Assembly: GCF_018811945.1 (NCBI RefSeq)
Contig: NZ_JACRVU010000003.1
Span: 124,001 to 188,000 of the forward strand
Origin: Gluconobacter sp. P1C6_b
GTDB taxonomy: Bacteria; Pseudomonadota; Alphaproteobacteria; Acetobacterales; Acetobacteraceae
Length of the DNA: 64,000 nucleotides
Direction: 5' to 3'
Shown here: piece by piece, positions 1 through 64,000 of the stretch
Numbering within the stretch: the stretch's first letter is position 1
Layout: each line of letters begins with the position of its first letter
The notes under the pieces: generated by a model
Told to the model about the DNA's origin: nothing
Seen by the model: only the letters and a program-made list of their open reading frames with translations
The model's database searches: none
Made by a program: the position numbers and the translations under genes

Positions 1-108
1 ACACCTGTCATTTTCCTGTATCTCGACCGGTTCGGGCGCGCCATGGGCCGTCTGCGGGCCCATATCGCCTCCTTCTTCCATCTTTCTTCCCGGGAAACAC
101 AGTCCTGA
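1..108 (+). CDS. RND efflux permease, C-terminal end (partial)
   Basis: The first 108 bases are an open frame from the window edge to a TGA at 106-108 and encode 35 residues beginning TPVIFLYLDRF. That motif closes the last membrane helix of MdtB/MdtC/AcrB-type RND pumps (the usual form is TPVIYLYxD), and it is followed by a basic cytoplasmic tail. The stop overlaps the start of the next gene as TGATG, so the two are translationally coupled, and the neighbour is an RND outer-membrane factor. The rest of the pump lies outside the window. The substrate cannot be told from this fragment. Confidence 0.75.
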   Translation, partial: TPVIFLYLDRFGRAMGRLRAHIASFFHLSSRETQS

Positions 109-1652
109 TGACCGCCCTCCGTAAGTCTACCCTGCGCACTGCCCTGCTGGGGGCAGCGACCCTGCCTTTCCTGAGCGGCTGCATCGGCGGCATGGTCGGG
201 CCGAACTATCATCGCCCGAAGGCCATCATCTCTGCAAAATTCAAGGAAGCGCCCCCGCCCCCCGGCTGGCAGGTTGCCGCCCCGGACCTTGCGAAGATGC
301 CCAAGGGAGACTGGTGGACGGTCTTCAACGATCCTGTCCTGAACGATCTTGAGGAGCGGGTTGCCACATCCAATCAGAGCCTGAAGGAATACGAGGCGCA
401 GTACCGCAAGGCTGCCGCCACGATTGACTCGATCCGCGCGCAGCTCTTCCCCACCCTGAGCGGCAAGTTCAGCTTCAACCGTAACTCGGAGGGCGGCAGC
501 ACCTCGAATGCCAGCAACGGTATTCCCTACACGTCCAGCCAGTCCTACACGTCCAACACATGGACCACCGGCCCCTCCGCAAGCTGGACCGTGGACGTCT
601 GGGGCATGATCCGCCGTCAGGTGCAGGAACAGGTCGCCGCGACACAGGCTGACGCGGCACTGGTTGCGAACATGCGCCTGTCCTATCAGCTTCAGCTGGC
701 TCAGGATTATTTCGATCTGCGTTATCAGGACAGTCTGATTGCGCTCTACGCCCGCAATGTGGACCTGTATCGTCACAATCTGGAGATCCTCCAGAACCAG
801 CTCGAAGCCGGTGTCGCCGATCCCGCAAGCGTGCTGCAGGCCCGGTATCTCCTGCAATCGACACAGGCCAGCCTCTCCAACGCGCATATTGCCCGCTCGC
901 AGTACGAACATGCCATCGCGATGCTGACGGGCCGTGCTCCGGCAGAACTCACACTGGCGCCCTCTCCCCTGCCCGAAACGATCCCCCCGGCGCCTGTTGC
1001 GGTCCCTTCCATGCTGCTTCAGCGCCGTCCGGACGTGGCGCAGGCCGAGCGCAACATGGAATCCTATAATGCGGAGATCGGATACGAAATCGGGGCCTTC
1101 TTCCCACAGGTCACACTCTCCGCATCCTACGGCTACAGCGGCAATCCGCTCGAGCAGCTGATCCAGACCGCCACCCGGACCTGGAGCCTTGGCGCCGCGG
1201 CCACCGAAACCATCTTCGAGGGCGGCTCGCGCTCCGCTGCTGTGCGCAGTGCGGAAGCCGATTACGACAACGCCGTCGCCACCTACCGTCAGACAGTCTT
1301 GGCCGCGCTGCAGGACACCGAGGATCAGATGTCAGGGCTGCATTACCTCGATCAGCAGCTGGCCCTGCAGAATGCTGCAGTGAAATCCGCGGAGGCTGCG
1401 GTTCAGGTTTCGATGAACGAATATCTTGCCGGAACGCAGATCTATACGACCGTCATCACGGCCGAGCAGAATGCCCTGCAGTATCAGGAGACCCAGCTCA
1501 GCGTGCGGCAGCAGCAGTTCCTTGCCGAAGTAAAGCTGATAACGGATCTTGGCGGTGGCTGGAGCACTCAGCAGCTTCCCAGCAAGAATTCGCTCCAGAC
1601 GGATAATCCGCTGCTTCCATCCTTCATCCAGCGGGACAAGAACGGAAACTGA
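108..1652 (+). CDS. RND efflux outer-membrane lipoprotein (NodT/OprM family)
   Basis: This 514-residue protein has a lipoprotein signal ending in LSGC (lipidated Cys25), followed by VGPNYHRP, the usual start of mature OprM/NodT-type channels. Two TolC-like repeats follow: DWWTVFNDPVLNDLEERV near residue 70 begins the first, and LLQRRPDVAQAERNM near 300 marks the second. Family members trimerise into an outer-membrane barrel with a periplasmic tunnel and carry substrate out for an RND pump and its adaptor. It is coupled to the preceding pump gene by a TGATG overlap and followed by a terminator at 1661-1692, so it is the last gene of its operon. Family assignment is secure. The substrate is unknown. 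Confidence 0.92.
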   Translation: MTALRKSTLRTALLGAATLPFLSGCIGGMVGPNYHRPKAIISAKFKEAPPPPGWQVAAPDLAKMPKGDWWTVFNDPVLNDLEERVATSNQSLKEYEAQYRKAAATIDSIRAQLFPTLSGKFSFNRNSEGGSTSNASNGIPYTSSQSYTSNTWTTGPSASWTVDVWGMIRRQVQEQVAATQADAALVANMRLSYQLQLAQDYFDLRYQDSLIALYARNVDLYRHNLEILQNQLEAGVADPASVLQARYLLQSTQASLSNAHIARSQYEHAIAMLTGRAPAELTLAPSPLPETIPPAPVAVPSMLLQRRPDVAQAERNMESYNAEIGYEIGAFFPQVTLSASYGYSGNPLEQLIQTATRTWSLGAAATETIFEGGSRSAAVRSAEADYDNAVATYRQTVLAALQDTEDQMSGLHYLDQQLALQNAAVKSAEAAVQVSMNEYLAGTQIYTTVITAEQNALQYQETQLSVRQQQFLAEVKLITDLGGGWSTQQLPSKNSLQTDNPLLPSFIQRDKNGN

Positions 1653-1660
1653 AGCACAGA

Positions 1661-1692
1661 AAAAGGGCGGGGCCATTGGCACCCGCCCTTTT
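1661..1692. terminator. Bidirectional intrinsic terminator
   Basis: AAAAGGGCGGG (1661-1671) and CCCGCCCTTTT (1682-1692) form a perfect 11-bp stem with a 10-base loop, with T-runs in both directions. It sits between the end of the plus-strand outer-membrane factor and the end of the minus-strand DUF1328 gene, so it can stop transcription from both sides. Confidence 0.9.
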
Positions 1693-1715
1693 CATATCCG
1701 CCCCGTCTGCCGAAA

Positions 1716-1886
1716 TCAGAGAGCGTGCAGCCCCGCGACACCTGCGAGAATGGCCAGCACTGCCAGGACCAGGAAGACGATGAAGAACAGCTTGGCGATC
1801 CCAGCCGTTGCGGCCGAAATACCAGAAAAGCCGAAAACACCGGCAATGATGGAAATGATAAAGAAAACAATCGCATAGTGCAGCAT
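1716..1886 (-). CDS. DUF1328 family small membrane protein (YtjA-like)
   Basis: A 56-residue reading frame starts [20 protein letters not shown] and ends in a second hydrophobic stretch, [15 protein letters not shown]. Both the length and the start match the DUF1328/YtjA family of two-helix inner-membrane proteins, which are common in Proteobacteria and often linked to stress. The start is supported by GAGGAG about eight bases upstream. It lies in a tail-to-tail arrangement with the efflux gene across the 1661-1692 terminator, and the next small membrane-protein gene is upstream on the same strand. The molecular function of the family is not established. Confidence 0.85.
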
Positions 1887-1947
1887 GACGCAGGCTCCTC
1901 GCCCAAGAGTTCGTGGTCATGTCGTAACGTGACGCGCCTGCGGAAGT

Positions 1948-2190
1948 TTAACTTTTCCGAAAAAGACCTTTTCCCAACAAAATCCCGATGAAAAATGAGG
2001 TCAGCAACCAGAAAAGCGGCTGATCCACCATCAAATCGCTGACAAGTGCCTCTGTTTCTCTTGCAGCACTGGAAACTTTTTTCTCAAACCCGTTCATCCA
2101 GGGGCAGGTGCTGGCATCGCCCTGCAACCGCCCTACCCCTGCCTCCAGATACTGTTCCAGATCGGCGTCCATAGCTCTTCTCCTTGACAT
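1948..2190 (-). CDS. Small membrane-anchored protein, possibly DUF883/ElaB-like
   Basis: This 80-residue protein is hydrophilic and partly helical for its first 55 residues. It ends in a single membrane segment, PLFWLLTSFFIGILLGKG, with a short basic tail, which is the layout of the ElaB/YqjD (DUF883) family of inner-membrane-anchored, stationary-phase proteins. Sequence similarity is weak, so the family link is an inference. Two starts have a good ribosome-binding site: the one used here (GGGAGG five bases before ATG) and an ATG at 2172 (AAGGAG seven bases before). The next gene on the strand is the DUF1328 protein, and the two may be co-expressed. Confidence 0.6.
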   Translation of the reverse strand: MSRRRAMDADLEQYLEAGVGRLQGDASTCPWMNGFEKKVSSAARETEALVSDLMVDQPLFWLLTSFFIGILLGKGLFRKS

Positions 2191-2207
2191 GACTGCCTCC
2201 CAACGCG

Positions 2208-2245
2208 GAAGGGGGCAGCCCGATCCCGGACTGCCCCCTTCTTTT
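2208..2245. terminator. GC-rich stem-loop, probable terminator
   Basis: GAAGGGGGCAG (2208-2218) and CTGCCCCCTTC (2231-2241) make a perfect 11-bp stem with a 12-base loop. A CTTTT tail follows on the plus strand, but on the minus strand the tail is poor in T. It lies just downstream of the minus-strand polyol permease and upstream of the next minus-strand gene, so the likely job is ending permease transcription, perhaps inefficiently. Confidence 0.6.
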
Positions 2246-2278
2246 ACAGTGTCAGGGCGATGACGGAATGCCCTGAAC

Positions 2279-3589
2279 TCAGTGCCCAACCACTGGAGCG
2301 TTCTCGCCCCGTGCCGCAGCTTCTTCGCTGTAGCGACGAGCTTCCGGTGAGATGGTCAGAGCCATCGTCATGCCGGCAGAAGCCAGATAGATCACGGCAA
2401 AGGTCCAGATCACATACTGCATGCCCGGACCGAAAACAGCCTCACAGCCAGCCACAACTGCCGGACCAACCCAGGTGGATGCACCTGCACCCAGACCCAG
2501 AATGGACAGGGCAGCAGCTTTCTCACGCGGACAGATCTGCGGCATCAGGCCGGACAGTGGAACGAACGCCGCCACGGTCGCACCATAGAAAATGCCTGCG
2601 GCGGCCACGGCCCAGAAGTTTCCGGGGAACCACAGCGGGACATAATAGAACAGCGGAATGGCGATAAAGCCGCCAATGCCACCGAACACGGCCACAACGA
2701 ACCGGTGCCCAAGGCTATCCGCCACCATACCGGAGACGAGATTGAACAGGATGTTGCTCAGGAAGATGAGCGACAGCAGGTTCAGCCACTGGCCCAGGGA
2801 AAACCCGAGATGGTCCACGAAGAACGCCGGCATGATTGCCAGAAAAGCATATTCCGAAGACGTGTCGATCACGCGGACAATGCCAGCGATCAGCGTCTTC
2901 GGCTCACGCCACATGATGCTCATGGAACCAAAGAAAATGTCCTTGGTCGGAACATGGTCCGGCAGAAGGCGCTTCTTGCCGGTCGGCTCATGTGTAAACA
3001 GCAGAGCGACAAGACCACCAATGATCACCAGTCCGAGGGAGCACCAGAAGGTCCGAAGCTCACCGATCTGCGGAATGGCAAAACGGGCGAACTGCGAGCC
3101 AAGCGTCGGCAGGCCGGCAGAGAAGGAAAACCAGAACCAGCCTGCAGCCGAACCCAGCATGGCGGTCGGCGTGGCGGCGGCAATCCAGACAAGGAAACCA
3201 TACGCAAAGAGCGGATAGGCAAAACCGCGAAGCGTATAGAAAAGCAGGATCATCGGTCCGCTGTTGGGTCCAAGACCCAGAGACAGGAAGCCCACTTCAA
3301 GAATGGCCCACAGGATGAGACCAAGCCACATGACTTTCTTCGGCCCCATGAGATCCGACAGCGGCCCGGAGAACCAGGCGGCGATCATCACGGTGATCCC
3401 GTAGAAAGTGAACATTTCGTTCACGAAACCCTGCGTATGGCCGTGATGGAGCATGTAGGTATCAAGATACCCCGCCTCCACGCCATCACCGACCATGAAC
3501 AGGAGTTGTCCCACAAATGCCCAGAACAGGGCTCTGGGTATCCCAAGGGCTTCCGCAAGCCCGTGCTTGGGGGGGGAAGATTCGGACAT
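2279..3589 (-). CDS. MFS polyol permease (RbtT/DalT/CsbX-type)
   Basis: A 436-residue major facilitator with about 12 hydrophobic helices. It shows FMVGDGVEAGYLD in helix 1 and RGFAYPLFAYGFLVW in helix 4, and the pattern IGWFW of relatives appears here as AAGWFWFSFSAG. These features match the ribitol and D-arabitol permeases RbtT/DalT and CsbX, which take up polyols by proton symport at the inner membrane. Uptake of sugar alcohols fits an acetic acid bacterium. An in-frame TTG at 3604 was rejected because it is part of the TTGGAG ribosome-binding site of the ATG at 3589. Codons 4-7 contain a run of eight C residues (3569-3576, read as G on the plus strand), a possible slippage site. The exact polyol is not known. 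Confidence 0.85.
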   Translation of the reverse strand: MSESSPPKHGLAEALGIPRALFWAFVGQLLFMVGDGVEAGYLDTYMLHHGHTQGFVNEMFTFYGITVMIAAWFSGPLSDLMGPKKVMWLGLILWAILEVGFLSLGLGPNSGPMILLFYTLRGFAYPLFAYGFLVWIAAATPTAMLGSAAGWFWFSFSAGLPTLGSQFARFAIPQIGELRTFWCSLGLVIIGGLVALLFTHEPTGKKRLLPDHVPTKDIFFGSMSIMWREPKTLIAGIVRVIDTSSEYAFLAIMPAFFVDHLGFSLGQWLNLLSLIFLSNILFNLVSGMVADSLGHRFVVAVFGGIGGFIAIPLFYYVPLWFPGNFWAVAAAGIFYGATVAAFVPLSGLMPQICPREKAAALSILGLGAGASTWVGPAVVAGCEAVFGPGMQYVIWTFAVIYLASAGMTMALTISPEARRYSEEAAARGENAPVVGH

Positions 3590-3869
3590 TATAACGCTCT
3601 CCAAACGCTAGACGCATCACGAACCCATCCGGGCCTCATTGCCGGGATACATATTCGATGCGTCGTGGCAGGCCCTACGAGAGTGCTCGGACCTGTTTCT
3701 CAGAATTGTGCAGACCCACCGCGAAGAACGGCGGAACGTTCTCCAAAAGGGCGGCAACCGCTCCCGTGAGGAAACGGAATTTCACGCTGTCCCGACACAG
3801 GGCAGGAATGGGTCTGCAAAGAGTGGGGAATGCATATCACACAACATCGTGGCAAAGAAACCACGAATC
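3590..3869. other. Intergenic region, no gene seen
   Basis: About 280 bases lie between the start of the minus-strand permease and the terminator of the ribosomal block. I see no plausible gene, RNA or repeat here. The region should hold the permease promoter, but no convincing -35/-10 pair was found. Confidence 0.5.
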
Positions 3870-3904
3870 AAAAAAGGCCGGGGCATTCCTGCCCCGGCCT
3901 TTTT
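3870..3904 (-). terminator. Intrinsic terminator of the rpsM-rplQ operon
   Basis: AAAAAGGCCGGGGCA (3871-3885) and TGCCCCGGCCTTTTT (3890-3904) give a perfect 15-bp stem with a 4-base loop. On the minus strand it is followed by a T-run, and it lies 22 bases after the rplQ stop. This is the strongest terminator in the window and marks the end of the whole minus-strand ribosomal block. Confidence 0.95.
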
Positions 3905-3926
3905 CAAAGCTTCGAAAACAGGAGCC

Positions 3927-4349
3927 TCAGGCGGCTTCCTGCTCCTCTGCAACGTTCTGCTTCGGTCCGCTGTCCTGACCCTTTGCAGCGACGTCACGAT
4001 CGACCAACTCGATCACGGCCATATCGGCATTGTCGCCATAACGGACGCCAGCCTTCAGGACGCGGGAGTAGCCACCGGCACGTCCCTTGTAGCGCTCGGC
4101 AACAGCCGAGAACAGCTTCGTCACGACGGCGTCGTCACGAAGCTGTGCGAAAGCCTGACGACGGGCGTGCAGATCGCCACGCTTGCCGAGCGTGATCAGC
4201 TTCTCGACCACCGGGCGAAGTTCCTTCGCCTTCGGCAGCGTCGTCGTGATCTGCTCGTGCTTGATGAGAGCCACGGCCATGTTGCGGAACATGGCAGCGC
4301 GGTGAGAAGAGGTGACGTTGAGCTTACGCCCGCTCACACCATGACGCAT
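3927..4349 (-). CDS. rplQ: 50S ribosomal protein L17
   Basis: At 140 residues it is a typical length, with the conserved L17 start [20 protein letters not shown] followed by the basic rRNA-binding body and an Ala/Glu-rich tail. L17 binds 23S rRNA close to the exit of the peptide tunnel. It is the last gene of the alpha operon, placed directly after rpoA with a 27-base gap. A strong terminator at 3870-3904 follows it, as expected for the operon end. Confidence 0.97.
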
Positions 4350-4376
4350 TGCTAGTTTTCCTTACCTTGAAAGTTC

Positions 4377-5396
4377 TCAGAACGTCTCGTCGAGACGCTT
4401 GGCCAGATCCTCGATGTTCTCGGGCGGCCAGGCCGGGACGCTCATGCCGAGCGACAGCCCCATACCGGTGAGAACTTCCTTGATCTCGTTGAGCGACTTG
4501 CGCCCGAAATTAGGCGTGCGGAGCATTTCCTGTTCGGACTTCTGCACCAGATCGCCAATATAGACAATGTTGTCGTTCTTGAGGCAGTTGGCGCTACGCA
4601 CCGACAGCTCGAGTTCGTCAACCTTGCGGAGAAGATTGCGGTTGAACGGCAGGTCATCCTGCGGCTCTTCATGCTGGACCGGACGCGGCTCATCGAAGTT
4701 GATGAACAGCTGCAGCTGATCCTGAAGAATCCGGGCTGCAAGAGCCAAGCTGTCTTCCGGCGTCACCGCACCGTTGGTCTCGACCGTCAGCAGCAGCTTG
4801 TCATAGTCAGTGACCTGACCGACACGCGTCTGCTCGATCTTGTAGGAAACCCGACGCACCGGCGAATAGATCGCATCGATGGGAATCAGGCCAATCGGAG
4901 CATCTTCCGGACGGTTTGCTGCTGCTGCAACATAGCCCTTGCCCATATTGACGGTGAATTCCATGCCGAGCTTCACGCCGTCATCGAGCGTGCAGATCAC
5001 GAGATCAGGATTCATGATCTCGATGTCATGACCCGCCTGGATCTGACCAGCCGTCACTTCACCCGGGCCGGTGGCCGTCAGGATCATGCGCTTGGGGCCT
5101 TCACCATGCATGCGCAGGGCAAGCTGCTTGACGTTCAGGACGATGTCCGTGACGTCTTCGCGAACACCCGGCACGGCGGAGAACTCATGCAGCACGCCAT
5201 CGATCTGGATGGCGGTCACGGCAGCGCCCTGCAGCGACGACAGGAGAATACGACGCAGTGCGTTACCGAGCGTCATGCCGAAGCCGCGTTCCAGAGGCTC
5301 GGCCACGACAGTGGCAATGCGCGAGGCAACCGGTCCGGGCTCGACTTCAAGCTTCTCCGGCTTGATGAGGGACTGCCAGTTTTTCTGGAGAACCAA
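4377..5396 (-). CDS. rpoA: RNA polymerase alpha subunit
   Basis: This 339-residue protein has both alpha domains. The N-terminal dimerisation domain contains [15 protein letters not shown], the contact surface that assembles beta and beta-prime. The C-terminal domain carries [19 protein letters not shown], whose Arg corresponds to the DNA-binding Arg265 of E. coli, and [20 protein letters not shown]. The C-terminal domain binds UP elements and activators. It lies between rpsK and rplQ, and rpsD is absent from the operon, as is usual in Alphaproteobacteria. The unusually long gap from rpsK contains two perfect hairpins. Confidence 0.98.
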
Positions 5397-5451
5397 GGTC
5401 GTGGCCTTTCAAACAACGAAGCACGCCAAGGGAAATTGGCGGCACCTGGGC

Positions 5452-5519
5452 CCGCACCAGAGGTGCGGCAAAAGATGCAATCACTTACAGATGCTGCGTA
5501 TCGCACGCGATACGCAGCA
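5452..5519 (-). promoter_or_regulatory. Two tandem hairpins in the rpsK-rpoA gap
   Basis: The 132-base gap between rpsK and rpoA holds two perfect inverted repeats. TGCTGCGTATCG/CGATACGCAGCA (5492-5503 and 5508-5519) is a 12-bp stem with a 4-base loop. CCGCACC/GGTGCGG (5452-5458 and 5462-5468) is a 7-bp stem with a 3-base loop. Neither has a U-tract on the minus strand, so they are not classical terminators. RNA processing, mRNA stabilisation or translational control of rpoA are the likely roles. Confidence 0.6.
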
Positions 5520-5528
5520 AAGCATCAC

Positions 5529-5921
5529 TCAGACGCGACGACGCTTCCGGGGACGGCAGCCATTGTGCGGCACGGGCGTCATGTCGCGGATGGACGTAAT
5601 GTTGAACCCTACGGCCTGAAGGGCACGAAGCGCGCTTTCACGCCCCGAACCCGGACCGGAGACCTCGATCTCAAGCGTTTCCATGCCATGCTCGCGTGCC
5701 TTGCGGCCGGCATCTTCTGCAGCGACCTGAGCAGCATACGGCGTGGACTTACGGGAGCCTTTGAACCCCTGCGCACCCGACGACGACCAGGCAATCGCGT
5801 TGCCTTGTGCGTCAGAAATGGTGATCATGGTGTTGTTGAACGTGGAAAGCACGTGAGCAACACCGGAAATGATATTTTTGCGTTCCTTTTTACGGATACG
5901 CGGAGCAGCGGCCTTGGCCAT
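5529..5921 (-). CDS. rpsK: 30S ribosomal protein S11
   Basis: This 130-residue protein shows the S11 hallmarks: [20 protein letters not shown] near residue 16, [20 protein letters not shown] in the middle, and the basic tail [11 protein letters not shown]11 sits on the 30S platform next to S7 and the E-site and shapes the mRNA exit channel. It follows rpsM after a 57-base gap and precedes rpoA, the usual alpha-operon order. The start [12 protein letters not shown] is the only sensible one. Confidence 0.97.
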
Positions 5922-5978
5922 GAGAGAGGTCGTCCTAAAAGTTTAACGAAAAACGTCGATGAATATGTCAGGCGCGGA

Positions 5979-6356
5979 TTAGCGCGTGACCTTCTTCTTG
6001 CCGGCAATCGCCACGGCCTTGCCCTTGCGGGTACGGGCATTCGTGTGCGTGCGCTGACCGCGGACCGGCAGGCCACGACGGTGACGAAGACCACGGTAGC
6101 AACCGAGGTCCATCAGACGCTTGATATTCATTGCGGTCTCGCGACGGAGGTCGCCTTCAACGCGCAGTTCGGAATCGATCAGCTCGCGGATCTTCACGAT
6201 CTCATCGTCAGACAGCTCGTTGACGCGCTTGGCATCGGGGATTTCGAGCTTGCTGCAGATTGACTGCGCCGTCGACGGGCCGATGCCGTAGACATAACGC
6301 AGGGCAATGACGACCCGCTTGTTGGTCGGAATGTTTACGCCGGCAATACGTGCCAC
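5979..6356 (-). CDS. rpsM: 30S ribosomal protein S13 (GTG start)
   Basis: The protein begins [14 protein letters not shown], the invariant start of S13, and continues with the helix-turn [12 protein letters not shown] and the basic tail of the family. S13 lies in the head of the 30S subunit and contacts the P-site tRNA and L5. I use the GTG at 6354-6356 as start, giving 125 residues. It has GGGAG eight bases upstream, and this places the conserved ARIAG directly after the initiator. An ATG 15 bases further upstream overlaps that ribosome-binding site and would add five unrelated residues. It is first in the alpha operon, and a promoter is visible at 6507-6534. Confidence 0.95.
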
Positions 6357-6506
6357 GCCTGTTACTCCCATTGGAACGGCTCAGGGCCGTACCAGACTGT
6401 TACGTGCCCGGCCGTGGCCAGGTCGATTATCTCGCAGCCGGACCTGTCACCTGCCGATTCCGGCATGCGCATACACGGCCTGACTGCACCTGTGTCGAGG
6501 GCGCGC

Positions 6507-6534
6507 AATATACTGCCCACCCTACCTGAGTCAA
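6507..6534 (-). promoter_or_regulatory. Promoter for rpsM-rpsK-rpoA-rplQ
   Basis: On the minus strand TTGACT (6529-6534) is followed after 16 bases by TATATT (6507-6512), a close fit to a sigma-70 promoter. It lies in the 200-base gap between adk and rpsM, about 150 bases before the S13 start. The alpha operon can therefore be transcribed independently of the spc operon upstream. The rest of this gap shows only short hairpins (ATTCTG/CAGAAT and ATCAC/GTGAT) after adk. Confidence 0.7.
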
Positions 6535-6572
6535 ATGATAGAGATCACTTTTTCGTGATTCTGTCAGAATAC

Positions 6573-7154
6573 TCAGTGTTTCTTCGCTGCCGCAACGATG
6601 GCATCGATCTCTTTGCCAACGCTCTCAACATCTTTCATGCCATCGACATGCAGCAGGCGGCCGGCCTTCTCATAATAAGGAAGGATGGGCGCGGTCTGCT
6701 TGCGATAGACATCCAGACGGGCACGGACCACATCGGGATTGTCATCCGGGCGCCGTGTTCCATCCTCGCCCCGGCGGCTGGCGATCCGCTCAACGAGTTC
6801 CTCTTCGTTGACATCCAGAAGGATAACGGCATCGATCGTCAGACCGCGCGCGGACAGCATGGTGTCCAGCGCCTCAGCCTGACTTTCGGTCCGCGGAAAG
6901 CCATCAAGAATAAAGCCCCGCTCGCAGTCCGGCTGTGCAATCCGGTTCTGGATCATGGCGACGATGATCGGATCGGGAACAAACTGCCCCTTCTCCATGA
7001 TCGCCTTGGCTTCGTTGCCAATCGCCGAACCCGCAGCGACTTCAGCCCGCAGCATGTCGCCGGTGGAAATCTGCTTGAAGCCATAGAGAGCTTCAAGACG
7101 TTTGGCCTGGGTTCCCTTGCCTGCCCCCGGCGGCCCAAGAAGAATGATGTTCAT
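6573..7154 (-). CDS. adk: Adenylate kinase
   Basis: Adenylate kinase interconverts AMP + ATP and 2 ADP in the cytoplasm. At 193 residues it is the short bacterial form, with the P-loop [10 protein letters not shown] at residues 7-16, [10 protein letters not shown], the AMP/ATP motif [10 protein letters not shown] near 80, and a short LID without the zinc cysteines ([19 protein letters not shown]). The start overlaps the secY stop by four bases, so the two are translationally coupled. A 200-base gap with its own promoter then separates it from rpsM. The secY-adk order is common in bacterial spc operons. Confidence 0.97.
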
Positions 7155-8524
7155 CGACGCTTCGAGCCTCCCGGAATGCCACCACGGGAACCGCGGCTAC
7201 GCTGTTTGCGGATCAGGCCCGAATACTGGTGCGCCACCAGATGGGACTGAACCTGTGTCACCGTATCAATCGTGACCGACACGATAATGATCAGGCTGGT
7301 GCCACCGAAATAGAACGGCACGTTATATTTGCTGATCAGGATCTGCGGCAACAGGCACACCACCACAAGATACATCGCACCAATCGCCGTCAGACGGGAA
7401 AGGATCTTGTCGAAATACGTTGCAGTGCTTGCGCCTGGACGAATACCCGGGATGAAGCCCCCCTGCTTGCGCAGGTTTTCCGCAGTTTCCTCGGGATTGA
7501 ACGTGATCGCCGCATAGAAATAGGAGAAGAACAGAATCATCGCTGCATAGAACAGCATGTACAGCGGCTGACCCTGCCCAAGCTGCTGGCCCAGAACCGA
7601 GAGCCATCCCGGCATCGAATGCCCGTTCATGAAGCCGGAGATGGTCACCGGAATCAGGAGAACGGAGGACGCAAAGATGGGCGGGATGACGCCAGCAGTA
7701 TTGACCTTCAGCGGCATGTGAGTGGAATCACCGCCAAAAATGCGGTTTCCAACCTGACGCTTCGGATACTGGATCACGACGCGACGCTGTGCCTGTTCCA
7801 TGAAGACGATGAAGCCGATGACTGCAATCGCCAGAACAAGAAAGATCACAACGAAAATGGGCGAAAGAGCCCCCGTCCGTCCCAGTTCGAAAAGACTGGC
7901 CAGGGCATGCGGCAGGTTCGCCACGATACCCGCGAAAATGATGAGGGAAATTCCGTTCCCGACGCCGCGGGACGTGATCTGCTCTCCAAGCCACATCAGG
8001 AACATCGTACCGCCCACAAGCGTTACGACGCAGGATGCAATGAAGAACATCCCCGGAGCCACCACAGCATTCGCACCATGCGCCGTCATGTTCTCAAGCC
8101 CCACGGCAATGCCATAGGCCTGAAAAAGGGCGATGAAAACCGTAAGATAGCGCGTGTACTGATTGAGCTTCTTACGACCCGCCTCACCTTCCTTCTTCAT
8201 TGCTTCCATGGAAGGAAGCGCCGTGGAAAGAAGCTGGATGATGATCGAGGCACTGATATACGGCATGATGTTCAGCGCGAACACGGTCATACGCCCAAGC
8301 GCACCACCCGTGAACATATCGAACATTCCCAGGATGCCACCCTGATGCTGGGCCAGAAGCTGCCCCATCACGGTCGCATCCACGCCGGGAACCGGAATAT
8401 ACGTGCCAAGCCGATAGACGATCAGCGCACCCAAGGTGAACCAGATGCGCTTCTTGAGTTCGGTCGCCTTGGAAAACGAACTCATATTGAGATTGGCGGC
8501 GAGCTGCTCTGCTGCGGAAGCCAT
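7151..8524 (-). CDS. secY: Protein translocase subunit SecY
   Basis: SecY is the channel subunit of the SecYEG translocon in the inner membrane. The 457-residue sequence has the expected ten hydrophobic helices, with [10 protein letters not shown] in the first periplasmic loop and GIFDMFxGGA-like plug residues ([20 protein letters not shown]). [10 protein letters not shown] lies in the cytoplasmic C4 region and [20 protein letters not shown] in C5. Both C4 and C5 are ribosome and SecA docking loops. It lies between rplO and adk as in the classical spc operon. SecE is not in the window. Confidence 0.98.
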
Positions 8525-8621
8525 CCACCTGTCCTTTCATGAAAACAGCGTCACCGCACGAAAGCACGGGACGCTGTTCACTATCCAACCCTATTCCGGG
8601 CCGAAGCCCGGAGAAGAAATA

Positions 8622-9110
8622 TCAGGCGTCAGCCTGAGCTTCCTTCTTGGTTTCGAGCACCTTGACGGTGCCGCCAGCCTTCTCGACAGCAGCCAGAGCT
8701 GCAGCGGAAGCGCCAGCCACTTCGATGGTCACACCATGCGAAAGCTCACCATGGGCAAGAAGACGGACACCGGCCAGCTTGCTACCGTTGACGAGACCAG
8801 CCTTGCGCAGGGACTCCTCATTGACGGTTGCAGCCTTGTCCAGCTTTCCGCTTTCGATGGCCTTGGAGATCGCACCGAGGTTCACCGGAGCATATTCCTT
8901 GCGGAAGATGTTCACGAAGCCACGCTTCGGCATACGACGGTATAGCGGAAGCTGGCCACCCTCGAAGCCGTTGAGGGACACGCCCTCACGAGCCTTCTGA
9001 CCCTTGACGCCACGGCCCGACGTCTTGCCCTTGCCGGACCCGATGCCGCGCCCGAGACGCTTCTTGCGATAACGAGAGCCCTCGTTGTCACGAAGTTCGT
9101 TGAGGTTCAT
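8622..9110 (-). CDS. rplO: 50S ribosomal protein L15
   Basis: The 162-residue protein starts [20 protein letters not shown] and continues with the glycine-rich rRNA-binding stretch [20 protein letters not shown] typical of L15. The C-terminal globular part contains VEVAGAS-like residues. L15 is an assembly-stage protein of the 50S subunit, threaded deep into 23S rRNA. The frame is open a further ten codons upstream, but the MNLNEL start is the conserved one and begins one base after the rpmD stop. secY follows after about 100 bases. Confidence 0.96.
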
Positions 9111-9111
9111 T

Positions 9112-9300
9112 TCAACCCTCCACCTTGATGAGGTGGGCAACCTTGCGGATCATTCCACGCACGGCCGGAGTATCCTCCAGCGTACGCGTGGAACCAATTC
9201 CACGCAGACCAAGACCGGTGATGGTCTCAGCCTGGCCCGGTTTACGACCGATGACCGATGCGATCTGCGTAACCTGGACGGTCTTGCCGTTCTCAGCCAT
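9112..9300 (-). CDS. rpmD: 50S ribosomal protein L30
   Basis: This is a 62-residue protein of the bacterial L30 type, with [20 protein letters not shown] followed by [20 protein letters not shown] and [13 protein letters not shown]. These match the single ferredoxin-like domain of L30, a small protein at the 50S central protuberance side. Its start lies inside the end of rpsE (8-base overlap), and rplO begins one base after its stop, so rpsE-rpmD-rplO are probably translated as a coupled set. Confidence 0.96.
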
Positions 9301-9868
9301 TTGTCACCTCCGCTTCCGTCTGGCCCTGCTCGCGCTTGCCAAACAGTTCTGCAGCCTTCTTGCCGCGACGGGAAGCAACATGACGCGGGCTGCTGGCTTT
9401 CTCAAGCGCAGCAAAGGTCGCCTTAATCATGTTGTGCGGGTTCCGCGTACCGAGGCTCTTGGCCACAACGTCATTGACGCCGAGGCTTTCAAACACTGCA
9501 CGCATCGGGCCACCCGCGATAATACCCGTACCGGCTTCAGCCGCACGGACAACAACCTTGCCAGCACCGTAGTGACCGAACGTATCGTGATGAAGGGTAC
9601 GCCCCTCCTTCATCGGTACGCGGATCATCGTGCGCTTCGCGCGCTCGGTTGCCTTGCGGATTGCCTCGGGAACTTCACGGGCCTTGCCCGCACCGTAACC
9701 AACGCGTCCCTTCTGGTCACCAACAACCACGAGGGCAGCGAACGCAAAACGGCGACCACCCTTCACGACCTTGGCGACACGGTTGATGGTTACGAGCTTG
9801 TCGACCAGATCATCGCCCTGCTCGCGCTCACGACCACCACGGCCGCCTTCTCTTGGCTCACGTGCCAT
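9293..9868 (-). CDS. rpsE: 30S ribosomal protein S5
   Basis: The 191-residue protein has a charged, Arg/Gly-rich N-terminal extension. The S5 double-stranded RNA-binding domain follows ([20 protein letters not shown] and [20 protein letters not shown]), and then the C-terminal domain with [21 protein letters not shown]5 helps maintain decoding accuracy at the back of the 30S subunit. Residues around VVKGGRR correspond to the loop where spectinomycin-resistance changes arise in other bacteria, and they look wild type here. Confidence 0.97.
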
Positions 9869-9880
9869 GTGTGATCCTCC

Positions 9881-10243
9881 TTAGAACGAGAGTCCGCCCT
9901 CACGGGCAGCCTCTGCCAGGGCTTTGACCCGGCCATGATACAGATAAGAGCCGCGGTCGAACACGACGGTCTTGACGCCAGCGGCAACACCGCGCTCGGC
10001 AATCAGCTTGCCGATAACCGTAGCCGCAGACACGTCGGCGCCGGTCTTGCCAGCGTCGCGGAGCGTCTTTTCCAGCGTAGAAGCGCTGGCAAGTGTGCGG
10101 CCCTGTGCATCGTCGATGATCTGGGCGTGAATATGCTTGCTGGAACGGAAGACCGACAAACGCGGCCGGCCGCCGCTCTTGCGACGAAGCTGGAAGCGCA
10201 GCCGCTGACGGCGACGTTCCTGCAATCCTTGCTGCGATGCCAT
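9881..10243 (-). CDS. rplR: 50S ribosomal protein L18
   Basis: The 120-residue protein has the L18 pattern: a basic N-terminus ([20 protein letters not shown]), [27 protein letters not shown], and the end [34 protein letters not shown]18 binds 5S rRNA in the central protuberance together with L5. Its ATG overlaps the rplF stop, and rpsE follows after 12 bases. Order and length are as expected for the spc operon. Confidence 0.97.
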
Positions 10244-10779
10244 TACTTCTTCTTACCTTCCTTACGACGCAGAACCTCGGTCTCGTACCGAACACCTTTG
10301 CCCTTGTAAGGCTCAGGCTTGCGGAAGCTGCGAATATCGAGCGCAACCTGACCAACACGCTGCTTGTCGTTACCTTCAACGACAATCGCGGTCGGACGCG
10401 GAGTGGTGATCTTGATGCCTTCCGGAATCGGATAGACAACATCGTGCGAGAAACCGAGGTTCATCACCAGGTTGGAGCCCTGAACAGCAGCACGGAAACC
10501 CGTACCCTGAATTTCAAGCCCCTTGGAGAAGCCGTCGGACACGCCCTTGACCGTATTGGCGATCAGAGCGCGGGTCGTTCCCCACATGGTCCAGTTTTCG
10601 CGGGAGCGACGACCGACAGGAGCGACGGAAACGTTGCTGCCCTCGATCTTGACTTCCACGTGACGGGACACTGGAACGGTCAGTTCACCGAGCTTGCCCT
10701 TGGCCTTGAAAAAGCCATCAGCAACGGAAACCTGTACGCCAGCCGGAACTTCGACGGGATATTTACCTACGCGAGACAT
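10243..10779 (-). CDS. rplF: 50S ribosomal protein L6
   Basis: This 178-residue protein starts [17 protein letters not shown], the conserved L6 beginning. It has the two duplicated RNA-binding folds and ends in the motif [27 protein letters not shown]6 lies near the factor-binding centre of the 50S subunit. The open frame extends 39 codons further upstream, but that extension overlaps rpsH and has no L6 similarity. The ATG used has AGGAGG-like bases (TAAGGAGGAT) just upstream. Confidence 0.97.
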
Positions 10780-10789
10780 GCGATCCTCC

Positions 10790-11188
10790 TTAGAAGACGC
10801 GGCAGAGGACCTCGCCGCCAACGTTGGCAGCGCGAGCCTCGACGTCCGACAGGACGCCACGCGGGGTGGACAGGATCGACACACCAAGGCCGGCATAAAC
10901 GCGCGGAAGTTCCTTGATCTTCGAGTAGACGCGACGGCCGGGCTTGGAAACGCGATGGATTTCCTTGATGACCGGCTGGCCTTCTACATACTTCAGCTCG
11001 ATGCGGAGCTGTGCAACACCCTTGCGGAGTTCTTCGGCTGCGAAGCCACGGATGTAGCCCTCACGCTTCAGAGCTTCCAGAACGCTTGCGCGCAGCTTGG
11101 ATGCAGGCGCAACGCAGACAGCATGACGGGCACGCTGCGCATTGCGGATCCGGGTCAGCATATCGCCCAGTGGATCAGACAAAGACAT
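10790..11188 (-). CDS. rpsH: 30S ribosomal protein S8
   Basis: At 132 residues it has the S8 start [20 protein letters not shown] and the conserved end [22 protein letters not shown], including the STPRGVLSD motif that contacts 16S helix 21. S8 is a primary 30S assembly protein, and in E. coli it represses its own spc operon through the mRNA. Whether that control exists here is not visible directly, but a hairpin lies upstream of rpsN. It precedes rplF by 10 bases. Confidence 0.97.
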
Positions 11189-11200
11189 TCGATCTACCCT

Positions 11201-11506
11201 TTACCAGCTCGACTTGACCATGCCAGGAATCTGGCCGGCGGAGGCAAGATCACGCAGAGCGATACGGCTCAGCTCGAACTTGCGATAGTTGGCACGGGGG
11301 CGACCAGAAAGCTTGCAACGCAGACGGACGCGCGTAGCGGATCCATTACGCGGCATCTGGGCCAGCTTGAGGGTCGCATCAAAGCGGTCTTCAACCGACA
11401 GTGTGCGATCCTTGATGATGTTCTTGAGAGCGGTCCGCTTTTCCTTGTCGCGCTTCACCAGGGCAGCGCGATGGTTATTACGGTTTACCGCTGAGACCTT
11501 CGCCAT
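11201..11506 (-). CDS. rpsN: 30S ribosomal protein S14 (zinc-free type)
   Basis: This 101-residue S14 is the long form without the CxxC zinc ribbon. It starts [20 protein letters not shown] and ends with [20 protein letters not shown] and [12 protein letters not shown]14 sits in the 30S head next to S3 and S10. Unlike its neighbours it is separated from the upstream gene rplE by a 132-base gap that contains a perfect hairpin, and the gap to rpsH downstream is only 12 bases. Confidence 0.97.
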
Positions 11507-11577
11507 CTCGAATTTTCTCCCGGAACCTGTCAGGCCTATCCCGACGGTTTTCCAATCAGCGTGTCTATAAAGGAAAG

Positions 11578-11598
11578 CGGCCTTCCAATGGAAGGCCG
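11578..11598 (-). promoter_or_regulatory. Hairpin in the rplE-rpsN gap
   Basis: CGGCCTTCC (11578-11586) and GGAAGGCCG (11590-11598) form a perfect 9-bp stem with a 3-base loop in the 132-base gap between rplE and rpsN. No T-run follows on the minus strand, so it does not look like an intrinsic terminator. Most gaps in the rest of this operon are under 20 bases. It may be an RNA-processing or translational control site. Confidence 0.55.
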
Positions 11599-11638
11599 AA
11601 TCCTGATTTTAACCGTGATCGGTCTGAAAAATTATGGA

Positions 11639-12202
11639 TCAGCCGTTGAACGGCAGATCAAAGGCCTTCAGCAGGGCCTTTGCTTCAGCATCAGACTTGG
11701 CGCTGGTCACGAAAATGATATCCATGCCGCGGACGGCATCGATCTTGTCATATTCGATCTCAGGAAACACGATCTGTTCCTTGATGCCCATGGCGAAGTT
11801 GCCATGTCCATCAAAGCCCTTGTTTGCCGGCAGACCGCGGAAATCGCGGATACGCGGCATGGCGATCGTCACCAGACGGTCAAGAAACTCGTACATGCGG
11901 GCACGACGAAGCGTAACCTTGCAGCCGATGGGCAGGCCTTCACGGATCTTGAAACCGGCAATAGCCTTGCGGGCCAGGGTCTTGACGGGCTTCTGACCGG
12001 AAATGACAGTCATTTCCGCAACAGCAGCATCAAGCTTCTTCTGGTCGCCTGCGGCTTCACCAACACCCATGTTCAGCACGATCTTCTCGAGCTTGGGAAC
12101 CTGGAGTTCGTTGGCGTAACCGAACTGCTCACGCAGCTGCTTCTTCAGAACGTCTTCGTAGCGCTGGTGCAGACGCGGCAAAGCGTTTTTATATTCGCTC
12201 AT
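11639..12202 (-). CDS. rplE: 50S ribosomal protein L5
   Basis: The 187-residue protein shows [20 protein letters not shown], the 5S rRNA-binding start of L5, then [20 protein letters not shown] and [20 protein letters not shown] near the end. L5 binds 5S rRNA in the central protuberance and contacts S13 across the subunit bridge. It follows rplX after 11 bases. The gap downstream to rpsN is unusually long and holds a hairpin. Confidence 0.97.
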
Positions 12203-12213
12203 TGTTGCGCTCC

Positions 12214-12534
12214 TCAGCCTTCGATCACTTCGCCGGTTGCCTTGGCAACTCGAACCTTGCGACCGTCTTCCAGAATACGGAAACCAACGCGCGTCGGCTT
12301 GCCGCTCTTCGGATCAACCAGCTTCAGGTTGGACAGGTGGATCGGCATTTCGCGCTCGATGATCCCACCTTCTCCGCCCATGCGGTTAGGCTTCGTGTGA
12401 CGCTTGGCAACGGCCACGCCACGCACAACAGCCTTCTCGGCCTTCGGCATCACAGCGAGGACTTCGCCACGAACGCCACGGGACTTGCCGGAGAGGACCA
12501 GAACCTGGTCACCCTTCTTGATACGAGCAGCCAT
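12214..12534 (-). CDS. rplX: 50S ribosomal protein L24
   Basis: This 106-residue protein begins with the KOW motif, [20 protein letters not shown], followed by [20 protein letters not shown] and [19 protein letters not shown], all diagnostic of L24. L24 is an assembly initiator of the 50S subunit near the tunnel exit. Its start overlaps the rplN stop by one base (TAATG type), and rplE follows 11 bases after its stop. Confidence 0.97.
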
Positions 12535-12902
12535 TACAGCACCTCCGGAGCCAGCGAGATGATCTTCATGAACTTGCGCGCACGCAGTTCACGAACCACC
12601 GGGCCAAAGATACGTGTACCAATCGGCTCCTGCTGCTTGTTCAGCAGAACGGCAGCATTCTTGTCGAAGCGGATGGCGGAGCCATCTGCACGACGGACCG
12701 GGTAGGAGGTGCGAACGATAACGGCCTGATGGACGTCACCCTTCTTCACCTTGCCGCGGGGAATTGCTTCCTTGACGGACACGACAATGACGTCGCCGAC
12801 CGAGGCGGTCTTCCGCTTGGAACCGCCCAGCACCTTGATGCACTGCACCCGACGTGCGCCGGAGTTGTCGGCGACGTCCAGGTTGGTCTCGGGATGAATC
12901 AT
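12534..12902 (-). CDS. rplN: 50S ribosomal protein L14
   Basis: At 122 residues it has the exact family length. The start is [20 protein letters not shown], with [20 protein letters not shown] and ending [22 protein letters not shown]14 contacts 16S rRNA at bridge B8 and is the ribosome docking site of silencing factor RsfS in other bacteria. It lies 12 bases after rpsQ and overlaps rplX by one base. Confidence 0.98.
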
Positions 12903-12914
12903 GTGCCTACCCCC

Positions 12915-13187
12915 TTATGCGCTGACGGAAGAGGAGGCAGAAGCCAGATCCTCTCCGTTGCGCGACACGACAGACCACGTCTTGCGCTTGGAGATCGGTG
13001 CGCATTCTTCAATGCGGACCAGGTCACCCGTCTGGCAGACGTTCTCTTCGTCATGAGCCGCATACTTCTTGGAGCGGCGAATAAACTTCTTGTAGAGCGG
13101 ATGCATGATGCGACGATCGACAAGAACGGTAACCGTCTTGTCCATCTTGTCGCTCGTGACCCTACCCGTCAGGACGCGCCTTGGCAT
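12915..13187 (-). CDS. rpsQ: 30S ribosomal protein S17
   Basis: The 90-residue protein starts [20 protein letters not shown] and contains [22 protein letters not shown], the S17 OB-fold. It ends with an Ala/Ser-rich tail. S17 is a primary 16S rRNA-binding protein. The frame stays open 16 codons further upstream, but the ATG used has an AGGAGAC site and the conserved start. The alternative would run into rpmC. Confidence 0.96.
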
Positions 13188-13200
13188 CGTCCGTCTCCTC

Positions 13201-13434
13201 TCAGGACTTAGCGGCGGACGTTTTGGCGCCCGCACGGTTCTTCGATTGATGAGCCAGTGTCTTGATACGTGCTACTGCACGGCGCACGACCTTGACGCGG
13301 CTTGTGTTCTCCGACTGCCCGGTGGCAGCCGAAAAACGGTGATTGATCTGTTCGCGTTTGAGATCGAGCAGAAGAGCGTTCAGCTCGTCCTCGCTCTTCA
13401 CGCGCAGATCGGCAGGCTTGTACGTGTCGGCCAT
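13201..13434 (-). CDS. rpmC: 50S ribosomal protein L29
   Basis: This 77-residue protein shows the two-helix L29 fold, with [21 protein letters not shown] and [19 protein letters not shown] basic, Ala-rich tail extends it slightly beyond the 63-67 residues typical of E. coli. L29 sits near the tunnel exit next to L23. The start overlaps the rplP stop as TAATG, and rpsQ follows after 13 bases. Confidence 0.95.
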
Positions 13435-13850
13435 TACGCGTCTCCGATACGCTGAACGAACTTGGTCTTGATCGGAAGCTTTGCAGCGCCCAGACTCAGG
13501 GCCAGCTTGGCAACCTCAGGCGGAACGCCTTCGATCTCGAACAGGATACGACCCGGCTTGACACGTGCTGCCCAGTACTCGGGGTTACCCTTACCGGAGC
13601 CCATACGCACTTCTGCAGGCTTTGTCGAGACCGGAGTGTCCGGAAAGATACGAATCCACACACGACCGGCACGCTTCATGGCACGCGTGATCGCACGACG
13701 GGAGGCTTCGATCTGGCGAGCGGTGATCCGCTCCGGCTCCAGCGCCTTCAGGCCGAAGGCACCGAAGTTCAGCTGGGTTCCGCTTTTCGCCAGACCGTGA
13801 ATGCGGCCCTTGTGGGCCTTACGAAACTTTGTCCGCTTCGGGGAAAGCAT
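13434..13850 (-). CDS. rplP: 50S ribosomal protein L16
   Basis: The 138-residue protein begins [20 protein letters not shown], then [20 protein letters not shown] and [20 protein letters not shown], which are diagnostic of L16. L16 lies at the A-site side of the peptidyl-transferase region and organises tRNA accommodation. It is the gene after rpsC in the S10 operon, from which a 57-base gap separates it. Its stop overlaps the rpmC start. Confidence 0.98.
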
Positions 13851-13907
13851 GTTGTTAAATCCTCAAATCAGCACCAGCAATGGAACTGTGAGCTTTCGCT
13901 CACAGTC

Positions 13908-14585
13908 TTAGCGCTGGGGAGCCTGCTCCGCAGCACGACGATCCTGTGCCAGCGGGTCATGAGCCAGGATCTCACCCTTGAAGATCCATACCTTCACACC
14001 GCAGGTGCCATACGTTGTCTTGGCAGTTGCCGTACCGTAATCGATGTCGGCGCGAAGCGTATGCAGGGGAACGCGTCCCTCACGATACTTTTCGGCACGA
14101 GCGATTTCAGCACCACCCAGACGACCACCGCAGGTGATCCGGATGCCCTGGGCACCAAGACGCATTGCGGACTGAATTGCGCGCTTCATGGCACGACGGA
14201 AAGCAACACGACGTTCCAGCTGCTGAGCAATGTTCTCGGCAACGAGGGTCGCATCGATTTCCGGCTTGCGGATCTCGACGATGTTCAGCGCCACGTCGGT
14301 CTTCGCCATGCGGCTCAGTTCCTTGCGGAGCGCGTCGATGTCCTGACCCTTCTTGCCGATCACGACGCCCGGACGGGCGGCGTAGATCGTCACGCGGGGC
14401 TTCTTGGCCGGACGCTCGATAACAACGCGGGACACGCCTGCGCCGGACAGCTTGCGACGCAGGAATGCACGAAGCTTCAGGTCTTCATGCAGCAGACGTG
14501 CGTAGTCTTGACCAGCGTACCAGCGGCTGTCCCAAGTACGGTTGACGCCGAGCCGAAGCCCGATCGGATTGACCTTGTGTCCCAT
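13908..14585 (-). CDS. rpsC: 30S ribosomal protein S3
   Basis: This 225-residue protein starts [20 protein letters not shown]. It has the KH domain [20 protein letters not shown] (GxxG loop GKKG near residue 85) and a C-terminal domain with [20 protein letters not shown] and [16 protein letters not shown]3 lines the mRNA entry tunnel of the 30S subunit and has helicase-like residues there. It follows rplV by three bases. Confidence 0.98.
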
Positions 14586-14588
14586 GGA

Positions 14589-15017
14589 TCAGGCTGCCTT
14601 CTGCTCTTTGTTGGTTCCGCGAGACGGCTTCGTCTCTTCCGGTGCTTCTGCACGCTCGGCAACAACAATCTTCAGGTGGCTGAAGAACTTCTCGACGCGA
14701 GCGGAACGACCACGGCCACGAGCGTGGAAACGCTTCATAACGATGGACTTGCCCACTTCTGCCGTCTTGACCACCAGCTGATCGACATCGAGCTGGTGAT
14801 TGTTCTCAGCATTGGCCACGGCGCTCTCAAGAGTCTTCTTGACCTGCTGCGCGATACGACGACGCGAGAAGGTCAGAGCGGCGATAGCCTTGTCAGCCGG
14901 CTGGTTGCGGATCATCGCCGCGACCAGGTTCAGCTTGCGCGGGCTGACGCGGATGTTGCGGGCAACTGCCTGCGCTTCCGTATCAGCGAGCGTGCGGATG
15001 TGCTTCGGCTTGCTCAT
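14589..15017 (-). CDS. rplV: 50S ribosomal protein L22
   Basis: The 142-residue protein has [20 protein letters not shown] at its start and the tunnel-lining hairpin region [20 protein letters not shown], whose loop contacts macrolides and nascent chains. A C-terminal Glu/Lys extension (about 25 residues) goes beyond the E. coli length and is common in Alphaproteobacteria. It begins two bases after the rpsS stop, and rpsC follows after three bases. Confidence 0.97.
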
Positions 15018-15019
15018 TT

Positions 15020-15298
15020 TCAGCCCCGCTTCGACTTCTTGTCAGAGCCATGACCGGTGTAGGTCCGCGTCGGCGAGAACTCACCGAACTTGTGACCGAC
15101 CATGTTCTCCGTGACCTGCACAGGCAGGAACTTGTGACCATTATAGACGCCGAACGTAAGCCCGACGAACTGCGGAAGGATCGTCGAACGACGCGACCAG
15201 ATCTTGATCACTTCATTACGACCCGAAGCGCGGGACGCTTCAGCCTTACCGAACAGATACCCGTCAACGAACGGGCCCTTCCAGACGGAACGTGCCAT
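15020..15298 (-). CDS. rpsS: 30S ribosomal protein S19
   Basis: A 92-residue protein starting [20 protein letters not shown], with [20 protein letters not shown] and [20 protein letters not shown], the standard S19 sequence. S19 binds S13 and 16S rRNA in the 30S head and contacts the A-site tRNA elbow region. It lies between rplB and rplV in the S10 operon with short gaps (16 and 2 bases). Confidence 0.98.
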
Positions 15299-15314
15299 CT
15301 CTGTTTGCCCCCTC

Positions 15315-16145
15315 TTACTTGCCGGACTTACGGCGACGGATGATCAGGCTATCCGTCTTTTTGTTAACACGCGTCTTGTAACCCTTGGTCGGAACACCCC
15401 ACGGCGTAACCGGATGACGGCCACCAGAGGTCCGGCCTTCACCACCACCATGCGGATGGTCAACCGGGTTCATGACAACGCCACGGTTATGCGGGCGACG
15501 TCCGAGCCAGCGGGAACGACCGGCCTTGCCCATGTGCTGGTTCATATTGTCCGGGTTGGACACGGCACCAACGGTTGCCATGCATTCACCGCGAACAAGA
15601 CGCAGCTCACCGGACTGCAGCTTGACCTGTGCGTAGCCGGCATCCTTGCCAACCAGCTGGGCATACGTGCCAGCGGAGCGGGCCAGCTTGCCACCAGCGC
15701 CCTGCTTGAGCTCGATGTTGTGCACGATCGTTCCGACCGGCATTGCACCCAGCGGCATGGCGTTGCCAGGCTTGACGTCCGTATGGGCGCCGGAGATGAC
15801 GCGATCGCCAACCTTCACGCGCTGCGGAGCAAGGATGTAGGCGAGCTCGCCATCTTCATACTTGATCAGCGCAATGAACGCCGTGCGGTTCGGATCGTAT
15901 TCGAGACGCTCGACCGTTGCGGCCACATCGAACTTGCGACGCTTGAAGTCGACATAACGATAGGACTGCTTGTGCCCGCCGCCACGGAAACGAACCGTGG
16001 TGCGACCGTGATTGTTACGGCCGCCCGACTTGTTCTTGCCTTCCGTCAGCTGCTTGACCGGCTTGCCCTTGAAGAGCTCGCTGCGGTCAATCAGCACGGT
16101 GCCGCGTGTGCTCGGCGTCGTGGGATTAAAGTGCTTGAGTGCCAT
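15315..16145 (-). CDS. rplB: 50S ribosomal protein L2
   Basis: At 276 residues it has the L2 start [20 protein letters not shown], the RNA-binding [20 protein letters not shown], and the C-terminal motif [18 protein letters not shown]. The conserved His in that motif equals His229 of E. coli, next to the peptidyl-transferase centre. L2 forms bridge B7b and is essential for 50S activity. It follows rplW by 16 bases and precedes rpsS by 16 bases. Confidence 0.98.
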
Positions 16146-16161
16146 GGTATCCTACCCCGCG

Positions 16162-16503
16162 TCAGCCCAGCTTGGCTGTAAGGTCAATGGACTGACCTTC
16201 AGCAAGCTGTACATACGCCTTCTTGATGTCCGAGCGACGGCCGGGACGACCCTTGACGCGCTTGACCTTGCCCTTCTGGACCAGCGTGTTCACGCCGGTA
16301 ACCTTCACATTGAAGAGCTTCTCAACCGCAGCCTTGATCTGAGGCTTCGTCGCACCGGGAGCGACCTTGAACACCACCTGGTTACGCTCGGAAAGAAGCG
16401 TAGCCTTTTCGGTGATCAGCGGTGCACGGACCACGTCGTACAGGGCTTCCTGCGACATGTTCTGTGCCGTCTTGTGTGCGTTCATGACGGTATTGGTGGT
16501 CAT
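16162..16503 (-). CDS. rplW: 50S ribosomal protein L23
   Basis: This 113-residue protein carries [20 protein letters not shown] and the rRNA-binding [20 protein letters not shown], then [21 protein letters not shown]23 sits at the tunnel exit and docks trigger factor, SRP and SecYEG. About 15 extra residues precede the conserved YDVVRAPL. The start used overlaps the rplD stop as ATGA, and internal ATGs at residues 7 and 16 are possible alternatives. Confidence 0.94.
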
Positions 16504-17114
16504 GCCAGACGCTCCTTAAGACCCTCAAGACCGGCGCGGGTGATGACCAGCACGTCGTGGTTGAGGATGTCATAGACGTTTGCACCAATGGTCGGCAGAA
16601 CGTCGATCTTCGGCAGATTGGCGATTGCGCGAGCGAACTGCTCGTCAACAGCGCCATCAACGATCAGCGCGGACGTCCAGCCCAGGGCCTTGATCTTCGC
16701 TGCGGCTTCACGGGTCTTGGTGACACCGTTGGCTGCATCGAGAACGATCAGCTTGCCCTCGGCTGCCTTCTGCGACAAGGCGCAGATCAGGCCGAGACGA
16801 CGGACCTTCTTGGGAAGGTCATAGCCGTGGTCGCGAACGACCGGACCATGGACAACGCCACCCGTACGGAACTGCGGTGCACGCAGGGAGCCCTGACGGG
16901 CAGAACCCGTGCCCTTCTGGCGGTAAGGCTTCTTGGTCGTGCCAGAAATCTCACCCATGCCCTTCGTACGGTGCGTACCGGCACGGCGCTTTGCGAGCTG
17001 CCAGTGCACAACACGTGCCATGATGTCAGAGCGCGGAGTGACCGCGAAAATCTCTTCCGGAAGCGCGACAGAGCCTGCGCTACCATTATCGAGGGTCTTG
17101 ATATCGTATTCCAT
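16500..17114 (-). CDS. rplD: 50S ribosomal protein L4
   Basis: The 204-residue protein contains [20 protein letters not shown] and [20 protein letters not shown], the tunnel-constriction loop of L4, followed by [20 protein letters not shown]. In E. coli L4 also represses the S10 operon by attenuation. No leader matching that system is obvious here, although a hairpin precedes rpsJ. The ATG at 17114 has GAGGGG upstream. A TTG 15 bases earlier is part of the rplC end and was rejected. It lies 11 bases downstream of rplC by this start. Confidence 0.97.
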
Positions 17115-17125
17115 GCCCCTCGTCC

Positions 17126-17809
17126 TCAACCGGCGGCCGCCACTGTTGCTGCCGGATACGGCGCATCAGCATGGCGAGCCTTCTTGATTGCATCGCGAAT
17201 CAGCACAAGGCCGTTCTTCGCACCAGGAATTGCACCCCTGACCATGATCAGGTTGCGCTCTTCATCCACGGCAGCGACCTCAAGGTTCAGCGTGGTAACA
17301 CGCTCGTCACCCATGTGACCTGCCATCTTCTTTCCCTTGAAGACCTTGCCAGGATCCTGGCGCTGGCCTGTAGAACCATGGGAACGGTGGCTGATGGAGA
17401 CGCCGTGGGACGCTTCGAGACCTGCGAAGTTATGACGCTTCATAACACCCGCAAAACCCTTGCCCTTGCTCTGGCCCGTGACGTCAACTTTCTGCCCCAC
17501 AACGAAGTGAGCAGCGGACAGCTTGGTTCCAGCTTCCAGCAGGGCGTCTTCAGAGACGCGGAACTCCGCCAGATGCTTCTTTGGCTCGACCTTGGTCCGG
17601 GCAAAATGGCCACGGTTTGCCTTGGTGACATTCTTCACCTTGGCATTACCAAGTCCGAGCTGAATGGCGGTGTAGCCATCGCGCTCGTTCGTGCGGGCAT
17701 CCACAACCTCGACATTGTCAAGGTGAAGGACCGTCACAGGCACATGCGTGCCATCTTCCTTAAACAGCCGGGTCATTCCCAGCTTCTTTGCAATCAATCC
17801 GGTTCGCAT
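17126..17809 (-). CDS. rplC: 50S ribosomal protein L3
   Basis: A 227-residue L3: [20 protein letters not shown] at the start, [20 protein letters not shown] in the globular part, and the extended loop [20 protein letters not shown] that reaches the peptidyl-transferase centre. The Gln of GQRQDPGK corresponds to the residue N5-methylated by PrmB in other bacteria. A short Ala-rich tail ends the protein. It follows rpsJ by 10 bases. Confidence 0.98.
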
Positions 17810-17819
17810 CGTCTGGACC

Positions 17820-18128
17820 TTAGAGTTTGATCTCGACGTCCACGCCAGCGGCGAGGTCGAGCTTCATGAGGGCGTCCACGGTCTGCGGGGTCGGCTCGAC
17901 AATGTCGAGCAGCCGGCGGTGAGTCCGAATTTCGAACTGTTCGCGGCTTTTCTTATCCACGTGTGGCGAGCGGTTCACCGTGAACCGTTCGATATGCGTC
18001 GGCAGCGGGATCGGACCCCGAACCCGCGCACCCGTACGCTTCGCCGTGTTTACGATCTCCTTGGTGCTGTTGTCCAGCACGCGATGATCGTACGCCTTAA
18101 GGCGAATGCGGATGTTCTGGTTGTCCAT
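17820..18128 (-). CDS. rpsJ: 30S ribosomal protein S10 (NusE)
   Basis: The 102-residue protein starts [20 protein letters not shown] and continues [20 protein letters not shown] and [18 protein letters not shown], the S10 signature. Besides its 30S head role, S10 is NusE, a partner of NusB and NusG in antitermination. The frame is open seven codons further upstream, but the start used gives the usual length. It is the first gene of the S10 set, separated from tuf by 119 bases that contain a perfect hairpin. Confidence 0.97.
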
Positions 18129-18191
18129 GTTCTTGTTCGTCCAACTCAAAAATTCGGGTGTCGTCCTACTGCCATTGCCCCTGAAAGGGAA

Positions 18192-18218
18192 CCCCGGTCA
18201 GAAAAAATCTGACCGGGG
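18192..18218 (-). promoter_or_regulatory. Hairpin between tuf and rpsJ
   Basis: CCCCGGTCAGA (18192-18202) and TCTGACCGGGG (18208-18218) form a perfect 11-bp stem with a 5-base loop, 30 bases after the tuf stop. On the minus strand it is followed by TTCCCTTTC rather than a continuous T-run. It may be a leaky terminator or processing site separating tuf from the S10 genes. Confidence 0.6.
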
Positions 18219-18247
18219 CTGTCAAAGCCAACGGCTAAACGCAGGAC

Positions 18248-19438
18248 TTAGGCGGTGATGGAAGAAACCACACCGGCACCCACGGTACGGCCACCTTCAC
18301 GGATAGCGAAGCGCAGGCCTTCGTCCATGGCGATCGGAGCGATCAGCTCCACATCCATGGCAACGTTGTCACCCGGCATGACCATTTCCGTGCCTTCCGG
18401 CAGCGTCACGACGCCCGTGACGTCGGTCGTACGGAAATAGAACTGCGGGCGGTAGTTCGTGAAGAACGGCGTGTGACGGCCACCCTCTTCCTTCGTGAGG
18501 ATGTAAGCCTCAGCCTTGAACTTCTTGTGCGGCGTGATGGAGCCGGGCTTTGCCAGAACCTGGCCACGCTCGACGTCTTCACGCTTCGTGCCACGAACCA
18601 GTGCACCGATGTTGTCACCGGCTTCACCGCGATCGAGCAGCTTGCGGAACATCTCGACGCCCGTAACGGTCGTCTTGACGGTGTCCTTCAGGCCAACGAT
18701 TTCGACTTCGTCGCCCACGTTGACAACGCCGCGCTCGACACGACCCGTGACAACCGTACCACGACCCGAGATCGAGAACACATCTTCGATCGGCATCAGG
18801 AACGGACGGTCAACCGGACGCTCCGGCTGCGGGATGTAGGCATCAACCTGCGTCATCAGTTCGAGAACGCGGTCTTCGCCGATGGACGGATCGCCATCTT
18901 CCAGCGTCACAAGAGCGGAGCCCTTGACGATGGGGATATCGTCGCCCGGGAACTGGTAGGAAGACAGAAGCTCACGAACTTCCATTTCCACGAGCTCGAG
19001 CAGCTCCGGATCGTCAACCTGGTCAACCTTGTTCAGGAACACGACCAGTGCCGGCACGCCAACCTGACGGGCAAGCAGGATGTGCTCGCGGGTCTGCGGC
19101 ATCGGACCATCAGCAGCGGACACGACGAGGATCGCGCCGTCCATCTGAGCTGCACCCGTGATCATGTTCTTCACGTAGTCAGCATGGCCCGGGCAGTCGA
19201 CGTGAGCGTAGTGACGGTCAGCCGTCTCGTACTCAACGTGAGCCGTGGAAATGGTGATACCACGGGCGCGCTCTTCCGGAGCCTTGTCGATCTGGTCGTA
19301 CGCGCTGTAGGTGGCGCCGCCGGTCTTAGCCAGCGTCTTGGTGATTGCAGCAGTCAGCGAGGTCTTGCCGTGATCGACGTGACCGATGGTGCCGATGTTG
19401 CAGTGCGGCTTCGTCCGCTCGAATTTAGCCTTTGCCAT
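18248..19438 (-). CDS. tuf: Elongation factor Tu
   Basis: The 396-residue GTPase shows [11 protein letters not shown] (G1), the switch region [25 protein letters not shown] (G3), NKVD (G4) and the beta-barrel domains with [20 protein letters not shown] and [22 protein letters not shown]-Tu delivers aminoacyl-tRNA to the ribosome. GGAGA precedes the start by six bases. It lies directly after rpsG, with fusA missing from its usual place between them. Only one tuf copy is in the window, and a second elsewhere cannot be excluded. Confidence 0.98.
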
Positions 19439-19553
19439 CGTCTTTCTCCAAAACCCCGCTCCACCTGGAACGGGAGTAAGACTGAAAGTTCAAACCAGTC
19501 AGTGCCCGACCCAGAGATCGAGACACTGCCGGAAGCCCTTTAACCGGTTCTGA

Positions 19554-20030
19554 TTACCAGCGATAGTGGCTGAATGCCTTGTTGGCTTCAGCCATACGGT
19601 GCGTGTCTTCGCGCTTCTTGACAGCGGAGCCACGGTTGTTGACCGCATCCATCAGTTCGTTGGACAGACGCTCCTGCATCGTGTTCTCGCCACGCTTGCG
19701 GGAGGCATCGATCAGCCAGCGGATCGCGAGGGCCTGACGGCGCTCGGCGCGGACTTCAACCGGAACCTGATAGGTTGCGCCACCGACGCGACGCGAGCGG
19801 ACTTCAACCGCAGGCTTCACGTTGTCCAGAGCCGAGTGGAACATGGCCACCGGATCTGCAGTCGTGCCGCCGCGACGGCGCATGACTTCGAGAGCACCGT
19901 AAACGATGCCTTCGGCAGTGGATTTCTTACCATCGTACATCAGCGCATTCATGAAGCGCGTAATGACGACGTCTCCGAACTTCGGATCGGGAAGGATCTC
20001 GCGCTTTACAGCGCGGTGACGGCGACTCAT
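19554..20030 (-). CDS. rpsG: 30S ribosomal protein S7
   Basis: A 158-residue S7: [20 protein letters not shown] at the start, [20 protein letters not shown], and [20 protein letters not shown] in the RNA-binding hairpin, ending [13 protein letters not shown]7 organises the 30S head and lies at the E-site and mRNA exit. It follows rpsL by 12 bases. The 115-base gap downstream to tuf holds only the EF-Tu leader, with no trace of fusA. Confidence 0.98.
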
Positions 20031-20042
20031 TCCAAATACCTC

Positions 20043-20414
20043 TTACTTCGGACGCTTCGCGCCATACAGCGAACGACGCTGACGACGCTTGGCGAGACCC
20101 TGTGTATCAAGCACACCACGCAGGATGTGATAACGGACGCCAGGAAGATCCTTCACGCGGCCACCACGGATCAGAACAACACTGTGTTCCTGAAGGTTGT
20201 GGCCTTCACCCGGAATGTAGCTCACGACCTCATACCCGTTGGTCAGACGCACCTTGGCGACCTTACGCAGAGCGGAGTTCGGCTTCTTCGGCGTTACGGT
20301 ATACACACGCGTGCAAACGCCGCGCTTCTGCGGGCAGCCCTGCAGTGCGGGGACCTTGTTCCGCTTTGCGGCCGGCTCACGGCCGTTCGCGATCAACTGG
20401 TTGATGGTCGGCAT
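20043..20414 (-). CDS. rpsL: 30S ribosomal protein S12
   Basis: At 123 residues it has the S12 sequence [20 protein letters not shown], then [20 protein letters not shown] and [20 protein letters not shown]. Lys residues in TPKKPNS and GRVKDLPG, where streptomycin-resistance changes occur, are wild type. The Asp of KDLPG is the residue methylthiolated by RimO in many bacteria. S12 controls decoding accuracy. A promoter (20668-20696) and a putative attenuator (20523-20547) lie in its 375-base upstream region. Confidence 0.98.
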
Positions 20415-20522
20415 GCGCCCTTCCCAATCCTTGTCCTATTTCAGACAGCAACATTGCTGTTTCTGTCGTGACATTTGTTCCAACCGACATGCGGTAGGAC
20501 CGCCTGCCATTTCCACATCGTG

Positions 20523-20547
20523 AAAAGGAAACAGCCTGAGCTGTTCC
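20523..20547 (-). terminator. Putative attenuator in the rpsL leader
   Basis: On the minus strand GGAACAGC, a four-base loop and GCTGTTTCC (20527-20547) form a stem with one bulged T, followed at once by TTTT (20523-20526). This has the form of a weak intrinsic terminator about 110 bases before the rpsL start and downstream of the proposed promoter. It could adjust expression of the str genes. Confidence 0.5.
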
Positions 20548-20667
20548 CTTCTCTCTTTAGCGTGCGGCCTTGGCATTTCCTCCTGAGAGAATAGCGGCAC
20601 CGCATGCGATTCTTTAAACTTCGTCGGCTTTTTCAGCCTTCCGGGAAGGCAGTAGCCGAGGGCGCGG

Positions 20668-20696
20668 AACCTACGAAGGGTTCGACGCCAAGTCAA
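20668..20696 (-). promoter_or_regulatory. Promoter for rpsL-rpsG-tuf
   Basis: On the minus strand TTGACT (20691-20696) is followed after 17 bases by TAGGTT (20668-20673). It sits between the rpoC 3' hairpins and rpsL, giving a leader of roughly 250 bases. Apart from the hairpins and attenuator listed, the 375-base rpoC-rpsL gap contains nothing else I can identify. Confidence 0.6.
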
Positions 20697-20713
20697 GTGG
20701 TTCAGCCGAAATG

Positions 20714-20784
20714 GCCCGATTCTGCAAAGAAAGTTTCCGGAATCGGGCGAGCCGGATCCCCGCCTCATTCAAAAGCGGGGATCC
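20714..20784 (-). terminator. Double stem-loop after rpoC
   Basis: Starting 5 bases after the rpoC stop, GGATCCCCGC pairs with GCGGGGATCC (20754-20763 and 20775-20784, 10 bp). A second repeat, GCCCGATTC/GAATCGGGC (20714-20722 and 20740-20748), follows. Neither has a T-run on the minus strand, so termination may need Rho, or the stems may protect the 3' end of the rpoBC message. Confidence 0.6.
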
Positions 20785-20789
20785 CTTTC

Positions 20790-23700
20790 TCATTCCGCTG
20801 CGTCTTCGACGGCCTTCGGAGACGTTCCACCGACACGCTGACGGTCCTGGCTGGCAGCGATGCCCCGCAGACGGTTCATCACACTGCCCGTTCCTGCCGG
20901 GATCAGACGCCCGACAATCACGTTCTCCTTCAGACCGTTGAGGGTATCCACCTTGCCCGACGTCGCCGCATCCGTGAGGACACGGGTGGTCTCCTGGAAG
21001 GAGGCCGCCGAGATGAAGGACTGCGTCTGCAGAGACGCCTTGGTGATACCCTGCAGAACCGGCATGGCCTTTGCAGGCGTATCCCCGTTCTCCATGAGAC
21101 GCTGGTTTTCACCCTCGTACTCGATACGATCTACCGTCTCGCCGATCAGATAGGTCGAATCACCCGGCTCAAGGATTTCCACCTTCTGCAGCATCTGACG
21201 AACAATGACTTCGATGTGCTTGTCATTGATCTTCACGCCCTGCAGTCGATAGACGTCCTGGATCTCGTTGACGAGATAGTCGGACAGGGCCTCGACACCC
21301 ATGACCTTGAGAATGTCATGCGGCACGCGCGGACCGTCGACCAGCGGATCGCCCTTCTGGACAAAGTCGCCTTCCTGAACGGAAACGTGCTTGCCCTTAG
21401 GGATGAGGTACTGGGTTTCTTCACCCGTATCGTCGTTCTTGACGATGACGCAGCGCTTGGACTTGTAGTCCTTCCCGAATTCGATACGGCCCTCGCCTTC
21501 GGCGATGATCGCATGATCCTTCGGACGACGTGCCTCGAACAGTTCTGCCACACGCGGCAGACCACCCGTAATATCACGCGTCTTGGACCCTTCGCGAGGA
21601 ATACGGGCCAGCACGTCACCAGCGTTGACTTCTGCTCCATTCTCCACCGACAGAATACTGTCCGGCGAGAGGAAGTAGCGGGCATCATTGCCATTGGCGA
21701 GCTTGACCACGTTGCCGGAAGCATCCTTGAGCTGCAGGCGCGGACGCAGATCCACACCCTTGGCTGCCTGCTTGTAGTCAACGACGACCTTCGAGCTCAG
21801 ACCCGTGACTTCATCCATGCGCTCAACGAGCGTGATGCTGTCGATCAGGTCGAGATACTCGACGGTACCAGCCTGCTCGGTGATGATCGGCAGGGTGTAC
21901 GGGTCCCACTCGGCCATCTTCTGGGTCCGCGTCACCGCTTCGCCTTCGGAGACCATCAGACGTGCACCGTAAGGCACACGGTAACGGGCACGTTCCACAC
22001 CGTTTTCGTCGGTCAGCAGGATCTCGCAGTTACGCGACATCACCACCAGAACCTTCTGCGAATTCTCGACGACGTTGCGGTTCTTGATCGTCACGATACC
22101 ATCGCGGGACGCTTCGACCATGGACTGCTCGGCACCACGCGTTGCCGCACCACCAATATGGAAGGTACGCATCGTCAGCTGGGTGCCCGGCTCACCGATG
22201 GACTGCGCCGCGATAACGCCGACAGCCTCACCGATATTGACCGGCGTACCGCGGGCCAGATCACGGCCATAGCAGTGAGCGCAGATACCGACGCGGCTGT
22301 CGCAGGTCAGGACAGAGCGGATATCGACGCTTTCCACACCAGCCTTTTCGATGAGCTCGGCCTCGGCTTCCTCGATCAGCGTGTTACGCGGCAGGATGAC
22401 ATCCTGCGTCACCGGATGGATCACATCCTTGGACAGGGTACGACCCAGGATACGCTCGGACAGAGAGGCAACGACTTCGCCGCTATCCATGACCGCACGG
22501 ATCGTCAGGCCACGCTCCGTACCGCAATCCGGCTCGACAATGATGCAGTCCTGCGCCACGTCGACGAGACGACGCGTCAGGTAACCCGAGTTCGCGGTCT
22601 TCAGCGCCGTATCCGCGAGGCCCTTACGGGCACCGTGGCTGGACGTGAAGTAATCGAGAACCGACAGGCCTTCCTTGAAGTTCGCGATAATCGGCTGCTC
22701 GATGATCTCGCCCGACGGCTTCACCATCAGACCGCGCATACCGGCGAGCTGCTTCATCTGTGCCGGCGACCCACGGGCACCGGAGTGGCTCATCATCCAG
22801 ACCGAGTTCGTCGGCTTACCAATGACCTGCTTGGAGATCTCCTTGAGCATCGCAGCCTGGACTTCGTCCGTGCAGCGTGACCAGGCATCAACCACCTTGT
22901 TGTAGCGCTCGCCAGCCGTGATCAGACCATCCTGATACTGCTGTTCGAATTCCTTGACCTCTTCCGACGTCTTACCAACCAGCGTTGCCTTGGCTTCTGG
23001 AATGATCATGTCATCCTTGCCGAAGGAAATGCCGGCGCGGGCCGCATGACGGAAACCAAGCCCCATCAGGCGGTCACAGAAGATCACGGCTTCTTTCTGA
23101 CCACAGTGACGATAGACCGTGTCGATCACGTCGGACACGTTCTTCTTCGTCAACTGCTTGTTGATCAGGCTGAACGGAATGGCCTGGTGCTTCGGCAGGA
23201 TCTGCGCAATCAGCGCACGACCCGGCGTGGTCACGATCGTCTGGCGGACCGATTTGCCGTCTGCATCGATCGTCGGCAGACGCAGACGGATCTTGTCATG
23301 CAGCTTCAGCGAACCCGAAAGCATGGCGCTCTCGATTTCGGCGACATCCGAGTAAGCCGGCGGAGCTGCCGTGACAATCTTGCCGTCCTTGATGACGGCT
23401 TCGTCAGGCGTCTCGCGGTATTCCGGCACTTCAAGGCTCAGGTAATACAGACCCAGAACGATATCCTGAGACGGCACGATGATCGGTTTGCCGTTCGCGG
23501 GGCTGAGGATATTGTTCGTGGACATCATCAGCACGCGGGCTTCAAGCTGGGCTTCAAGCGACAGCGGCACGTGAACGGCCATCTGGTCACCGTCGAAGTC
23601 GGCGTTGAAGGCGGTGCAGACCAGCGGATGAAGCTGAATGGCCTTGCCTTCGATCAGCGTCGGCTCGAATGCCTGGATACCCAGACGGTGAAGCGTCGGC

Positions 23701-25109
23701 GCACGGTTCAGCATGACCGGGTGCTCGCGGATCACCTCTTCCAGGATATCCCAGACTTCCGGACGCTCCTTCTCCACCATGCGCTTTGCAGCCTTGATGG
23801 TGGTGGCGTGACCATACTTCTCGAGCTTCGAGTAGATGAACGGCTTGAACAGCTCAAGCGCCATCTTCTTCGGAAGACCGCACTGATGCAGCTTCAGTTC
23901 CGGACCAACCACGATGACCGAACGACCGGAATAGTCGACGCGCTTTCCGAGGAGGTTCTGACGGAAACGTCCCTGCTTGCCCTTCAGCATGTCGGACAGC
24001 GACTTCAGCGGACGCTTGTTGGCACCCGTGATGGCACGGCCACGGCGGCCGTTGTCGAACAGGGCGTCAACAGCTTCCTGCAGCATGCGCTTTTCGTTAC
24101 GGACGATGATGTCCGGTGCACGCAGCTCGATCAGCCGCTTCAGACGGTTGTTACGGTTGATGACACGGCGATACAGGTCGTTCAGATCGGACGTCGCGAA
24201 ACGACCGCCATCCAGCGGCACCAGCGGACGCAGTTCCGGCGGAATGACCGGAACGATGTCCATGATCATCCAGTCCGGACGCGAGCCACTTTCCACGAAG
24301 GCTTCGACCAGCTTCAGACGCTTGACGAGCTTCTTACGCGCGGCTTCCGAGGTCGCCTTGCGCAGCTTCTTGCGCATCATGGTCTTCTCGGAATCGCCCT
24401 CCATGACGTCAGCATCATAGTCGAACGGATCCGGCAGGCCCTTTTCCTTCGCCGCAAGGCTCAGGTCGCGTTCCTGGTCGTTCGGAATACCCCAGTCATA
24501 GCTGGACAGCGCGCGCTTGATGGCTTCCGCACCGATTCCGACATCGATACCGGCATCGGGATATTCATCCAGCAGGTCTTCGCAGCGGATTTCGTCCAGC
24601 AGGTACTGGTCGCGCTTCTTGCCGTTCTTGTAGGAATCGATCTGGTCGGATTCACAGACGCCCTTGTCGAGCACCAGGAACTTCTCGAAATACAGAACCG
24701 GCTCGACGTCCTTGAGCGGCAGATCCAACATCGTGGCGATGCGGCTCGGCAGGGACTTCAGGAACCAGATATGTGCAACCGGGGAAGCCAGTTCGATATG
24801 GCCCATGCGCTCACGGCGCACCTTGGCCAGCGTGACCTCCACACCGCACTTTTCGCAGACAATGCCGCGGAATTTCATCCGCTTGTACTTGCCGCAAAGG
24901 CACTCGTAATCCTTGATCGGGCCAAAGATACGAGCACAGAACAGACCGTCACGCTCAGGCTTGAACGTCCGGTAGTTGATGGTCTCCGGCTTCTTGATTT
25001 CGCCGTAAGACCACGACCGCACCTGCTCGCTGGAGGCAAGCTGGATCTTGATCTGGTCGAAGGTCACCGACTGGCCGGTCTGACCCAGGATCTTCATGAG
25101 TTCGTTCAT
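20790..25109 (-). CDS. rpoC: RNA polymerase beta-prime subunit
   Basis: The 1439-residue protein contains the N-terminal zinc site [20 protein letters not shown], the catalytic loop [16 protein letters not shown] whose three Asp bind the active-site magnesium, the bridge-helix and trigger-loop region with [20 protein letters not shown], and the second zinc site [17 protein letters not shown]. Beta-prime provides the catalytic centre and clamp of RNA polymerase. I use the ATG at 25109 ([10 protein letters not shown]). An upstream TTG in the same frame was rejected. It follows rpoB by 80 bases. Confidence 0.98.
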
Positions 25110-25189
25110 GCGCCGAAACCCCAATGTGTACCGCGGCGTCCCGCGGACACCTTAAAAATGAACCGTGGCGAGAAGGAGGGAGCGGGCAA

Positions 25190-28100
25190 TTAAAGCCCGC
25201 TCTGCTCGAGTTCGACGTTCAGGCCGAGCGACTTCAGTTCCTTGATCAGAACGTTGAAGCTCTCCGGAATGCCGGCTTCGAAATCGTCCTGCTCGCGAAC
25301 GATTGCCTCGTAGACCTTGGTACGGCCGGACACGTCATCCGACTTCACCGTCAGCATTTCCTGCAGCGTGTAGGCTGCACCGTATGCCTCAAGGGCCCAC
25401 ACTTCCATTTCACCGAAGCGCTGACCACCGAACTGCGCCTTACCACCCAGCGGCTGCTGCGTGACGAGCGAGTAAGGACCGATCGAACGTGCATGGATCT
25501 TGTCGTCGACAAGGTGATGCAGCTTCAGCATGTAGATGTAGCCAACCGTCGTCTGACGCTCGAACGGCTCACCCGTACGACCATCGATCAGCTGCGACTG
25601 GCCCGACTTGTTGACGCCGGCCTTCTCGAGCATCTCTTCGATGTCCGGAATGGAAGCACCGTCGAACACCGGCGTTGCGATCGGCAGACCCTTGCGAAGG
25701 TTGTTCGCAAGCTCGATCAGCTGCTCGTTCGGCAGGGTCGCCACATCTTCGTTGAAGATGACATCGCCATAGACTTCATGCAGGCGATCCAGCAGTTCCT
25801 GCTTGCGCTCACCGGTCCGCTGATACTCGTCCACCATATCGCCGATGCTTGCGCCGATATTGGCACAGGCCCAGCCCAGATGGGTCTCGAGGATCTGACC
25901 GATGTTCATGCGCGACGGCACACCCAGCGGGTTCAGCACGATGTCAACAGCCTGACCGTTCTCAAGGAACGGCATATCCTCGACCGGGACAACGCGGGAG
26001 ACGACACCCTTGTTACCGTGACGACCGGCCATCTTGTCACCAGGCTGAAGCTTGCGCTTCACGGCAACGAAGACCTTGACCATCTTCATCACACCAGGTG
26101 GCAGCTCGTCACCGCGCTGCAGCTTCTCGACCTTGCTGTCGAAACGCGCATCGATCCGGCGGGTCGCTTCCTTGAACTCACCGCGCAGCTTTTCAAGCTC
26201 CGCCATGACTTCGTCGGAGGTGACCGTGATGCTGGCCCAGGTCGCACGATGATGCTCGTCCAGAACCTCTTCGGTGATCGGCGTACCGGAGCGGATACCC
26301 TTGAAGCCAGCACCGGCCATCTGGCCAACCAGACGCTCACGCAGACGGTTGTAGAAGCTGCGCTCCTGAATACCACGCTCGTCGTCACGGTCCTTGGTGA
26401 GACGCTCGATTTCGGCGCGCTCGATGGCCATCGCACGCTCGTCCTTGTCCACGCCGCGGCGGGAGAAGACGCGAACGTCGACAATCGTACCCGTCGTGCC
26501 AGGCGGCAGCTTCAGGGACGTGTCACGAACATCAGAAGCCTTTTCACCGAAGATGGCGCGCAGAAGCTTCTCTTCCGGCGTCATCGGGCTTTCACCCTTC
26601 GGCGTCACCTTACCGACAAGAATGTCACCCGGGTTCACCTCGGCGCCGACATAAACAATACCGGCTTCGTCGAGGTTGCGCAGGGCTTCCTCACCGACAT
26701 TTGGAATGTCGCGCGTGATTTCTTCCTGACCCAGCTTTGTATCGCGAGCCATGACTTCAAACTCTTCGATATGGATCGAAGTGAAGACGTCATCACGGGC
26801 AATACGCTCGGAGATCAGGATGGAATCTTCGAAGTTGTAACCGTTCCAGGGCATGAACGCGACGAGCACGTTGCGACCCAGCGCCAGTTCACCAAGTTCG
26901 GTGGACGGACCATCGGCGATGATGTCGCCGGCATGAACCGTGTCACCGACCTTCACCAGCGGACGCTGGTTGATGCAGGTGGACTGGTTGGAACGCATGT
27001 ACTTGCGCAGACGGTAGATATCCACACCCTGCGTGGCACCGGCCTCGTCCGTCGCACGCACCACGATACGGGCACCATCGATCTGGTCGATGACACCACG
27101 ACGCTTGGCAACGATGGTCGCACCAGAGTCATGCGCAACAGCAGCTTCCATGCCGGTACCAACCAGCGGGGCATCAGCCTTTACCAGCGGCACAGCCTGA
27201 CGCTGCATGTTCGCGCCCATCAGCGCACGGTTGGCGTCATCGTTCTCAAGGAACGGAATGAGCGCGGCAGCAACGGAAACAAGCTGCTTCGGCGAAACGT
27301 CACAGGCTGTGACCTGCTCCGGCGGAACGACGCGGAAGTCACCGGAACGACGGACGGAAACGAGTTCATCCGTCAGACGCCCCTGATCGTCCTGCTTGGC
27401 ATCAGCCTGGGCAACGACGAGCTTCTCTTCTTCCATGGCGGAAAGATATTTCCAGCCATCCTGAAGAACGCCCTCTTCCACCAGACGATACGGCGTCTCG
27501 ATGAAGCCGTATTTGTTCACCTTGGCATAGGTCGACAGCGAGTTGATCAGACCGATGTTCGGGCCTTCCGGCGTCTCGATCGGGCAGATACGGCCGTAAT
27601 GCGTCGGATGAACGTCACGGACTTCGAAGCCTGCGCGCTCACGGGTCAGACCGCCCGGACCCAGCGCCGAGAGACGACGCTTGTGCGTCACTTCGGACAG
27701 AGGGTTCGTCTGATCCATGAACTGGCTGAGCTGCGAGGATCCGAAGAACTCACGCACGGCAGCCGCAGCCGGCTTCGCGTTGATCAGGTCATGCGGCATG
27801 ACCGTATCGATGTCGACGGAACCCATACGCTCGCGGATGGCGCGCTCCATGCGGAGCAGACCGACGCGATACTGGTTTTCCATCAGTTCGCCGACAGAGC
27901 GGACGCGACGGTTACCGAGGTTGTCGATATCGTCGATCTGGCCGCGACCGTCCTTAAGTTCGCACATGATCTTGATCGTGCGCAGGATGTCTTCCTTGCG
28001 CAGAACGCGCAGGGTATCCGGAGCATCGACATCGAGACGCATGTTCATCTTCACACGACCGACCGCAGAAAGATCGTAGCGGCCCTGGTCGAAGAACAGA

Positions 28101-29362
28101 CCATGGAACATGGCTTCCGCCGTTTCCTTCGTCGGCGGCTCGCCAGGACGCATGATACGATAGATGTCGATCAGAGCTTCATCACGACAGCTGTTCTTGT
28201 CGGCAGCCAGCGTGTTGCGGATCCAGGGACCGTGCGAACCGTCAACGGACAGCAGCGGAAGCTCCGTAATGCCCATTTCCTCAAGTGCTGCCAGACGGTC
28301 TTCCGTCAGCTCTTCGCCTGCTTCACCATAGATCTCGCCGGTATTCTCGTTCACGAGATCATAGGCCAGGAAGCGTCCGAGAATATCGAGGCGCCCGACC
28401 TGCACGACGCGGGTCTTTTCCGCGATTTTGCGGACCATGCGTGCGGTCAGCTTGGCATCGGCCTCGGCGACCACTTCGCCCGTATCAGCATCCACCAGCG
28501 GGCTGAGCAGTTTCAAACCACGGAACGCATCCGGATCAAACGGACGCGCCCATTCGCCACCCAGACGCGTGAACGGCACGGCTTCGTAGAAATAGGACAG
28601 GATTTCGTCCTGATCCATACCGCGGATATCGAGACCCTCGACATCGCCACCGTCCGCAATCTTCTGCTCACGCTGCGCGAGGTAGTTTGCCCCCTCAAGC
28701 GCATAAAGAAGCGTGGTGACCGGCAACTTACGCTTGCGGTCGATACGGACATAGATCAGGTCCTTGGCATCGAATTCGAAGTCGAGCCAGGAACCACGAT
28801 ACGGAATAACGCGGGCAGCAAAGAGGTATTTGCCCGAAGAATGCGTCTTGCCCTTGTCGTGATCGAAGAACACGCCCGGGCTACGATGCATCTGCGAGAC
28901 GATGACACGCTCGGTGCCATTGATGATGAAGGTGCCGTTATCGGTCATGAGCGGCATGTCGCCCATGTAAACCGGCTGTTCCTTCATGTCATGGATCGAG
29001 CGCGAACCCGTATCCTCGTCGATGTCCCACGTCGTCAGGCGAAGAATGACCTTCAGCGGCGCTGCATAGGTCAGACCGCGCTGAATGCACTCTTCGACAT
29101 CATATTTCGGATCCTCGAATTCGTAGGACATGAAGTCCAGACGACCGCGACCCGCAAAATCGTTGATCGGAAAAACCGAACGGAAGACTTCCTGCAGCCC
29201 GGCATCCTGCCGGCTGTCAGGGCTCACGTTCATCTGCAGGAATGCCTCGTAGGAGGCGCGCTGCACGTCGATCAAATTGGGCATCGGCGCAATTTCGGGA
29301 ATACGCCCGAAACTTTTGCGGATCCTTTTGCGTCCCGTGAACGATTTGGTGATCGCGTTCAT
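25190..29362 (-). CDS. rpoB: RNA polymerase beta subunit
   Basis: The 1390-residue beta subunit starts [20 protein letters not shown] and includes the rifampicin-pocket sequence [20 protein letters not shown] and [20 protein letters not shown]. Positions equal to Asp516, His526 and Ser531 of E. coli are all wild type. It also has [20 protein letters not shown] and the C-terminal [20 protein letters not shown]. The frame is open 22 codons further upstream, but the start used has GAGGG upstream and the conserved N-terminus. It lies after rplL, separated by about 240 bases that contain a hairpin. Confidence 0.98.
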
Positions 29363-29517
29363 CTCTTCTGCCCTCTGCACCAGACCTTCGAGTCGCCCGT
29401 AAACGGCGCTGGGAAACTGGCCCAGCATTGCGGACGACCGGAACGACCGGCCATTATGAAATTTTCAGTACGTGGCGAGCCGCGCACTATACGCCCGTTT
29501 TGCTCCAACGGCAAATC

Positions 29518-29545
29518 GGGCGGGAACCGCATGCGATCCCCGCCC
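29518..29545 (-). promoter_or_regulatory. Hairpin in the rplL-rpoB gap
   Basis: GGGCGGG (29518-29524) and CCCGCCC (29539-29545) form a 7-bp GC stem with a 14-base loop. E. coli has an attenuator and an RNase III site in the same gap, so a similar control of the ribosomal-protein to polymerase ratio is plausible here. There is no T-run directly after the stem on the minus strand. Confidence 0.45.
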
Positions 29546-29601
29546 CATCTGTCTGCCAGGCAGAGACTGCTCCGCGAGCGAAGCAGCCTGAAGTCAGTGA
29601 A

Positions 29602-29976
<375 letters not shown>

Positions 29977-30043
29977 GGTCTTATCCTAAATTGATGTACT
30001 GTTGATCAGGTTCAGGCCTACGCCGCAGCGCAGACCTTCATTC

Positions 30044-30568
30044 TCAGGCGGCTTCTGCGTCGCCGGCCTTGGCATAGGCGCCAAAGACGCGAGCAAGCTG
30101 GCCAGCCGGCGCCTGGACAACACCTGCGATACGCGTGGCCGGGGTATTGATCATACCCACCAGCTTCGCGCGCAGCTCGTCCAGCGACGGCAGCTCGGCG
30201 AGGGCCTTGATTCCATCGACGCCAAGCGTCTGGGAACCGAGGGCGCCACCAAGCACCACCAGTTTGTCGTTCGTCTTGGCGAACTCGACGATCACCTTTG
30301 CCACCGATGCCGGGTCTTCAGACCACGCAAGCGCGGTCGGTCCCTTGAGCAGCGGCGCGATGCCGTCGAATTGGGTCCCATCCAGAGCACGGCTGGCCAG
30401 CCGGTTCTTCGCAACCTTGTATGTCGCCCCTGCCGCACGAATGCGTCGACGCAGTTCCGTCACATCGGCAACCGTCAGACCCTTGTTCTGGGTGACGACA
30501 ACCATGGACGTGCTGCCAAACACATCGGCGAGGAACTCAACAAAGGCCCGTTTTTCCGTACGGTCCAA
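30044..30568 (-). CDS. rplJ: 50S ribosomal protein L10 (TTG start)
   Basis: The 174-residue protein contains [20 protein letters not shown] and [20 protein letters not shown], the L10 rRNA-binding domain, and a C-terminal helix that holds the L12 dimers. I place the start at a TTG giving [10 protein letters not shown], which matches the conserved N-terminus and has GAGGAG eight bases upstream. A GTG 30 bases earlier precedes that ribosome-binding site and is less likely. L10 usually represses its own mRNA leader, and the 309-base upstream gap is rich in hairpins. Confidence 0.93.
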
Positions 30569-30843
30569 AACCTGTCTCCTCGTCAGCCCGGCTTTCACCG
30601 GACCAGGTTACCCATGGAACCGCTTCTTTCGAAGCAGTCCCGCTCGCCTGTCCACAGAAGTGAGCGAACCCAGCACATCGCAGCAGAGCCACAAAAATAC
30701 TGTCGCCCCGTCTGACGCCCGCGATCCCGAAAAGATCCTTAAGGCCCCGAAGGTCCACGTGCGGTCTTGGACAGGTTTGGAAGCGATCCACCGAAGTGGA
30801 CCACCCCTCAGCCATCACACCCGAAGGCGTGACGTCATTTCGT
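30569..30843 (-). promoter_or_regulatory. Long rplJ leader, probable L10 autoregulatory leader
   Basis: The rplA-rplJ gap is 309 bases and carries no gene. On the minus strand it has several short stems, among them CCAC-TTCG-GTGG, GCTTC-GAAA-GAAGC and GGTTCC-GGTAACC-like pairing close to the L10 ribosome-binding site. In other bacteria this position holds the structured leader bound by L10(L12)4. I infer the same role from position and structure only, and no clear promoter was found. Confidence 0.5.
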
Positions 30844-30871
30844 GGTGGTCTTTCCCAGAAGGAAGACCACC
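30844..30871 (-). terminator. Hairpin after rplA
   Basis: GGTGGTCTT (30844-30852) and AAGACCACC (30863-30871) form a 9-bp stem extended by a CC/GG pair across a bulge, starting 6 bases after the rplA stop. There is no T-run. It could be a weak terminator or 3'-end protector between the rplK-rplA pair and rplJ-rplL. Confidence 0.5.
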
Positions 30872-30877
30872 TGTCAA

Positions 30878-31570
30878 TCAGGCTTCAAAGCTCGCAACGT
30901 CAACGCGAACGCCCGGACCCATCGTGGAAGACAGGGCTGCCTTCTTCAGATACGTACCCTTGGCACCCGTCGGACGAGCCTTCTGAACGGCATCGACCAG
31001 AGCGTTGATGTTCTCAACCAGCTTTGCTTCGTCGAAGGAAGCCTTGCCGACGCCGGCATGGATGATACCGGCCTTCTCGGCGCGGTATTCGACCTGACCG
31101 GACTTGGCTGCCGTAATGGCACCCTTGACGTCCATTGTCACCGTGCCGAGACGCGGGTTCGGCATCAGACCACGCGGGCCGAGGATCTTACCCAGACGAC
31201 CTACCAGAGCCATCATGTCCGGCGTCGCAATGCAGCGGTCGAAATCGATTTCGCCAGCCTGGATCTTTTCAGCCAGATCCTCCGCACCAACAACTTCCGC
31301 ACCGGCGGCCAGGGCTTCTTCAGCCTTCGGGCCACGGGCGAAAACGCCAACGCGGAGGGTCTTGCCCGTGCCGTTCGGCAGGGAGATCAGACCACGGACC
31401 ATCTGGTCGGCATGACGCGGGTCAATGCCGAGGTTCAGCGAGATTTCGATCGTCTCGTCGAACTTTGCCTTGGCGTTGCTCTTCACCAGAGCGACAGCCT
31501 CGGACAGACCGTACGGCTTGTTACGCTCGACAGTTGCCTGTGCGGCGGTCAGACGCTTGTTCTTGGCCAT
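30878..31570 (-). CDS. rplA: 50S ribosomal protein L1
   Basis: The 230-residue L1 has [60 protein letters not shown] and the end [20 protein letters not shown], all diagnostic. L1 forms the mobile stalk that helps release E-site tRNA, and in many bacteria it represses translation of the rplK-rplA message. It begins four bases after the rplK stop, so the pair is coupled. Confidence 0.98.
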
Positions 31571-31574
31571 GATA

Positions 31575-32009
31575 TCAGCCCTCCACCACGTTCAGGCCCA
31601 TCGACTTGGCAGAACCGGCGAGCATGCGCACGGCACCGTCAATGTCGTTGGCGTTCATGTCCTTGAACTTCGTCTCAGCAATCTCGCGAAGCTGAGCCGT
31701 CGTCACGGAACCAACCGCAGCGGACTTGCCGACCGTCTGGCTGCCCTTGGAAATCTTGGCAGCCTTCAGCAGGAAGTACGTGTTCGGCGGCGTCTTCGTG
31801 ATGAAGGAGAACGTGCGATCCGCATAGGCGGTGATGACCACCGGGATCGGCATGCCGGGCTCGAGCTGCTGCGTCTTGGCGTTGAACTCCTTGCAGAACT
31901 GCATGATGTTCAGGCCGCGCTGACCCAGAGCCGGACCAACCGGCGGAGAAGGATTGGCTTTACCAGCCGGGATCTGAAGCTTGATGTAGCCAACAACTTT
32001 TTTGGCCAT
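31575..32009 (-). CDS. rplK: 50S ribosomal protein L11
   Basis: The 144-residue protein starts [20 protein letters not shown] and contains [20 protein letters not shown], the N-terminal thiostrepton-site domain, plus the C-terminal rRNA-binding [21 protein letters not shown]11 forms the base of the L12 stalk. The frame is open 20 codons further upstream, but only this start is conserved. It is the first gene of the long block. secE and nusG, the usual upstream neighbours, are replaced here by an RND efflux operon ending 100 bases away. Confidence 0.97.
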
Positions 32010-32108
32010 ATCCGGGACTCCCCTGTTTGTCGTTCCCGAACCGCGGTTCAACGGAGTCGGCCACGCCAACTCCTCCCGCGTTCGAAGTGAGGCGGACCCC
32101 TAGACCAA

Positions 32109-33779
32109 TCAGGAGCGTCCCGTCAAGCCTTGCGGGCCATTCTCCGACACGCGATCGCCGCGCAGATCATTGTCCAGCGGGGACGCATGACTGTCGATAC
32201 CGTTCACGGGCTTCGGCGTCCGCAAGTCCTTGTACTGGAGCGGGCCAAACGGATCGATCTGCTTGATGCCCGGCAGGTCACTGGCGCTCCAGCCACCACC
32301 CAGGGCACGGACCAGACGCACGGAGGACTGGACCTGTGCCGTCTGGACCTCGACCTCGGCCAGACGCGCCTGAAGGGCATCCTGCTGGGCCACGAGGGCA
32401 TCAAGATAGTTCGACAGACCGCCCGTATAGAGCGCCATGGTCATGCTCTGCGTGCGCAGCGCCGCATCCACCGCTTTCTGCTGCTGATCCTGGGCGATCT
32501 TGAACTGGCGTGTCTGGGTCAGGCCATCTTCGACATCCTGGAACGCGGACAGGACGACAGAGCGGTAATTGTCCACCATGCTCCGGTACTGCGACCAGGA
32601 GCGCTGAAGCGCTGCACGCCGCAGACCACCGGTAAAGGCCGGCTCGACCGCCTGAACTGCGATCTTCCAGAAGGCCCGGGAGATGCTGGCGAGATCGAAA
32701 CCCCCGTCCTCAAAACCGCCTTCGGCACTGAAAGTGATATGCGGGTAGAACGCGGCGCGTGACACACCGATGGCCCGTGCTGAAGCAGCCATCTGCCGTT
32801 CTGCAATGGCGATATCGGGACGGCGTTCAAGAAGCGACGCGGGCAGTCCCGCATTGATCTTCACCACCCCGAAATGCATTTTCACGTCCTTGACGGGCGC
32901 GATATGGAAACCTGCGGGGGCCGTGTTGAGCAGAACCGCAATCGCGTGCTCCATGACGTTGCGCCGGGCGATCAGATTGCTCTTGCCTGCCTGCGCGGAA
33001 TAGAGCTGGGTCTCTGCACGCGAAACATCCAGCCCGGCACCGATCGAACCCGCCTGACGCAGTTCCGTGATCTCGACCGCGGCCCGGAAGTAGCGGATGG
33101 AGTCATCATAAACCGCGTTCTGGGCATCAAGCCCGCGCAGGGCAATATAGTCGGACGCCAGTTCCGCTTCCAGACTCAGCCTTGCCAGCGCGTACTGGCC
33201 AGCCGAAGCCTGCGCCAGATTTTTCTGCATCCGCGTGGTGTTACGGATCGAGTTCCAGAAATCCGGCTCCCAGGTCGCAGCACCGCTATAGGCCTGATTG
33301 GACTCATAAACGAGACTGCTGCTCGTGGCCGGGTTGTTATACAGTCGGCCGATGGAGCCCTTGTTGTCGCTCATGTGAGCCGCGCCAGTCACCTGCGGAT
33401 ACAGACGGCTTTCCGTCTCGCGGGCTACATCGCGGGCCTGCGTGAAGGCTTCAGCGGCAGCCTGCAGATCGGGATTGACGGCCAGCATACGCTTTTCGAG
33501 CCCATCGAGAATGGGATCGTTGAACATGGTCCACCAGTCACTGCGGACAACGCCATCCGCGGGCTGCGCATTGACCATCAGCCCCTTCCCTTCCCATCCT
33601 TCGGGATAGAGAAATTTCTGGGGATGATATTCAGGCGACAGATCACATGACGCCAGTCCGATCGAGAACACGCCGGCCAGAGCCGTCGTGATTCGCCACT
33701 TGGAGCGGTTACGTCTGGAAGAAGCCGTGGCGGACGGAGATGACTGGAGCGGGGATGACTGGGAACATTCCGGTTTCAT
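32109..33779 (-). CDS. RND efflux outer-membrane lipoprotein (NodT family)
   Basis: This 556-residue outer-membrane factor has an unusually long Ser/Arg-rich N-terminal segment before a lipoprotein signal ending LASC (Cys45), then DLSPEYHP. The two TolC-type repeats are visible at DWWTMFNDPILDGLEKRMLA and LLERRPDIAIAERQMAASAR. A 45-residue tail after the second repeat ends NGPQGLTGRS. It would form the outer-membrane duct for the pump encoded upstream, since the start overlaps the adaptor's stop as ATGA. No terminator is evident between it and rplK. The substrate is unknown. Confidence 0.92.
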   Translation of the reverse strand: MKPECSQSSPLQSSPSATASSRRNRSKWRITTALAGVFSIGLASCDLSPEYHPQKFLYPEGWEGKGLMVNAQPADGVVRSDWWTMFNDPILDGLEKRMLAVNPDLQAAAEAFTQARDVARETESRLYPQVTGAAHMSDNKGSIGRLYNNPATSSSLVYESNQAYSGAATWEPDFWNSIRNTTRMQKNLAQASAGQYALARLSLEAELASDYIALRGLDAQNAVYDDSIRYFRAAVEITELRQAGSIGAGLDVSRAETQLYSAQAGKSNLIARRNVMEHAIAVLLNTAPAGFHIAPVKDVKMHFGVVKINAGLPASLLERRPDIAIAERQMAASARAIGVSRAAFYPHITFSAEGGFEDGGFDLASISRAFWKIAVQAVEPAFTGGLRRAALQRSWSQYRSMVDNYRSVVLSAFQDVEDGLTQTRQFKIAQDQQQKAVDAALRTQSMTMALYTGGLSNYLDALVAQQDALQARLAEVEVQTAQVQSSVRLVRALGGGWSASDLPGIKQIDPFGPLQYKDLRTPKPVNGIDSHASPLDNDLRGDRVSENGPQGLTGRS

Positions 33780-35071
33780 CAGCGAGATCCGGCCTCCTCA
33801 GGGTTTGCATCATGCTGACGGACAGGCTGCTGATCTGCATCCTGCTGCGCTTTGCTCGGCGTGTTGTATCCCGGCGTGGTCGGGACGATCTTGACTTCGT
33901 CCCCTTCCAGCAGATCAGCAGTAGGGTTGGCAACCACACGGTCGTCTTTTGTAATACCGCTGAGGACCTGGACTGTTGTGCCAAAGTTGATGCCGACGGT
34001 CACATTCACCAGATGGGCGTGGTTATTGATGACCTTGGCCACCTGTGTTCCCTCGGCCCTGAAGATGATCGCGCCTTCCGGCAGGATCAGGATGTTCGGA
34101 TTGCCCGGGGCAGAAATATGCGCCGTCGCATAGGAGTTCGGCCACAGCAGATTATCGCTGTTATCCAGCGTCAGCTCGGTCGTAACCGTACGGGTCGCGG
34201 CATTGAAGGCGTTGGCAGTTGCGAGGAACGTCGCCCGGAAGTGGCTTCCCGGATACTGCGGCACCGTCAGCTCGGCTTCGATCTTCGGGGAAATGACGCT
34301 GGCGAAATCCTGCGGGACCGACACGAACACGCGCATCCGGTGCACATCAGCGACCGAGAACAGTTCGGACGCCGTGCCCCGTGAATTGAGATTGCCTCCG
34401 CCTGCGTTCACGTAGTCGCCCACGTTCACCAGACGCGATGTCACGATCCCATCGAACGGCGCGACGATCTTCTTGAAGTCCTCCAGGGCCTGGAAGCGGT
34501 CCACATCATGACGCGCGGCTTCAAGCTCGGCTTTCTGGGCGGCGGCATTGGCGGCCTGCACGTCCACTTCCTGACGCGACACGGCCTGTGTTCCCTTCAG
34601 GGCCGTCCAGCGTTTGGTCGTGATCAGAGCCAGATTATACCGCGCCAGAATGACGTTATAATGCGCCTTGGCTGCCTCGAACTGGGCGTCAATGCTCGGA
34701 GTGCTGATTTCAGCCAGAACATCGCCGCGTTTCACATGCGCGCCGTAGTCCTTGTACCACATCTTCACATAGCCCGAGACCTGCGCGTAGATCGGCGCCT
34801 CATACCAGGCCGCGAGATTGGCCGGAAGATCGACCTGCCGCGTCTTCGGACCCGGCTGCGGCGCAATCAGGGTGACGGGCGGAATGGCCGCGTCTTCTGT
34901 CGCGCCTGTCAGGGAATGATAATGCGCTCCCCGCTGCACGATCCCCCAGGCCGCCAGTGCGATCGCCAGCAGGATCACCACCAGCAGGACGAGCTTGCCG
35001 CGTGTTCCAGAACCCGTGCGTGCCGGATGGTTTGTCGGAGGCACCTGCCCCTGATCCGCAGAATGGCTCAC
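33779..35071 (-). CDS. RND efflux periplasmic adaptor (HlyD/AcrA family)
   Basis: The 430-residue adaptor has a single N-terminal membrane segment (LVLLVVILLAIALAAWGIVQ, about 27-46), the lipoyl half-motifs around PANLAAWYEAPIYAQVSGYV and KIVAPFDGIVTSRLVNVGDY, a short alpha-hairpin between them, and the beta-barrel part with VPQYPGSHFRATF. It bridges the inner-membrane pump and the outer-membrane factor. It overlaps both neighbours by four bases, so the three genes form one coupled operon. The Gln/Asp-rich C-terminal tail is not conserved in the family as far as I can tell. Confidence 0.93.
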   Translation of the reverse strand: MSHSADQGQVPPTNHPARTGSGTRGKLVLLVVILLAIALAAWGIVQRGAHYHSLTGATEDAAIPPVTLIAPQPGPKTRQVDLPANLAAWYEAPIYAQVSGYVKMWYKDYGAHVKRGDVLAEISTPSIDAQFEAAKAHYNVILARYNLALITTKRWTALKGTQAVSRQEVDVQAANAAAQKAELEAARHDVDRFQALEDFKKIVAPFDGIVTSRLVNVGDYVNAGGGNLNSRGTASELFSVADVHRMRVFVSVPQDFASVISPKIEAELTVPQYPGSHFRATFLATANAFNAATRTVTTELTLDNSDNLLWPNSYATAHISAPGNPNILILPEGAIIFRAEGTQVAKVINNHAHLVNVTVGINFGTTVQVLSGITKDDRVVANPTADLLEGDEVKIVPTTPGYNTPSKAQQDADQQPVRQHDANPEEAGSR

Positions 35072-38000
35072 GCGCGGTCTCCTTCAGGCCCAGCAGGCCG
35101 CTTGTAATGAATAAGGGCAAAAACGCAGGGAACAAAAAGCAGGGTGGCAACGGTTGCCACGAGAAGGCCGCCGATCACCGCCTTGCCCAGCGGCGCATTG
35201 TCGGAATTGCTGATGGACATCGGGATCATGCCGATCATCATCGCCAGCGCTGTCATCAGAACCGGGCGGATACGTTCATAACCCGCTTCCAGCGCCGCCG
35301 TGATGGCATCGCCGTGATGATCCATCCGCTCCCGGGCAAACGATACCACAAGGATGGCGTTGGCCGTGGCCGTTCCCATGCACATGATCGCACCCGTCAG
35401 GGCTGGGACCGACATGGCGGTATGGGTCAGGAACAGGCTCCAGGAGATACCACCCAGAGCGCCCGGCAGGGCAGTGATGATGACGAACGGATCGAGCCAG
35501 GACTGGAAGTTCACGACGATGATCAGATAGACCAGCACAATCGACAACGCGAGCCCACCGATCAGCTGGACATAGGCGTCATTCATCGTCACGGCCTGAC
35601 CGCGGACCACCATGCTCGAGCCATGCGGCAGCAGCTTGCGCTCATGGTTCACGATCCGGTTCACCGCCCGCGAGACAGTCCCAAGATCCATGTCTTCAGG
35701 CGCGGCATAGATATCGAAGACCGGCATGATGTTATAATGCGCGATTTCCGACGGTGTTCCGGTCTGCACCAGCGCACTCAGGCCACCCAGAAGCTGCGGC
35801 GTCTGGTTGGTCGGGTTGCCGTCTCCCTTGTCGATCGGGAGGATTTCCAGATCGTTCATGGTCTGCAGATAGTTCGCAGGCGCCTGAACGTCGATCAGCT
35901 GCGATGTGCCCTGCGCATTCAGGTAATAGGTCTGCCCCACCTGCCCACTGCCGGACAAAGTGACAAGCGCATTCAGAGCCACGTCCCGTTCGGTGATGCC
36001 CGTTCCGAGCGCGAAGCTTCGACGGTTGTTCACCATGATGGTCGGCTGCGTCATCGGCTCCTGAATGGAGACATCCGTGATACCCGGAATATGGCGCAGT
36101 TTCTTGGCAAGCTGCGTTGCAAAGCGGAAGTTGTCGCTCAGATCACGCCCCACCACCTGCACGTCAATCGGGGACGGCAGACCGAAGTTCAGGATCTTGG
36201 CCGTAAGATCACCCGGCTGGAACGTGAAGATGGTTCCCGGGAAATCATTGGTCAGCCCCTTGCGGAGCGTCCTGCGATATTCGGCGATCGGACTTTCGGA
36301 ATTGCGAAGCTGGATCGTGATGTCGCAGTCCTGCGACCCCACGGTCGGAGACGGGATCATGGCCTGGTTCAGCTGACTGAACGGCAGACCGCAGTTGTTC
36401 ACAACATTGACCACCTGGCCCGGCAGCAGGCTGCGGATCCGGCGCTCGGCCAGCCCGGCGATCTTGCCGGTTTCTTCAAGACGGCTGCCGATCGGCGCGC
36501 GCATGTGCATCTGCAGCGTGCCGGATTTGATTTCCGGAAAGAAGTCCTGCCCGATGAACAGCAGCAGCGCCATGGACGAGACCGCTGCCAGCAGGAACAG
36601 CGTCACGAAACGGCCACGGATCGAGATCAGGGTCTCGAGGATCGTTTTGTAATGCTCACGGAAGCTGGTGAACCGCGCCTCGAAACCCCGTTGGAAGCGA
36701 CCGAAAATGCTCAGCTTGCGGTTATGCCATTCCGGATCGCGATGCATCCGGACCTGCGCCGCCAGCATCCAGTTCGCCATGGTCGGAACCAGTGTCCGCG
36801 ACAGGATGAAGGACGCGATCATCGCGAAGATGATGGCCTCGGCCATCGGCATGAACAGCCAGCCCGAAATGCCCGTCAGTTCGAACAGCGGCAGCCACAC
36901 GATACAGATACAGGTCGTGGACACGAAAGTCGGAATGACGATCTGGTTCGCCGCATCAATGATAGCGTCTTCGAGTTCCTTGCCGGTCTCGAGATGCGCA
37001 TCGATATTCTCGATCATGACGGTCGCGTCATCCACGAGAATACCGACCGCCAGCGCCAGACCGCCCAGCGTCATCACGTTGATGGACTGACCGGCAATAC
37101 TCAGCCCGATGATCGAGCACAGCATCGCCAGCGGAATGGACGTCGCCACGATCACGGTCGAGCGCCACGAGCCCAGGAACAGCATGACCGTCAGACTGGT
37201 CAGGATCGCGGCCGTGATCATTTCACGCACCACGTCCACGACCGATTCCTTCACGAAGCTCGACGCATCGGTCAGGATGCTCACCGTCGTCCCGGCCGGA
37301 AGCGTTGCCTGAACCTGCGGCAGAAGCTTCTTGATACCACTCACGACAGACAGCGTGGATGCATCACCGCTCTTGAGGATGACAATCAGAACCGCCTGCT
37401 GCCCTTTCACAAGGACCGCATTGATCTGCGGTGGCCCTCCTCGATGAACCCACGCGACATCGCGCAGATAGATCACAGAATTGCCGACCTGCTTGACCGG
37501 CATCTTGTTGAATACTGCCAGATCAAGGGGCGTCGAATTCGTCTTCACCATCCAGTCGAGCTGGCCGATCCGCTGGTCACCGGCCGGAAGAACGATGTTC
37601 TGCAGGTTCAGCGCCGCAGCCACGTCCTCAGGCGAGAGCCTGTGCGCAAGCAGCTTGATCGGATCGATATCCACCATGATGTCCGGGGCCAGACCACCAT
37701 AGGGATTGGGAATGGCCGCCCCGGGCACGGAAATCAGCTCCGGCCGGATCAGGTTGGAGGCCATGTTGTAGATTTCCGACCCGGACATGGTCGGATTGTT
37801 GACCTGCAGCGTCAGGACCGGAACGGAAGACGCATCCATCGCCAGAATCAGCGGGGGCGTGGCGCCGTTCGGGAGCTGCTTGATGACCGTCTGCGAGACC
37901 GACGTGATCTGCGTCTGCGCCACCGCCGTATTGGTGCCCGGCTGGAAGAAAATCTTCACAATGCCGCGCCCGTAATAGGACGAACTTTCAATATGTTCGA

Positions 38001-38247
38001 TGTTGCTGACGGTCGCTGTCAGGGCACGTTCGTAATAATAGACGATACGTCCGGACATGTCGTCAGGCATCAGGCCCGTATAGGACCAGATGACGGCCAC
38101 AATCGGGATCTTGATCGAAGGAAAGACATCCGTCGGCGTGGAAACGATGGCCCTGACCCCGAAGATCAGGATCATGATCGACAGAACAACGAAGGTATAA
38201 GGCCGCTTCAGCGCGGTAACGACAATGGCATTCATGCGGTCAGACAA
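35068..38247 (-). CDS. RND efflux permease
   Basis: This 1059-residue pump has 12 predicted helices and two large periplasmic loops. Helix 4 carries GILVDDATVMIENI, whose two Asp equal the proton-relay Asp407/408 of AcrB. In helix 10 the AcrB Lys940 position, within the family's AKNAIL, reads TANAIL here, so the relay lysine is absent. This is a feature of some RND subgroups. The class is drug or small-molecule export rather than CusA-type heavy metal, because the metal-site methionine pattern is not seen. It is first in the operon, 158 bases downstream of a two-component system that probably regulates it. Confidence 0.93.
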   Translation of the reverse strand: MSDRMNAIVVTALKRPYTFVVLSIMILIFGVRAIVSTPTDVFPSIKIPIVAVIWSYTGLMPDDMSGRIVYYYERALTATVSNIEHIESSSYYGRGIVKIFFQPGTNTAVAQTQITSVSQTVIKQLPNGATPPLILAMDASSVPVLTLQVNNPTMSGSEIYNMASNLIRPELISVPGAAIPNPYGGLAPDIMVDIDPIKLLAHRLSPEDVAAALNLQNIVLPAGDQRIGQLDWMVKTNSTPLDLAVFNKMPVKQVGNSVIYLRDVAWVHRGGPPQINAVLVKGQQAVLIVILKSGDASTLSVVSGIKKLLPQVQATLPAGTTVSILTDASSFVKESVVDVVREMITAAILTSLTVMLFLGSWRSTVIVATSIPLAMLCSIIGLSIAGQSINVMTLGGLALAVGILVDDATVMIENIDAHLETGKELEDAIIDAANQIVIPTFVSTTCICIVWLPLFELTGISGWLFMPMAEAIIFAMIASFILSRTLVPTMANWMLAAQVRMHRDPEWHNRKLSIFGRFQRGFEARFTSFREHYKTILETLISIRGRFVTLFLLAAVSSMALLLFIGQDFFPEIKSGTLQMHMRAPIGSRLEETGKIAGLAERRIRSLLPGQVVNVVNNCGLPFSQLNQAMIPSPTVGSQDCDITIQLRNSESPIAEYRRTLRKGLTNDFPGTIFTFQPGDLTAKILNFGLPSPIDVQVVGRDLSDNFRFATQLAKKLRHIPGITDVSIQEPMTQPTIMVNNRRSFALGTGITERDVALNALVTLSGSGQVGQTYYLNAQGTSQLIDVQAPANYLQTMNDLEILPIDKGDGNPTNQTPQLLGGLSALVQTGTPSEIAHYNIMPVFDIYAAPEDMDLGTVSRAVNRIVNHERKLLPHGSSMVVRGQAVTMNDAYVQLIGGLALSIVLVYLIIVVNFQSWLDPFVIITALPGALGGISWSLFLTHTAMSVPALTGAIMCMGTATANAILVVSFARERMDHHGDAITAALEAGYERIRPVLMTALAMMIGMIPMSISNSDNAPLGKAVIGGLLVATVATLLFVPCVFALIHYKRPAGPEGDRA

Positions 38248-38360
38248 CCCCTTGGGGCTCTTCCTGGTCCGGTCATTCTCAACGGGTGTCCCCTTGCAAA
38301 TTGATCCGAGTCATATCCATCGAGACTCAGACGACAAGGAAAATTCTGTTTAAATATCAA

Positions 38361-38394
38361 GACACATGGCAAACATTGACATGATACGACACAT
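38361..38394 (-). promoter_or_regulatory. Direct repeats upstream of the RND operon
   Basis: GACACAT occurs at 38361-38367 and again at 38388-38394, with a related TTGACAT at 38376-38382, in the 158-base gap between the histidine-kinase stop and the pump start. OmpR-type regulators usually bind tandem half-sites like these. The region is AT-richer than its neighbours and is a candidate target of the adjacent regulator. Confidence 0.4.
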
Positions 38395-38405
38395 TCAGGC
38401 GCTTT

Positions 38406-39836
38406 TCAGACAGAGGCTGGCGGCGCGAAATGAATGGTGAAAACCGCTCCGGGCAGCGCCTGGCCGGGATGGGCGGACACGATATCCACTGAAGCTCCAT
38501 GCAGCCGCAGGATCGCCGACACCAGACTCAGCCCCAGACCACTTCCCGGGACATGCCGACTTTTATCCGAACGATAGAACCGGCCCATGACGGCCTTGCG
38601 CTCGTCCTCGGCAATACCGATCCCCGTATCGGCCACCTGAAGCCAGGTTGCCCCGTCAGGCCCCTGCCCCGCACTCAGCCGGACCGTTCCCGGCTCAGGT
38701 GTAAACTTGATCGCATTGTCCACGAGATTGGCCAGAACCTCGTTCAGCAGGTCCTTGTCTCCGAAAAGCGGCACCGGTTTGTCCGAATCCATCACCTCCA
38801 GCATAACACCTTCGGTTTCGGCGATGGGTTCATAAAGATCCACCACGCCCGCCAGCAATTCGCGCAGATCCAGCATCGCAAATCCCGCCCGGCGACGACC
38901 GTTCTCGATTTCGCCGATCCGCAGCAGAGCCGTGATGACGGAAAAACACTGTTCCAGATCCAAAGCCGCCCGCTCGATCGCCCCCTGAAGCGCGGCCGGA
39001 TCATTCGTGATGGCCGAAACACGCTCCAGCCGCGCCTTCACCCGCGCCAGAGGGGTCCGCAGATCATGGGCAATGTCGTTGCCCACATCCCGGATCTCGT
39101 CGAGCAGATGTTCCAGCCGGTCCAGCATCCGGTTGACCGAGACCGCCAACCGCTCGATGTCGTCGCGCTCGCGACCGGTCGGCAGGCGCTCATGCAGATC
39201 GCCATCCATGATGCGGTCAATCGCCTCATGCATGTCCTTGATCCGCCCCAGCGCACGGTGGCTCAGGAAAATCCCGGCCATCAGGGCGAACGCCACGACC
39301 GGCACCACGGACATCAGCGCCGCGCGCTTGGTGATGTAACGCAGTTCATTCGCCATATGCAGCGAGCGGGCCAGAACGAGAATACGGTCGCGGTTGCCGT
39401 TCGTCCCCTCGACCTCGACGGCCAGATACCGCATTTCGTAGGGCGTATCCCCCGGCGGCGCATCCCAGAGACGCTGCGTCTTGGGAGAGACCTCAAGCCC
39501 GACCGGCCATTTCTTGATGTCCCCCGCAATCCGGTTGCGGCTCATGTCGAACAGGGCCGCCCCGTTCAGGATCACGCGCAGATCGGTCTTGCTGCGCTCA
39601 CGGACTTCATATTCAAGCTCGGCTGGCGTCTCGTGAACCAGCAGCGCCGCCTCACGCTGGAGCAGATCGGTCGAGCGCTGCTGCTCGTATCCGCTCATCT
39701 GGCCGTAAACGAGCCCGAACTGCAGCGCCATCCCCGCGATGATCGCCACGACAAAAGCCAGTGTCAGCCGGAACGTGGCCGTTCGGAAAAGATCGGCCCG
39801 GAAGAGTTCGGAAAAGCGCAGTTCAGCCCGGGACAC
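38406..39836 (-). CDS. Sensor histidine kinase
   Basis: The protein is 476 residues when started at the GTG at 39836, which overlaps the response-regulator end by 14 bases. It has an N-terminal helix (TLAFVVAIIAGMALQFGLVY), a periplasmic sensor domain, a second helix (SVVPVVAFALMAGIFLSHRA) and a HAMP linker. The phospho-acceptor motif is DIAHDLRTPLARVKARLE, and the ATPase boxes are NLVDNAIKFTP, DTGIGI and GSGLGLSL. It would phosphorylate the regulator encoded just upstream. The frame is open 46 codons further, entirely inside the regulator gene, so the longer start is unlikely. The signal is unknown, and the adjacent pump suggests envelope or toxic-compound stress. Confidence 0.93.
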   Translation of the reverse strand: MSRAELRFSELFRADLFRTATFRLTLAFVVAIIAGMALQFGLVYGQMSGYEQQRSTDLLQREAALLVHETPAELEYEVRERSKTDLRVILNGAALFDMSRNRIAGDIKKWPVGLEVSPKTQRLWDAPPGDTPYEMRYLAVEVEGTNGNRDRILVLARSLHMANELRYITKRAALMSVVPVVAFALMAGIFLSHRALGRIKDMHEAIDRIMDGDLHERLPTGRERDDIERLAVSVNRMLDRLEHLLDEIRDVGNDIAHDLRTPLARVKARLERVSAITNDPAALQGAIERAALDLEQCFSVITALLRIGEIENGRRRAGFAMLDLRELLAGVVDLYEPIAETEGVMLEVMDSDKPVPLFGDKDLLNEVLANLVDNAIKFTPEPGTVRLSAGQGPDGATWLQVADTGIGIAEDERKAVMGRFYRSDKSRHVPGSGLGLSLVSAILRLHGASVDIVSAHPGQALPGAVFTIHFAPPASV

Positions 39837-40554
39837 GCAGACTGAACCCGGCACCGCGGATGCTGTGAATGAGCGGCGGCTCGCCGGGAACGTCAATCTT
39901 GCGCCGCAGTTTCCCGATATGGACATCCACCAGGTTCGTCTGCGGAACGAACCGGTAGTTCCACACATCCTCAAGCAGCATGGTACGCGTCAGCACGGTG
40001 TCGGGACGGCGCATCATGTATTCCAGCAGCCGGAATTCGCGCGGCAGGAGATCGATTTCCTGCCCGTTGCGAAACACCCGGCGCTCGATCAGATCCATTT
40101 CAAGCGGGCCGACCCGGAGCATCGTCACGCGGCTGTCCGTCGGACGGCGCAGCAGCGCTTCCAGGCGGGCCGCCAGCTCTTCCATGGCGAAGGGCTTGGT
40201 CAGATAATCGTCCCCGCCTGCCTTGAGACCGCTCACCCGGTCATCCACCGCCGAAAGCGCGGAGAGCACCAGAACCGGAATGTTGATCCGCTGGGCGCGC
40301 ACGCTTTCAATGACAGTCAGCCCGTCCAACTCCGGCAGCATGCGGTCCACGATCATGAGATCAAACTGCCCGGCACAGGCATGATCCAATCCTTCAACGC
40401 CTGTTGCGGCGCGCGTCACGTCATAGCCGCGCGTCGTCAATTCCTCGGCGACCTCGGCCGCAATGCTGTCGTCATCCTCAATCAGCAGAAGCCGGGGAGA
40501 GGGTTCGGGAAGGCGCTCAGGCGCCCCGGATTCATGTGCGGACGTCATGCTCAT
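39823..40554 (-). CDS. OmpR-family response regulator
   Basis: The 243-residue regulator has a receiver domain with the acidic cluster LLLIEDDDSIAAEV, the phosphorylated Asp in LMIVDRMLPELDG and the Lys of YLTKPF. The winged-helix DNA-binding domain follows, with LLPREFRLLEYMMRRPDTVL and DVHIGKLRRKIDVPGEPPLI. It is paired with the overlapping kinase gene. Start choice is uncertain: a GTG at 40563 and ATGs at 40554 and 40548 all fit, and none has a strong ribosome-binding site. Its likely targets are the RND operon and itself. Confidence 0.94.
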   Translation of the reverse strand: MSMTSAHESGAPERLPEPSPRLLLIEDDDSIAAEVAEELTTRGYDVTRAATGVEGLDHACAGQFDLMIVDRMLPELDGLTVIESVRAQRINIPVLVLSALSAVDDRVSGLKAGGDDYLTKPFAMEELAARLEALLRRPTDSRVTMLRVGPLEMDLIERRVFRNGQEIDLLPREFRLLEYMMRRPDTVLTRTMLLEDVWNYRFVPQTNLVDVHIGKLRRKIDVPGEPPLIHSIRGAGFSLRVPG

Positions 40555-40617
40555 AATCTTCACATGGGGCAGCGCCCCATGTCATCCAATTAAAATCGCT
40601 CTTAAAGGTGCCGAGGC

Positions 40618-41850
40618 TCAGGGCAGGGACGTCTCGTCCAGCACCTCTTCCATTTCGTCCGCCGTTCCGTCCAGCGCCCGCAGACGCCGCCCAAGCACAC
40701 GCGTCCGGCGCCGGGCCTCTTCGATCGTGTTGCCCATGGTCCCGGCATTGCGATGCAGCTTTTCCAGAACCTGATCCATCCGCAGCATTTCCTGCCGCGT
40801 CGCTCCCAGAAGCCCCGCAATGGCTTCCGTCCGCTCCTCAAGCGTCAGCGTGACATATCCCAGATGCACCGTCCGCAGCATCGCAGGGAGAAGCGACGGT
40901 CCCATCACCATAACCCGATACAGCCGGCCGATCTCGTCAATCACGCCGGGCATGCGGGCGATTTCGGCATAAAGCCCGTCCGTCGGCAGATACAGCACGG
41001 CAAATTCGACCGTCACCGGCGGCAGGATATATTTGGAGGCGATCTTCTTCGCTTCGAACCGGATGACGTTTTCAAGCTCGCGCCGGGCCTGACGCTCCGC
41101 CAGCGCATCGCCTGCTTCCGCAGCATTCAGCAGCCGCTCATAGGCTTCGGTCGGGAACTTGCTGTCGATTGCCAACCGCGGCGGCGTCTCCGTTCCGCGC
41201 ATTGGCATCTTTACAGCGAATTCCACATTCTCGCCCGCCGTCCCGAGACGGAAATTCGTGTCGTAGCTGCCTTCGGGCAGGATATCGTCCAGAATGGCCC
41301 GGCACTGTGCTTCGCCCCAGCCTCCCCGCGTCTTCACATTGGAGAAGAGACGCTTCAGGTCCCCGATCTGCGCCGTCACACTCGTGACTTCACCCAGCGC
41401 CTTCTGCATGACGCTGAACTGCTCCACCACACGCTGGAAGCTGGTCTGCATCTGCTTTTCGACAGCACCGTGAAGCTGTTCGTTCACAGTCGCGCGGATC
41501 CGTTCGATCTGTTCGTTCTGGCTCTGCGCCATCTCCCGCAACGCATCAGACAGCAGGAGGCGTCCCTCGGCCTGATCCTGCCCCAGATTGCGGGCCAGCG
41601 TACTCAGACGCTCGCTGGTCTCCAGCCGGAACTGATCCAGCCGCCCCGACAGCACCCGCTCGACTTCCGACAGATGTGCCCGGTGATACTCAACGTCCTG
41701 TGAGCGCTCCTGTGCCTCACGCTCCAGCAGGCGCTCGAACCGGCCGCCGCCATTGCCGCCCCGCAGAACAGCCAGAAATGCGACCAGCAGCGCGACCGCC
41801 GCCACGATCCAGGGAAGAAACTGCGCCATTCCGGAAATATTCTCCTGCAT
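40618..41850 (-). CDS. rmuC: DNA recombination protein RmuC
   Basis: The 410-residue protein has an N-terminal membrane anchor (FLPWIVAAVALLVAFLAVLR), a long coiled coil from about 40 to 150, and the RmuC domain with NVKTRGGWGEAQCRAILDDI, the nuclease-like LAIDSKFPTEAYERLL and VEFAVLYLPTDGLYAEI. RmuC limits inversions at short inverted repeats, and its precise biochemical activity is not settled. It lies 54 bases upstream of the response regulator on the same strand, so read-through into the two-component genes is possible. Confidence 0.95.
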   Translation of the reverse strand: MQENISGMAQFLPWIVAAVALLVAFLAVLRGGNGGGRFERLLEREAQERSQDVEYHRAHLSEVERVLSGRLDQFRLETSERLSTLARNLGQDQAEGRLLLSDALREMAQSQNEQIERIRATVNEQLHGAVEKQMQTSFQRVVEQFSVMQKALGEVTSVTAQIGDLKRLFSNVKTRGGWGEAQCRAILDDILPEGSYDTNFRLGTAGENVEFAVKMPMRGTETPPRLAIDSKFPTEAYERLLNAAEAGDALAERQARRELENVIRFEAKKIASKYILPPVTVEFAVLYLPTDGLYAEIARMPGVIDEIGRLYRVMVMGPSLLPAMLRTVHLGYVTLTLEERTEAIAGLLGATRQEMLRMDQVLEKLHRNAGTMGNTIEEARRRTRVLGRRLRALDGTADEMEEVLDETSLP

Positions 41851-41896
41851 GGCGCAGTCCTACCCGCTCAGCACAATACGGCCAATGCCGTCTGTA

Positions 41897-42142
41897 TTAC
41901 GGCTGATGGATATTGCCGTAAGACGCGGCACCAAGACCCGGGCACGAGCACGGCGCACCCAGCGGAACCTGCGTCGGCATCTTGCAGGTATAGATCCCCG
42001 CCTTGCAGGTATAGCCATACCCCGCGATCGGTGTGCCCGGCGCCACGGGACCGGAAGCCGCCGTGCCGACACAGGCGCCAAGCCCCAGAAAGGAGAGACC
42101 GGCAGCAGCACGCAGAACATGACGGAAAACGGAACGAGACAT
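41897..42142 (-). CDS. Small Cys-rich lipoprotein, function unknown
   Basis: An 81-residue precursor with a lipoprotein signal ending LGAC (Cys24). The short mature part contains GYTCKAGIYTCKMPTQVPLG and PCSCPGLGAASYGNIHQP, four further cysteines spaced as C-x6-C and C-x-C. AAGGA nine bases upstream supports this start over the longer open frame. I recall similar tiny lipoproteins in other Alphaproteobacteria but no assigned function. The cysteines suggest disulfides or metal binding, which is only a guess. It is followed after 46 bases by rmuC. Confidence 0.75.
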   Translation of the reverse strand: MSRSVFRHVLRAAAGLSFLGLGACVGTAASGPVAPGTPIAGYGYTCKAGIYTCKMPTQVPLGAPCSCPGLGAASYGNIHQP

Positions 42143-42264
42143 TTCGATGTGTCCTTGATCGGCCAGTTTCAGAAAACCGGAATTGGAAAAGCGGAAACGG
42201 ATCGCCACCTCATCGGTTGCCGCGTGATCGGACGTCAGGATGGCAATCCTGTGGCAAAGAGCAT

Positions 42265-43443
42265 CTAGCGATGTCCGGCCGCCGCCTGCCCCGCCGCAAC
42301 ACCACTCGCCCAGGCCCACTGGAAATTGTGACCACCCAGCCAACCCGTCACATCCACGGCCTCGCCGATCGCATAAAGTCCCGGAACATCACGGGATTCG
42401 AGTGTCTGGGACGACAGATCCCGCGTATCGATCCCGCCCCGCATGACCTCCGCCTTGGCATAACCTTCCGTACCGGCGGGGCGAAGCTGCCAGTTCGACA
42501 CACGCTCGGCCAGCGCCTTGATCGCGCGGTCCGGCTGGTTCGCCAGCATCGTGTCTCCCAGCCCCACAGCCAGAACGCGGGCCAGTCGCTGGGGAAGCGC
42601 TTCCAGCAGACTCGGCGGCAGAGCCTTCGGACGGTCTTTCTTGACCTTCAGCAGCACATTCAGCGCATTCTGCCCCGGCAGAAGATCGATCTGCGCCGCA
42701 TCCCCGGCTTCCAGATAGGATGAAATCTGCAGAATCGCTGGGCCGGACACACCACGATGGGTAAAGACCATTCCGTCTTCAAACCGCGGCCCCTTCTTGC
42801 CCACGCGCGCTACGATCGGCAGCGATACGCCTGCAAGTTCCGGATCGGCATCCGCCAGAACCAGCGGCACGAGTGCGGGTGCTGGCGGCACAATCCCCAG
42901 ACCGAATTTCCGCGCCAGCCGCAGCGACAGATCCGACGCTCCGAGCTTGGGAATGGACAGCCCACCCGTCGCGAGGATCACCGCCCCGGTCCGGATCTCG
43001 CCCCCATCCGTGACGATGATGAAGCCGTGCTCCGCCTGCCGCACATCAAGAATGCGGGTCTGCATCCGCAACTCACATCCGGCGGTCCGGCACTCCGAGA
43101 CCAGCATGTCCACGATCTGCCCCGCCGAGCCATCACAGAAAAGCTGCCCCCGCGCCTTCTCATGCCAGGCAATACCGTGGCGGTTCACCAGCTTGAGAAA
43201 ATCCTGCGGCGTGTATCGTGCCAGTGCGGAACGCGCGAAATGGCGGTTCTGCGAGATGAAACAGTTGGGCCCGGTCTCGAGATGCGTGAAATTGCATCGC
43301 CCCCCGCCCGAAATCAGGATCTTGCGCCCCGGCTCCGGACCATGGTCCAGAACTAGGACCCGCGCCCCGTTCTGACCGGCCGTCGCCCCAGCCATCAGCC
43401 CCGCTGCACCGGCTCCAAGCACAATCACATCGGGGTTCATCAT
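42265..43443 (-). CDS. HI0933-family flavoprotein (YhiN-like)
   Basis: The 392-residue protein has the FAD-binding Rossmann motif VIVLGAGAAGLMAGATAGQN, then GRKILISGGGRCNFTHLE, the mark of the HI0933/YhiN group, and the C-terminal FAD contact GLYAIGEAVDVTGWLGGHNF. Members are NAD(P)/FAD-dependent oxidoreductases of largely unknown substrate, often annotated as aminoacetone oxidase family. The start lies 8 bases from the fzlA-like gene's stop on the same strand, suggesting co-transcription. Confidence 0.93.
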   Translation of the reverse strand: MMNPDVIVLGAGAAGLMAGATAGQNGARVLVLDHGPEPGRKILISGGGRCNFTHLETGPNCFISQNRHFARSALARYTPQDFLKLVNRHGIAWHEKARGQLFCDGSAGQIVDMLVSECRTAGCELRMQTRILDVRQAEHGFIIVTDGGEIRTGAVILATGGLSIPKLGASDLSLRLARKFGLGIVPPAPALVPLVLADADPELAGVSLPIVARVGKKGPRFEDGMVFTHRGVSGPAILQISSYLEAGDAAQIDLLPGQNALNVLLKVKKDRPKALPPSLLEALPQRLARVLAVGLGDTMLANQPDRAIKALAERVSNWQLRPAGTEGYAKAEVMRGGIDTRDLSSQTLESRDVPGLYAIGEAVDVTGWLGGHNFQWAWASGVAAGQAAAGHR

Positions 43444-43451
43444 GGCGGCTC

Positions 43452-44120
43452 TCAGAAATCCAGATTGGCGTAATGCGCCGGCGGCGTGATGCCACTGACC
43501 TTGTCAGACAGCAGCCCCCGGAAACAGGGGCGCGACTTCACCCGCGCATACCAGTCCTTCGCGGCAGGTGCCTTGGACCAGTTCACGTCACCGATGAAAT
43601 CCAGCGCCGACAGATGGGCCGCGGCTGCGAAATCGGCGAGCGACAGCGCAGGCCCCGCAAGCCAGGAGCGCGTCTCCGCAAGCCAGCCGATATAATCAAG
43701 GTGAAAGCGCATGTTCGCATAGCCCGCTCGCAGCGCATTGCCGTCCGGGTGACCGCGTCCGAACTGGCGCTTGTCGACCTTTTCGCCGAGCAGGTTCCGT
43801 GTGACCTCATGGGCGAAGCGGGTGTCGAACCAGTCCACGAGCCGTCGCGTCTCGACGCGGTCGGCGAAAGTACGCCCCAGAAGCGGTGTATCGGGATAGG
43901 CGTCTTCAAGATATTCGCAGATGACACGCCCGCCCGGCACGGCCAGACCATTTTCCTCAACCAGCACGGGAACCTCGCCCGCGGGATTGAGATGCAGGAA
44001 TTCCTCACGCTGTTCCCAGACCCGCTCAATGACAGGTTCGAACGGGAGTCGCTTCTCGCTGAGGGCGAGCCTCACGAGACGGCATTGCGGAGAAAGTGGA
44101 AGGTGATGCAGGATACGCAT
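43452..44120 (-). CDS. fzlA: FzlA-like glutathione S-transferase fold division protein
   Basis: The 222-residue protein has a GST thioredoxin-like N-terminal half (HHLPLSPQCRLVRLALSEKR, LNPAGEVPVLVEENGLAVPG) and helical C-terminal half. The family-specific stretches NLLGEKVDKRQ, GPALSLADFAAAAHLSALDF and VSGITPPAHYANLDF match FzlA of Caulobacter, which binds and bundles FtsZ and is not an enzyme. The match at the C-terminus, the FtsZ-contact end in FzlA, is the strongest argument. It is divergent from minC across a 77-base gap, which supports a division role. Confidence 0.85.
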   Translation of the reverse strand: MRILHHLPLSPQCRLVRLALSEKRLPFEPVIERVWEQREEFLHLNPAGEVPVLVEENGLAVPGGRVICEYLEDAYPDTPLLGRTFADRVETRRLVDWFDTRFAHEVTRNLLGEKVDKRQFGRGHPDGNALRAGYANMRFHLDYIGWLAETRSWLAGPALSLADFAAAAHLSALDFIGDVNWSKAPAAKDWYARVKSRPCFRGLLSDKVSGITPPAHYANLDF

Positions 44121-44197
44121 TGCCACTTTCTAAGTCAGCCGATACCCGCTCACAAGAGCCTCACCGACTGCCCGACACAGGTCCGACGATTTTCACG

Positions 44198-44926
44198 ATG
44201 CCCGATCCCGTTTCCGCTACCACATCGAACACCCCCATGCGCATCCGTGCGCGCGGCCGCTCCTTCTTGGCGCTCGTCCTGTCCCCCGAGGCGCCCCTTC
44301 CCCTCTGGCTGGAAGGTCTCGACTATCAGATCGCCCGTTCAGGCGGTCTTTTCACCGGAAAACCGGTCATTCTGGACCTCGGCCTCCTCAGCGAAACCAC
44401 ACCGGGTCTGGCGACGCTACTGGACGATATCCGCAGAAGAGGTGTCCGGATCATCGGCATCGAGGGCGGGAGCCGTCACTGGCCGGCGGTCGCGCACTGG
44501 GACTGGCCCGAAACCCTTGATGGTGGCCGTCCAGCCGGGGAAGTCGAGATCCCGGAAGATCCGTCTGCAAGCGCGGCGGGGCCCGTGTCCGGTGGGGGGA
44601 CGCTCATCATCGAGCAGACCGTCCGCTCCGGGCAAAGCATACAGCACATGCAGGGCGACGTGATCATCCTCGGATCAGTCTCGTCCGGCGCCGAGATCGT
44701 GGCCGCAGGGTCCATCCATGTGTACGGAACGTTGCGGGGCCGGGCGATCGCCGGGGTGGGCGGACAGTCCCAGAGCCGGATTTTCGCAAGCCGGATGCTG
44801 GCCGAACTGCTGGCCCTCGACGGATATTACGCCGTGACGGAAGACATCGATCCTGCGATCCTCGGACAGGCCGCGCAGGCTACCCTGGACGAGGACCGCG
44901 TCCGCGTCCTGCCTCTGACGACATGA
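44198..44926 (+). CDS. minC: Septum site-determining protein MinC
   Basis: The 242-residue protein has an N-terminal domain (RARGRSFLALVLSPEAPLPL, LDLGLLSETTPGLATLLDDI) and the C-terminal beta-helix with GTLIIEQTVRSGQSIQHMQG, GDVIILGSVSSGAEIVAAGS and HVYGTLRGRAIAG, the MinD- and FtsZ-binding face of MinC. MinC inhibits FtsZ polymerisation away from midcell. The open frame begins 34 codons earlier inside the fzlA-like gene. I use the ATG at 44198, although no strong ribosome-binding site is visible. minD follows after 148 bases. Confidence 0.92.
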   Translation: MPDPVSATTSNTPMRIRARGRSFLALVLSPEAPLPLWLEGLDYQIARSGGLFTGKPVILDLGLLSETTPGLATLLDDIRRRGVRIIGIEGGSRHWPAVAHWDWPETLDGGRPAGEVEIPEDPSASAAGPVSGGGTLIIEQTVRSGQSIQHMQGDVIILGSVSSGAEIVAAGSIHVYGTLRGRAIAGVGGQSQSRIFASRMLAELLALDGYYAVTEDIDPAILGQAAQATLDEDRVRVLPLTT

Positions 44927-45074
44927 ACTGAACTGCGAATTGATGGGGTCTGCCACGAAAGCGCCCCTATTCGCAGGTTGCCGCAGGGTATAAAACTTTC
45001 ATAGAATGGGAAACCGGTTGCGGTAACCCGTCACAGGCAGACGCCGACCGCAGAGACGTTTTTTTGGAGTATTC

Positions 45075-45887
45075 ATGGCCAAGGTTCTGGTTGTCACTTC
45101 CGGCAAGGGTGGCGTCGGCAAGACGACATCGACCGCCGCGCTCGGCGCCGCTCTCGCCCAGAGCGGGCAGAATGTGGTGGTGGTTGATTTCGATGTCGGG
45201 CTGCGGAACCTCGACCTGGTCATGGGCGCCGAACGCCGGGTGGTTTTCGATCTCATCAACGTCGTGCAGGGCGATGCCCGCCTGTCGCAGGCCCTGATCC
45301 GCGACAAGCGCTGCGAAACGCTGTCCATCCTTCCGGCATCCCAGACCCGCGACAAGGACGCCCTGACCTCCGAGGGCGTGGCCCGCGTCATGGACGAGCT
45401 TCGCGAGAAGTTTGACTGGGTCATCTGCGACAGCCCGGCTGGCATCGAGCGTGGCGCGCAGCTGGCCATGTACCATGCCGACATGGCCGTGATCGTGACC
45501 AATCCCGAGGTCAGCTCGGTCCGTGACTCCGACCGGATCATCGGCCTGCTCGACAGCAAGACCAAGAAGGCCGAACAGGGCGAGAAGGTCGACAAGCACC
45601 TGCTCCTGACGCGCTATGACCCTGCCCGCGCCGCGCGCAAGGAAATGCTGAGCGTCGAGGACGTTCTCGAAATCCTCTCCATCCCGCTGCTCGGCATCGT
45701 GCCCGAAAGCGAGGATGTGCTGAAGTCCTCCAATGTCGGTGCGCCCGTCACGCTGGCCGCGCCCACGAGCCTTCCTGCCCGCGCCTATTTCGAAGCAGCC
45801 CGTCGCCTGAGCGGCGAGAAGCTCGAGGTCTCGGTTCCAGTCGAGAAGCGCGGTTTCTTTGACTGGCTCTTCAAGAGGGACGCATGA
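45075..45887 (+). CDS. minD: Septum site-determining ATPase MinD
   Basis: The 270-residue ATPase has the deviant Walker A motif [10 protein letters not shown] at about 9-18, [20 protein letters not shown] and the Walker B region [20 protein letters not shown]. It ends in the amphipathic membrane-targeting helix FFDWLFKRD. MinD binds the inner membrane when ATP-bound, recruits MinC and is released by MinE. GGAG lies seven bases before the start (45066-45069). minE begins four bases after its stop. Confidence 0.98.
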
Positions 45888-45891
45888 GTTC

Positions 45892-46170
45892 ATGAGTTTT
45901 CTCTCAAACATCTTCGCCCGGCGCCAGCAGTCCAGCAGCGTCGCCAAGGACCGTCTGCAGATCCTGCTTGCGCATGAGCGCGGTGCGGGTGAGGCCGGTG
46001 AGTCCGATCTGATCCGCCAGCTTCACAAGGAAATCATGGAAGTGATTGCCCGCCATGTCGCTGTTGATCAGGACAAGGTGCAGATCAAGGTCGACCGTGG
46101 CAGCGGGTGCTCCATGCTCGAAATCGACGTCGAGGTTCCGCAGGAACTCAACGGCAAGCGGGGTTCGTGA
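45892..46170 (+). CDS. minE: Division topological specificity factor MinE
   Basis: The 92-residue protein starts [20 protein letters not shown] and contains [13 protein letters not shown], the anti-MinCD helix segment, followed by the dimerisation beta-strands [20 protein letters not shown]. MinE drives the pole-to-pole oscillation by stimulating MinD ATPase. The frame is open 11 codons upstream inside minD, but the start used gives the conserved beginning and follows minD directly. Confidence 0.97.
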
Positions 46171-46256
46171 TCCGGAGCCTTTTCCGGACACAACCCAGTT
46201 TTAGAGATATCAGGTGCGGTCTTGATGCCGCATCCGCAAGAGACGGAACAATACGG

Positions 46257-46616
46257 ATGAGCGGCTTTCTCGGAAACCTCATGAACCAGGCTGTCGGCGC
46301 CATCGGCGGACAGCTGGGCGAAAAGTTTGGCGGCAGCATTGGCGATTTCCTCAAGGGAGATGGCCTTAACATGCTCATCAACCAGGCCCAGAGCGCTGGC
46401 CTGACCGACAAGATCCAGTCCTGGATCGGCCATGGCGAAAACCTGCCCATCACAGCGGATGAGCTGCGCAGTCTCCTGACGGATCAGCAGATCCAGACGA
46501 TCGTCGCCAAGACGGGCCTTCCCGCTGGCACAATCCTGCCAGCACTGGCGCAGCTTCTTCCTGCTGCCGTCGACAAGCACACGCCCGAGGGCCAGGCTCC
46601 GTCAACGACGGCCTGA
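46257..46616 (+). CDS. YidB-like protein (DUF937 family)
   Basis: A 119-residue protein that starts MSGFLGNLMNQAVGAIGGQL and contains GLTDKIQSWIGHGENLPITA and ELRSLLTDQQIQTIVAKTGL. These match the YidB/DUF937 family of small helical cytoplasmic proteins of unknown function. It lies 86 bases after minE on the same strand and before the bidirectional terminator at 46651-46684. It may be the last gene of the min transcript, though a role in division is not implied. Confidence 0.88.
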   Translation: MSGFLGNLMNQAVGAIGGQLGEKFGGSIGDFLKGDGLNMLINQAQSAGLTDKIQSWIGHGENLPITADELRSLLTDQQIQTIVAKTGLPAGTILPALAQLLPAAVDKHTPEGQAPSTTA

Positions 46617-46650
46617 GTTACTGCCCCGGTATTCAGTGCCTGTAAAAAAG

Positions 46651-46684
46651 AAAGCCCCGGTGGATGGTTCCGCCGGGGCTTTTT
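46651..46684. terminator. Bidirectional intrinsic terminator
   Basis: AAAGCCCCGG (46651-46660) pairs with CCGGGGCTTT (46673-46682), followed by a T-run on the plus strand and A-rich sequence before it that gives a T-run on the minus strand. It lies between the YidB-like gene and the convergent yellow-like gene and can serve both. Confidence 0.9.
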
Positions 46685-46695
46685 CGTATCAGGGA

Positions 46696-47892
46696 TCAGG
46701 ATTTCTGTCCCGGGGGCAGCGCATTATAAGGCTGCGACTGTTCGATCGGGAAACGGATCAGAAGATAGGGTGTGACCCTGCGATCCGTACCATCATTGAA
46801 CGACGCCAGCCGGTTCCACTGCCCGAACGTGCAATAGACATGATCCGCTGTTGCAAAAATCCCGTCCGGTGAAAGGGCCCGCGGGTCACGGAGCATCATT
46901 TTGAACGATCCGTCCGGATCGCGCCGAAGGATGCAGTCATGCTCGTAATTCGTCGTATAGAGCCGGTTCTGGTCATCCAGGGCCAAACCATCCGCCACTC
47001 CCTTTTCGCCTTCGTCGCGGATTGCGGGGCCGAGAATGGCATCATTTGATGCAGGATCTGCGAGAAGATCCACGGACAGACTGTACAGCCGACGGCTCGT
47101 CAGGGGCGCGAAATAAAGACGTTTCTCATCCTTCGTCAGCGCGATCCCATCCACACCACCCGAAACCAGCTGCGGGTGACCGGGGATATAGCGGCGGGGC
47201 TCGCCTTCCACGATGGCCATAAATCCGGTTTCCGGAAGGATTGCGGGATGCGTCGTCAGTACGCGGCGGGCCTGCTGGGTCGCGACATCTACGATCACCA
47301 GTCCGGGGCTTGTTCCGAACGATGAATCGGTCACGAAGACCGTCCCCTGCGCCCCATGAGACAGCGAGACCCGCAGGTCGTTCATGTGGCTGTCCGGCAG
47401 AAGGACCGGCGCCTTGAGGATAATCTTGTGCGCGACCCGGTTCGTTACCGGATCAATGCAGACAATCTTCGCCGCTCCCGGCTGCAGGGGATGCCCGGCG
47501 CGCTTGCCGTCATCGATTACCCAGAGCCTGCCGTTCCGATCCATGGTCATGCCGTGAACGGAGACAAGACACTCTGCCGGAACATTCCCCGGGAGACTCA
47601 TTCCGGTACTCGGATAAGGCACGACCTTCCCGCCGACCAGTTCGCCGAGAGTTGCTCCCTTATGATCCACGGCATGTCGTGGAAAACCGACAAAGGTTCT
47701 CCCATTCGGCAGAACCACGATCCCCGAGGGGCCAGGGCCATCGAATTCGGCAACAATATCGAGCTCTCCGTAGGGGCCCGTACCGTTATCCTCGTTTCCG
47801 GCTGCACGCGCTTGGGCAACCGGCAGCGCTGCAGAAACCGCAATAGACGCTGGCGCTGCCGAGGCCGCCCGCAGGAAATGACGTCGTTTCAT
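46696..47892 (-). CDS. Tat-exported yellow/major royal jelly family protein
   Basis: A 398-residue protein with a twin-arginine signal (KRRHFLRAAS, then a hydrophobic stretch and ARA-A cleavage site). The body contains HGMTMDRNGRLWVIDDGKRA, PDSHMNDLRVSLSHGAQGTV, FVTDSSFGTSPGLVIVDVAT and GVDGIALTKDEKRLYFAPLT, the propeller repeats of the MRJP/yellow family. In insects these proteins include dopachrome-converting enzymes. Bacterial members are uncharacterised and presumed periplasmic sugar- or small-ligand-related. GGGAG eight bases upstream supports the start at 47892 over the ATG at 47913. It is divergent from a TonB-dependent receptor. Confidence 0.85.
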   Translation of the reverse strand: MKRRHFLRAASAAPASIAVSAALPVAQARAAGNEDNGTGPYGELDIVAEFDGPGPSGIVVLPNGRTFVGFPRHAVDHKGATLGELVGGKVVPYPSTGMSLPGNVPAECLVSVHGMTMDRNGRLWVIDDGKRAGHPLQPGAAKIVCIDPVTNRVAHKIILKAPVLLPDSHMNDLRVSLSHGAQGTVFVTDSSFGTSPGLVIVDVATQQARRVLTTHPAILPETGFMAIVEGEPRRYIPGHPQLVSGGVDGIALTKDEKRLYFAPLTSRRLYSLSVDLLADPASNDAILGPAIRDEGEKGVADGLALDDQNRLYTTNYEHDCILRRDPDGSFKMMLRDPRALSPDGIFATADHVYCTFGQWNRLASFNDGTDRRVTPYLLIRFPIEQSQPYNALPPGQKS

Positions 47893-47988
47893 GCACAAAC
47901 TCCCGAAATCCATTTATAAGACACACCGTTTCCATAACGCCCCAACCGTGTAAGGATCGCCACAGCCCCTACAAAATGTGATCGGAAT

Positions 47989-48006
47989 TTTTCCGGAACC
48001 GGAAAA
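47989..48006. promoter_or_regulatory. 18-base palindrome in divergent promoter region
   Basis: TTTTCCGG-AA-CCGGAAAA is a perfect 8-bp dyad in the 177-base region between the divergent yellow-like and receptor genes, flanked by AATT on both sides. It could be an operator for a dimeric regulator. No T-run or terminator context is present. Confidence 0.5.
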
Positions 48007-48025
48007 TTATGTTGACGTTCCGCAA

Positions 48026-48051
48026 ATACGAAACGACTTTGTATTTCGTAT
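48026..48051. promoter_or_regulatory. Second dyad upstream of the receptor
   Basis: ATACGAAA (48026-48033) and TTTCGTAT (48044-48051) form a perfect 8-base dyad with a 10-base spacer. It overlaps AT-rich sequence with a TATAAA 16 bases before the receptor start. It does not resemble a Fur box. It is a plausible operator for the receptor gene. Confidence 0.45.
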
Positions 48052-48069
48052 AAATTACTAACTGATCGC

Positions 48070-50574
48070 GTGGTAAAAGTGCTGACCCAGCTTTCCCTTC
48101 GTCATGTAACCCTTCTGGGGACTTCCCTTCTTGGCTCTGCATTTGTCCTGATGATGGACGAGGGCCGGGCTGCGACAACGCAATCTGTTCCGGTTCAGCA
48201 CAAACAGGCCCATGCAACCCCCACGCCCCGGAAGGCCACTTCCCGGCCGGCTGCGAAACCGCCGGTAGAAGTGTCGGGGGGCAGTGAAGCGGTCGTTGTG
48301 ACGGGGACGCGTGAGTTCGGAAAGAAGGCGCGGGATTCTATTGCCCCTGTCGACATCGTGACGAATCGTCAGTTGACGGGCACCGGCCAGCCCACGCTTC
48401 GCGATTCTCTGGCGCTGTTGCTGCCGTCCCTCACCGTGCCCACAGGCGGTTTTGATGCGGGCGCCCTGACCGACACCATTTCGCTCCGCGGGCTCAACCC
48501 CAACGAAACGCTCGTTCTGGTGGATGGCAAGCGGCGCCATACCACAGCGAATATCTATGCGGATGGCGGCCCGGCGCAGGGTTCCACGCCTGTCGATATC
48601 GACATGATCCCCATGTCCATGATCGACCATATTGAAGTTCTGCGTGACGGTGCGTCCGCCCAGTACGGTTCGGACGCGATTGCAGGCGTCGTCAACATCA
48701 TCCTGAAGAAGCAGAACCATGGCCTGACCATGCGCTCGAATACGGGAATCACGAGCGAAGGGGACGGTTTTCAGCAGGGCGTGTTCATCGACGGTGGCCT
48801 GAATCTGAACAACCGCGGTTTCGTTCATATCGGTGGCGATTTCGTGCATCAGGACCATACGGTCCGGTCCGGCGCGGACAACCGGACCAACACCTATGTC
48901 AATCAGCTTCTCGGGCAGCCCGAGCAGACCCGTGAGAGCGTCGCTATCAATGCCGGCTACGACATTACCGACAACGTGCAGGCCTATGCCAGCGCAACCT
49001 ATGCGCACCGGCATGCGGAATCGTATCAGAACTACCGACTGGCCTCCACGCTCGCCAAGTATCCCGGCTATGCCGCGATCTATCCTTACGGCTACGCCCC
49101 CATCGAGGCCCTGAACGAGGACGACTACGAACTGACAGCCGGTTTCAAGGGAACACTGGCAGGCTGGCATTGGGATGTATCCTCGGTTTTCGGGCGGGAT
49201 TACGATGCCTTCGATACCGAGAGCTCAACGAATGTGGGCCTGTACACGGCCACGGGGCAGACCCCAACGTCCTTCGCCGCGCAGTCCTATAACGACACGC
49301 AATGGACGAACAGCGTCGATCTGAGCCACAAGTTCCGCACGTCGTTCTGGCCCTATGCCATCAACGTCGCTGGTGGTGCGTCCTATCGTTACGAGGCCTA
49401 TGCCATCGGCACCGGTTCTCCGGCGAGCTACACCTATTCCAGCTCGGACGGCTTTCCGGGCACCAACCCGGCCAATGCAGGCAAATGGTCCCGTGACGTG
49501 GCGGCGGGCTATCTCGATATCTCCACGAACCTGATGAAGCACTGGCAGATCGATCTGGCAGGCCGCGTCGAGCATTACACGGATGTCGGCAACACCAAGA
49601 CCGGCAAAATCTCGACCCGTTACGATTTCAGCCCGCGCTTCGCCATCCGCGGCACGTTCAGCAATGGCTTCCATGCGCCGACGCTGGCGCAGGAGCATTA
49701 TTCCGCACTCTCCGTCTCTCCGACGGCGGCCAGCGGCATCATTGCGGCGAACTCCGCCGGTGCACTCGCCAACGGCGCCTCAGCCCTGAAGCCGGAATCC
49801 TCCACGAGTGCCGAAGGTGGCATCATCGTCGAGCCGATCAAGAAGCTGCACGTCACCGTCGACGTGTATCAGATCGACCTGCGCGACCGGATCATGCCCG
49901 GAGGTACGATCTATGGATCGCAGGCCTACAGCGCGCTCCAGGCTGACGGGTTCAACCTGCCGTCAGGATCTGAAAACTGGACTGGAAGCCAGCTCGCCAC
50001 GCACTGGTTTGCCAATGTGGCCAACACCCGCACCCAGGGCCTCGATCTGACGGCGACCTATCCGACCGATTTCGGTCATTATGGTCATGCGGACTGGGAT
50101 GTCGCGATCAACCTGAACCGTACGCGTCTGCGCCATCAGGCAAGCAGCACGACCGGCGCAGCCCTTCTGAACGCCCAGTATGTCGCCTACCTCACCACAG
50201 CATATCCGCGCAGCAAGATCATTTTCGGTGGCACCTGGCGCTCCGCCCGCAACAAGTGGGCCGTCTCCGTCCATGAGATCCGCTATGGCGAGACAACGTC
50301 CCAGCTCACCTACTACACCGGGCCTTACACCTACTCCACCAGCCACTTTCTGGAGTTCCAGAACGTGCCGAAATGGACGACGAACGCCTCCGTTACCTAC
50401 AACATCACACCCAAGTGGAGTGCTACGATCGGCGGGAACAACATCTTCGCCAAATTCCCGTCCGTCGTGCCGGAAGGGAACCGCTATCTGGGCGTGCCCA
50501 AATATTACATGAGCACGTCCCAGCTCGGCATGAATGGCGGGTACTACTATCTGGATGTTTCAGCCCGCTTCTGA
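48070..50574 (+). CDS. TonB-dependent outer-membrane receptor
   Basis: The 834-residue protein has a signal peptide and a Pro/Lys-rich linker. The plug domain follows (ALLLPSLTVPTGGFDAGALT, SLRGLNPNETLVLVDGKRRH, IDHIEVLRDGASAQYGSDAI, AGVVNIILKK), then a long beta-barrel ending YYYLDVSARF with the terminal aromatic residue expected of outer-membrane barrels. Such receptors import siderophores, vitamins or carbohydrates using TonB energy. The plug resembles the broad carbohydrate/iron group, and the ligand is not evident. The GTG start at 48070 has no obvious ribosome-binding site, so the exact N-terminus is uncertain. It is divergent from the yellow-like gene. Confidence 0.9.
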   Translation: MVKVLTQLSLRHVTLLGTSLLGSAFVLMMDEGRAATTQSVPVQHKQAHATPTPRKATSRPAAKPPVEVSGGSEAVVVTGTREFGKKARDSIAPVDIVTNRQLTGTGQPTLRDSLALLLPSLTVPTGGFDAGALTDTISLRGLNPNETLVLVDGKRRHTTANIYADGGPAQGSTPVDIDMIPMSMIDHIEVLRDGASAQYGSDAIAGVVNIILKKQNHGLTMRSNTGITSEGDGFQQGVFIDGGLNLNNRGFVHIGGDFVHQDHTVRSGADNRTNTYVNQLLGQPEQTRESVAINAGYDITDNVQAYASATYAHRHAESYQNYRLASTLAKYPGYAAIYPYGYAPIEALNEDDYELTAGFKGTLAGWHWDVSSVFGRDYDAFDTESSTNVGLYTATGQTPTSFAAQSYNDTQWTNSVDLSHKFRTSFWPYAINVAGGASYRYEAYAIGTGSPASYTYSSSDGFPGTNPANAGKWSRDVAAGYLDISTNLMKHWQIDLAGRVEHYTDVGNTKTGKISTRYDFSPRFAIRGTFSNGFHAPTLAQEHYSALSVSPTAASGIIAANSAGALANGASALKPESSTSAEGGIIVEPIKKLHVTVDVYQIDLRDRIMPGGTIYGSQAYSALQADGFNLPSGSENWTGSQLATHWFANVANTRTQGLDLTATYPTDFGHYGHADWDVAINLNRTRLRHQASSTTGAALLNAQYVAYLTTAYPRSKIIFGGTWRSARNKWAVSVHEIRYGETTSQLTYYTGPYTYSTSHFLEFQNVPKWTTNASVTYNITPKWSATIGGNNIFAKFPSVVPEGNRYLGVPKYYMSTSQLGMNGGYYYLDVSARF

Positions 50575-50587
50575 GCGGCTGAGTATG

Positions 50588-50613
50588 GCGAGGTGATGGA
50601 TGCATCACCTCGC
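50588..50613. terminator. Stem-loop after the TonB-dependent receptor
   Basis: GCGAGGTGATG (50588-50598) and CATCACCTCGC (50603-50613) form a perfect 11-bp stem with a 4-base loop 13 bases after the receptor stop. The downstream tail is only TTCAG, so it may need Rho or act as a 3'-end stabiliser. Between it and the tRNA there is nothing else recognisable. Confidence 0.65.
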
Positions 50614-50724
50614 TTCAGACTGGTATCTGCGCGGGAGCGCTCGTCGGACAGGATCTGTTGTGGGAAGAACCTGCGCCCCACACCTGAGGGGATAAAAATA
50701 TGGTTCGGGAAATATTGTGTTTGT

Positions 50725-51030
50725 TGGTGTCCGCGAGAGGATTCGAACCTCCGGCCCCAGGATTCATACCACTTCGGTTTTCACCGCCATGCCCGGAGGC
50801 ATGTTCGTGGTCTGGACTGTCTCTTCACCATGGCCTGAAAGCCAAGGTGTCGCCCGTACAGTCTCTACACCTTCTTGCCGGCACGCCGGAAAGCTTGGCT
50901 CGGGATTGGCACGATCGAGATGATCAGAGCGTTCCCCGAATTTGAGCGAATCCACCATGCGGTTTCCCATCATGGCGCCCAATTCAAAACCTTAGGAATC
51001 CTGTGCTCTATCCTGCTGAGCTACGCGGAC
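50725..51030 (-). tRNA. tRNA-Arg(CCU), interrupted by a group I intron
   Basis: Two halves on the minus strand fold together into one tRNA. The 5' exon (51030-50994, 37 nt) holds acceptor strand GTCCGCG, the D-arm and half the anticodon arm up to CAGGATTCCT. The 3' exon (50764-50725, 40 nt) starts AATCCTGGGG and includes the T-arm (GGAGG-TTCGAAT-CCTCT), acceptor strand CGCGGAC, discriminator A and an encoded CCA. Joined, they give the anticodon arm CAGGA-TTCCTAA-TCCTG with anticodon CCU, so the tRNA reads AGG. The break is after the anticodon's last base (position 36), a known group I insertion site. Without splicing there is no functional product, so it should not be called a pseudogene. Confidence 0.93.
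50765..50993 (-). ncRNA. Group I intron (IC3-like) inside tRNA-Arg(CCU)
   Basis: The 229-nt insert begins right after the U of the anticodon and ends in G, as group I introns require. It has ordered core elements: a P2 with a GGGAAAC loop, CAAATTCGGGGAA near P3, GAGCCAAGCTT in the P4/P6 region, a P6a pair CCGGC/GCCGG, AAGGTGTAGAGACT with ACAGTCCAGA for P7/P3, a P8 of CACCTTGGC with GCCATGGTG, and P9 stems CATGCC/GGCATG and CGGT-GAAA-ACCG. These segments closely match the Azoarcus tRNA-Ile intron as I remember it. No ORF is present, so it has no homing endonuclease. The P1 pairing (CCU with an internal GGG) is my least certain assignment. Confidence 0.92.
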
Positions 51031-51040
51031 AAACAAGACG

Positions 51041-51069
51041 ACCGTATCTCAGTTACGGTGTCACTGCAA
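51041..51069 (-). promoter_or_regulatory. Promoter for the tRNA-Arg gene
   Basis: On the minus strand TTGCAG (51064-51069) is followed after 17 bases by TACGGT (51041-51046), 10 bases before the mature tRNA 5' end. The spacing is right for a short 5' leader removed by RNase P. The hexamers are imperfect, so this is moderate evidence. Confidence 0.5.
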
Positions 51070-51492
51070 CCGTACCCCCGCCACATCAGGCAGCGGAAGA
51101 CGTCGGGAATTCTCCATCCAAGCCAGCACCACCCGGGAAAAACCAGGGAAACGGGAACCCGCGATGGGCATATCACTGGAGATGAAGATTACCTGCCCTG
51201 TTTATGCTATCTCAACTTTTTCTGGTTAGTCTTTTAAGCGAGGCTTCTGCTACGGCCTTGCATGACACCTCTTTTCCATCAAAAAGGTGATCTGTTTTTC
51301 TGGTAGTACCAAATCCTGAGTAGGATAGAGCGCGTTCGCAGCTGGCATCCTACACAATACCTCTTTGCGGGGTTTTGCAGGTTTGACTGGGTTGAGAATT
51401 GCCATGATCTGCGTTGCTGACAACGATTTACTAAAACAGTCTGGAATTTCCCTGTCTTTCGGCATGAGATCCTGATCGTGGAGGCGGCGAAG
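51070..51492. other. Intergenic region, AT-richer, no gene seen
   Basis: About 420 bases between the tRNA promoter and the SARP-like regulator. Base composition is more AT-rich than the coding regions. A 71-codon minus-strand frame at 51250-51465 lacks a family match or ribosome-binding site, and I do not call it. The promoter of the regulator should lie here, but none is clear. Confidence 0.5.
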
Positions 51493-53601
51493 ATGGTGGA
51501 CAGTTCATCCCGTCATATCCGCGAAACCGATCCCACCCTTCTGCGCGTGCGACTGATCGGGCAGATGGAAGCAAGAACCCTCACGGGCGAAAGCGTGCTT
51601 CCGATCGGGGGCAAGACACGGGCGCTTCTGGCTATTCTGGCTCTTTCTGACCGGAAACCTGTCCTGCGATCCCGGCTGGCGGAACTGCTGTGGAGCCAGC
51701 GACCTGAAGAAATGGCACGCGCGTCCCTGCGACAGGAAATCCATCGCCTCCTGGATGCGCTAAGTCCGCTGGGCGTGGACGTCATCGATGTTCAGCGGCA
51801 CTCGCTAGCCCTAAAGCCGGCTCTCACTTCGGTGGACGCCGAGAGACTGCTTACAGTCAGTGTCCGAACGATCGACAGCGTGACCCTGCCTGACGAACCG
51901 CTGCTCGGCGAACTGGCAGGTGTGGATCCGGCGCTGGACGAATGGCTTGTCCAGCAAAGGGAGCGCCTCTCAACACATCTCCAGCAGGTTTATGAAAGTG
52001 CCGTCCGGGAATTGACCGACCCGGATCAGGTCGAAGACGTGGCCGAGCGTCTGTTGAAGTTTGACGGCCTGAACGAGGTTGCTTGGCGGGCCAGGGTTCA
52101 GATGGCCCTGCATCGGGGTGACAAGGGTCGGGCAGCCGCACTCGCTGACCAGATGGCACATCTTTTCGGAGATGCCGAAGGACATACCCTTACTCCGGCC
52201 ACACAGGCGCTGATCAGGAGTATTCCGACTGAAAGCAGCGGCAGGGATCTGGTTCAGGACCTGTCCCAGGCACCACTGGCTGCGGGAACTTCTGAAGCAT
52301 CTTTCACAGCGCCAGTACTGCGCCCGGATCCGATGCTTGCCCTGCCGCTTCATTACGCGTCACAACATCCGGCTGCGGCAGAACCGCGGAAGATCTCACT
52401 GGTTTTTCTAATCCCGTCGTCCACGGATAAAACGCTTGCCGAACAGGGCCAGCGCCTGCGGGATCAGCTGGAACTCCTGTTCGTCAACATGGGGACTTTC
52501 GACATCCTTGCACTCCCCGAAGCATCCCTGCCCGACCCTGTGAGCGCGGCTGCGGCTTATCGGGCCTGGGGCATGGACTACATCATTTCCGCCAATCTGC
52601 GGGCAGGCCCTGAGGGGGCTGAAAACCGGCTAATCCTCCGAGTTCTGGACGCCCGACGCGGGGGAGTCATCATCTGGGGAACGCATTACGATTTCCCGCG
52701 TTCCGGGGCGGATACGGCAAAAAACAGCCTTCTGGCGCCTGCGCAGGCGATGCAGTGGAGCATCTTCGTCACCGAAGCCCGGCGCATTGCAGCTCGACCA
52801 GATACAGAGCTTTCCACACTGGGAATGGCGCTACGAGCTTTCATGCTGCTCCTGCGACATGATTCTTCGCTTTTCGATCGAATTGGATTTCTGCTGGAAC
52901 GCGCCGACGAGCTGGACGGAGCCGACGGTGCGATTGCGCTCATTGATGCCCTGCACTGCTATATCCACTTCCTGAATGAATGGCGTCCTGAAACCGAGGC
53001 TGTTTTTGCCCGAGGTCTTCGCAGCGTTCGAGCCGCCATTTCGCTGATGCCGGATCTGCATGCAGTCGAAGTTCTTCTCGCCGCCTATCTGATGCACGAG
53101 CCTGCCATGCACAGTACGGCTCTCTCGGTTGCCCAGTCCGCGGCCGAGGGAATCTTGCAGATCGAGGGACATCACAAGGATTCTCCTGATCTTCTGATGG
53201 CAGAGATTGTCCTGGCTCTGCTGGGCGGGAAGATGAAGGCGGCAGCGGGAAAGGTGAAGCTGCTACTGAAAAACGGGTATCGCTCACAGTTGCTTGAACT
53301 CCTGCGTCCGGTTTTCATGATGGTCCTGCTACTGGGGGAAGACTATCAGGAAGTAATCTCGATGGGTCGGTTGATGTCCGGTCTTTATCCGTCCTGCCCG
53401 AGTTCGCTGGTTTATTATCTCATCGCCCTGGTTGAAGTGGGTGACTGCGCCGAAGAGATGCATCAGGTCTGTCGCCACCTTCTTCGTCTGGTGCCGGATC
53501 TGACCATTTCCAAAGCTGTCAGTCGGTTTCCTTGCGCGGGGAAGACACGACTGACGAGGCTGGCTGCAGCATTGGGCAAGGCTGGGGTGCCTGAAGGATA
53601 A
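51493..53601 (+). CDS. SARP-like transcriptional regulator with BTAD domain
   Basis: The 702-residue protein starts with an OmpR-type DNA-binding domain (about 20-95: LIGQMEARTLTGESVLPIGG, LLWSQRPEEMARASLRQEIH). The bacterial transcriptional activation domain follows (about 135-225: LAGVDPALDEWLVQQRERLS, LLKFDGLNEVAWRARVQMAL), then a middle region resembling the TolB-like fold found after such domains (EPRKISLVFLIPSSTDK, AYRAWGMDYIISANL), and a helical C-terminal half. SARP/BTAD proteins activate neighbouring genes, mostly known from Actinobacteria. No regulatory target is evident here. GGAGG eight bases upstream favours this ATG over a GTG at 51478. It is flanked by the intron-bearing tRNA. 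Confidence 0.8.
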   Translation: MVDSSSRHIRETDPTLLRVRLIGQMEARTLTGESVLPIGGKTRALLAILALSDRKPVLRSRLAELLWSQRPEEMARASLRQEIHRLLDALSPLGVDVIDVQRHSLALKPALTSVDAERLLTVSVRTIDSVTLPDEPLLGELAGVDPALDEWLVQQRERLSTHLQQVYESAVRELTDPDQVEDVAERLLKFDGLNEVAWRARVQMALHRGDKGRAAALADQMAHLFGDAEGHTLTPATQALIRSIPTESSGRDLVQDLSQAPLAAGTSEASFTAPVLRPDPMLALPLHYASQHPAAAEPRKISLVFLIPSSTDKTLAEQGQRLRDQLELLFVNMGTFDILALPEASLPDPVSAAAAYRAWGMDYIISANLRAGPEGAENRLILRVLDARRGGVIIWGTHYDFPRSGADTAKNSLLAPAQAMQWSIFVTEARRIAARPDTELSTLGMALRAFMLLLRHDSSLFDRIGFLLERADELDGADGAIALIDALHCYIHFLNEWRPETEAVFARGLRSVRAAISLMPDLHAVEVLLAAYLMHEPAMHSTALSVAQSAAEGILQIEGHHKDSPDLLMAEIVLALLGGKMKAAAGKVKLLLKNGYRSQLLELLRPVFMMVLLLGEDYQEVISMGRLMSGLYPSCPSSLVYYLIALVEVGDCAEEMHQVCRHLLRLVPDLTISKAVSRFPCAGKTRLTRLAAALGKAGVPEG

Positions 53602-53618
53602 GAACATCTTCCTTCAGG
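53590..53618. other. Stem-loop over the SARP-like stop codon
   Basis: CCTGAAGGA (53590-53598) and TCCTTCAGG (53610-53618) form a perfect 9-bp stem with an 11-base loop that includes the TAA stop. No T-run follows. It may mark the 3' end of this transcript before the next gene 119 bases on. Confidence 0.45.
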
Positions 53619-53736
53619 TGCTTGGCCTCGTGCCGCCGGCACGATATGAACACTCAAACAGAAGTTGCCGGCTGCAGGCCTCGCCAGTCTGCATCCTTGC
53701 TTGTGACCGGCCCTGGCGCGGCCCGCAGGACCACAC

Positions 53737-54255
53737 ATGATGTCTCGCATCCAGTTGACCGTTCTTCGCCCCCTTCACCGACCGACAACCCGGCTTGCCC
53801 TGGGATTTCTGGCACTCGGCGCTCTTGCCGCCTGTGGCAGCGGGCGTGACCCCAGCACCCTGACCGCGCCCCGCAATCATCTTCTTGGAGTGGATCGCGG
53901 TGCCGAAGGTGGCGCTGACGAGCTTCGCGGAGGTGTGAACGCATATCTGTGGCGTGGAGCGATCGACACCCTGTCCTTCATGCCGCTGGCATCTGCCGAT
54001 GCCGTGGGCGGTGTCATCCTGACCGACTGGTATCAGCCGTCCGCCAGCCAGAACGAGCGGTTCAAGATTGCAGCCTATGTGCTGGACCGTCGCCTGCGTT
54101 CGGACGCCCTGCGGGTTTCCGTGTTCCGTCAGGTTCTGCAGGACGGGCAGTGGGAAGACACCCCCGTTTCCGCCACCACCACTTCCGATATCACCACCCG
54201 TATCCTGACGCGTGCACGTCAGTTGCGTGCCGAAAATGGCGAGCGGGACAACTGA
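53737..54255 (+). CDS. DUF3576 family lipoprotein
   Basis: The 172-residue precursor has a lipoprotein signal ending LAAC (Cys33). The mature part contains [40 protein letters not shown] and [20 protein letters not shown], the conserved blocks of DUF3576, an alphaproteobacterial envelope lipoprotein family without a settled function. It stands immediately before leuS (7-base gap) and with lptE nearby. This placement in an outer-membrane-biogenesis cluster is common in Alphaproteobacteria, as far as I recall. Confidence 0.88.
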
Positions 54256-54262
54256 GTCAGAC

Positions 54263-56860
54263 ATGAGCGATACCACAGCCCCCGCATTCGATTTCCAGAA
54301 CCGCGAACCGTTCTGGCAGAACGAATGGAAGCGGCGGAATACCTTTGCGGTCCCGGATGTTCCCCCGGCCGATCGTCCGAAATATTATGTGCTGGAGATG
54401 TTCCCGTACCCATCGGGACAGCTTCATGTCGGACATGTCCGAAACTACACGCTCGGGGATGTGGTCGCGCGTTACAAGCGGGCCCGTGGGTTCGCTGTCA
54501 TGCATCCTATGGGATGGGACGCGTTCGGTCTGCCGGCGGAAAATGCCGCCCGTGAACGCAATGTTCATCCTGGCAAGTGGACAATGGACAACATTGCCAC
54601 CATGCGGGGTACGCTGCAGCGTCTGGGTTTCTCGCTGGACTGGGACCGTGAAATCGCGACCTGCCTGCCGGAATATTACGGCAAGCAGCAGAAGCTGTTC
54701 ACCGACATGCTGGCCGCCGGTCTAGTCGAGCGGCGTGACTCTCTGGTCAACTGGGATCCGGTCGACGAGACGGTTCTTGCGAACGAGCAGGTCGTGGACG
54801 GGCGCGGCTGGCGCTCGGGAGCGCTGATCGAGAAGAAGAAGCTCTCCCAGTGGTTCCTGAAAATCACGAAATTCGCTCAGCCCCTGCTCGATGATCTGAA
54901 GACGCTTGATCGCTGGCCCGAACGCGTCCGGACCATGCAGGAGCGCTGGATCGGCCGTTCGGAAGGTGCGCGAGTCCGCTTTGCGCTGTATCAGCCGCCC
55001 GCAGGTTATGACGAGGATCTCGATAGCGTCGAAGTCTTTACAACGCGTCCCGACACCCTGTTTGGTCTGAGCTTCATCGGAATTTCGGCGGAACATCCGC
55101 TGGCCCGCAAGGTTGCGGAAAGCAACCCGCAGGCCGCTACCTTCATTGAAGAATGTCGCCGTCTCGGGACGTCCGAGGAAGTGATCGAAGCTGCCGAGAA
55201 ACGCGGGTTCGACACGGGCCTGCGGGTAGCCAATCCGCTTGATCCCGAAAAGACGGCACCTGTCTGGATCGCCAATTTCGTCCTGATGGATTACGGCACC
55301 GGCGCTGTTTTCGGCTGCCCGTGTGGCGATCAGCGCGATCTCGACTTTGCCCGCAAATACGACCTGCCGGTACCGCAGGTTCTTCTGCCCCCGGGGCAGG
55401 ATGCCGAGACCTTTGTCCTGGGCAAAAAAGCGGTTTCGGGCGAGGCGACCCTGTTCAATTCGGGTTTCCTGGATGGGCTGGCCCCTGCTGCGGCGCGGAC
55501 GAAAGTCATTGAGCGTCTTGAAGGTCTGGGGGCAGGCAAGGGTGTCGTGAACTGGCGCCTGCGCGACTGGGGCATTTCCCGGCAGCGCTACTGGGGCTGC
55601 CCCATTCCCATCATTCATTGCGACACCTGCGGTCCGGTTCCGGTGCCGGATGAGCAGCTTCCCGTCATCCTGCCGGAAGACGTGACATTTGACCGTCCCG
55701 GTAATCCGCTCGATCACCATCCGACCTGGAAGCACGTCAACTGCCCGCATTGCGGCAAGCCTGCGGTTCGCGAGACCGATACGTTCGATACGTTCGTTGA
55801 CAGTTCCTGGTACTTCGCCCGCTTCACCAGCCCGCATGCCGAGACCCCGACGGTTCCGGCCGCTGCCAATGGCTGGCTTCCGGTCGACCAGTATATTGGT
55901 GGCATCGAGCATGCGATCCTGCATCTGCTCTATGCGCGTTTCTTCACTCGCGCGATGCATGAAACCGGGCATCTGGATGTGGACGAGCCGTTTGCCGGCC
56001 TCTTCACCCAGGGCATGGTGACGCATGAGAGCTACCGCGATGAGAGTGGCTGGCTGTATCCCGAAGAGGTCGAACGGCAGGGCGATCAGGTCGTGCGCCG
56101 TGAGACGGGAACACCGGTTCAGATCGGCCGCTCGGAAAAGATGTCCAAGTCCAAGCGCAACACGGTGTCTCCGGTCGACATCATCGAGCGTTATGGCGCG
56201 GATACGGCCCGCTGGTTCGTTCTCTCCGACAGCCCGCCCGAGAGAGACATGGAATGGACGGCCGCAGGTGTTGCCGCTGCTGCCCGCTTTGGCCAGAGAC
56301 TGCATCGTCTCGTGGCCTCCGTGGCAGCACGGGATGCAGCCGACAGTGCGCATGGTGCGGCGGGGGATGACCTGCGTCGGGTCACGCACCGGACCATTGC
56401 CGCCGTCGGTGAAGCCCTTGAAGCCTTTACGCCGAATGTTGCCGTGGCCCGTCTGCATGAGTTGACCTCGGCTCTGGCGGAGGCCGAACGCATCGAAGGC
56501 GCCGGCATTGCCGCTGCGCGCCGTGAGGCAGCACGCGTGCTGTGCCTGCTGACCGCTCCGATGATGCCCCATCTTGCGGAAGACATGATGGCGGTTCTGG
56601 AGCCGGGCAGTGCGCTGGTTGTGGAGCGTCCCTGGCCGGAAGCCGAAGAAAAATGGCTGGCCGTGCAGAGCGTGACGATCGGTGTGCAGATCCTTGGCAA
56701 GCTGCGCGGAACCATTGAGGTTCCGCCCGATGCGCCGAAAGAAGACGTGCTGGCCGCAGCGAAGAGCGAGCCGAACGTGGCCCGTCTGCTTGAAGGAAAA
56801 CGGCTGGTGAAGGAAATCCATGTTCCGAACCGGATCGTCAATTTTGTGGTGGCGGGCTGA
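54263..56860 (+). CDS. leuS: Leucyl-tRNA synthetase
   Basis: This 865-residue class I synthetase charges tRNA-Leu. It has the HIGH-type motif [18 protein letters not shown] near residue 45, the editing domain with [12 protein letters not shown] and [20 protein letters not shown], the zinc-like [10 protein letters not shown] and [18 protein letters not shown] clusters, [14 protein letters not shown] (KMSKS loop), and the C-terminal tRNA-binding part. The ATG at 54263 gives the usual start. The frame is open 17 codons upstream inside the DUF3576 gene. Its stop overlaps the lptE start. Confidence 0.98.
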
Positions 56861-57531
56861 TGTCTGACCGGCGCGGCGCCTTTCTGCTCACGGCTTTCCT
56901 TCTGCTCGGGGGATGTGGTTTTTCCCCCCTCTATGGAAAGCTGACCCCGAAAACCGACATGTCGGAAGAGTTGGCACAGATTTATGTGGACAACATTCCG
57001 GGGCGTTACGGCCAGGAACTCCGTCTGGCCCTGCAGAAAAACCTGGCCGGCGCCGGGCCGGAAGATCCTCATAAATACATGCTGAAAGTCTCTTCCGGCA
57101 TGAATGAGGAAGCGGTCGACATCCATCAGGACAATACGTCCGGCCGCACCCGGAGCACGGGTTCGGCGCACTGGATGCTCATCACGGTCGAGCAGAATCC
57201 GCGCCTGCTGGCGCAGGGGGATGCCACGACGCTGGATGGTTTCAACACCACGTTCGAGCAGTATTTCGCCCAGACCCTGAATGATGAAACGCTTCAGGCG
57301 CGCGTCTCGGATACGCTGGCGCAGACCATGACGCAGCAGATCGCGATCTGGTTCCGCAATCACAACATGCCCGAGAAAGCTGCACCGGATGAACTGCCAC
57401 GCTACCTGAACACGGATCGCATGCCGGATGACAACGGCAATGCAGCCACCGACCGGACGGGTGTCGATGGCTTCCCGGCTTCCGCAACAGGCCGTCTGTC
57501 CAGAAGCACGACCAGCACGTCTTCGCAGTAA
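56860..57531 (+). CDS. lptE: LPS-assembly lipoprotein LptE
   Basis: The 223-residue precursor has a lipoprotein signal ending LGGC (Cys19), then GFSPLYGKL, the usual mature start of LptE. In the body, IYVDNIPGRYGQELRLALQK and EQYFAQTLNDETLQARVSDT fit the family, with a long polar tail. LptE plugs the LptD barrel and helps insert lipopolysaccharide into the outer membrane. The start overlaps the leuS stop (TGATG), and holA follows directly. The leuS-lptE-holA order is typical of Alphaproteobacteria. Confidence 0.93.
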   Translation: MSDRRGAFLLTAFLLLGGCGFSPLYGKLTPKTDMSEELAQIYVDNIPGRYGQELRLALQKNLAGAGPEDPHKYMLKVSSGMNEEAVDIHQDNTSGRTRSTGSAHWMLITVEQNPRLLAQGDATTLDGFNTTFEQYFAQTLNDETLQARVSDTLAQTMTQQIAIWFRNHNMPEKAAPDELPRYLNTDRMPDDNGNAATDRTGVDGFPASATGRLSRSTTSTSSQ

Positions 57532-58536
57532 GTGGTGAAGATCGACGCACGAAGCATCGGACGGACACTGGCCGATGCCGGATCCTGGCGGGCCATCGTG
57601 CTTCATGGCGAAGATACGGGTCTCATTCGTGAGCGTGCCGCACAGGCGGTCAGACTGGTTGCCGGGACGACGGATGACCCCTTCCAGGTGGCGCAGCTGG
57701 ATCGGGAAACGCAGGACCGGCTCGAAGAAGAGGCCACGGCGCTTTCCCTGATCGGCGGCCGACGGGTAGTCTGGGTGCGTGAGGGTCAGGACAGCCTGGC
57801 CCCCCTGTTCAAGCGGGCGCTTGAAACCGAAACGGAAACCCTGATCGTTATCGAGGCGCCCGGGATCACGGCGCGCTCGAAGCTGCGCGCCCTTGCTGAA
57901 GCTCACAAGCAGGTCGCGTCCATCGCCTGTTATCCCGAAGAAGGACGCGCCCTCTCCCAGACCGTGACGGATGCTCTCGGTCAGGCCGGTGTGACGATCG
58001 ACCGCGATGCCCTGATCTGGCTGATGGGCGTGCTTGGCTCCGACCGCAGTGGCGTGCGCGGCGAGATCGAGAAACTTGTTCTGTATGCAGGCGAGAATGG
58101 CCGCCTCGATCTGCAGGCCGTTCAGGACTGTGTTGGCGATGCGGGCGGCAATTCCTTGGAAGACGCCGCTTTTTCCGCGCTGTGCGGAAACCGCATGATG
58201 GCCGATCAGGCGCTTGAGCGGGCTCTGGCCGATGGTGCCAACCCCGTAGCTGTGGCGCGGACCGTTCTGGGCGTTCTGGTGCGGCTCCAGAAGGTTGCGC
58301 AGGGCGTGCAGGATGGTCAGGGGCGGGCCGAGTCCATGAAGGCTCTCAGGCCACCCGTATTCTTCAAGCGGACGGCGGCTTTCAATCAGGCGCTTGACCG
58401 ATGGCCTCTCGCGGCACTGGCAGCGGCAGCCCGGGAAACGCAGGCGTTCGAACTGGCCTGCAAGCAGAGTGCTTCCCCTGATATGGCGCTGTGCAGGCGG
58501 CACATCGCCTCTCTCTGCACCGTCAGGAAAGCCTGA
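57532..58536 (+). CDS. holA: DNA polymerase III delta subunit
   Basis: The 334-residue protein has HGEDTGLIRERAAQAVRLVA, the start of the ATPase-like domain I, FQVAQLDRETQDRLEEEATA and IEAPGITARSKLRALAEAHK. DAGGNSLEDAAFSALCGNRM and VARTVLGVLVRLQKVAQG in domain III follow the HolA pattern. Delta opens the beta clamp in the clamp loader. The GTG start abuts the lptE TAA. Codon use and length look normal. Confidence 0.94.
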   Translation: MVKIDARSIGRTLADAGSWRAIVLHGEDTGLIRERAAQAVRLVAGTTDDPFQVAQLDRETQDRLEEEATALSLIGGRRVVWVREGQDSLAPLFKRALETETETLIVIEAPGITARSKLRALAEAHKQVASIACYPEEGRALSQTVTDALGQAGVTIDRDALIWLMGVLGSDRSGVRGEIEKLVLYAGENGRLDLQAVQDCVGDAGGNSLEDAAFSALCGNRMMADQALERALADGANPVAVARTVLGVLVRLQKVAQGVQDGQGRAESMKALRPPVFFKRTAAFNQALDRWPLAALAAAARETQAFELACKQSASPDMALCRRHIASLCTVRKA

Positions 58537-58652
58537 ACCGTTCCGGTCAGGAGGGATAGGGGAAATTTTCCTCTATTTCCGATCCTGCAAGCCAAATATA
58601 ACGATGCGCCCGCTATATGGCGTTCGTCTTTCGTGCGTAAGGTTTCAGGTCC

Positions 58653-60560
58653 ATGTCTCTTTCCTCCCAACCTCATACATTCCGCCTGACTCCGGCGGAC
58701 TATGGCCATCTGGTGGAACAGGCCACTGTCGCGCCTGAACAGTACTGGGAGCGTGAGAGCACACGACTGATTTGGAGCACCACGCCCAGTCAGGCCCATT
58801 GCAGCGAACGCGGCTGGTTTCCGGATGGGGTGCTCAATGCGAGCGTCAACTGCCTGGACCGGCATCTTGAGACGCGCGGCGACCAGAACGCCCTCGTCTG
58901 GCAAGCCGAAGAGACCGATCGTGTTGTGACCTTCACCTATCGGACACTCCACGAGCGCGTCTGCCGCATGGCGAACGTGCTGCGCGAGCAGGGCGTGCAG
59001 ACCGGGGACCGGGTTGCCATTCACCTGCCGTCCGTCCCCGAAGGCCTGATCGCCATGCTCGCCTGCGCGCGGATCGGAGCCATCCACGTGGTTCTTTTCG
59101 GCGGGTTTTCTCCGGAAGCGATTGCAGACCGACTGGCTGACAGTGGCGCAGTGCTGGTCATTACTGCCAATATGGGACGCCGCGGCCCCAAACGGATCCC
59201 GTTCAAGACGACGCTGGACGCCGCTCTGGACCTCCGTCCGGAAACTCTCGCCGTCAGGCATGTTCTGGTCGTGAGCGTAACGCAGGATGACGTTGATCTG
59301 ACGGCGGGACGTGACATGTGGCTGACGCCCCTTCTGGATGAGGCATCGGCCGACTGCACTGCGCAGCACATGCCGGCCTCGGCCCCGCTGTTCCTGCTGT
59401 ACACCTCGGGCAGCACCGGAAAGCCCAAAGGGATCGTACATGGCACGGGCGGCTATCTGGTCTGGGCGTCCTACACCCATGAACTGGTTTTCGACCATCA
59501 GGAAGGCGACATCTTCTGGTGCACGGCCGATATCGGCTGGATCACCGGGCATACCTATGGCGTTTATGGCCCCCTGCTGAATGGTGGGACGATTCTGCTG
59601 TTTGAAGGCATGCCGTCCTATCCGGGACCGGGCCGCTGGTGGAGCGTCATTCAGGACCACAAGGTCACGACATTCTATACGTCTCCCACCGCGATCCGGG
59701 CCCTCATGCGCGAAGGGGATGAGGTTGTGCAGCGTCATGATCTCTCCTCCCTGCGCGTTCTGGGGACTGTCGGCGAACCCATCAGCCAGGAGGCCTGGTC
59801 CTGGTTCAATGACCATGTCGGTGGCGGGCGCTGCGCTTTCGTCGATACCTGGTGGCAGACGGAAAGCGGTGGGATCATGATTTCGCCCGTTCCGGGCGCC
59901 GTCCGGGAGAAGCCGGCCTCCGCCACGCTCCCCCTGCCCGGCGTCCATCCGGTTCTTCTGGACGAACGCGGTGCTCCGAAAGAAGGCGCAACGGAAGGTG
60001 TGCTGTGCCTCAGGGGTTCCTGGCCCGGCCGGGCCCTCACGATCTGGAATGATGCTGCCCTTTTCGAGCGCACCTATCTTCAGCCCTATCCCGGCTACTA
60101 TTTCACGGGTGACGGCGCACGGCGTGACGAGGACGGGTATTACTGGATCACCGGGCGCGTTGACGACGTGATCAACGTCTCCGGACACCGGATCGGTTCT
60201 GCCGAAATCGAAGACGCACTGGCGACTGAACTGGCCATTGCAGAGAGTGCTGCGATCGGCGTTCCGCATGACCTCAAGGGACAGGGGATCGTCGTCTATG
60301 TCGTCCCGCGCGATAACGCGCCCGAGGATCTTCACGTCCGGGCCGCGAAGGCCATTACGTCAAAAGTGGGCCGCTATGCGGCGCCGGAGCGCATCCATGT
60401 CGTACCGGACCTTCCCAAGACCCGCTCGGGGAAAAGCGTTCGTCGCCTGCTTCGCAAGATTGCCTGCGGAGAGACCGAAGGATTTGGTGATCTCTCCACC
60501 CTCGCTGATCCTGAAATCGTCGCAACGCTGATCGCGCTGATCCAGGTACCCAAAAGCTGA
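58653..60560 (+). CDS. Acetyl-CoA synthetase (acetate-CoA ligase family)
   Basis: The 635-residue enzyme activates a short acid to its CoA thioester through an adenylate. Motifs are LFLLYTSGSTGKPKGIVHGT (A3), DTWWQTESGG (A5), YYFTGDGARRDEDGYYWITG (A7), RVDDVINVSGHRIGSAEIED (A8) and PKTRSGKSVRRLLRKI, whose Lys is the usual acetylation-controlled residue. Acs and propionyl-CoA synthetase share these, and the closest match by eye is Acs. In acetic acid bacteria this would allow acetate re-use or overoxidation. It stands alone, 116 bases after holA, with a convergent neighbour beyond it. Confidence 0.93.
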   Translation: MSLSSQPHTFRLTPADYGHLVEQATVAPEQYWERESTRLIWSTTPSQAHCSERGWFPDGVLNASVNCLDRHLETRGDQNALVWQAEETDRVVTFTYRTLHERVCRMANVLREQGVQTGDRVAIHLPSVPEGLIAMLACARIGAIHVVLFGGFSPEAIADRLADSGAVLVITANMGRRGPKRIPFKTTLDAALDLRPETLAVRHVLVVSVTQDDVDLTAGRDMWLTPLLDEASADCTAQHMPASAPLFLLYTSGSTGKPKGIVHGTGGYLVWASYTHELVFDHQEGDIFWCTADIGWITGHTYGVYGPLLNGGTILLFEGMPSYPGPGRWWSVIQDHKVTTFYTSPTAIRALMREGDEVVQRHDLSSLRVLGTVGEPISQEAWSWFNDHVGGGRCAFVDTWWQTESGGIMISPVPGAVREKPASATLPLPGVHPVLLDERGAPKEGATEGVLCLRGSWPGRALTIWNDAALFERTYLQPYPGYYFTGDGARRDEDGYYWITGRVDDVINVSGHRIGSAEIEDALATELAIAESAAIGVPHDLKGQGIVVYVVPRDNAPEDLHVRAAKAITSKVGRYAAPERIHVVPDLPKTRSGKSVRRLLRKIACGETEGFGDLSTLADPEIVATLIALIQVPKS

Positions 60561-60577
60561 CTTGTCAGCCCTGACAG

Positions 60578-60614
60578 GGTTCAGACATCGGTCGTGCCGC
60601 CCGATGTCTGAACC
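60578..60614. terminator. 14-bp inverted repeat between convergent genes
   Basis: GGTTCAGACATCGG (60578-60591) and CCGATGTCTGAACC (60601-60614) are a perfect 14-bp dyad with a 9-base loop. It overlaps the last codons and stop of the minus-strand membrane-protein gene and lies 18 bases after the acs-type stop. A weaker TGTCAG-CC-CTGACA repeat precedes it. No T-run follows, so it is a structured 3' end rather than a classical terminator. Confidence 0.6.
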
Positions 60615-60943
60615 GGAATGAGCGCGTCGCTCAGGAACCCGAAGACAACATGCATGAAATAGACGGAAAAAGCCGCGACCAGCAGCACGGCAAACAGCCG
60701 TCCGAAAATCCTGAACGATGCCACAATCAGCGCCCCCAGGAGCAGGAACAGTAGCACCGTCTGTGAGTTTCCCTGTATCCCGAGACTGGCCAGAACGCTG
60801 CGGGCCATGACCTCGATGATCGCCACACCGGCCACAACCACGCCCAGCAGTCCGAGGATCAGACCCCACAACGTATCGAGTATGGATTGCATCACGTGAT
60901 CTGGCACCGATTGAAAGAGGACAAGATCACTCCACAAAGCCAT
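60581..60943 (-). CDS. Small inner-membrane protein, unknown function
   Basis: A 120-residue protein with three hydrophobic segments (WGLILGLLGVVVAGVAIIEV, TVLLFLLLGALIVASFRIFG, FAVLLVAAFSVYFMHVVFGF) and a short polar C-terminus. No family is recognised. The start used has GGAG nine bases upstream. An internal ATG 17 codons later (MQSILDTLWG) is an alternative that keeps all three helices. It is convergent with the acetyl-CoA synthetase gene and shares a 14-bp hairpin at its 3' end. Confidence 0.6.
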   Translation of the reverse strand: MALWSDLVLFQSVPDHVMQSILDTLWGLILGLLGVVVAGVAIIEVMARSVLASLGIQGNSQTVLLFLLLGALIVASFRIFGRLFAVLLVAAFSVYFMHVVFGFLSDALIPVQTSGGTTDV

Positions 60944-61052
60944 TCTCCGCGGCTCCGGTCAACTGTCATCTGCCATGGGGATAGACGAATGTTGGAGCGA
61001 CCGTTACGAAAGGTGATCCTTTCCTGACCGGATTTTCTGACATGGATCATCA

Positions 61053-62033
61053 ATGACGAATTCGCCTGCCCTGCTGCTGACGATCGTTCAGTCCATTCTC
61101 CCGATTCTTGTAACGCTGGGATTTGGCTATTTCGCGGCATACCGAAAGGATTTCGATGCCCAGCAGGCTGGTGTTCTGACACGTCTGGTCATGCTCTACG
61201 CACTTCCCCTGGAACTGCTGGCATCCATTCTCAGTACGCCCCGTAATCAGGTTCTGGCAGCGGGGCCGGTGGCAGCCCTGATCCTGCTCGCCATGATCGG
61301 CGGCTATGGCCTGATCTTTGCCATCCTGCGCGGACTGCTCAAACGCCGTCTGGGCGAAGCGGCCCTGATCGCGATGACCATTACAGGCCCCTCCGTTCCC
61401 TTCATAGGTATTCCCGTCCTGGGACAGATTTTCGGGCCGGCGAGTTCGGTGCCGATTTCAATCGCGTCCCTGGCCATGAATCTGGTTCAGCTTCCCATCA
61501 CCCTTATCCTGATGGGACATGACCGCGGCACCCGCCATCGCGTGGAGACTGAAGGGGAAGCCCGGAACGAACTCCGCGAGCTTCTGGGGCATCTGATGCA
61601 TTCCTGCCGGGAGCCGGTCGTCTGGGTTCCGATGATGGCGCTTGTCCTGGTCAGTGCCGGCGCCTTCCTGCCACAGTTTCTGAAGGGCTCGCTTCAGCTG
61701 CTCGGCCGCACGACAGGTGGCGCGGCACTGTTCGCATCAGGCGTGGTGCTCTTCACGCGTCAAGTAAAATTCAGCCCTCTGGTCGGCGTGATCGTCAGCG
61801 TCCGGAATATCATTATTCCCGGAATCATCTATGTGCTGGCCCGTCTGTGGCATCTTCCCCTGCCCGCACTTCAGGAGAGCGTCCTGACGATGGCGATCCC
61901 CAGTGCGTCGATCAACGTCATCCTTGCCATGCGCTATCATGTTCTGGAACGTGAAATTGCATCCGTTCTGTTCTTTGGAACGTTAAGTTCAATCTTCACG
62001 ATGGCATTTTTCATTTGGCTGACAGGTGCATGA
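61053..62033 (+). CDS. AEC-family (auxin efflux carrier type) transporter
   Basis: The 326-residue protein has about ten hydrophobic helices arranged as two inverted repeats. Characteristic residues are LPILVTLGFGYFAAYRKDFD at the start, LVMLYALPLELLASILST, and the discontinuous helix region GPSVPFIGIPVLGQIFG. AEC members carry organic acids such as malonate or auxin-like compounds, and the substrate here is unknown. Its stop overlaps the next gene as ATGA, a sign of translational coupling to a tyrosine phosphatase. Confidence 0.88.
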   Translation: MTNSPALLLTIVQSILPILVTLGFGYFAAYRKDFDAQQAGVLTRLVMLYALPLELLASILSTPRNQVLAAGPVAALILLAMIGGYGLIFAILRGLLKRRLGEAALIAMTITGPSVPFIGIPVLGQIFGPASSVPISIASLAMNLVQLPITLILMGHDRGTRHRVETEGEARNELRELLGHLMHSCREPVVWVPMMALVLVSAGAFLPQFLKGSLQLLGRTTGGAALFASGVVLFTRQVKFSPLVGVIVSVRNIIIPGIIYVLARLWHLPLPALQESVLTMAIPSASINVILAMRYHVLEREIASVLFFGTLSSIFTMAFFIWLTGA

Positions 62034-62497
62034 CCAGTTTTCTTTTCGTATGTACGGGCAATATCTGCCGCTCACCTCTGGCCGAACTGGCCATGCGCCG
62101 CGAAGCCAGCCTTCGCGGACTGACCCTCGATATCGACTCTGCGGCAACCGGACGCTGGAATCTCGGCGAGGCTCCTGACCCCCGTGCCCGTGTCGTCGCG
62201 TCCAGACAGGGTCTGGATGCGTCACCGCTTCGGGCACGCCTGGTCACCGAAGAAGACTTCGACCGGTTTGACCACGTCATTGCGATGGACCGCTCCCATC
62301 TCGCCATCCTCAGACAGATGCGCCCTCACCAGTCAAAAGCGCGCCTTTCCCTGATGCTGGATCATATTCCCACCCGTGCCGGACAGGACGTCATCGACCC
62401 CTATTACGGTCCGGATGAAGGGTTCGTAACGACATGGGAGGACGTCGAGGCCGCTTGTGCAGCCCTTGCCAGAACAGTTCTTGGTCCCCGCCTCTGA
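62030..62497 (+). CDS. Low-molecular-weight protein tyrosine phosphatase
   Basis: The 155-residue enzyme has the P-loop FVCTGNICRSPLAELAMR (catalytic Cys and Arg of the C-x5-R motif), a basic HVIAMDRSHLAILRQM middle, and DVIDPYYGPDEGF, the acid loop with the general-acid Asp. It dephosphorylates tyrosine or arginine residues of cytoplasmic proteins, or relates to exopolysaccharide-linked kinases in other bacteria, but no such kinase lies nearby. The start overlaps the AEC gene's stop by four bases. A longer upstream reading is not needed. Confidence 0.94.
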   Translation: MTSFLFVCTGNICRSPLAELAMRREASLRGLTLDIDSAATGRWNLGEAPDPRARVVASRQGLDASPLRARLVTEEDFDRFDHVIAMDRSHLAILRQMRPHQSKARLSLMLDHIPTRAGQDVIDPYYGPDEGFVTTWEDVEAACAALARTVLGPRL

Positions 62498-62534
62498 AGC
62501 TTATAGCTTGAGCGGAACAGAAATGGAGATTCCC

Positions 62535-63467
62535 ATGTCATCCAAACCTGACATTCTGACGATTGATCCCCTCGTGCCGGTCATGAAGGAAAGGCTGGAG
62601 AAATCGTTTACACTCCACCCCTATACATCGCTGGAAAACCTGAAGAGCATTGCTCCTGCCATTCGCGGGATCACGACAGGTGGCGGATCCGGGGTTCCTT
62701 CCGAAATCATGGACGCCCTGCCCAATCTTGAAGTCATTTCCGTTAACGGTGTGGGCACGGACCGCATCAATCTTGATGAAGCAAGACGCCGCAACATCGG
62801 GGTCGCCACAACCCAGAACACCCTGACGGACGACGTGGCCGACATGGCTGTCGCGCTGATGATGACAGTGATGCGGGGTATCGTAACGAACGATGCCTTC
62901 GTCCGTGCTGGAAAATGGCCTTCAGCCACGCCTCCCCTCGGACGAAGCCTGACACGGAAAAAAGTGGGCATCGCAGGATTTGGACATATCGGCCAGGCGA
63001 TTGCCAAACGCGTCTCGGCGTTCGGAATGGAGGTGGCCTACTTCAACTCACACGCCCGACCTGAAAGCACTTGCCACTTCGAGCCTGATCTGAAGGCGCT
63101 GGCAACCTGGTGCGACGTCCTGATCCTGGCGGTCTCAGGCGGTCCACGGTCCGCCAACATGATCGACAGGGACATCCTGAATGCTCTGGGCAAGGACGGC
63201 TTCCTGGTCAATATCGCGCGAGGAACAGTAGTGGACGAAGCAGCACTTCTAAGCGCCCTGCAGGAAAAACGCATCGCCGGCGCCGGACTGGACGTTTTCC
63301 AGAACGAACCGAATATCAATCCGGCTTTTCTAAGCCTGCCCAACACCGTTCTGCAGGCCCATCAGGCATCGGCCACAGTCGAAACCAGAACAGCCATGGC
63401 TCATCTGGTCGTGGACAACCTCATTGCCTATTTCACCGACAAAACCCTGCTTACGCCCGTAATCTAA
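62535..63467 (+). CDS. D-2-hydroxyacid dehydrogenase, probable 2-ketoaldonate reductase
   Basis: At 310 residues it has the NAD(P)-binding GVAGFGHIGQAIAKR-type motif (KKVGIAGFGHIGQAIAKRVS), catalytic Arg in LVNIARGTVVDEAAL, Glu in DVFQNEPNINPAF and His in VLQAHQASATVETR. A substrate-loop segment near SVNGVGTDRINLDEARRRNI matches glyoxylate/hydroxypyruvate and 2-ketogluconate reductases. Residues after the beta-2 strand (NSHARPE) suggest NADPH preference. The size and type resemble the 2-ketogluconate reductase known from Gluconobacter, but I cannot prove the substrate from sequence alone. GGAG six bases upstream fixes the ATG at 62535. It is convergent with the NAD kinase gene, three bases apart. 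Confidence 0.82.
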   Translation: MSSKPDILTIDPLVPVMKERLEKSFTLHPYTSLENLKSIAPAIRGITTGGGSGVPSEIMDALPNLEVISVNGVGTDRINLDEARRRNIGVATTQNTLTDDVADMAVALMMTVMRGIVTNDAFVRAGKWPSATPPLGRSLTRKKVGIAGFGHIGQAIAKRVSAFGMEVAYFNSHARPESTCHFEPDLKALATWCDVLILAVSGGPRSANMIDRDILNALGKDGFLVNIARGTVVDEAALLSALQEKRIAGAGLDVFQNEPNINPAFLSLPNTVLQAHQASATVETRTAMAHLVVDNLIAYFTDKTLLTPVI

Positions 63468-63470
63468 GAC

Positions 63471-64000
63471 CTATGCCACGAACTGTTCGGCAATGATCCG
63501 CTCTGAAAGGCCGTGATCAGGATCGAACAGGATCGTGGCTTTCCGGGAGCGGTCTTCCCGAACAACAACCTCCGCCACATCACGGATTTCGGTAAAATCC
63601 GCTACAGCCGCTGTTGCCCTCTTCTCGGTATCAAGCAGTGTCAATTTAACGACTGCGCTCGACGGCAGCAGAGCCCCCCGCCAACGACGAGGCCGAAAAG
63701 CGGAAATTGGTGTAAGAGGAAGAATATTGGCGCTCAAAGGCACAATAGGTCCGTGGGCGGACAGGTTGTAAGCTGTCGAACCGGCCGGTGTGGAAACGAT
63801 TATGCCGTCACAAATCAGTTCTTCAAGTCGCAACCGACCATCTATTTCTATCCGGATACGGGACGTCTGACGTGTCTGACGGAAAAGAAACACATCATTG
63901 AATGCCAGTGCGCTTTTGACTTCTCCCTCCACTGTCGTAGCGGTCATGTGCAGTGGGTGAAGAACCGAAGGCTGAGCATTTTCGAGACGCTTTAAAAGGT
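63471..64000 (-). CDS. nadK: NAD kinase, truncated by the window edge
   Basis: The C-terminal 175 or so residues of NAD kinase: the frame is open to the right edge ([18 protein letters not shown] at the edge) and contains [20 protein letters not shown] and [20 protein letters not shown], the NAD-binding and catalytic region of PpnK, then the beta-strand-rich end. The enzyme makes NADP from NAD and ATP or polyphosphate. The N-terminus with its GGDG motif lies beyond the window. The nearby reductase may consume NADPH, a plausible but unproved link. Confidence 0.9.

Follow-up and report, generated by a model that had tools for sequence, protein, structure and literature searches.

What interrupts the tRNA-Arg(CCU) gene in this stretch of Gluconobacter DNA, and is the interruption a new element or a member of a kind already known? 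When introns were allowed, ARAGORN called a tRNA-Arg(cct) of 77 bases with an intron of 229 at c[50725,51030] in the window, by which we mean the whole 64-kb stretch of DNA that was analysed. Without intron support it returned 0 tRNAs across the same 64 kb, as a sequence-only reading of this DNA had predicted for tRNA finders of that kind. The gene is laid out as follows.

51030-50725, minus strand: tRNA-Arg(CCU) gene, 77 nt plus the intron (306-nt precursor); ARAGORN with introns allowed
50994..51030, minus strand: 5′ exon, 37 nt, with the anticodon CCU (bases 34-36) at its end; ARAGORN with introns allowed
50765..50993, minus strand: group I intron, 229 nt, terminal G (omega-G) at 50765; Rfam RF00028 and ARAGORN
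50725..50764, minus strand: 3′ exon, 40 nt, from A37, with CCA encoded; ARAGORN

The intron lies after anticodon base 36, with U as the final letter of the 5′ exon ahead of the splice site, and its coordinates, length, insertion point and terminal G in the ARAGORN call are all those that the sequence-only reading had given. The same reading had named a group I intron and suggested running Infernal and a tRNA caller on the locus, and the two programs agree: cmscan against Rfam placed RF00028 (Intron_gpI) at 50995-50792 on the minus strand with 51.4 bits, barely above the gathering score of 50 bits, an E value of 3.9e-10 and the full model length (1-253/253), and ARAGORN recovered the tRNA, of canonical form once its intact exons are joined. 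This was the sole Rfam match in the whole window at gathering thresholds, and it places the intron in RF00028 by the curated threshold and over the whole model. The minus-strand stretch 51030-50725 is thus a tRNA-Arg(CCU) gene interrupted by a group I intron. No recognisable endonuclease gene lies in the intron, which the same reading had described as free of ORFs: none of the five ORFs (≥60 aa) that overlap it gave a Pfam match at E 0.01. Elsewhere in the window, at c[15974,16926], ARAGORN set to long introns also called a tRNA-Phe(aaa) whose intron would be 862 nt long, in sequence resembling a ribosomal protein operon; we judged this call false because Rfam has no group I match there at gathering thresholds.

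The structure of the intron was drawn from P1 to P10 on the window sequence and followed through a MAFFT alignment of 143 of the 145 dereplicated related introns, the two longest (L051 and L228) being left out. Its elements are listed below, with the changes and pairing seen in these 143 introns.

50978..50996, minus strand: P1, exon CCU (50996-50994) with the internal guide GGG (50980-50978), U.G at the splice site; paired in 143/143, partly by construction, the exon being a search condition and the named loci having been chosen by a pattern that contains the guide
50762..50983, minus strand: P10, AUU ahead of the guide (50983-50981) with bases 1-3 of the 3′ exon, AAU (50764-50762); from the alignment
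50954..50976, minus strand: P2 hairpin with a GAAA loop; 5/6 pairs double-changed
50850..50949, minus strand: P3, 50949-50944 with 50855-50850, a pseudoknot crossing P7; 3/6 pairs double-changed, 100% paired
50899..50940, minus strand: P4 (50940-50935 with 50904-50899), enclosing the short P5 hairpin (50930-50909); from the alignment
50870..50898, minus strand: P6 and P6a; P6a with 7/7 pairs double-changed and 86.9% paired
50815..50863, minus strand: P7, 50863-50859 with 50819-50815; invariant where both letters exist
50826..50849, minus strand: P8; 6/7 pairs double-changed, helix 83% paired
50768..50811, minus strand: P9 with hairpins P9a and P9b (GAAA loop); 14/15 pairs double-changed

Standard pairs fill 94.3% of the 9,210 cells of this fold, 42 of its 66 pairs have changed on both sides, and 0 of 500 shuffles reached any of five measures. 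When the partners were slid by 1-3 columns as a control, pairing fell to 30-41%, a comparison that favours the drawn structure over its slid versions, since it was drawn on the window intron, itself one row of the alignment; the changes on both sides of a pair are not explained by that origin. P3, P5 (6/6 pairs changed on both sides), P6a and P8 covary, and P4 and P7 are near-invariant, conserved and thereby beyond the reach of covariation. Pairing is not uniform along the helices: in P4 five of the six pairs are invariant and the outer one fails in 56/143 introns, the distal pairs of P8 fail in up to 80/143, and the middle pair of P10 fails in 17/143, its outer two in 0/143. RNAalifold, run on the same alignment, gave 60 pairs, 40 of them double-changed, and independently recovered P2, P3, P4, P6a, P8 and P9; it paired the guide with the 3′ strand of P7 because it cannot draw a pseudoknot. 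Free-energy folding is uninformative by itself (-87.3 kcal/mol, z -2.37, 4/200 shuffles as low, for a 229-nt stretch one base off the intron), and the strong evidence is comparative.

The pseudoknotted P3-P7 core, P4-P6 and P8, backed by compensatory change, are those of a group I intron, as are U36, the guide GGG and the terminal G at 50765. A protein-spliced tRNA intron of the archaeal type was set aside because this fold is complete and because no archaeal-type tRNA splicing enzyme is known from bacteria. Anatomy and conservation are what we observe here, and from the homologous intron of Bartonella we infer that the window intron splices. The 306-nt precursor would be transcribed and the intron would then fold, the guide GGG pairing with the anticodon CCU to form P1. 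A guanosine held in P7, which we take to be the expected guanosine-binding helix, would attack the 5′ splice site after U36; the freed U36 would in turn attack after the terminal G of the intron, with P10 aligning the 3′ exon, and the products would be the joined 77-nt tRNA and the free intron.

To which introns is this one related? The junction after base 36 together with the guide GGG marks the Arg(CCU) lineage, and the window intron has both. This junction is shared by 219 of the 279 loci gathered in our searches, among them loci in Bartonella, Azospirillum, Rhodobacter and Mesorhizobium records; the 219 loci amount to 182 different introns, some loci being one place under two names. The searches required a G before AATCC at the 3′ splice site and a fixed 5′-exon motif, and the terminal G and exon U found in 219/219 are therefore there by construction. 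Named records contributed at least 119 stretches, from Bartonella, Phyllobacterium, Mesorhizobium, Aurantimonas, Aureimonas, Rhodobacter, Azospirillum, Skermanella, Magnetospirillum and many Acetobacteraceae, these counts being lower bounds. Across the class, RF00028 matched in 31 of 385 genomes, four of them from Acetobacteraceae, and the 26 new loci from outside the family include 12 that parse as tRNA-Leu(UAA), 0 as Arg(CCU) and 8 without a parse.

Related introns interrupt other tRNAs as well: they parse into tRNA-Leu(UAA) and Arg(UCU) after base 34, Lys(UUU/CUU) after base 35, and Thr(GGU) and Asn(GUU) after base 36, by an automatic procedure that parsed 37 of the 56 loci other than Arg(CCU), some of them doubtfully, and gave no answer for 19. 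Within the Acetobacteraceae we noted Asn(GUU), Thr(GGU), Arg(UCU) and Leu(UAA) introns (L016, L017, L071, L085, L090, L091, L123, L133 and others), and one genome of the window's genus carries a second group I intron (L050, G020:C19:12414-13012) that parses as tRNA-Lys(UUU) after base 35. In a loose search, triplets that fit the exon recurred as GAG for Leu, GCC for Thr(GGU) and GAC for Asn, as against GGG for Arg(CCU); such a test is often met by chance, and for that reason no statistics rest on the triplets. When 99 intron cores, stripped of the guide, were placed on a tree, the target labels needed 7 changes, as compared with a minimum of 5 and a shuffled mean of 24.8; the Arg(CCU) label needed 3 (shuffled mean 23.2) on the same tree, in which 48 of 96 branches are unresolved and from which 6 of the 32 listed non-Arg(CCU) introns were left out, their core motif being missing. 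The label Acetobacteraceae or other requires 14 changes (least possible 1; shuffled mean 32.6, minimum 25), and 8 within the Arg(CCU) rows alone. Target and host signals are both present in the core tree, the target signal lying closer to its minimum, and lineages tend to keep their tRNA, crossing now and then between host families. The 219 loci with one junction, taken with the sister introns that interrupt tRNA-Leu, Lys, Thr, Asn and Arg(UCU), make it possible to ask how a guide adapts when the anticodon is a new one, and what then tends to hold each lineage to one tRNA.

Group I introns are carried by the tRNA-Arg(CCU) of Agrobacterium tumefaciens and the tRNA-Ile(CAU) of Azoarcus, both introns being small and in the anticodon loop like that of the window, with which we compared them by description. 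The closest studied member that we found is BbgpI of Bartonella bacilliformis, an intron in the same host tRNA, which was reported in 2020 to splice in vivo and to self-splice in vitro (PMC7717549). Its splicing is experimental, whereas that of the window intron is predicted from homology. Introns of other Bartonella species could be aligned and have the site, the guide GGG and the core in common with the window intron, two of them being 68.4 and 69.8% identical to it; B. bacilliformis is outside that alignment. The BbgpI report traces the family to Agrobacterium and later to other Alphaproteobacteria, citing a 1999 survey whose title, as given in its reference list, speaks of sporadic distribution, horizontal transmission and transposition among alpha-purple bacteria (PMC7717549). 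Closer to our host, the tRNA(Arg) of Asaia bogorensis NBRC 16594, an acetic acid bacterium of the same family, was described in 2015, in a table footnote without structure or boundaries, as split by a group I-like sequence (PMC4596401). An intron from the GTDB genus of A. bogorensis (L077) is 77.5% identical to that of the window.

These cases bear on two further claims of the sequence-only reading: that the intron, being in an acetic acid bacterium, would add a lineage to those known, and that the ribozyme may be a new subtype. The published Asaia case leaves the former unsupported (PMC4596401), and the tRNA-Arg(CCU) family had been described before, with splicing in B. bacilliformis (PMC7717549). 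As for a new subtype, the window intron aligns end to end with introns of several alphaproteobacterial orders, and the Arg(CCU) label changes only three times on a poorly resolved core tree. A new subtype or lineage was rejected as unsupported, on the Asaia and Bartonella cases, the alignment and the core tree. IC3 introns are described as lacking the P5a-d extension (PMC11835236), and in the window intron P5 is a single 22-nt hairpin (50930-50909) with no such extension; RF00028 is generic as to subgroup. The window intron almost certainly belongs, as a self-excising element of the small tRNA type (IC3-like), to the group I family known from tRNA-Arg(CCU) in Alphaproteobacteria. Since the Asaia and Bartonella cases are published, the kind is already known, and its occurrence is ordinary for Alphaproteobacteria.

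A search by title for group I introns with Acetobacteraceae or Gluconobacter, in which few subscription journals were covered, found no earlier report for the genus. What this analysis adds is the presence of the intron throughout the sampled genus, its frequent nearness to leuS, an intact copy of the gene beside leuS in one relative, and the near-exclusive alleles of the family. The annotation is also corrected, the split gene being missed by ARAGORN without introns and often by the generic Rfam model under strict filters. The same difficulty was met with BbgpI, whose host tRNA-Arg(CCU) was unannotated and was found by tRNAscan-SE only after removal of the intron (PMC7717549); tRNAscan-SE 2.0 was, by its authors' own account, not designed for detecting such introns (PMC8450103).

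How long has the intron been in this genus? GTDB unites Gluconobacter and Neokomagataea in the genus of the window's genome, and all 26 genomes searched in it have an RF00028 match (E 7e-9 or better; 8 above the gathering score) and the exact Arg(CCU) exon junction at the same site. They include Gluconobacter vitians, frateurii, albidus, kanchanaburiensis, morbifer, thailandicus and aidae and Neokomagataea thailandica. Identity to the window intron drops to 75.8% among 17 other aligned introns of the genus, with the fold kept.

In the family the intron is patchier. RF00028 matched at E 0.001 in 117 of 397 sampled genomes and 37 of 102 genera, with 24 genomes above the gathering score, and 103 of the loci L001-L133 from the genus and family searches are Arg(CCU) introns by exact junction, one example being L081 in the family genome G172. 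By exact patterns, 70 of 200 family genomes have the split Arg(CCU) signature, 59 have an intact tRNA-Arg(CCU), 72 have neither, and both occur in one genome only (G039, contamination 7%). The split and intact alleles are near-exclusive in the family. One of the 72 (G090) has a split gene that the pattern missed (L051), and the split count of 70 is therefore a lower bound. Among the 70 pattern-positive genomes, 30 had no RF00028 match under strict filters, and it follows that the stricter RF00028 search undercounts.

The neighbourhood of the gene includes leuS.

54263..56860, plus strand: leuS, leucyl-tRNA synthetase (ORF, named from sequence), often near the split tRNA in the acetic acid bacteria examined

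In 21 of the 26 family genomes examined, no more than 4 kb separates the split tRNA from leuS; in the other five it is on a different contig or at a distance. The tRNA-Arg(CCU) gene of G054 is intact and only 0.8 kb away from leuS, which makes it an empty site in this neighbourhood; of the 12 intact-gene genomes the other 11 have the gene on a different contig or far from leuS by coordinates, though in G124 and G180 the two may be near each other across contig ends. Of 27 splits, 6 are common to the LeuRS and intron trees of 30 genomes, against a mean of 0.22 and a maximum of 3 in 500 label shuffles, and the six sampled members of the genus form one group in both, with support of 0.96 for LeuRS and 0.86 for the intron. 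LeuRS and intron distances have a rank correlation of 0.40 in the family (1/2,000 permutations as high) and 0.28 over all 30 genomes (13/2,000). It appears that the intron was already present in the ancestor of the genus, if not before, and that it is inherited with the gene. A purely vertical history for the whole family held only in part when tried with LeuRS: with 6 of 27 splits shared and a modest correlation, the deeper history of the intron is not simply vertical. The comparison of trees thus makes the intron old in the genus and partly inherited with the host, its deeper history being less clear.

That residence bears on whether the intron could instead be a mobile element that arrived recently. 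Related introns do occur on plasmids and in one phage record, and the Arg(CCU) lineage spans several orders, with host labels changing 14 times, and 8 times within Arg(CCU) rows alone. But the introns of the genus form one group, the split gene keeps its place near leuS in 21/26 family genomes, introns of like hosts still cluster (14 label changes where shuffles average 32.6), and the ORFs overlapping the intron show no endonuclease domain. We regard a recent arrival as very unlikely, and an old resident of the known Arg(CCU) family as the better account.

Does this resident still yield a tRNA, and does the host need it? The host assembly (3.39 Mb, 78 contigs, 99.99% complete) has a single RF00028 match and 44 tRNA matches to RF00005, the split gene not among them; ARAGORN typed all 44. 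None of these 44 other tRNAs has a CCU anticodon, the tRNA-Arg types being ACG (twice), CCG and UCU according to ARAGORN. The 44-tRNA list (L134-L173) also lacks tRNA-Ile(GAU) and tRNA-Ala(UGC), probably because they belong to unassembled rRNA operons, where these tRNAs often lie and which drafts omit. No tRNA-Arg(CCU) other than the split gene was found in the assembly, whose tRNA list looks incomplete; given the two missing tRNAs, a second CCU gene in an unassembled stretch stays conceivable. The codon AGG is rare in the window: a rough count over 31 long, unannotated ORFs that do not overlap gives 48 AGG among 15,716 codons. As tRNA-Arg(UCU) can read AGG through wobble, the tRNA-Arg(CCU) gene may be dispensable.

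It is conceivable on these grounds that the intron has decayed and no longer splices, the tRNA-Arg(CCU) being dead and AGG, which is rare, being read by the intact tRNA-Arg(UCU). The 72 of 200 family genomes with neither allele by exact patterns would fit such a loss, their tRNA being perhaps dispensable or merely diverged. Decay is nonetheless exceedingly improbable in our view: exons and core are kept in 26/26 genus genomes, and the helices stay paired through double changes, the fold holding down to 75.8% identity. The opposite proposal is that the intron splices and is kept because it benefits the host, perhaps by gating the supply of tRNA-Arg(CCU) in response to GTP or Mg2+. It draws on the 0 losses in 26/26 genus genomes, on the lack of a second gene copy in what was found of the window's genome, and on the existence of intact alleles elsewhere in the family, but this pattern is also what simple vertical descent with rare, precise losses would give, the distribution in the family is patchy, and the promoter-like (0) and terminator-like (1) sites in a consensus scan do not exceed those in shuffles. 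We think such a benefit unlikely, and we likewise give little credence to its stronger wording, that the intron of the genus is a retained control point and not a tolerated parasite, with AGG decoding tracking the GTP/Mg2+ state. If true, it would explain the zero loss in the 26 species-level genomes searched, and the only tRNA-Arg(CCU) found would depend on a guanosine-dependent ribozyme.

Introns of the same type turned up on plasmids. In pCTX-M3 (NC_004464.2; L320, about 5,947-6,245), and also in L321 and L322, an unannotated tRNA-Leu(UAA) is interrupted by a group I intron some 221 nt long, which RF00028 matches with 36.8 bits (E 2.1e-7), below the gathering score; the tRNA identity was read from the exons, ARAGORN calling it a stop tRNA. 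In two of the three plasmids examined the neighbours of the split tRNA are an AAA-family ATPase gene and aac(3)-IId; near it in the third, the annotation shows only an AAC(3)-IId prediction. In L322 (CP033563.1) a 'hypothetical protein', probably spurious, is annotated over the intron at 1151-1378. A 351-base probe of the split tRNA-Leu(UAA) matches 1,280 of 72,556 plasmid records, 1,257 of them over at least 80% of its length, and 635 of 5,426 complete E. coli genomes, and among the titles listed in a literature search none looked like a report of it. Similar introns in Alphaproteobacteria hint at where the plasmid module may have originated. A plasmid of Tritonibacter mobilis (NZ_CP015231.1; L323, 1501-1710), a 1.26-Mb replicon without annotation, has a group I-like intron of ~250 nt; the interrupted gene resembles, by eye, a tRNA-Thr(UGU) and is called Ile(tat) by ARAGORN.

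A 2014 review stated that the phage introns observed until then were all in protein-coding genes (PMC3984707). The search for related introns found one of 50,697 phage records, that of a 595-kb uncultured phage (LR756511.1; L324), where ARAGORN called no tRNA at the site. An ORF at 943-1512 of this locus encodes an HNH endonuclease (Pfam PF01844, E 8.4e-6), and behind it, at about 1,500-1,660, we recognise by eye the 3′ half of a tRNA-type group I intron followed by a tRNA-Leu-like 3′ end.
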